IMG/VR virus record: IMGVR_UViG_3300023174_000595
Coordinates: 1 to 25,327 of that record
From: a virus
Strand: one strand, 5' to 3'
Length of the DNA: 25,327 nt
The position numbers and the translations under genes are program-made. Under the pieces are notes generated by a model. That model did no database searches. It worked only from the letters and a program-made list of their open reading frames with translations, and was not told where the DNA came from. Positions 1-25,327 of the stretch are shown in pieces. Position 1 is the stretch's first letter. Every line of letters begins with the position of its first letter.

Positions 1-2
1 AT

Positions 3-1535
3 ATAGATCAAACAACTGATGCGTTTGTTAACTATTTTTTAACCAACTACGCTAAAGACCTACCTGTAAGTTTGTTGGTAGATAAACCACTTTTAATTAA
101 AAAAATTAAAGGTCTTTATGCTGCAAAAGGTAGTACTTTATCTATAGAGACACTTTTTAAAGTTTTATATGATACGGTTGCTCAAACCAACCACCCTTAT
201 GACTTTGTATTAAGACCATCTGATGGCAAATGGAGCCTTAGAACTTCTATTCGGGTTCTTCTTACCTTTGGAAGTGCAGCAGATATAAAAGATAGGTTCT
301 TAACACTATCTAAAAATAATATTAAATATACTGCTGAAATTGTTAGAGTTAAAAGTCTCAGTGGTAATTTATACGAAATATTCTATCACAGTGCTTTTCC
401 CGTACCATTTGAAGTTAATGATGAAATTACTGTAACAGGTACCTCTGGAACCTTGTTTATTGGTACTATTAAACCAACTACTACAAATGTAGAAATTGTA
501 TCTGGAGGCTCTGGTTTTAGAGTCGGGCAAATCTTTAACGTAACGGTTGGAAGTGGGGTAGATACATTAGTTAGAATTGCCAGAGTCAGTCCCACCGGTT
601 CAATTGAAATTTTAAGACTTCTTAATTTTGGATATAACTTTACTGAAGATCTCAGTATTACTTTATCTAATGCATTAGGAGTTACTAAAAGAGTAAAGTA
701 CTTTCAGACTAAAGGTGGTGGTTTTTCTGAAAGCTTTAATGCTATTAGACAACATTCAATTACCGATGCAGATAGATACTTTTTAGAAGATTATGTAACT
801 CCATTTTCATATACTGGTACTACTTTAGTTTCAAGTACCTCAACATCTCAACTACTAACATCTGTTACTACTGCTGGGGTTGAAAATCCAAACGATGCTA
901 GTATTAATTTTAGATTAGGCGCTGTAGCTAGATACCCTGGGGAGTATATTTCAACCCAAGGCTTTGTAAGTGAACCAGATGTAAAGATACAAGACAGTCA
1001 ACGTTATCAGCCATTTGCGTACGTGATTTCTTCTGAACTAGATATTAGTACTTTCTATAACATTGTTAAGAAATTAGTTCACCAGGCTGGTACTAATTTG
1101 TTTGTTAATAGGGTATTGTCTGTAACAGCTAACATTTCTGCTAACGTTAGTGTTGTATCTAAACAAAATGTTTTTGCAGACCTTTTTGACACCTTCTCTA
1201 CGTTAGAATCAGTTGCCAAGTTGGTAAGAAAAACCGTAGATGCAGATAATGTCAGTACAGCCGAGAATACTGTATACACTTTAACCAAACCATTATCTGA
1301 TGAAACTACAATTTCAGATGTAATTACTATCAGTGTCTTTAAGCCTTTTGCTGACGAAATTCAACTCAGTGATAATAATGCTTATAGGTTTAATAAGACA
1401 GAAACAGATAGCGCTGAGGCAATAGATACTTCAGAAAACGCAGCGCCAGACTATACAATTGGTATAGGAGCAGCTAATTATTTCTCCGAACAATACACTG
1501 CTAATTCTTTTGGTACAGCAATTTCGTTTAGTTAG
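3..1535 (+). CDS. Virion structural protein of the baseplate region, 5' end cut by the window (510 residues visible)
   Basis: The frame is open from the first base of the window, so the gene starts upstream; the TTG at 72 is not a credible start. The visible N-terminal part has the pattern of a protein family in marine T4-like phages: a segment around VDKPLLIKKI-GLYAAKGS, then LRPSDGKW near base 213. Later comes YQPFAYVISSELDI near 1010, followed by LVHQAGTNLF near 1075. A glycine-rich beta segment with GSGF and GYNF motifs lies at about 480-680. The C-terminal third (about 1150-1430) is a run of degenerate beta repeats built on D-x-x-T/S-x-S-D. It sits directly upstream of the late-promoter unit that carries gp8, the place where T4 has gp7. 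Calling it a gp7 counterpart is positional inference; sequence similarity to T4 gp7 is not evident. It is probably part of the baseplate wedge or a fibre attached to it. Confidence 0.75.
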   Translation: MDQTTDAFVNYFLTNYAKDLPVSLLVDKPLLIKKIKGLYAAKGSTLSIETLFKVLYDTVAQTNHPYDFVLRPSDGKWSLRTSIRVLLTFGSAADIKDRFLTLSKNNIKYTAEIVRVKSLSGNLYEIFYHSAFPVPFEVNDEITVTGTSGTLFIGTIKPTTTNVEIVSGGSGFRVGQIFNVTVGSGVDTLVRIARVSPTGSIEILRLLNFGYNFTEDLSITLSNALGVTKRVKYFQTKGGGFSESFNAIRQHSITDADRYFLEDYVTPFSYTGTTLVSSTSTSQLLTSVTTAGVENPNDASINFRLGAVARYPGEYISTQGFVSEPDVKIQDSQRYQPFAYVISSELDISTFYNIVKKLVHQAGTNLFVNRVLSVTANISANVSVVSKQNVFADLFDTFSTLESVAKLVRKTVDADNVSTAENTVYTLTKPLSDETTISDVITISVFKPFADEIQLSDNNAYRFNKTETDSAEAIDTSENAAPDYTIGIGAANYFSEQYTANSFGTAISFS

Positions 1536-1536
1536 C

Positions 1537-1554
1537 ATACAAGATAACTTGTAT
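1537..1554 (+). other. Inverted repeat abutting a late promoter
   Basis: ATACAAG (1537-1543) and CTTGTAT (1548-1554) form a perfect 7-bp stem with an ATAA loop, starting just after the stop codon of the upstream gene. The right arm shares its last three bases with the TATAAATA box at 1552. There is no T-tract, so it is a weak candidate terminator or an RNA 3'-end stabiliser. Confidence 0.4.
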
Positions 1555-1559
1555 AAATA
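1552..1559 (+). promoter_or_regulatory. T4-type late promoter, TATAAATA
   Basis: An exact match to the T4 late promoter box TATAAATA in the 53-base gap before the gene at 1589, with 29 bases between the box and the ATG. This spacing leaves room for a short leader carrying the AGAGG ribosome binding site at 1576-1580. It would drive the small structural protein, gp8 and the genes after it. Confidence 0.75.
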
Positions 1560-1588
1560 TAACATAGAACTTCTTAGAGGAATAAAAC

Positions 1589-2029
1589 ATGTTCACAGAA
1601 TCAATTAATGTCAAAGGTAATTTAGAAATTATTCTTTTAGACGAAACCGGTAAACAAAAAGACTATAGAAAAGTTAATAACTTGGTGGTTGCAGTTGGTA
1701 AAGATACTATTGCATCAAGAATGGTAGGAAATACTATTGCAATTATGAGTCATATGGCCGTTGGTTCATCAAATACTGCTGCTACTACATCTCAAACTGC
1801 CTTGGGTACGGAGTTGGCTAGAGTAGTGCTTGATTCTACGGTTAGAGCTTCTAATACAGTTACCTATGTTGCAACGTTTCCTGCAGGAACAGGTACAGGG
1901 GCATTGACCGAGGCAGGTATTTTAAACGCTTCTTCTTCTGGTAACTTGTTGTGCAGAACGGTATTTGGTGTTGTTACCAAGGCTGCTGGTGATACTGTGG
2001 TTATTACTTGGAACGTAACTGTAGCATAA
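1589..2029 (+). CDS. Small beta-rich phage structural protein (146 aa)
   Basis: The start has a good ribosome binding site (AGAGG, 1576-1580) and a late promoter upstream. The N-terminal part (residues 1-50) contains LEIILLDETGKQKD and a segment beginning NLVVAVGK. The rest is a Thr/Ala/Gly-rich beta region with AVGSSNTAAT, ALGTELARV and GTGALTEAGI, ending in alternating hydrophobic strands (VVITWNVTV). This pattern is common in small tail or baseplate decoration proteins of marine phages, whose role is not established. The gene ends one base before the gp8 start codon, so the two are probably translated together. No catalytic motif, signal peptide or membrane segment is visible. Assignment as a virion protein rests on composition and position. 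Confidence 0.8.
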   Translation: MFTESINVKGNLEIILLDETGKQKDYRKVNNLVVAVGKDTIASRMVGNTIAIMSHMAVGSSNTAATTSQTALGTELARVVLDSTVRASNTVTYVATFPAGTGTGALTEAGILNASSSGNLLCRTVFGVVTKAAGDTVVITWNVTVA

Positions 2030-2030
2030 C

Positions 2031-4163
2031 ATGGCATTTCTCTTAAAAGATACTATTCACCGTTCGTTGGTGGATAGTGTTTATAATGAATTCTTATCGC
2101 GAAGAGCTAATTATTACTATTTTATTGGTAATATAATTGAATGGGCAAGCCCTCTTGTTCCAGGGACCCCTGAAGTTACGCAAGACTATGAATATTATAC
2201 CCGTAACGGTATTTTAAGTGTTAAGAAGATTAATTTAAGAGATGTATCTTATGTAGTGCCAAGAATAAACTGGACGACCGGTACAGTATACGATCAATTT
2301 GATGGTAATTACAGTGCTACATCTCCTGCTTATTCAGGAGCTACCAGCCTTAAGACATCTAATTTCTATGTATTGACTAGTTCGTTTGGTGTATATAAAT
2401 GCATATTTAACAACAACAATGCTGCATCAACTGTAGAGCCTTCAGGTCAAGACATTACCACATTTACTACAGCTGATGGTTATGTATGGAAGTATCTCTA
2501 TACTATTCCTCTCTCTTCCCAAAATCGGTTTTTAACGCCTGAGTTTATGCCGGTGCAAAGAGCGGTAACAAATGCCTATTACTCCGAAGGTGAAGTTAGT
2601 AGTATTACTATTAACAATGCTGGCTCAGGCTATACAAGCAATGATGACGTTACATTAAGTGTATCTGGTCAATTCTTAGGTATGTCCGGCAATTCAATTG
2701 CTAATTTAATACCAGTGTTTAATACATCAGGTGAATTTATTGATGTTAAAATAAAAGACCCTGGTGCTAATTATAAAACCGCCACCATTACAATTAATGA
2801 TGGAGGGGGTACAGGTACAAGTTTATTGAACAGTATCAGTAATGTCAGAATATTTAATACAGGATCAGGTTATACTACTGCTACAATTGCAAATACTACT
2901 GCTACAATTGCAACAACCGGTATTATTCAGCCTACCTCAAACGCTTTTGCAAATTTAATATTCAGTAGTAATGCTTTAGTTGACGTTGTTATAACAAATA
3001 AAGGTACTGGCTATACTACTGGTGCTCGTGCAAACACAACTATTACAATTAACACGTCTGGTAATAGTCAACCTACATCTAATGCAACTGCTAATTTGTT
3101 TTTTGCTACCTCAGCCGTTCTAACTCCTGTACTTAGAAATGGCGCTATTCATTCTGTTTTAATTGAAGACGAAGGTACAAGATACAGTTCAAACGTTAAG
3201 ACAATAATTTCTGCAATTGGAGATGGTTCAGGATTTGTTGCTACCCCCTATGTCAATACTGCCGGTCAAATCGAAGATGTCATTATAGAAAACCGAGGTA
3301 CAGGGTATTCATATTTAAACTTAACGGTTGCAAGTGCAACAGGGTCAAGCGCAAATTTATTTGCAAATCTTTCTGTAGATGATATTGATACTTTGCAGAC
3401 AGTTGTTGAGTTGTCTGCCGTAGATGGTGGTATACATGCATTCAAAGTTAGCAACGTAGGTAACGGATACTCTTATGCCAACGTTACGGTAGCAGGTGAT
3501 GGAATCAACTTTTCTGGTAATGCCGTTATTGTTAATAATACTATCAGTTATATTTCTGTATTGACACCGGGTTCTGGATATACCAATGCAAATGTAACTA
3601 TAACGGGTAATGGAGCTAATGCAAATGTATCTGCCATATTATCCCCATACCGGGGTCATGGTAGTGATCCAGTTAGAGAGTTATTTGCTGATACATTAAT
3701 GTTCACATCTACCATAAATAATGAAAAGAACCAAGGGGTTGATGTAAAGAATGACTACAGACAATTTGGTATTGTTAAAGATTTAAAGCAATATGGTAAT
3801 GAGCGAGCATTTGCCAATGTTATTGGAAGTGCATGCTTTCTCGTAACAGTTGATACCGTTAGTGGGCTTGAAAGAGACACTGTACTTACTCTTACAGTCG
3901 GTACAGATAAACGATATTTTGAAGTAGTTGAAATTGTTCCTTCAAGTAGTCAACTTTTATTACAAAACAAAAATAATCACGTGATAACTACCAGTGATAG
4001 CTTTACAGATCCGACTTCAAATCTTAATTATGCTGTAACAGATGTAACAACGAGCCCCACCATAAATAAATTTAGTGGTGACTTACTGTATATTGATAAT
4101 AGAACATCGGTAAGTTACAGCGAACAGCAACTAGTTACTTTAAGAACAGTAATCAAATTATAA
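2031..4163 (+). CDS. 8: Baseplate wedge subunit gp8 with a large GSGY-repeat insertion (710 aa)
   Basis: The ends match T4 gp8, a 334-residue wedge protein of the baseplate. N-terminal signatures are VVPRINW (T4: VIPRRDW), a Y-KC-F strand, and ADGYVWKYLYTIP (T4: GDGYVWEYLFEIP). C-terminal signatures are LFADTLMFTSTI (T4: FKAYLDSVYFPEA), then GDLLYIDNRTSVSYSEQQ, close to the T4 end MIYMENRPPIIMAMDQTEE. Between them, about residues 187-540, lies an insertion of roughly eight degenerate repeats of the form V-x-I-x-N-x-G-x-GY-T-x-A-x-V-T-I. Removing it leaves about 356 residues, close to the T4 length. The repeats are likely a beta-rich extension on the outside of the wedge. The start codon follows the upstream stop by one base. 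The array contains a perfect 21-base in-frame duplication. Confidence 0.88.
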   Translation: MAFLLKDTIHRSLVDSVYNEFLSRRANYYYFIGNIIEWASPLVPGTPEVTQDYEYYTRNGILSVKKINLRDVSYVVPRINWTTGTVYDQFDGNYSATSPAYSGATSLKTSNFYVLTSSFGVYKCIFNNNNAASTVEPSGQDITTFTTADGYVWKYLYTIPLSSQNRFLTPEFMPVQRAVTNAYYSEGEVSSITINNAGSGYTSNDDVTLSVSGQFLGMSGNSIANLIPVFNTSGEFIDVKIKDPGANYKTATITINDGGGTGTSLLNSISNVRIFNTGSGYTTATIANTTATIATTGIIQPTSNAFANLIFSSNALVDVVITNKGTGYTTGARANTTITINTSGNSQPTSNATANLFFATSAVLTPVLRNGAIHSVLIEDEGTRYSSNVKTIISAIGDGSGFVATPYVNTAGQIEDVIIENRGTGYSYLNLTVASATGSSANLFANLSVDDIDTLQTVVELSAVDGGIHAFKVSNVGNGYSYANVTVAGDGINFSGNAVIVNNTISYISVLTPGSGYTNANVTITGNGANANVSAILSPYRGHGSDPVRELFADTLMFTSTINNEKNQGVDVKNDYRQFGIVKDLKQYGNERAFANVIGSACFLVTVDTVSGLERDTVLTLTVGTDKRYFEVVEIVPSSSQLLLQNKNNHVITTSDSFTDPTSNLNYAVTDVTTSPTINKFSGDLLYIDNRTSVSYSEQQLVTLRTVIKL
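2590..3650 (+). repeat. GSGY protein-repeat array inside gp8
   Basis: About eight diverged units, each carrying a G-S/T-GY or related core: NAGSGYT, DPGANYK, NTGSGYT, NKGTGYT, DEGTRYS, NRGTGYS, NVGNGYS and TPGSGYT. Unit spacing is uneven, with longer spacers around FANLIF and FANLSV segments. The periodicity is clear in protein and weak in DNA, which suggests an old array under selection for structure. Confidence 0.85.
2872..2913 (+). repeat. Perfect 21-bp tandem duplication
   Basis: Bases 2872-2892 are repeated exactly at 2893-2913. The unit is a multiple of three, so it adds seven residues (core TTATIAN) without breaking the gp8 frame. Exact identity points to a recent slippage event within an otherwise diverged repeat array. 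Confidence 0.9.
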
Positions 4164-4173
4164 CAGGTAAGAG

Positions 4174-7100
4174 ATGGCGATTAATTTTAACACCGATCCA
4201 TACTATGATGACTACAGTGAGGCTAAAGGCTTTCACCGTATTCTTTTTAAACCTGGTGTGGCTGTTCAGGCAAGAGAACTAAATCAACTTCAAACAATAC
4301 TTCAGAATCAAGTATCAAGATTTGGTAACCATGTATTTAAACCTGGGTCAATGGTCATACCAGGTAATATTAAATTTGACAATAATGTTAATTATGTAAA
4401 ATTATTGACTACTTTTAACTTAATTGATATTGAAGTTGCTGATTATCTTGGTAGAGAGATGATTGGTCAGACATCAGGTTTAAGGGCAAAGGTAATAAAC
4501 GTTGAGCCAGCTACAAGTACCGATCCCCCAACAATTTTTGTTAAATATTTAGATTCTGGTACAAGCAGAATAGCTACATCTTTTACTGCTGGAGAAGATA
4601 TTGCAACTAATGATACAGGAACAGCCTACAGTGCTACTGTATCTTCAACAGGTAAGTGCCTGGGTGCAAGTATAAGTGACGGTGTTTATTTTGTAAAAGA
4701 TAATTTTGTAAAAGTATTTGCAAATAATATTATTCTTGACAAATACGTATCTAACTCTAATTATAAAATTGGACTGGAAGTATCCGAGACTATTAAGAAT
4801 AGTGAGGATGATGAGACTCTACTTGATCCAGCTATTAGTACCTTTAATTATTTTGCCCCTGGTGCAGATAGATATAAAATTGAACTTATTTTAAATAAGC
4901 GTGCTTTATCTAATACAGCTTCATCAGATAATTTTATTGAATTAATTCGCATAGTTAATGGTGCGGCGGTTGATGTAATTGATAAACCAGGGTACAATGT
5001 TCTTGCTGATGAATTAGCGCGACGTACTTATGATGAATCAGGTGACTATACAGTCAAACCATTTAATCTTAAATTTATTGAACACGCCAAAACAGTAGAT
5101 AACCCTGATGGGTTTCTTAACGGTAATGAAGGAGCCAATGTAAATCTTGCATTTGCTGTTTTATCACCAGGTAAAAGTTATGTCAAAGGGTACGAAGTAG
5201 AAACTATATCTAATAGATATCTTTCTTTTGCAAAGCCAAGAGATACAGCTAATGTTATGAACGCTGTAGTTCGAACACCAATTGGTAATTATGTAGAGAT
5301 TACCAATCCCTATTCTATACCTAACTTTACCTCTAACCTTATAGATGTAAATTTGTATAATCAGTATACTGCAACCCCGGGTTCTGCTGCTGGCACATTG
5401 GTTGGTAATGCTAAAATTAGAGGTTTTGAATCTACCGCCAGTAATGCTATGCTGTCGACGTCAACATTTAATGCGTTTTTATTTGATGTTAATATGGCAT
5501 CAGGTTATACATTTGGACGCGATGTTAAGCAACTATACCATGCAAGCGTATCAGACACCGGTTACGTATCTACTGCTTTCACATCTAATATTGTACCATC
5601 TACAAATACTACTGTTACAGGTTCTGTAACATTAACAAATGCTAGTAATGCAGTTACTGGGGTAAATTCTGTATTTACCACCGATCTTAAAGTCGGCGAC
5701 TATATTAAATTTAGTTCTGATACTTCTAACTCGTATCGTGTCGCTACCGTTACCTCAAACAGCGCTTTAATTATAGATAGAAACTACCCGTTATCTAATG
5801 TCTCCGGTGTTAATGCTACACGAGATCAAGCAGTACTTATTGATAACAGTCTATCAACATATATTTTCCCAATGCCAAATAAGGTAATTAGGGAACTAAG
5901 TGATATAACTATTCGTACTCGAAGAGTGTTCTACGGTACACTGTCTAGTGGTATTATTGCATGCTCTACCGCAGTAGGCTCTACGTTTGCTTCTAGAACA
6001 GATACAGATTATTTTGCTGTAGTAGTGAGCGGGGGAAATGCAGGTAAAATTTATCGAATTGCATCTGGTAACTTCTCATTTACAGATTCACCTGTTAATA
6101 GAAATATCAGTGTTAACTTAAGTAGTTACGGTTTGACTAATGAAGACGTCTTAGTCTACACTACAATTATTAAAACCAACCCAACTGCTAAAACCAAAAC
6201 CACTACAGCCAGTTCAGTAACTTATACCACAAGCACCGACTGCCAGGCCACAGTTGTTTCACTGGGTGTTGCAGACGTTTATCAAATAGCTAACGTTAAG
6301 ATGTCAGCTAATGTATTCGGTACAGCATACAACGAAAGTAATGCATTTGATGTATCTGATTACTATACACTAGAGACTGGGCAGACGCCAACGTATTACG
6401 GTATTTCAAAAGTTAAATTAAAGCCTGGTAAACCTACGCCAACAGGCCCTATACAAATTAATTATAATTATTATACGCATGGAGCTGGAGACTACTTCAG
6501 CGTGGAATCTTACCCGTCTTATGAGAATATTCCTGTATTTAATGATAACGGTACCACATACGACTTAAGAGACTCTTTAGACTTAAGACCGAGAATTTCT
6601 AACGATGGTGCGAACTTTAAAAATACCGGTGCAGTAAGGAATGAATTCTTAGATTACGCTAATGATTTTTCTACTGACTACTCTTACTACCTACCCAGAA
6701 TAGATAAAATTTATCTAACTGGGGACGGAAAGATTACTTATAAAGAAGGTAGCAGTAGTCTTAGCCCTGTCGAGCCTCAGGCACCTTCTGATGCAATGTC
6801 ATTGTACGTGATTGAGCACCCTGCATACGGCTTTAATATTAATAAAGACTCTACTTTTTATCCTGTAGACCAGAAGCGCTACACGATGAAGGATATTGGT
6901 AAGTTAGAAAACCGTATAAAAAACTTAGAATACTATACTACACTTTCATTGCTAGAACTAGACACAGCTGTTTTTTCAGTTAAAGATAGTTTTGGTTTAG
7001 ATAGATTTAAAAACGGTTTTGTAGTTGAATCTTTCCGCGGTCACGGTATTGGAGATGTTAGAAATTTAGACTATAATATCTCTATGGATTTTGAAAAGGG

Positions 7101-8778
7101 TGAATTAAGACCGGCGTTTATTCAAAATAATATAAAACTAAGTGAAGTTGAATTTTCTGAGTCAGCAAGACTGGCCCAGGGCTATGTTGTTAAAGATAAT
7201 CGCATAGCAATGTTAAACTACAGTGATGAAGAGTATATTGTTAATAGTGTTTCTAGTAGTACTGAAAGTATTAATCCTTACGATAACTTTACATTTGCAG
7301 GTTCTTTGACTCTTTCACCTTCTGGTGATACCTGGTACGATCAAACTACCAAGCCATTAATTTATAGAGATGATAACGGTACATATGATACCTTGATTCC
7401 TGACTCAGTGGGCGAGGCAACTTACGGTTCAATTTGGAATTCCTGGAAACAAGTTTGGTATTCACCTACTAATACGGATAAAGTAAAAGCAATTGATGGT
7501 GGTGCAGTTATTACAGAAGCAAGCGTCTCCGGTAGTTCTACCAGTGTAGTATTTCCTTATGTAAGAAACATATCAATTAATTTTTCTGGTAGTAAATTAA
7601 AACCAAATACAAAATTATATGCATTTTTTAATGAGTATAATGTTACCGATCTTTGCTACAGCGCTAATACAACTGCTAATATTGTATCTTCTTTTGGTTC
7701 TCAAACAATGAATCAGTCCAGTATCATTACTGATGCTAGAGGAACAGTATCCGGTGTATTTAATTTTAATGTTGCATCTTCTGGTCTAAGAATTCCAGCT
7801 GGTAGAATTAATTTTAGATTGACAGACTCTGCTACTAATGGTTCAAATAAAGAAACTTTTGCAGATGCAATTTTTAATGCTAATGGTACCCTTTCTAAAG
7901 TGGAACCACCAAGAGTTACATACACACCTCCTGCAACTTATGCTCCTTCTGCAGCCAGTGTCAGTGTAGTTGGAGGTACGATTGTTACTGGTGGTGGTGT
8001 TAGTACCACCGTAGGCGAAACAGTTATAGTCACCACTACAGGTACAGTGGTAGTGGGTGGGAATACAACAACCACCACTACAGGCACGGTAGTTGTCCCA
8101 GGTACTACTAGTACCAACGTTCTTACAACCACTACGTTAGGTTTTGCTGAATACGCTGGGGCTTTCTTACAAGGTGTAAGTACTACTAATTTAAGTACTG
8201 AAGATAGAGCAGCATACGCAAATTATTATAAAACAGCCTTAACAAATGCAGGGGTGTCAGAAGCAACTTTCCAAACTCAATTGGGTACTGCTCCTCTTGC
8301 AGGCTCAACAGCTTATAGAGATAGCGACAATTACAATTTTGTATCTGGAGCATCTACAACATTAACTCAAACTCTTGAAAACGGAATGCCAGTAACATCT
8401 TACCTTACTGCAACTAACGTGTTAGATGCTAGAGCAGATAGCGGTAGCGGTAAGTGGTTCGTACAAGATGTTAAAGATACAGTTGGAGCTACTTATTGGA
8501 ACTCAGTTGTTATACCAGTGTATGAAGGTACCAAAGCTGCTGTTGCAGACGCTGTTAAAGCAGGTGGGGATAATATTACTGCAGAGATGATGTCGTTCTA
8601 CCAGGCAGGGATTGCTAATGGTTCATGGATTGAAAATACCGAAGGTGTACAGAAAGCAATTGATAATTATGCAGCTGCTCTTACCTTGGCGGTAATTGAA
8701 AAACCTGCTACAGATACTATTATTGCCGCTGGTAAAAATGACGGGCTTCTAGGTACTTCAACAAGCATAACAGTTTAA
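4174..8778 (+). CDS. DUF4815-type baseplate/tail structural protein (1534 aa)
   Basis: The N-terminus has the DUF4815 signature seen in marine T4-like phages: FNTDPYYDDYSEAKGFHRIL, then PGVAVQARELNQLQT and FGNHVFKPGSMV (residues 1-70). Middle regions include the conserved DLRDSLDLRPR-type segment near residue 785 and a helical KLENRIKNLEYYTTLSLLELD stretch near 910. The region 1080-1240 contains PSGDTWYDQ, GSIWNSWKQVWY and a beta domain LKPNTKLYAFFNEYNVTDLC, known from the large cyanophage structural proteins of this type. From about residue 1264 to 1319 there is a Thr/Val/Gly linker with degenerate repeats. A C-terminal region of about 215 residues that I do not recognise follows it. In relatives the beta domain runs on into the AQSFFVD region, which here begins the next gene. 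The ribosome binding site is modest (AGGTAAGAG). The product is expected in the baseplate periphery. Confidence 0.85.
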   Translation: MAINFNTDPYYDDYSEAKGFHRILFKPGVAVQARELNQLQTILQNQVSRFGNHVFKPGSMVIPGNIKFDNNVNYVKLLTTFNLIDIEVADYLGREMIGQTSGLRAKVINVEPATSTDPPTIFVKYLDSGTSRIATSFTAGEDIATNDTGTAYSATVSSTGKCLGASISDGVYFVKDNFVKVFANNIILDKYVSNSNYKIGLEVSETIKNSEDDETLLDPAISTFNYFAPGADRYKIELILNKRALSNTASSDNFIELIRIVNGAAVDVIDKPGYNVLADELARRTYDESGDYTVKPFNLKFIEHAKTVDNPDGFLNGNEGANVNLAFAVLSPGKSYVKGYEVETISNRYLSFAKPRDTANVMNAVVRTPIGNYVEITNPYSIPNFTSNLIDVNLYNQYTATPGSAAGTLVGNAKIRGFESTASNAMLSTSTFNAFLFDVNMASGYTFGRDVKQLYHASVSDTGYVSTAFTSNIVPSTNTTVTGSVTLTNASNAVTGVNSVFTTDLKVGDYIKFSSDTSNSYRVATVTSNSALIIDRNYPLSNVSGVNATRDQAVLIDNSLSTYIFPMPNKVIRELSDITIRTRRVFYGTLSSGIIACSTAVGSTFASRTDTDYFAVVVSGGNAGKIYRIASGNFSFTDSPVNRNISVNLSSYGLTNEDVLVYTTIIKTNPTAKTKTTTASSVTYTTSTDCQATVVSLGVADVYQIANVKMSANVFGTAYNESNAFDVSDYYTLETGQTPTYYGISKVKLKPGKPTPTGPIQINYNYYTHGAGDYFSVESYPSYENIPVFNDNGTTYDLRDSLDLRPRISNDGANFKNTGAVRNEFLDYANDFSTDYSYYLPRIDKIYLTGDGKITYKEGSSSLSPVEPQAPSDAMSLYVIEHPAYGFNINKDSTFYPVDQKRYTMKDIGKLENRIKNLEYYTTLSLLELDTAVFSVKDSFGLDRFKNGFVVESFRGHGIGDVRNLDYNISMDFEKGELRPAFIQNNIKLSEVEFSESARLAQGYVVKDNRIAMLNYSDEEYIVNSVSSSTESINPYDNFTFAGSLTLSPSGDTWYDQTTKPLIYRDDNGTYDTLIPDSVGEATYGSIWNSWKQVWYSPTNTDKVKAIDGGAVITEASVSGSSTSVVFPYVRNISINFSGSKLKPNTKLYAFFNEYNVTDLCYSANTTANIVSSFGSQTMNQSSIITDARGTVSGVFNFNVASSGLRIPAGRINFRLTDSATNGSNKETFADAIFNANGTLSKVEPPRVTYTPPATYAPSAASVSVVGGTIVTGGGVSTTVGETVIVTTTGTVVVGGNTTTTTTGTVVVPGTTSTNVLTTTTLGFAEYAGAFLQGVSTTNLSTEDRAAYANYYKTALTNAGVSEATFQTQLGTAPLAGSTAYRDSDNYNFVSGASTTLTQTLENGMPVTSYLTATNVLDARADSGSGKWFVQDVKDTVGATYWNSVVIPVYEGTKAAVADAVKAGGDNITAEMMSFYQAGIANGSWIENTEGVQKAIDNYAAALTLAVIEKPATDTIIAAGKNDGLLGTSTSITV
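7966..8130 (+). repeat. Thr/Val/Gly low-complexity linker repeats
   Basis: Within the DUF4815 protein, residues about 1264-1319 alternate short motifs such as TTTGTVVVGGNTTTT and TTTGTVVVPGTT. The corresponding DNA contains near-copies of a unit reading ACTACAGGTACAGTGGTAG. It looks like a flexible or beta-helical linker between the conserved body and the unrecognised C-terminal region. Confidence 0.75.
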
Positions 8779-8791
8779 GGCTGATTAAAAA

Positions 8792-10630
8792 ATGGCAACA
8801 AGTTTAAATGGTGATAGCGGTATAGGTCTGAGTGGGTACACTGATACCCTGGCCCAGTCTTTCTTTGTCGATAGAAATCTTTTACTGACTAAAGTAGATT
8901 TATATTTTAGTGATAAAGACTCTCAACTTCCGGTTGAATTGTCAATAAGAAAAGTTGAAAACGATAGACCAAGTGCAAATGTTATTACTAATTCAGTAGT
9001 AGTGGTTAATGCTAGTAGTATTATAACCTCTGCTAATGCTAACATAGCAACTTCATTTACATTTCCAGTTCCAATTAAATTAGATTCCGGTCAGTACTGC
9101 TTTGCTTTGTCATCAGATACAAAAAAGCATCGAGTATATGTTGGTCAAATAGGTGGTGAAGATACAGCTACTGGTTCTACTATCTCAAAGAACCCTTACA
9201 GCGGGGTCATGTTCATGTCTACCAATGGGGTGAACTGGTCTATTGATCAGACCAGAGACATTAAATTTAAGTTGTATAGAGCTAATGTAACAACCTCTAC
9301 TGCAACTGTAGATTTTGTTATGGCAAAGAATACAATGTCGACGCCTTTTATTACAGTGCTTGAAAATGATCCTTTTCAGTCCTTTAATAGAGTGTCAACG
9401 GTTAGAGTTAATCATAAGAAACACGGGTTTCCATCTGGCGCATATGTAAAGTTTAACGGGCTTGCTGGTGAATTTGATTACACCACCAATGCTACAACTA
9501 ACGTTATTACATTTAATAGTATACCTGTTAGTTCATTAGCAAATGTATATTTACAAGTTAGCAATATTACTCTAGATAGCTACACTGTGGACGTAAATGC
9601 AAATGCTATGATACTTGCTAATGTCACCGGGGGTCGTTTTGGTAGATCAGGTATCACTACTACAACCTTGTTGCCTTTCGCAGCTGTCTATCCTTCTATA
9701 GGTACAGAGACACCGCCCAGAACTAATATTGGTTATAAGTTAAAGACAACTGATAGTAGCTTTACTGTGAGTAATTTTGAAGATATAAGTGCTGATACTA
9801 AAGAGTTTTCTGATACCAGGATTCTGGTTGACTCTAAAAACAGAACTACCTCGATGAGTGGAGCAGAAAGCTTTACTTACCGTGTTACATTATCGTCCAG
9901 CGATCCTTATGTGTCACCTATGGTTGATACCTCGTTTGCGAGTGCTGTATTTGTTACACCAGATATTAATTCACCTTCAACATCAGATAACTTAAATGTT
10001 GATTTAATTACCATTGCAAGTGCAAATACTAAGATCTCTTTCTCTGCAACCGGTAATGTATCTGTTGGTGGTTCCTTAGAACAGGCTAATGTTAAGACAA
10101 TGGCACCGGGGGCTTTTGTTACTATTACAAATGCTGGTGATCCAACAAATAATGGTACATTCAGGTTAACTGCAGTATCAAATGACGGTAAGTTTTTTAA
10201 TATCCCGTCTGCAAACGTAGAACCCCAGGGTAATGCAATTACAATTGTATACAGACCAAGGTATATTTCTGACGAAGCTGCCTCCGGAAGTAGTACCCGT
10301 TCAAACTATGTAACTAGAAAAATTGAATTAGCAACACCTGCTACCGGTCTTTTGGTACGATTTGCCGTAAGCAAGCCAGTTGGTTCTGATATTGAAGTAT
10401 ACTATAAATTACAGAATGGTAATGAGGCGGCAGGGTTTAATTCTAAAGAATATACCCAGGTATCTTTAGGTACAATCACCAATACTGTAGACGGTCAGTT
10501 TGTAGATATAGAAAAATTTGTCGATAGTCTTTCATCATTTAATGCTTTCGTACTTAAATTTGTATTAAGATCATCTAGTATTGCCGCCTACCCCAAGGTA
10601 AAAGACTTACGAATTATTGCATTAGAATGA
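8792..10630 (+). CDS. Structural protein equivalent to the C-terminal half of cyanophage DUF4815 proteins (612 aa)
   Basis: Residues about 20-45 carry DTLAQSFFVDRNLLLTKVDL, followed by YFSDKDSQLPVELSIRKV. This is the receptor- or partner-binding beta domain that, in many marine T4-like phages, is part of the same large protein as DUF4815. Residues to about 180 complete it (GQYCFALSSD, DIKFKLYRA). The C-terminus has YVTRKIELATP, IEVYYKLQNGNE and VLKFVLRSSS, ending in VKDLRIIALE, also typical of that family's end. The gene starts 13 bases after the upstream stop. Its ribosome binding site is weak (AAGG at 8778-8781), so translational coupling is likely. It overlaps the next gene by an ATGA. A separate chain replacing half of a larger protein is the simplest reading; a recent stop in one long gene is less likely because an unrelated C-terminal region intervenes. 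Confidence 0.8.
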   Translation: MATSLNGDSGIGLSGYTDTLAQSFFVDRNLLLTKVDLYFSDKDSQLPVELSIRKVENDRPSANVITNSVVVVNASSIITSANANIATSFTFPVPIKLDSGQYCFALSSDTKKHRVYVGQIGGEDTATGSTISKNPYSGVMFMSTNGVNWSIDQTRDIKFKLYRANVTTSTATVDFVMAKNTMSTPFITVLENDPFQSFNRVSTVRVNHKKHGFPSGAYVKFNGLAGEFDYTTNATTNVITFNSIPVSSLANVYLQVSNITLDSYTVDVNANAMILANVTGGRFGRSGITTTTLLPFAAVYPSIGTETPPRTNIGYKLKTTDSSFTVSNFEDISADTKEFSDTRILVDSKNRTTSMSGAESFTYRVTLSSSDPYVSPMVDTSFASAVFVTPDINSPSTSDNLNVDLITIASANTKISFSATGNVSVGGSLEQANVKTMAPGAFVTITNAGDPTNNGTFRLTAVSNDGKFFNIPSANVEPQGNAITIVYRPRYISDEAASGSSTRSNYVTRKIELATPATGLLVRFAVSKPVGSDIEVYYKLQNGNEAAGFNSKEYTQVSLGTITNTVDGQFVDIEKFVDSLSSFNAFVLKFVLRSSSIAAYPKVKDLRIIALE

Positions 10631-10872
10631 TTGATAAACAAGTAATCAAAGTTAAGGATCACCCTACTCTGTATAGAGATCCTAATTCTAAAGCTATATT
10701 AGTCGTAGATCAATTATCTAGACAGAATTATATTAATCAGAGAACGCTTGCTCAAAAAGCAGCAGATTCTACCGAAAATTTGCAAAATGAAATATCCAAT
10801 ATGAAGCAAGAACTAGGTGAACTTAAAGATATGCTTCGTACTTTAATCAGTCAATCTAAGACCGATAAATAA
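10627..10872 (+). CDS. Small coiled-coil structural protein (81 aa)
   Basis: The ATG overlaps the preceding stop codon (ATGA at 10627-10630), indicating coupled translation. The N-terminal half has HPTLYRDPNSKAILVVD followed by LSRQNYINQR, a pattern seen in small proteins next to the large tail proteins of marine T4-like phages. Residues about 45-78 form a heptad-like amphipathic helix (LQNEISNMKQELGELKDMLR). It probably acts as an oligomerising partner or assembly factor for the large protein before it. Function is inferred from position and shape only. Confidence 0.8.
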   Translation: MIDKQVIKVKDHPTLYRDPNSKAILVVDQLSRQNYINQRTLAQKAADSTENLQNEISNMKQELGELKDMLRTLISQSKTDK

Positions 10873-10874
10873 TC

Positions 10875-10882
10875 AATAAATA
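10875..10882 (+). promoter_or_regulatory. Late promoter candidate AATAAATA (with GATAAATA just upstream)
   Basis: AATAAATA at 10875-10882 and GATAAATA at 10864-10871 lie 28 and 39 bases before the ATG at 10911. Both differ from the T4 late box TATAAATA only at the first base, and the second overlaps the end of the upstream gene. The gap to the gene also holds an AAGGTA ribosome binding site. Confidence 0.55.
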
Positions 10883-10910
10883 TTCAATCGAATACAGCAA
10901 GGTAAATTAA

Positions 10911-11798
10911 ATGGCAGCAACACTGGTTCTAAGAACGGTCAAAGGCACACCGTTAACAAATTATGAGGTTGACAACAACTTCTCTAATTTAAACACGTTT
11001 GGAGATGTTGTAAGCTCTAATATTGGCGTTCTTTCTGCGTTAACTACAGCAAGTACCAGTAATATTGTATTTGCTGTTAATAGTTTAGTAACAAGAGATA
11101 CAACTATAAATTCTAATATTGGTGTATTAACTAACCTTACTACAGTAACCCAAGCCAATATTGTAAGTGCTGTTAATGAAATTAAGTTGGGTAATTTAAG
11201 CCAGTTTGGTTCAACAACATCAGCGCAACTTGCATCCATTATTTCTAATGAAACAGGTTCAGGTAACTTAGTATTTTCTACTAGCCCAGCCCTGGAAACC
11301 CCATCTTTAGGGACACCATCGGTTATTATTCTAACCAACGCAACAGGAACTGCAAGCAATCTAACAGTAGGAAAAGTTACTATTACTGATGAAACAACTT
11401 CAGCAACTACTTACTACCCTATGTTGTCAGTTGGAACTTCCAGTGGCAATAGCGCAAATGTATCCAGTACAAAATTATCATTTACCCCTTCAACAGGTCT
11501 TTTGACATCTACGGATTATAATTCTTCTTCTGATATGACGCTAAAACAAGATTTTACTCTAATTCAAAATCCTTTAGATATTATTAGTCAGCTGACTGGA
11601 TTTGGATTTACCTGGAAAGATAGTAAAGAAAAAGCATACGGCTTATTAGCCCAAGAGGTTGAAAAGGTAATACCTGAAATCGTTAAAGATAGACCTGACG
11701 GAACTAAAGGTATTAATTATATGAACCTTACTGCCTTCTTAGTTGAAGCTATTAAGGATTTAAAACAAGAAATCACAGAGCTTAAGAAGCATAAATAA
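10911..11798 (+). CDS. Tail fibre with C-terminal peptidase S74 intramolecular chaperone domain (295 aa)
   Basis: The N-terminus LVLRTVKGTPLTNYEVDNNF is the usual opening of short fibres in marine T4-like phages. Residues about 30-100 contain two copies of a unit with SNIGVL, LTT and NIV-AVN, probably a helical or trimeric shaft. The C-terminal 90 residues form a peptidase S74 domain. The Ser-Asp-x-x-x-Lys arrangement places Ser207 and Lys212 as the likely autocleavage dyad, followed by LDIISQLTGFGFTWKD, YGLLAQEVEKVIPEIV and NYMNLTAFLVEAIKDL. In the family (endosialidase and T5 L-shaped fibre type) this domain promotes trimer folding and then cuts itself off. The mature fibre would end just before Ser207. 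An AAGGTA ribosome binding site and a late promoter precede it. Confidence 0.88.
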   Translation: MAATLVLRTVKGTPLTNYEVDNNFSNLNTFGDVVSSNIGVLSALTTASTSNIVFAVNSLVTRDTTINSNIGVLTNLTTVTQANIVSAVNEIKLGNLSQFGSTTSAQLASIISNETGSGNLVFSTSPALETPSLGTPSVIILTNATGTASNLTVGKVTITDETTSATTYYPMLSVGTSSGNSANVSSTKLSFTPSTGLLTSTDYNSSSDMTLKQDFTLIQNPLDIISQLTGFGFTWKDSKEKAYGLLAQEVEKVIPEIVKDRPDGTKGINYMNLTAFLVEAIKDLKQEITELKKHK

Positions 11799-11812
11799 AA
11801 TAGCACTTAAGC
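11780..11812 (+). other. Inverted repeat enclosing a late promoter
   Basis: GCTTAAG (11780-11786) and CTTAAGC (11806-11812) are perfect 7-bp arms around a 19-base loop that contains the CATAAATA box. The left arm lies in the last codons of the S74 fibre gene. It may fold in readthrough RNA or mark a protein site; no T-tract follows. Confidence 0.4.
11790..11797 (+). promoter_or_regulatory. Late promoter candidate CATAAATA
   Basis: One mismatch (first base) to TATAAATA. It overlaps the stop codon of the fibre gene and lies 37 bases before the next ATG at 11835, with a strong AAGGAG ribosome binding site at 11824-11829 in between. It likely starts the unit that leads into the oxygenase and adhesin genes. 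Confidence 0.6.
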
Positions 11813-11834
11813 CGAGTTCACAAAAGGAGCGAAG

Positions 11835-12311
11835 ATGGCAATTAAAGTAGGCGGAACAACCGTCGTAGATGATACACGCGTTGCAAACGTTGCAAGCTTT
11901 CAAGTAAACGGTACCACGGTTGTAGATGGGTCCCGTAATCTTACAGTAGTTAATTCCACACCCACAGGTATACTTACGACTAAAAAAATCGTAGAAACAG
12001 TTGTGGCTATTGGCAATACAGGTACAGCAGCAACAATTGATCTTTCAAATGGTACATTGTTTACTGCTACACTTAACGGTAATGCTACATTAACAATTTC
12101 CAATCCAGGTGCGGTATCATCATTTACACTAGTGTTAACAAACGATGCATCTGCAGGTAGAACAGTTGCTTTTTCAGGGGGAACTATTAAGTACCCTGGC
12201 GGCACAGTAACCCGAACAACTACCGCTAATGCAGTAGACGTTTGGTTCTTTTTCACTCCCAACAGTGGAACGACATGGTACGCTTCCATTCCAATGGCAA
12301 ATCTTTCTTAA
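11835..12311 (+). CDS. Small tail-fibre-type structural protein (158 aa)
   Basis: The start is fixed by AAGGAG (11824-11829). Residues 1-40 hold two copies of a G-T-T-V-V-D motif (VGGTTVVDD and VNGTTVVDGSRNL). A related N-terminus occurs in the protein at 15520, so the motif may be a shared attachment segment. Residues about 60-158 form a beta domain with LFTATLNGNATLTI, SFTLVLTNDASAGRTVAF and YPGGT, ending in the aromatic run WFFFTP. This matches a C-terminal domain found in many phage fibre and tail-tip proteins. No enzymatic motif is seen. It is probably a virion protein at the tail periphery. Confidence 0.8.
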   Translation: MAIKVGGTTVVDDTRVANVASFQVNGTTVVDGSRNLTVVNSTPTGILTTKKIVETVVAIGNTGTAATIDLSNGTLFTATLNGNATLTISNPGAVSSFTLVLTNDASAGRTVAFSGGTIKYPGGTVTRTTTANAVDVWFFFTPNSGTTWYASIPMANLS

Positions 12312-12324
12312 CTAGGAGCATAAA

Positions 12325-12558
12325 ATGGCTTTAACATCAGATCAACAAGCATTAGTCGACGTACAAATAGCAATTGAAGCAGATCGCTTTACAAAAACTG
12401 AAGCAATAGAGAATAAACGAGCAAAGTTAGAAGCAATTCGCATGGCTCGCGAAACACTTACAGAAAACAATCGAAGCAAACCCGCAGATTCACGAGAAGT
12501 TACTGCTGCTGACATTACAACATTTGCAGCTTCTTTGATTGCATACGTTAACACCTAA
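12325..12558 (+). CDS. Small helical protein of unknown function (77 aa)
   Basis: A clear AGGAG precedes the ATG by a few bases and the gene follows the upstream stop by 13 bases. The protein is nearly all predicted helix (VDVQIAIEADRF, KRAKLEAIRMARETL) with a C-terminal segment EVTAADITTFAASLIAYV. It has no membrane segment and no recognised domain. Its place between two tail proteins suggests an assembly or accessory role. I do not recognise it. Confidence 0.7.
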   Translation: MALTSDQQALVDVQIAIEADRFTKTEAIENKRAKLEAIRMARETLTENNRSKPADSREVTAADITTFAASLIAYVNT

Positions 12559-12616
12559 TTAGTAATAACAACGTATGATTTAATTTCCTTCTGTTTGAGT
12601 TTATAAAGAATATAAC

Positions 12617-13192
12617 ATGCAATATACTATGAATATACCGTACGCTAAAGAAGTACACCCGTACGTTTGGGATGATGATTGTTTTACTTCTAAAGAATTA
12701 GACATATTACAAGGCTATGCAAAAAACGCTGAATTCCCTGCTGTACTCGATACAGCAGGGTTTACTGATAGAGATGTCAGGCGTTCTTCTGTTACATGGA
12801 TAAATAATAATAATAAAAATGAATGGATATTCTCTAGACTTTCACAGGTAGTAGGTATTTTAAATGCACGGTTTTACGGATTTAACTTAACTGGATTTGG
12901 AGAAGCTTTGCAGCTTACTAATTATGATAGTACTGATAAAGGTATGTATAGGTGGCATCAAGACTATGCAGCTCAAGTTAGCCGTAAGTTATCTGTAGTA
13001 ATTCAACTTTCTGATCCTTCTGAGTATGATGGTGGAGAACTACAAATAATGACAGGGCCTCTCGATACTGTTAAAAAACAACGTGGGTTAGCTACAGTGT
13101 TTCCATCATGGGCAGTACATCAAGTTACTCCGGTAACAAGAGGTACGCGTCAAACTTTAGTAGCTTGGATTTCAGGACCAGATTTTATATGA
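12617..13192 (+). CDS. 2OG-Fe(II) oxygenase, prolyl-4-hydroxylase/PKHD type (191 aa)
   Basis: The fold signature is complete. The iron ligands are His114 and Asp116 (RWHQDYA) and His168 (FPSWAVHQVTPV), with Arg178 (GTRQTL) as the 2-oxoglutarate carboxylate binder, followed by VAWISGP. The core strand KLSVVIQLSDPSEYDGGEL is typical of the PKHD hydroxylase branch, which oxidises protein proline or other side chains using O2 and 2-oxoglutarate. Length fits a stand-alone catalytic domain. The ribosome binding site is poor (AAAGAATATAAC). The gene overlaps the next oxygenase by ATGA and lies 0.6 kb before a Gly/Pro-rich fibre protein, a plausible substrate. A perfect 10-bp inverted repeat lies within codons 40-48. 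The substrate is not shown by the sequence. Confidence 0.88.
   Translation: MQYTMNIPYAKEVHPYVWDDDCFTSKELDILQGYAKNAEFPAVLDTAGFTDRDVRRSSVTWINNNNKNEWIFSRLSQVVGILNARFYGFNLTGFGEALQLTNYDSTDKGMYRWHQDYAAQVSRKLSVVIQLSDPSEYDGGELQIMTGPLDTVKKQRGLATVFPSWAVHQVTPVTRGTRQTLVAWISGPDFI
12736..12760 (+). other. Strong hairpin inside the first oxygenase gene
   Basis: CCCTGCTGTA (12736-12745) and TACAGCAGGG (12751-12760) are perfect 10-bp arms separated by a 5-base loop and followed by TTT. It is the strongest stem I noticed in the window and lies inside a coding region (residues 40-48). It could pause or attenuate transcription into the oxygenase genes, or be coincidental. Confidence 0.6.
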
Positions 13193-13788
13193 ATATTAAA
13201 TACGAAGATTTTATTGGCATATATGACAATGTATTTCCTGAAGGGTACTGTAGTCATGTAATTCAGGAATTTGATCGACTTGAACAAGATTGCGTTGGTC
13301 ATAATAGACAGGTAACAGACCGTGTCGGTAAGCATATTAAAGATGATTATCAGATCATGATGAACGGTCGAACCATGAAAATGAACCCGTTTATGGAAAA
13401 CAACCCTGTAGATGTATTTTTAGATGGGTTGCAAAAATGTTATAATGAATATACAGAAAAGTATTCTGTATTAAAAGACGGTAATATACGCGGGGAAGCA
13501 ATTAAGTTACAGCGTACAGCACCTGGTGGGGGATACCATGTATGGCACGGTGAACAAAATCACAGGAATGGTGCCGCCAATCGCGTACTGGTTTATATGC
13601 TGTATTTAAATACGCTACCGTTAGAGAATGCGGGAGAGACAGAGTTTTTATATCAGAAAAAACGCTTTAATCCTATTGAGAATCGTTTACTTATTTGGCC
13701 TGCAGCCTATACCCATGCCCATCGCGGTAATACGGTATTTGGCGAACAGTCTAAGTATATCGCAACTGGTTGGTTTTACTTCGATTAA
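13189..13788 (+). CDS. Second 2OG-Fe(II) oxygenase (199 aa)
   Basis: I chose the ATG at 13189, which overlaps the preceding stop as ATGA. An upstream start at 13108 would only overprint the first oxygenase. The catalytic core reads LQRTAPGGGYHVWHGEQ, giving a probable H-x-E pair (His120, Glu122). A strand RVLVYMLYLNTL, then AGETEFLYQ, follows. The distal histidine is His176 or His178 (YTHAHRGN), and Lys190 (SKYIATGWF) is a likely 2-oxoglutarate contact. This arrangement is known from oxygenases in cyanophage genomes; Glu instead of Asp in the iron triad is a noted variation. The sequence is clearly diverged from its neighbour at 12617, so this is not a recent duplication. Tandem placement suggests related or sequential substrates. 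Confidence 0.85.
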   Translation: MNIKYEDFIGIYDNVFPEGYCSHVIQEFDRLEQDCVGHNRQVTDRVGKHIKDDYQIMMNGRTMKMNPFMENNPVDVFLDGLQKCYNEYTEKYSVLKDGNIRGEAIKLQRTAPGGGYHVWHGEQNHRNGAANRVLVYMLYLNTLPLENAGETEFLYQKKRFNPIENRLLIWPAAYTHAHRGNTVFGEQSKYIATGWFYFD

Positions 13789-13798
13789 GGTAAAAAAA

Positions 13799-14692
13799 AT
13801 GGCTATTGGAACATCAAAAATTGGAGTGCTTGGCGGGAAACCTATAACCCCTGGAGGCACGCAAACATTTAATTCCTCTGGGACTTTTTCTGTTCCTACT
13901 GGTATAACAAGAGTTTCAATTACAGGTCAAGGAGGCCCGGGTAGCCCCGGTAACCCCGGTAACCCTGGTAACTGTGGTATTGGTGGCGCCGGGGGTAGAG
14001 GAGGTTCTGGGGGAGGAGCTGGGGCTCGAGGTGGCTGTGGAGGGGTGTATAACTCTGGAGCTGGTTCTTCCGGTAACCCAGGTAATATCTCTAATACACC
14101 TGGTAACTCTGGAGCATCTTCTTCTGGATTTGGTTTTACCTGGAATGGAGGACCTGGAGGTAACCCTGGTAACGCCGGTAACGGTGGTACAGGTGGTAAT
14201 ACAGGCAGCCAAGGGGCAGCTGGCGCCCAAGACGGGTCTTCATACCCAGTTCACGGCGGCGGCGGTGCTGCAGGAAATCCTGGAGGCAGCCCAGGTTCCC
14301 CTGGCACTAATGGTCCCCCAAGCCCGTGTGGAAGCAGATCAAGAGGGGGCCCCGGTGGTGCTGGAGGAGGGGGTACACCCGGTGGTTCTGGTGCTATTTA
14401 TTATAACTGCCAATACGCAAGACAAGGTGCTTCCGGTGGTCCTATAGGGCCAACTTATGGTGGCGGCGGTGGTGGTGGTGAATTGGGTTACAATAATGCT
14501 GTATATGGATTCAGGGGCGCCAGTGGTGGTGGTGGTGGAGGAGGTGGGGGAGGAGGCGGTAACCCCGGTAACTCTGCCAACCCTGGTAATGCCGGTGGTA
14601 CTACCACTTATAATTGCCAGACCGTTGCAGGAAACTACGCAGTGACAGTTGGTTCTGGAGGCTTTGTTAATGTTACGTGGAACCCTCAATAA
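13799..14692 (+). CDS. Gly/Pro-rich collagen-like tail adhesin (297 aa)
   Basis: The ATG at 13799 follows the oxygenase stop by ten bases with AAGG upstream; longer in-frame starts would overlap the oxygenase. Residues about 20-40 form a beta strand entry (TQTFNSSGTFSVPTGITRVS). From about 43 to 275 the chain is dominated by glycine, with many P-G-N triplets (PGSPGNPGNPGN near the start and others later) and long glycine runs. Five or so cysteines lie in the rich region (NCG, GGCGG, SPCGS, YNCQ). The end returns to strands (AVTVGSGGFVNVTWNP). This resembles polyglycine-II-type tips such as the T-even gp38 adhesins, here with a collagen-like proline component. It probably binds the host receptor at a fibre tip. 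The stop overlaps the next ATG (TAATG). Local composition is GC-rich because of glycine codons. Confidence 0.82.
   Translation: MAIGTSKIGVLGGKPITPGGTQTFNSSGTFSVPTGITRVSITGQGGPGSPGNPGNPGNCGIGGAGGRGGSGGGAGARGGCGGVYNSGAGSSGNPGNISNTPGNSGASSSGFGFTWNGGPGGNPGNAGNGGTGGNTGSQGAAGAQDGSSYPVHGGGGAAGNPGGSPGSPGTNGPPSPCGSRSRGGPGGAGGGGTPGGSGAIYYNCQYARQGASGGPIGPTYGGGGGGGELGYNNAVYGFRGASGGGGGGGGGGGGNPGNSANPGNAGGTTTYNCQTVAGNYAVTVGSGGFVNVTWNPQ
13940..13975 (+). repeat. 9-bp tandem repeats (GGTAACCCC-type) in the adhesin
   Basis: Four consecutive 9-base units, GGTAGCCCC, GGTAACCCC, GGTAACCCT and GGTAACTGT, encode GSP-GNP-GNP-GNC. Similar GGTAACCC clusters recur near 14160 and 14560. They provide homology for expansion or recombination within the tip protein. 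Confidence 0.85.
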
Positions 14693-15159
14693 TGGACACA
14701 AAACTTAGAAAAGCAATTGATGCTCACAATACAAAAATGACCCTTGAAAGTATGGAAGGCGAGAAAGATCGCGCCCGATCGGTAACAGTCGGAACAGCTT
14801 TTGGGGGTGTAACCGAGATAGGAATGCGGTCACGTACCGGTACTTATGTTTGGTGTATATTACAACCTACAGAAGTTACAGAATTAATTCACCAACTGGC
14901 AGCTAATATTGGTTGCCATATTGGTATAAAGCCTCGTGAAGACTTTGGTAGCTGGAGACATTGGAAAGAAACCGATACTCCATTACTTGGAGGAGATGGT
15001 AGCGGGTGGGCACCTCACCCAAATCACCCTCCTATGGCTAAAATTAAACATGAAAATCAACCCGGGCTTAACAAGCCCTCAAGGAGTAACGAAGATGCTA
15101 TGGCAACTGAAAAAAATATCAACCGGCGAAATACTAAACGAGCCGCAAAAACTACCTAA
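14692..15159 (+). CDS. Conserved-looking protein of unknown function (155 aa)
   Basis: The ATG at 14692 overlaps the adhesin stop (TAATG). The N-terminal half is charged and helical (KLRKAIDAHNTKM, MEGEKDRAR), then VTVGTAFGGVTEI and an alternating core TYVWCILQPTEVTELIHQLA. A histidine-rich segment APHPNHPPMAK follows. The final 21 residues are strongly basic and overlap the first 65 bases of the next gene in another frame, so they are probably an unconstrained tail. I do not recognise a domain. Position between an adhesin and a tail assembly chaperone suggests a virion or assembly role. Confidence 0.72.
   Translation: MDTKLRKAIDAHNTKMTLESMEGEKDRARSVTVGTAFGGVTEIGMRSRTGTYVWCILQPTEVTELIHQLAANIGCHIGIKPREDFGSWRHWKETDTPLLGGDGSGWAPHPNHPPMAKIKHENQPGLNKPSRSNEDAMATEKNINRRNTKRAAKTT
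15064..15078 (+). other. Hairpin just upstream of a ribosome binding site
   Basis: GGGCTT (15064-15069) and AAGCCC (15073-15078) form a perfect 6-bp stem with loop AAC, ending two bases before the AAGGAG that serves the gene at 15095. No T-tract follows, so termination is unlikely; an effect on translation of the chaperone is more plausible. Confidence 0.5.
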
Positions 15160-15478
15160 CAACTGGGGTCCTATTTTTGGACTAGATGGTATTCAAGACC
15201 GTCTTGGTGATCTTTCATGGTTGGGAGAAGCATACAATGACCAGGGGTGGTTTGTTGTTGGAGAAGCCCCTGCTGAACCTGCTCAAGCTACTGCTGCTGA
15301 GCTGGCCTGGGATCGTGCTAAGAAGTTGTTATGGGAGTCTGATTGGAGTATGCTGTCAGATGTACCTATGACAGCTGGGGACAAAGTTTTATGGATTGAA
15401 TATCGAAGAGCTTTGAGAGATATTCGTTTGCAATCAGGGTTTCCTTCTGATATTCAATGGCCTGTTAAGCCAGCTTAA
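15095..15478 (+). CDS. Tail (fibre) assembly chaperone, Phage_tail_APC type (127 aa)
   Basis: I start the gene at the ATG at 15095, eight bases after a perfect AAGGAG (15081-15086). The longer open frame upstream overprints the previous gene and lacks similarity. The N-terminal part reads MLWQLKKISTGEILNEPQ, LPNNWGPIFGLDGI and LSWLGEAYNDQGWFVV. Residues about 68-127 carry the tail assembly chaperone signature: WDRAKKLLWESDWSML, then YRRALRDIRLQSGFP and IQWPVKP at the end. Such proteins help fold or attach tail fibres and are often encoded directly after the fibre tip. Here it would serve the Gly/Pro-rich adhesin. It overlaps the preceding gene by 65 bases in a different frame. Confidence 0.82.
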   Translation: MLWQLKKISTGEILNEPQKLPNNWGPIFGLDGIQDRLGDLSWLGEAYNDQGWFVVGEAPAEPAQATAAELAWDRAKKLLWESDWSMLSDVPMTAGDKVLWIEYRRALRDIRLQSGFPSDIQWPVKPA

Positions 15479-15484
15479 TAAATA
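15477..15484 (+). promoter_or_regulatory. Late promoter candidate AATAAATA
   Basis: One mismatch to TATAAATA. It overlaps the chaperone stop codon and lies 35 bases before the ATG at 15520. The stop region is also a short inverted repeat, TTAAGC-CA-GCTTAA (15465-15478). The following AAGGA supplies the ribosome binding site. Confidence 0.55.
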
Positions 15485-15519
15485 CATAGGCATTATAGCC
15501 ATAATAATAAGGAATATTA

Positions 15520-15951
15520 ATGCCTATAAAAATAAACAATACGACAGTTATTGATGATTCTCGTAATCTAACAAATGTTACAATGGGTACTAGTACTACT
15601 GTGGATGGTACCACAGCAGTAGGTTACCTGAGCGTACCTCAGAACAGTCAAACAGCTGCATATACTACGGTTTTAGCTGATGCAGGTAAATGTATTTTTC
15701 ACCCAGCATCTGATGCTAATGCAAGAACATTTACTATTGCAGCAAATAGTTCTGTTGCATACCCCGTAGGTACAGTTATTGCATTTGCAAATATGACCTC
15801 TCAGGTTGTAACAATTGCTATTACATCAGATACGATGTATCTTGGAGGTCAAGGTACTACGGGAAGTAGATCACTTGCCCAGTATGGTATTGCAAATGCT
15901 CTTAAGATAACATCTACGTCTTGGATTATTACCGGTACAGGTCTGACCTAA
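15520..15951 (+). CDS. Small beta-rich tail protein (143 aa)
   Basis: AAGGA precedes the ATG. The N-terminus INNTTVIDDSRNLTNV repeats the T-T-V-x-D motif of the protein at 11835, suggesting the same docking role. The body (residues about 45-143) is beta-rich with AYTTVLADAGKCIFHPA, NARTFTIAANSSVAYPVGTVI and FANMTSQVVTIAI, and ends WIITGTGLT. This resembles a domain often seen at the ends of phage tail fibres. It ends one base before the next ATG, so the two products may form one structure. Confidence 0.8.
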   Translation: MPIKINNTTVIDDSRNLTNVTMGTSTTVDGTTAVGYLSVPQNSQTAAYTTVLADAGKCIFHPASDANARTFTIAANSSVAYPVGTVIAFANMTSQVVTIAITSDTMYLGGQGTTGSRSLAQYGIANALKITSTSWIITGTGLT

Positions 15952-15952
15952 T

Positions 15953-17254
15953 ATGTCCGGCATTCTTTCAATGCTGTCGGGTGGTACTTACAGTTCTGCC
16001 CCTGTTAATACGGTAGCACCAGTCGTATCTGGTACAGCGACTAGAGGTCAAACCTTATCTTCAACAACAGGTACCTGGACTGGAGCCCCAACTCCAACAT
16101 TTACATACCAATGGCAGAGGAGTGGGTCCAACATCGGTAGTGCAACATCCAGTACATATACATTAGTTACTGCTGATGTAGGGTCTACAATTCGGTGTGT
16201 AGTAACTGCTACCAACGTTGTGTCTGCGGTATCTGCTAACTCCAATTCAACATCTGCAGTAGCAGCCGTTGTGCCAGGAGCACCAACTTCGGTATCTGCT
16301 ACTGCAACAAGCTCAACCACTGCAACTGTTACCTTCTCTGCTCCTGCAGACGATGGAGGGGCAACGATTACAAGCTATACTGTATCGGGTGGGGGATCAG
16401 GATCAGGGTCTAGTTCTCCAATATATGTAACAGGTTTATCTCCTAGCACATCGTATACATTTAGTGTTACAGCTACAAATTCAGCTGGCACTGGAACTGC
16501 AGGTAGTGCAAGTACTATTACTACTAATGCTGCTACAGGGCAAGTTTTGTTCTCAGGTACTAATACAACTTGGACTGCGCCAGCAGGTGTTACAAGTGTA
16601 AGTGTGGTAGCAATAGGGCGCGGAGCAGGCCCAGGCGGAGCACTAGCATATAGAAATAATATATCCGTATCACCTGGAACTGCATATACCGTAAATACTC
16701 TTGATTCTGGATATTCTCTTTTTAAAGACACATGCACTGTTCAAGCTGGCGAAGGACCTAATGGACGAGTTGGCGATGTAACCTATAGAGGCGGTGCAGG
16801 GTGTGGTAGCCGCGGTAGCGGCGCTGGCGGGTACGCAGGAGATGGCGCAAGCGCTTCTGGGTCTAACAGAAATGGTCGCGCAGGCTCCGGAGGAAGCGGG
16901 GGGTCAAGCGCTAATTACTCATGCTGCGGTCAACCTGAAATCAATATTGCGGGCGGAGGAGGGGTAGGTGTATACGGGCAAGGCGCAAGTGGTGCTGGTG
17001 GTACTCTAACTGGTAATGGCAGATTGTCTGCTGGGGGCGGAGGAGGAGGTTCCGGAGGCGGGACTGGACTGACTACTTCATATAACACGTGCGTTAACGG
17101 AGGACGAGGGGTAAATTACGGAGGAGCTCCTGCGTTTACATGGGACCCTGCTCGAGGTTATCCAACTGTTCAGTGCTCAGGGTATGGAGCTGTACGCATT
17201 ATCTGGCCTGGTACTACTCGTCAATTTCCTTCCACCGGTACAGCAGATCAATAA
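15953..17254 (+). CDS. Ig/FN3-domain, glycine-rich tail adhesin (433 aa)
   Basis: Residues about 13-105 form an Ig-like domain (VNTVAPVVSGTATRGQTLS, TYQWQRSGSNIG, STYTLVTADVG). Residues about 107-193 form a fibronectin type III domain (PGAPTSVSATATSS, YVTGLSPSTSYTFSVTATN). From about 200 the chain begins with a strand (TWTAPAGVTSVSVVAIG) and continues as a glycine-rich region with several cysteines (DTC, AGCG, SCCG, NTC, VQC). It closes with YGAVRIIWPG. The strand entry, glycine-rich body and strand exit mirror the adhesin at 13799. Ig and FN3 modules on phage tails commonly bind surface glycans, and the glycine-rich tip would be the specific receptor binder. No strong ribosome binding site is visible, so translation is probably coupled to the gene before. 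Confidence 0.83.
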   Translation: MSGILSMLSGGTYSSAPVNTVAPVVSGTATRGQTLSSTTGTWTGAPTPTFTYQWQRSGSNIGSATSSTYTLVTADVGSTIRCVVTATNVVSAVSANSNSTSAVAAVVPGAPTSVSATATSSTTATVTFSAPADDGGATITSYTVSGGGSGSGSSSPIYVTGLSPSTSYTFSVTATNSAGTGTAGSASTITTNAATGQVLFSGTNTTWTAPAGVTSVSVVAIGRGAGPGGALAYRNNISVSPGTAYTVNTLDSGYSLFKDTCTVQAGEGPNGRVGDVTYRGGAGCGSRGSGAGGYAGDGASASGSNRNGRAGSGGSGGSSANYSCCGQPEINIAGGGGVGVYGQGASGAGGTLTGNGRLSAGGGGGGSGGGTGLTTSYNTCVNGGRGVNYGGAPAFTWDPARGYPTVQCSGYGAVRIIWPGTTRQFPSTGTADQ

Positions 17255-17275
17255 AATATAATTTAGGGAATAAAG

Positions 17276-17899
17276 ATGTATATTAACGAAGCAACACTTG
17301 GTACTTTTATACACCATGCCGATATTAGATACGAACTTTGGAAGAACAATGAAGAAGCTCCAGCCGTTCTGACAGATGAGTACCTATCTTTAAAAGGTTA
17401 TAAGTTAGTTACTGTTGTACCACAGACTTATAACCATATTACAGAGAAATTAGTTTCTCAGCCCCCGTTAAAAAACTCAGACGGTCAATGGGAAATATTA
17501 CAAGTATCTGCTCCTGAGGACCCTGCTAACGTTGCAAATAACTGCCTTGGCTATAAAATTACAACGTTAACCCCTGAAATTTCGGCAATTCTTCAAGAGG
17601 CAGGATCTTACGAGCGCGTGGCTGCTGAGGTTGAAAAAACCCGTATAAACTCTCTTTGGTTTTCAGCAAACCGACTTGAATCTTATATACTTACCCCTAC
17701 AGTAGTTGGTCTTATTACCCAAGGGGTAATTCAAGGTAAACCAAAATGTATTGCAGTTCAGGCATGGGTAAATGCAATCTGGGCAGAATATTATGTGCGT
17801 AAAGCATCTGGTTCTGATGATATTAATTATATACCTGTTGTAGGTAACTGTCCTCATACGGTACCAGAATTAGTAGCCGAGTTAGTTAATCTAAATTAA
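17276..17899 (+). CDS. Tail-assembly-chaperone-like protein (207 aa)
   Basis: AGGGA precedes the ATG. The N-terminal 80 residues follow the layout of many tail assembly proteins: a residue position question (DEYLSLKGYKLVTVVPQTYN), then KLVSQPPLKNSDGQWEILQVS. The remainder is helical (PEISAILQEAGSYERVAAEVEKTR, VAELVNLN). The C-terminal chaperone signature seen at 15095 is absent. Its place directly after the second glycine-rich adhesin copies the order adhesin-chaperone seen upstream. The chaperone role is inference from this order and the N-terminal layout. Confidence 0.65.
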   Translation: MYINEATLGTFIHHADIRYELWKNNEEAPAVLTDEYLSLKGYKLVTVVPQTYNHITEKLVSQPPLKNSDGQWEILQVSAPEDPANVANNCLGYKITTLTPEISAILQEAGSYERVAAEVEKTRINSLWFSANRLESYILTPTVVGLITQGVIQGKPKCIAVQAWVNAIWAEYYVRKASGSDDINYIPVVGNCPHTVPELVAELVNLN

Positions 17900-17933
17900 C
17901 CTATTAACAGTGGTTTTGAATTTAGTTTGTATA

Positions 17934-17939
17934 TATAAT
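17934..17939 (+). promoter_or_regulatory. Possible -10-like element TATAAT
   Basis: TATAAT lies in the 66-base gap before the third oxygenase, 26 bases upstream of its ATG, within an imperfect palindrome GTATA-TATAATTG-TATAC. No good -35 box is seen at normal spacing and there is no TATAAATA. It might allow expression apart from the late promoters; the evidence is thin. Confidence 0.25.
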
Positions 17940-17965
17940 TGTATACATTATTTACAAGATATACT

Positions 17966-18688
17966 ATGACAAAAACTTTACCCAAGAAGACATCTAAGAA
18001 ACCAGTTAAGACAAAACAATCGGTTACTGAAGTAGCTCCAAATACTCAACTTCAAGTTGCACACCATTTTCCTTGTCCAATTTACTTAATAGACCGTCCA
18101 GATTTTTTAGAAACCGTTAGTGCTGTATCTGAAGAGAATCTTGAGATTTCTCGTAAAGAACGTGATCTCAATGAAATATACCCTGTCTATATGACGGAAA
18201 ACTTCTTTGGAGATTCCCGTATGGCAGGGTTTTCAGAGTTTGTTGGTGCAACTGCATGGAATATTCTTAACGAACAGGGTTATGCTATGCAGGACATGGC
18301 TGTAGCATTTACAGAAATGTGGACTCAAGAACATCATAAGCATTCAGCCATGGATGCTCACGTACACGGGTTTGGTTCACAGATTGTAGGGTTCTACTTT
18401 CTTGAGACCCCCGATAATGGTTCTCATGTAGTGTTTCATGATCCCCGTTCGGCTAAAGTACAGATAGATTTACCTGAACGCGATATGAATATGGCTACCC
18501 CGGCAAGTAAAGCAATTAACTTTACCCCTAAACCAGGTTTAATGATCTTTGCTAATTCCTGGTTATCGCATTCTTTTACCCGTCATGCAGCAGATAAACC
18601 TATTAAGTTTGTTCACTTCAACCTAACTGTAATACCTGCAGCAAATAACACGTGTGATATTCCACCTCCTGCAGCAGAAATTGTATGA
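17966..18688 (+). CDS. Third 2OG-Fe(II) oxygenase-like protein, 2OG-FeII_Oxy_5 type (240 aa)
   Basis: I chose the ATG at 17966 rather than the upstream TTG. The first 25 residues are Lys/Pro/Thr-rich and probably disordered. The core contains FPCPIYLIDRPDFL, FTEMWTQEHHKHSAMDAHVH, then GSQIVGFYFLETPDNGSHVVF and HDPRSAK. The probable metal ligands are His132 and/or His134, and His202 (FANSWLSHSF), with a C-terminal strand KFVHFNLTV. This matches the layout of the putative oxygenase family widespread in marine phages, which uses an H-x-H region instead of the standard H-x-D. Whether it is an active hydroxylase is unproven. It is unlike the two oxygenases at 12617 and 13189. The stop overlaps the next ATG (ATGA). 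Confidence 0.78.
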   Translation: MTKTLPKKTSKKPVKTKQSVTEVAPNTQLQVAHHFPCPIYLIDRPDFLETVSAVSEENLEISRKERDLNEIYPVYMTENFFGDSRMAGFSEFVGATAWNILNEQGYAMQDMAVAFTEMWTQEHHKHSAMDAHVHGFGSQIVGFYFLETPDNGSHVVFHDPRSAKVQIDLPERDMNMATPASKAINFTPKPGLMIFANSWLSHSFTRHAADKPIKFVHFNLTVIPAANNTCDIPPPAAEIV

Positions 18689-18912
18689 ATACCTACCATA
18701 TTCGATTTAATAAATCTAGAGGCGAGTCTGGGAGAGGTACTTTAGATCATGTGTGGCGAGTTTTTGAGGGTGAAAAAGAATATTTGTTTAAAAATATAGA
18801 TATTACCGTACCGGTTAAAAGTGAAAAAGATAAGAATGGGGCTGACTATAATATTACATGTCAAGGTATTATGACTATAGATAAAGAGACATCTACTGCT
18901 ATTATTAGATAA
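18685..18912 (+). CDS. Small conserved-looking protein of unknown function (75 aa)
   Basis: It begins with an ATGA overlap with the oxygenase. The sequence has a compact mixed fold with YHIRFNKSRGESGRGTLDHVW, FEGEKEYLFKNI and IDKETSTAIIR. This pattern is familiar from small proteins of marine T4-like phages, without a known function. The gene is followed 21 bases later by an intrinsic terminator, so it is the last gene of its unit. No catalytic or DNA-binding motif is evident. Confidence 0.78.
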   Translation: MNTYHIRFNKSRGESGRGTLDHVWRVFEGEKEYLFKNIDITVPVKSEKDKNGADYNITCQGIMTIDKETSTAIIR

Positions 18913-18933
18913 TCTATAATATTAAACAAGTAC

Positions 18934-18957
18934 AAAGGACCTTAGGGTCCTTTTTTT
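18934..18957 (+). terminator. Rho-independent terminator
   Basis: AAAGGACC (18934-18941) pairs with GGTCCTTT (18946-18953) over a TTAG loop, followed by a run of seven T (18951-18957). It is the clearest terminator in the window and closes the oxygenase/adhesin unit. The T-run leads directly into the next late promoter. Confidence 0.93.
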
Positions 18958-18964
18958 ATAAATA
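18957..18964 (+). promoter_or_regulatory. T4-type late promoter, TATAAATA
   Basis: An exact TATAAATA whose first T is the last base of the terminator T-run. It lies 23 bases before the ATG at 18988 and opens the last fibre operon. Confidence 0.8.
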
Positions 18965-18987
18965 TACGATAAATATTGAGGAAAAAA

Positions 18988-19323
18988 ATGGCAAGTATCT
19001 CAAATCTTACTATAGATCAGGGAACTACGTACTCGGTTTCTATTGCAGTTAACGACGATACGGGTTCGGCCAGGAATCTAACCGGCTATACAGGTCGTTC
19101 TCAGATGAGACGGTCCTACTATTCATCTTCTAATACTGCATTTACAGTAGTAATCACAAACCCTGCTAACGGGGAAATCACCCTTAACTTTACTGCTGCA
19201 CAATCAGCCAACATAAAGGCTGGACGCTACGTCTATGATCTCGAATTGGTTAACTCCAATACATTAACAGTTGAGAGGGTAGTGGAAGGCATCGTAACAG
19301 TATATCCTGAGGCGACTAAATAA
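18988..19323 (+). CDS. Small Ig-like/baseplate-type structural protein (111 aa)
   Basis: The ATG at 18988 has GAGG just upstream; a TTG four codons earlier overlaps that site and is rejected. The protein is one beta domain with LTIDQGTTYSVSIAVND, the loop NLTGYTGRSQMRRSY, then NPANGEITLNFTAAQSANI and GRYVYDLELVN, ending in VERVVEGIVTVYPE. This is the layout of small N-terminal baseplate-attachment domains (BppU-like) common in phage tails. It probably docks the following fibre genes to the baseplate. The stop overlaps the next ATG (TAATG). Confidence 0.78.
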   Translation: MASISNLTIDQGTTYSVSIAVNDDTGSARNLTGYTGRSQMRRSYYSSSNTAFTVVITNPANGEITLNFTAAQSANIKAGRYVYDLELVNSNTLTVERVVEGIVTVYPEATK

Positions 19324-19625
19324 TGGCAGTAACAATAAGACCATCTACCAATCAATCGATTGTCATTCAACCGGCAGCCACAGTTAGTTCTGTATCTATT
19401 GGTTCACCTGTTAACTCTTCTTCTATTGCGATGAACCAGGGTGGAACATCTCCATCAAGTTTAATTGTAAGAAAATCAACCGGAGGCACATTGACGTCTC
19501 TTGGTGATGTTAATACCTCTTCTGTGCAAGATGGATTTACTCTAGTTTATGATTCCGATACAAATAAATGGATAGCCCAGGCAGTGACGGCAGCAGTCAC
19601 CGCTGTCGATGGCGGACGCTATTAA
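19323..19625 (+). CDS. Small structural protein ending in DGGRY (100 aa)
   Basis: It starts in a TAATG overlap. The N-terminal half is Ser/Val/Thr-rich beta (TIRPSTNQSIVIQPAATVSS), and the C-terminal half reads LTSLGDVNTSSVQDGFTLVY, DSDTNKWIAQ and ends AVDGGRY. The final D-G-G-R-Y resembles the ends of the 464-residue fibre (DGGTY) and, less closely, the 293-residue fibre (DYGSI) in this operon. It is probably a fibre or adaptor subunit; no enzyme motif is visible. Confidence 0.78.
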   Translation: MAVTIRPSTNQSIVIQPAATVSSVSIGSPVNSSSIAMNQGGTSPSSLIVRKSTGGTLTSLGDVNTSSVQDGFTLVYDSDTNKWIAQAVTAAVTAVDGGRY

Positions 19626-19644
19626 ATAACAATAAGAGGATAGC

Positions 19645-22290
19645 ATGGCTACCGGAACAATTATTCAAATAAAACGAACGGCTAATATTGCCGCTCCTAC
19701 AGTAAGCGACCTTGCAGAAGCAGAATTAGCTTATTCACAAGATGCATCCTCTGACGGTGCAGGTGCTATACTTTACATTGAATCTGTAAATGCTAATGCG
19801 TCCCCGTCGATTCATAAAGTTGGGGGTAAGTACTATACCGATATTGTTGACGGGGCTACTGCTAACAATACTGCTGGTAACTTAGTTAAGAGAGATGGTT
19901 CAGGTAATTTTACTGCTGGTACTATTACAGCTACATTACACGGCCGGGCTAATTCAGCTACAATTGCCAATACCGCAAATACCCTTACCACTGCCAGAAC
20001 GATTACCCTGGGTGGTGATTTAACCGGTAATGCATCATTTAATGGTTCATCGGATATTACAATTACAGCATCTATTGCTGCAGACTCCGTAGCACTAGGT
20101 ACTGATACTACTGGGTATTATGTTGGTAATATTACATCTGGAACAGGAATTGCGGTAACTGGTGCAGCAGGTGAGAACGCTAACCTGACTGTTGCTCTGG
20201 ATATTTCTGGTGTAGCTGCTGGTACGTACGGTAATGCAACCTCTATACCAACAGTCACAGTAGACCAATATGGTAGAATTACTTCTATCTCCAATAACAC
20301 TGTATCGTTTAATACATCCAATCTTGGTACGCCAGATTACATTAATTTAACTAATGGTGTTGGTCTACCGGTATCAACAGGTATTTCTGGTCTTGGTGCT
20401 TTTCAAACCAACTTACTTGCTGCTAATGCTTATACATCTGTTAATGCTGGAACATATGGTAACACCACATACACCCCGGTAATTACAGTCGACGTGTATG
20501 GTAGAGTATCTAATGTTTACACGGTTGCAACATCAGGTACCAGTGGGAATACAAGTTCAGGGACCATTGGTTCATTTACTCGTTCAGGTAATACATTTAC
20601 AATTAATGAATCTGGGGTTAATTTTTCTGCCAGCATCGCCGGTTCTGATATACCTGTTGGACCTGCAACACAGGGTAACCTAATTAGTAATGCTGTCTCA
20701 TTAACAACTGGATCTACATTGTCAAATAGTATTGCACAATTAAATCAGGTACTCGGTAAACTGGTTCCTGCATCTCCTCCTGCATTCCCTTCTGGTTCTA
20801 ATACCTTAACAATGAGTTCTGCTACTACTTCAAGTAGAATGGCTACAGGGTTTGCGCAATTTTATAATACATCTGCTAACACCACGGTTGCCGCAGGTAC
20901 TACGATTGCTGCCAGAAGAGCAGCTGCATATGTAACATCAACCATTCCTGACTCAGGTCCTGGTGATAGCGGTACACTAACATTATTTTTAAATGACGTA
21001 TCTGCAGGTTCAAGAGCTTTTACAACTGGTAGTGATAACGGCACCTATGGTGCTAACTTAGTTATTGCCGACAACGTAGATTATGCTACTAAGACCGGAG
21101 CTGCCTCTGGCTTCTGGGAAAGTTTTGATGCCTATGGATCAGGTGTTGCGCAACCGGGTTGGAACAGTGTTTACATAACTCATTCTGCAGCTGGTACAAC
21201 AAACACTCTATCATGGTATTACGATGATAGTAATCCTGCTGCCCCGACGTTTGCTAATAAGACTATAACTGAGACTTCAAATACTAAGATATATTCTAGT
21301 ACTGTTCCTCATTATACCAGCGCTACTACATTTACATTAGCTGCTTACATTAATAACTTAAGCGGTAATACATACCCAACAACTGATACTTTTGTAACCG
21401 GTTCATCCGGGGGAGCATTCCAGGCGCCATCTAGCATCACATATTCTACAGCCGGGGTAACAACACCCCTTGCTAGAAACTTGTATGTTAGTTCAGGTAA
21501 CGTTGCAATATCCACAACCTCTTCTATTACAACCGGTTTTGGTTCTAGTGCAAGCGGGCCTTCATTGACCAGTACAAATGGCTATAATAGCAGCGGTGCT
21601 TCCACATTTACAGTATCTGGTACACCTACAATACTTTATAAAACTGGTACATCCAGTTCAATGGAAGAAACGACTCTTACCTTTGGTTCAGCAGTAGGTA
21701 CAGGTTCAGGTCTTGCTGCACGTATTATTAATCCAGGTTCGACAGATAATCCTACTTTTTCTGCAAGCGCAACTACATTTAACAGCCAGTCTGGTACGTT
21801 ACAGACCTATGATGCGACCATTGTTGGTGGTACTTTAAAACACGACCAGACTAATTATGCTTCTGGTTATCTACCAGTTGGGCCTGATTTAAGTTCAGGT
21901 CGCAGCTCTGCTCAATACTTTACATTTAGATTTGTAAGAACCTCGGTATCTAAGTTTAATATTAAATTTACAGGTACTATTGCCGGGCTCTGGGTTGCAT
22001 TACCAGGAAGTGCAATTGATACCTCTTCTACCATTAATGGTTGGTTGGATATGAGTACTGCGTATGGGGGAGCAGGAGTTCCTGGCGCAGGAACCGGGGG
22101 TAACGGGTCTAATGGATGTGCTCTAGGTGGTGTTGTAACTTTGAATTCGTCAGTATCTGCTCACAGCAAGACATGTACATTTGGTACTGTCTCTAGCTCG
22201 GATACATCAACTAATGAAATATATGTGAGGATAAAATTAACAAGCGGGCAGACTGTTACTGCTCTCTCATTAGAAACAGCGAGCAATTAA
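19645..22290 (+). CDS. Large tail fibre (881 aa)
   Basis: AGAGGAT precedes the ATG. Residues 1-70 (IIQIKRTANIAAPTVSDLAEAELAY) belong to the fibre-attachment type that also opens the genes at 24114 and 24995, similar in layout to the major tropism determinant N-terminal domain. From about 108 to 185 there is a shaft module (TLTTARTITLGGDLTGNASF, VALGTDTTGYYVGNITSG, GAAGENANLTV) shared with the 464-residue fibre. Further beta repeats with VTVDQYGRI and ITVDVYGRV follow to about 300. The large C-terminal half is Ser/Thr/Gly-rich, with YFTFRFVRTSVSKFNIKFTG, GLWVALPGSAID, a GAGTGGNGSNGCALGG loop, and EIYVRIKLTSGQ near the end. This end is probably a receptor-binding head. The next gene starts on the base after its stop. 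Confidence 0.83.
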   Translation: MATGTIIQIKRTANIAAPTVSDLAEAELAYSQDASSDGAGAILYIESVNANASPSIHKVGGKYYTDIVDGATANNTAGNLVKRDGSGNFTAGTITATLHGRANSATIANTANTLTTARTITLGGDLTGNASFNGSSDITITASIAADSVALGTDTTGYYVGNITSGTGIAVTGAAGENANLTVALDISGVAAGTYGNATSIPTVTVDQYGRITSISNNTVSFNTSNLGTPDYINLTNGVGLPVSTGISGLGAFQTNLLAANAYTSVNAGTYGNTTYTPVITVDVYGRVSNVYTVATSGTSGNTSSGTIGSFTRSGNTFTINESGVNFSASIAGSDIPVGPATQGNLISNAVSLTTGSTLSNSIAQLNQVLGKLVPASPPAFPSGSNTLTMSSATTSSRMATGFAQFYNTSANTTVAAGTTIAARRAAAYVTSTIPDSGPGDSGTLTLFLNDVSAGSRAFTTGSDNGTYGANLVIADNVDYATKTGAASGFWESFDAYGSGVAQPGWNSVYITHSAAGTTNTLSWYYDDSNPAAPTFANKTITETSNTKIYSSTVPHYTSATTFTLAAYINNLSGNTYPTTDTFVTGSSGGAFQAPSSITYSTAGVTTPLARNLYVSSGNVAISTTSSITTGFGSSASGPSLTSTNGYNSSGASTFTVSGTPTILYKTGTSSSMEETTLTFGSAVGTGSGLAARIINPGSTDNPTFSASATTFNSQSGTLQTYDATIVGGTLKHDQTNYASGYLPVGPDLSSGRSSAQYFTFRFVRTSVSKFNIKFTGTIAGLWVALPGSAIDTSSTINGWLDMSTAYGGAGVPGAGTGGNGSNGCALGGVVTLNSSVSAHSKTCTFGTVSSSDTSTNEIYVRIKLTSGQTVTALSLETASN

Positions 22291-23685
22291 ATGGCAATTT
22301 CAGATACACAAAAAGTTGACTTACTTTATAAAAAGTTATTTGGCGCAACTAAAACTGATCTTGCCACTAATAAAAGCGCTAGTAATGAGGCGATAGCAAG
22401 CCCGGCGCTTATCCGGGGAGATACAGTCTGGGTTCAATCTTCTAGTATTCCTGCTACTGCAGCAGCGGTTGCTAACATTGTACAGGCATATCAAACAACT
22501 GCCAGGGTTCAAGCTAACGCTGACGCTACCACGACTGCTATCAGTAGCGTATATCCTACATGGAAGACAGGTTTAACTGATTGGATCCCTCCAGAATTCG
22601 GTTCTACTTATTTTGTTAAAGTGTATGCTGATACTGCAGGTACAGCTGATCCTACTGGTAATACAGCCCTATCCGATGCTGGTATTTCAGGGGTCGGGGA
22701 ATGGTATTTTGATTATGTATCAGGGGTATTGAATTTTATCGGTGGGACGATTCCTGCCGCGTTAACTGCATCTAAAGTTATCTTTATTACCGGGTACCGT
22801 TATATTGGTACTAAAGGTATCTCGGCTTCTGCTTCTTCTAATGTTGCAAATACTGCCAATGCATTAACTACAGCAAGAGATATAGGGCTTTCTGGTGACC
22901 TAACTGGTAATGTGACCTTTGATGGGTCAGCTAACGTTACATTAGTTGCTACAATTGCTGCTAACTCTGTAGCATTAGGTAATGATACAACTGGTTATTT
23001 TGTTGGTAATATTACCGCTGGTTCAGGTATATCTGTTTCCGGGGCTGCTGGTGAAAATGCTAACATTACTATTACCAATTCCGGTGTTACCTCTATATCA
23101 GGTACTGCCGATCAAATAACAGCTTCTTCTAGCAACGGTGCTATTACATTAAGTTTACCTAATGATGTTACTGTTAATAACAACCTAACAGTTGCCGGCA
23201 ACTTGTATATTAGAGGTACGGCTACTACTTTACAAACAGCCACCGTCAGTATTAATGACTCTTTGGTTAAGTTTGGAAATGCTAACCCAGGTAATTCTCT
23301 AGACCTTGGTTTCTTTGGTGAGTATACTAACGCAGGTAATGTCACATACGCCGGTCTCTATAGAGATCATAATGACGGTAAGTTTAAGATCTTTAATGGC
23401 TCCACAGTTAACCCTACCGGTAATACGATCGGTACTTCTGATTCTGGCTACACCATTGCATCCTTAGTTGCCAATTTAACCGGTGGTACAGTATCAGGTC
23501 TAACTGCTAACATTAATGTAAGTGATGGTGGTACAGGTAGAGGTACATTTACTGCAAATGGTGTTTTGTTTGGTAATGCTACTGGTGCATTAAAAGTAAC
23601 AGCAGCAGGTACAGCGGGTCAAATACTTCAAGTAGGTGCTAACGGTGAACCGGTTTTTAACAGTCTTGACGGCGGAACCTATTAA
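22291..23685 (+). CDS. Tail fibre ending in DGGTY (464 aa)
   Basis: The ATG directly follows the upstream stop. The N-terminus (AISDTQKVDLLYKKLFGATK, then PALIRGDTVWVQSSSIP) and residues to about 175 form a separate domain with VGEWYFDYVSGVLNFIGG. Residues about 186-261 are the shaft module shared with the 881-residue fibre. Later come LQTATVSINDSLVKFGN, GLYRDHNDGKFKIFNG and the segment SDGGTGRGTFTANGVLFGN, ending GEPVFNSLDGGTY. These C-terminal phrases are typical of marine T4-like phage fibres. A candidate terminator/promoter junction follows the stop, so the gene closes its transcription unit. Confidence 0.84.
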   Translation: MAISDTQKVDLLYKKLFGATKTDLATNKSASNEAIASPALIRGDTVWVQSSSIPATAAAVANIVQAYQTTARVQANADATTTAISSVYPTWKTGLTDWIPPEFGSTYFVKVYADTAGTADPTGNTALSDAGISGVGEWYFDYVSGVLNFIGGTIPAALTASKVIFITGYRYIGTKGISASASSNVANTANALTTARDIGLSGDLTGNVTFDGSANVTLVATIAANSVALGNDTTGYFVGNITAGSGISVSGAAGENANITITNSGVTSISGTADQITASSSNGAITLSLPNDVTVNNNLTVAGNLYIRGTATTLQTATVSINDSLVKFGNANPGNSLDLGFFGEYTNAGNVTYAGLYRDHNDGKFKIFNGSTVNPTGNTIGTSDSGYTIASLVANLTGGTVSGLTANINVSDGGTGRGTFTANGVLFGNATGALKVTAAGTAGQILQVGANGEPVFNSLDGGTY

Positions 23686-23721
23686 AATAACGCCTATAAA
23701 TATACTATAACGTTATTTTTT
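23684..23721 (+). terminator. Candidate terminator hairpin with a late promoter in its loop
   Basis: AAAATAACG (23684-23692) and CGTTATTTT (23711-23719) are perfect 9-bp arms around an 18-base loop; the run of six T at 23716-23721 follows. The left arm overlaps the stop codon of the fibre gene. The loop contains TATAAATA. The stem is AT-rich and the loop long, so termination may be weak. Confidence 0.5.
23695..23702 (+). promoter_or_regulatory. T4-type late promoter, TATAAATA
   Basis: An exact late box within the loop of the inverted repeat, 30 bases before the ATG at 23733. It would drive the coiled-coil protein and the last two fibre genes. Confidence 0.75.
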
Positions 23722-23732
23722 ATGGGGTGATT

Positions 23733-24107
23733 ATGGAAGATCAAAGTAAGTTTTTTAATGTAATTATTGATAAGACAAATCAAAAATTAAATTCTTTTCA
23801 GGCTCAAATCATTGTACTTGAGTCTCAATTGCAAATGGCTATCGACGAAAGAGATGCGTACAAAAAGTATGTAGACGGTACCGTAGGTAATAATTTAAGC
23901 CCTGAAGACTTAGATAATTTGAAGATTGAATTTTTAAATATGCAGGCTCAACTTAAGACCGCTCAAGAAGAAAATAAAGCACTTAAGAATCAAGTTACAA
24001 ATTTCGAATCTAGTATTAATAATAGTACTAAGTTTATAAAAGATCAAAACGAAACCTTGCTACAAGAAGTCAGAAGACTTCAACGCCTGGTAGATGAGTT
24101 GTCATAA
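23733..24107 (+). CDS. Coiled-coil protein (124 aa)
   Basis: I use the ATG at 23733, preceded by GGGGTGA; a GTG two codons upstream is possible. Almost the whole protein is predicted coiled coil: LNSFQAQIIVLESQLQMAI and DLDNLKIEFLNMQAQLKTA, with QNETLLQEVRRLQRLVDEL at the end. A break occurs near DGTVGNNLSPEDL. There is no membrane or enzyme motif. Lying before two fibre genes, it could be a trimeric fibre-binding rod or an assembly scaffold. Function is inferred. Confidence 0.78.
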   Translation: MEDQSKFFNVIIDKTNQKLNSFQAQIIVLESQLQMAIDERDAYKKYVDGTVGNNLSPEDLDNLKIEFLNMQAQLKTAQEENKALKNQVTNFESSINNSTKFIKDQNETLLQEVRRLQRLVDELS

Positions 24108-24113
24108 GAAATA

Positions 24114-24995
24114 ATGGCAACAGATATCCAACTAAAACGGTCGTATACAGCTGGTTCGGTACCAGTTGCGGCTAATGTTTTAGTTGGAGAACCTGTAGTT
24201 AATCTTACCGATAAGGTAATTTATTCTAAAGACAATAGTGGTAATATAGTTGTTATTGGTGCAGGAACTACAAGTAATGTAATTGAAGGTTCCAATTTAT
24301 ATTTTAGTAATACCAGGGCTGTAGCCGCAGTATCTCCTTATTTAACTACTGCTAATATTGTTGAAGCTGTAGGGTTTGTAGGTGACGGGTACCAATATGC
24401 GTTTTCTGATTATTATATTAAAAAAGAAAATAATGTATTTTCTCAATACTATATAAATCATGGAACTACCGGTTGGGATAGTTATGTTTCAAATTATGCG
24501 GTCGTTGGTTATGCCGTATATGCAACAATTAGAGATGGGGCTGGTAATGCTACAGGCCCTAAATTATATTACGGTACAGTAACAAGTGTAGACACTTCTA
24601 CATCGGGAACGGTAGACGGTTCTCGTAAATTTACTGTATCAAATCCGCAAGGTCATCCGGATTTTTATAATTTTGCTGATTATGATAAAAAAGGTACCTT
24701 ATTTGAAATTTACCGTCCTTCTGATACGGCGGTAATGTATTTTACAAATGCAAGAGCAGTAGCTGCAGTAACACCGTACCTAAATACTAGTAATGTTACA
24801 GAAGGCTCTAACCTGTATTTTACTAATGCAAGAGCAAGAGCAGCCTTTACAGCTGGTACAAATATAACAATTGCAGATGGAGTTATTTCTTCTACTGCCT
24901 CGGGAAATAATAACAATTTTGAATTTGATTATGGCTTCATTTATGATGCTACTATATCAACTGCTATATCCCCAATCGATTACGGGTCTATTTAA
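24114..24995 (+). CDS. Tail fibre with a nested domain (293 aa)
   Basis: The N-terminus (ATDIQLKRSYTAGSVPVAAN, then VGEPVVNLTDKVIYSKDNSG) matches the attachment type at 19645 and 24995. A fibre repeat EGSNLYFSNTRAVAAVSPYL at residues about 60-80 is interrupted by a domain of about 120 residues (GDGYQYAFSDYYIKKENN to the segment DKKGTLFEIYR). It resumes as MYFTNARAVAAVTPYL near 208 and again as EGSNLYFTNARARAAF. The last residues are PIDYGSI. The start has no strong ribosome binding site; the stop overlaps the next ATG (TAATG). Confidence 0.82.
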   Translation: MATDIQLKRSYTAGSVPVAANVLVGEPVVNLTDKVIYSKDNSGNIVVIGAGTTSNVIEGSNLYFSNTRAVAAVSPYLTTANIVEAVGFVGDGYQYAFSDYYIKKENNVFSQYYINHGTTGWDSYVSNYAVVGYAVYATIRDGAGNATGPKLYYGTVTSVDTSTSGTVDGSRKFTVSNPQGHPDFYNFADYDKKGTLFEIYRPSDTAVMYFTNARAVAAVTPYLNTSNVTEGSNLYFTNARARAAFTAGTNITIADGVISSTASGNNNNFEFDYGFIYDATISTAISPIDYGSI

Positions 24996-25327
24996 TGGCA
25001 ATTCAAACACAATTTAGACGCGGTAATACGTACTCCCACAGTTTGTTCACAGGTGCATCCGGTGAGATTACTGTTGATCTAGATAAAAAAGTAGCCGTTG
25101 TTCATGATGGCGCAAGCGTTGGAGGATTTCCTCTAGCTTTAGCTTCTTTCCAGGTGCTGCATACAATCAGGCAAATACTGCTACTACTATTGCTGGGCTT
25201 GCTTACGCAGCAGCCAACGTTGATTTAAACTATACAGTAGCCGGGGTTACGGGTAATGTATCTAATATCCAGTTAGCTGCAGGTATTACCTCTTCTGGGC
25301 TACTAACTACAGCCAATATTAATGAAT
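24995..25327 (+). pseudogene. Tail fibre gene, frameshifted near 25140-25150 and cut by the window end
   Basis: It begins in a TAATG overlap with the same N-terminal type as other fibres here (AIQTQFRRGN, GEITVDLDKKVAVVHDG, GGFPLA). The opening frame then turns into an unlikely Leu-rich tail and stops at 25228. From about 25147 the -1 frame reads FPGAAYNQANTATTIAGLAY, then AAANVDLNYTVAGVTGNV, a normal fibre sequence that stays open to the window end. One missing base, for example in the short T run at 25147-25149, would explain it. No canonical slippery heptamer is present. It may be a sequencing or assembly error, or a genuine broken gene. Confidence 0.75.

Follow-up and report, generated by a model that had tools for sequence, protein, structure and literature searches.

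The receptor-binding tips of phages S16 and PP01 (gp38) and Pam3 (gp24) are rich in glycine, as is the tip protein considered here. The Pam3 fibre tip combines a TNF-like and a glycine-rich part, resembles S16 gp38 and ALK, and is folded with the chaperone gp25 (PMC9608196). The tip gene of the present locus is likewise trailed by a gene for a Tfa-type chaperone. Unlike this tip, S16 and T2 gp38 have few prolines in their Gly-rich part, and no oxygenase gene is annotated within the stretches of these phages that were examined, whereas two precede the tip gene described here.

2OG-Fe(II) oxygenases are numerous in marine phages, with 24 in one isolate, and their functions have "not been specifically investigated" (PMC9602691). 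A Baltic survey called the use of prolyl 4-hydroxylase by viruses "cryptic" and noted that collagen can form part of viral tail fibres (PMC9301287). The oxygenases of the present locus match phrog_61 (OX1 and OX2) and phrog_81 (OX3), two groups of marine-phage enzymes published as host-metabolic; the present proposal is that they act on a particular protein of the virion. In the literature searched, mostly non-subscription papers, no paper linking a phage oxygenase to a tail tip was found.

Among characterised enzymes, the viral collagen prolyl hydroxylase of PBCV-1 (vCPH, 5c5t) is a virus-encoded 2OG-Fe(II) enzyme, like OX2, which matches it at profile level (E 4e-6). It differs in coming from a eukaryotic algal virus and in sharing only ~17% identity with OX2, and the accessible part of its description does not mention a polyglycine tip encoded next door. 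The prolyl 4-hydroxylase (P4H) of Bacillus (3itq, 5hv0) and the EF-Tu prolyl hydroxylase of P. putida (4iw3, 4j25) are bacterial prolyl hydroxylases and the top profile and structural matches of OX2, but they are cellular enzymes outside any phage tail operon. Their metal motif is H-x-D, whereas that of OX2 is H-x-E.

The oxygenases and their operon

The window, that is, the whole stretch of DNA analysed, is a 25.3-kb virus record that carries a myovirus-type baseplate and tail-fibre operon; a megablast search with it matched no phage record. The features of interest are the following:

10911–11798, + strand: tail fibre/baseplate protein with a C-terminal S74 intramolecular chaperone
11835–12558, + strand: two small genes directly 5' of OX1, for a 158-aa fibre-like protein and a 77-aa protein
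12617–13192, + strand: OX1, 2OG-Fe(II) oxygenase, 191 aa (PF13640, E 8e-15; phrog_61)
13189–13788, + strand: OX2, 2OG-Fe(II) oxygenase with a predicted prolyl-hydroxylase fold, 199 aa (PF13640, E 1e-10; phrog_61; model)
13799–14692, + strand: Gly/Pro/Asn-rich tail-tip protein, 297 aa, the proposed substrate (composition, model)
14692–15159, + strand: 155-aa protein, function unassigned (counterpart behind the tip gene in relatives; 'RARSVTVGTAFGG...' motif)
15095–15478, + strand: tail fibre assembly chaperone (Phage_tail_APC/Tfa-like), the predicted tip chaperone (Phage_tail_APC, E 1e-14; compare Pam3 gp25, PMC9608196)
15953–17254, + strand: second Gly-rich tip, with Ig/fn3 repeats and a Gly-rich tip, predicted to be unmodified
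17939–18688, + strand: OX3, third 2OG-Fe(II) oxygenase (PF13759/TIGR02466-like, phrog_81; likely ATG at 17966)

OX1 and OX2 overlap by 4 nt, the ATG of OX2 at 13189 lying over the stop codon of OX1 as ATGA. This ATG is the natural start of OX2; the list of open reading frames has an upstream one at 13108. The tip gene begins 10 nt behind the OX2 stop, so that the gene order is the one described in an earlier note on this DNA. OX3 and the second Gly-rich tip, which belong to the same operon, were absent from that note. Nearly all loci arranged in this way have a counterpart of the 155-aa gene behind the tip gene. Its product matches no Pfam or PHROG family, and a sequence search for relatives of the window's own gene found none; the protein may act as a further chaperone or serve to attach the tip.

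Both OX1 and OX2 belong to the 2OG-Fe(II) oxygenase superfamily, with a conserved triad and basic residue and PF13640 matches above the cut-off. In an alignment of 21 OX1 sequences, H114, D116, H168 and R178 are invariant, which confirms the residues picked out in the earlier note. For OX2, the note had named His120 and Glu122 and left the distal ligand between His176 and His178. Across 32 aligned sequences, H120, E122, H178 and K189 are invariant and H176 only nearly so; H178 is therefore taken as the distal ligand, and K189 is likely the 2OG-binding residue.

The closest solved relative of OX2 by profile is the Bacillus P4H (E 4e-9). Its AlphaFold model (pLDDT 91.6) is nearest in fold to the prolyl hydroxylases of the P4H/PHD group. 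The best 50 VIA-align entries are all peptidyl-prolyl hydroxylases (Z 18.3–20.8); they are headed by the P. putida EF-Tu enzyme (Z 20.8) and include PHD2, an algal P4H and PBCV-1 vCPH, the last of which ranks first in Foldseek. The nearest solved relatives of OX1 by profile are PiuC-type PKHD hydroxylases (E 9e-15), followed by the P. putida EF-Tu prolyl hydroxylase and P4Hs.

Composition and predicted fold of the tip

The tip protein contains 25 prolines, 22 of them within Gly-rich stretches, and has 12 X-Pro-Gly motifs against 3 Gly-Pro-X, together with 9 G-N-x-G. The Gly/Pro-rich composition reported in the earlier note is thus correct, but its description of the fibre as collagen-like had to be given up: at E 0.1, Pfam gives no match to collagen, variable segments break up the runs of Gly triplets, and the model finds its matches among TNF-like/Gly-rich tips and not in a triple helix. 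The protein has no Pfam or PHROG family match at all. Among its relatives, conserved Gly-rich blocks alternate with variable segments, as is characteristic of polyglycine-II tips. The best structural match of the tip model (pLDDT 81.8, pTM 0.63) is Pam3 gp24 (7ypx; Z 6.3 over 81 residues, 24% identity), and the next best is the Gly-rich domain of ALK, both with middling scores. Since Pam3 gp24 is a TNF-like/glycine-rich tip (PMC9608196), the window's protein is predicted to consist of a TNF-like head and a polyglycine-II type lattice of the Pam3 gp24/S16 gp38 type, and to be served by the Tfa-type chaperone. The second Gly-rich tip offers an internal contrast: its 182 Gly-zone residues hold neither X-Pro-Gly nor G-N-x-G, and it is predicted to remain unmodified.

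Distribution of tips and oxygenases in other phages

A search of IMG/VR with OX2 returned at least 80 loci. Where OX2 shares at least ~45% identity, the order OX3-OX1-OX2-(OX4)-tip-155 aa-chaperone recurs, with variants, and a Gly/Pro tip stands directly behind OX2 or OX4 wherever the contig is long enough; in L004, the tip stands before OX1-OX2. OX3 is placed just 5' of OX1 in these other loci, unlike in the window. OX4, a fourth gene between OX2 and the tip in many relatives, has invariant H101, D103 and H153 and is regarded as oxygenase-like on the basis of this motif and a sub-threshold Pfam match. Apparent 360-aa OX1 fusions in four loci (L005, L016, L019, L024) were rejected as out-of-frame readings over OX3, an artefact of ORF picking. 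More distant OX2 homologues in IMG/VR do not adjoin such tips, and no tip combining both motifs in quantity was seen next to cellular homologues (Massilia, Lysobacter, ~30% identity). A contig of a Verrucomicrobiales MAG (L329, JARGNI010000079.1) carries OX1-OX2-tip-chaperone in the window's order; it probably stems from a phage and was binned with the MAG. In L047, a 1563-aa collagen-like fibre with GPQ repeats (L047:3280-7968) lies immediately 5' of OX2. Its prolines occur almost only after glycine, whereas those of the Gly/Pro tip in the same locus precede glycine, which makes the pair a natural contrast.

Two scans were not seeded by oxygenases. The first looked for DNA encoding GNPGN[AP]GN: among the matches listed, an oxygenase lay within 2.5 kb of 29 of the 33 eligible Gly-rich ORFs, compared with 0/16 in a poly-Gly control, likewise among the matches listed. 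Two of the four exceptions do have OX1 (on the opposite strand of the same contig in L102; 4 kb downstream, past three tandem Gly-rich genes, in L112), and the other two (L144, L178) are poor in X-Pro-Gly. As the control was weakly matched, only 3 of its ORFs having the tip head motif, a second scan selected loci by this motif (GTFTVPxGV) alone, which gave 61 ORFs with flanks among the matches listed. Tips were called rich if they had at least three G-N-x-G and at least three X-Pro-Gly, thresholds chosen within this analysis and not independently beforehand. Among these matches, an oxygenase was found within 2.5 kb of 12/13 rich tips and of 1/48 other Gly-rich tips (Fisher 9.5e-11, with related sequences counted as independent). 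When no thresholds are applied, the densities still differ for X-Pro-Gly (p 1e-5) and G-N-x-G (p 5e-8), although the p-values of the scans are optimistic, since the loci are related and the figures come from the matches listed. The density of X-Pro-Gly per 100 Gly-zone residues is 3.5 for OX2-linked tips, 5.2 for long fibres and 0.8 for unlinked tips.

This is the co-occurrence survey suggested in the earlier note, which regarded independent occurrence of oxygenases and Gly/Pro tips as speaking against its reading. Independence was seen in one direction: cyanophages have homologues of the oxygenases without such tips, but such tips almost never occur without an oxygenase. Among X-Pro-Gly-rich loci with flanks, 46 of 50 have an oxygenase nearby (OX1 in 46, OX2 in 41), in the form of upstream sets of four, of OX1 alone 3' of fibres of 590–1395 aa, or of genes on both sides. 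Very long Gly/Asn/Pro-repeat fibres of 1091–1599 aa were also encountered (L142:7678-11862, L095, L087:3753-7262, L103, L124:1659-4931). Their X-Pro-Gly count reaches 84, Gly-Pro-X is scarce in them, and most are followed by OX1.

The pairing thus occurs in several gene orders, those of cultured pelagiphages among them. In HTVC023P, OX1-, OX3- and OX4-like genes (gp65–67) come after a tandem array of four Gly/Pro-rich proteins (gp59–62); its tips are rich in proline, with no pre-Gly bias. HTVC008M carries five oxygenase-like genes ~1 kb from a Gly-rich protein on the opposite strand, which has 7 X-Pro-Gly and no Gly-Pro-X. In isolated cyanophages, homologues of the oxygenases lie beside ordinary fibres lacking the motifs, or beside none, and the superfamily must therefore have other substrates as well.

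Some phage proteins annotated as 'ferrochelatase' (phrog_2954, phrog_3531) are homologous to OX4 and share a conserved H-x-D...H-W-R. Examples are L010:3171-3758, HTVC023P gp67 (L514:8848-9468) and its HTVC008M homologue (L515:8977-9618); for the latter two, no Pfam match, including to the ferrochelatase family, was obtained at E 1. Judged by their sequences, these 'ferrochelatases' are probably 2OG oxygenases under a wrong name. This would weaken the reading of the two as partner genes, 'oxygenase plus ferrochelatase'.

Proposed role and alternatives

It is fairly probable that the oxygenases hydroxylate the adjacent tip protein during assembly, the cassette being a virion-maturation module. 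The earlier note had reached the same idea with a collagen-like substrate in mind. That substrate has been abandoned, but the circumstantial evidence for action on the neighbouring tip is strong and consists of the place of OX2 among peptidyl-prolyl hydroxylases and the tight linkage in the survey. As to substrate, residue, timing and effect, we infer the following course. Expressed late, OX1 and OX2 would hydroxylate the newly made tip protein, aided by OX3 and, in the many relatives that have it, by OX4. This would take place before or during the folding of the protein by the Tfa-type chaperone, which gives rise to a polyglycine-II lattice at the fibre's end. The hydroxyls would come to lie on the outer faces of the polyglycine-II helices, where they may yield a stiffer or hydrated lattice and/or an altered receptor-binding surface.

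Collagen-type prolyl 4-hydroxylases act on proline in the X-Pro-Gly context. In the G-X-Y-G triplets of OX2-linked tips, proline is found 300 times at Y and 26 times at X, and asparagine 505 times at X and 44 times at Y. Bacterial and viral collagens show no preference for proline at Y, which has been attributed to a missing prolyl hydroxylase (PMC3368898); the preference in OX2-linked tips fits proline hydroxylation. Unlinked tips also favour proline before glycine (30 v 7), so that the register may be structural, and by itself it was rejected as a mark of a hydroxylase substrate. Moreover, linked and unlinked tips are told apart better by G-N-x-G than by X-Pro-Gly, and proline may therefore not be the target. 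The proline of X-Pro-Gly is most likely the leading target, and the asparagine of G-Asn-x-G is compatible with being an alternative or second one.

The oxygenases could instead have their target elsewhere, be it a translation factor, a molecule on the host surface or a different fibre protein. The best structural match of OX2 is an enzyme whose substrate is a translation factor, OX1 is nearest to PiuC rather than to P4Hs, and cyanophage OX2 homologues adjoin other tail fibres; yet a target elsewhere is unlikely, as it leaves unexplained why Pro/Asn-rich tips need the enzymes close by. Another reading, published for 2OG oxygenases of cyanophages and pelagiphages (PMC9602691, PMC9599517), sees them as auxiliary metabolic genes acting on the 2-oxoglutarate, iron or nitrogen metabolism of the host. 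On that view they would simply be located in the hypervariable tail-fibre region, and the host-recognition region of T4-like marine phages does house cargo genes (PMC7029224). A cargo position predicts neither a tie to one tip composition but not to other Gly-rich tips, nor 4-nt overlaps and a conserved order around tip and chaperone, which makes this reading quite unlikely. That a single successful phage lineage carries oxygenases and tip with no functional tie agrees with the relatedness of many loci and the few label changes on the trees (8 needed and at least 3 forced for OX2; one switch between upstream and downstream position for OX1), but it is very unlikely, given that the pairing recurs across tip architectures (300–450 aa tips, 550–1600 aa fibres) and in differing gene orders, on the opposite strand in HTVC008M and downstream in HTVC023P.

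Hydroxylation of the adjacent tip thus remains the preferred reading, and the linkage provides a concrete candidate substrate for marine-phage oxygenases that is directly testable in cultured phages. The wider proposal is put forward tentatively, at a little under even chances: marine phages would possess a dedicated pathway of two to four oxygenases modifying proline and asparagine of polyglycine-II tail tips. If true, there would be receptor-binding proteins with hydroxylated residues, dependent on the oxygen, iron and 2-oxoglutarate of the host. The modification would be missing from tips expressed without the enzymes, and host prediction from sequence would not see it. In that case, a share of the 'auxiliary metabolic' oxygenases of ocean phages, together with their 'ferrochelatases', would serve virion maturation.
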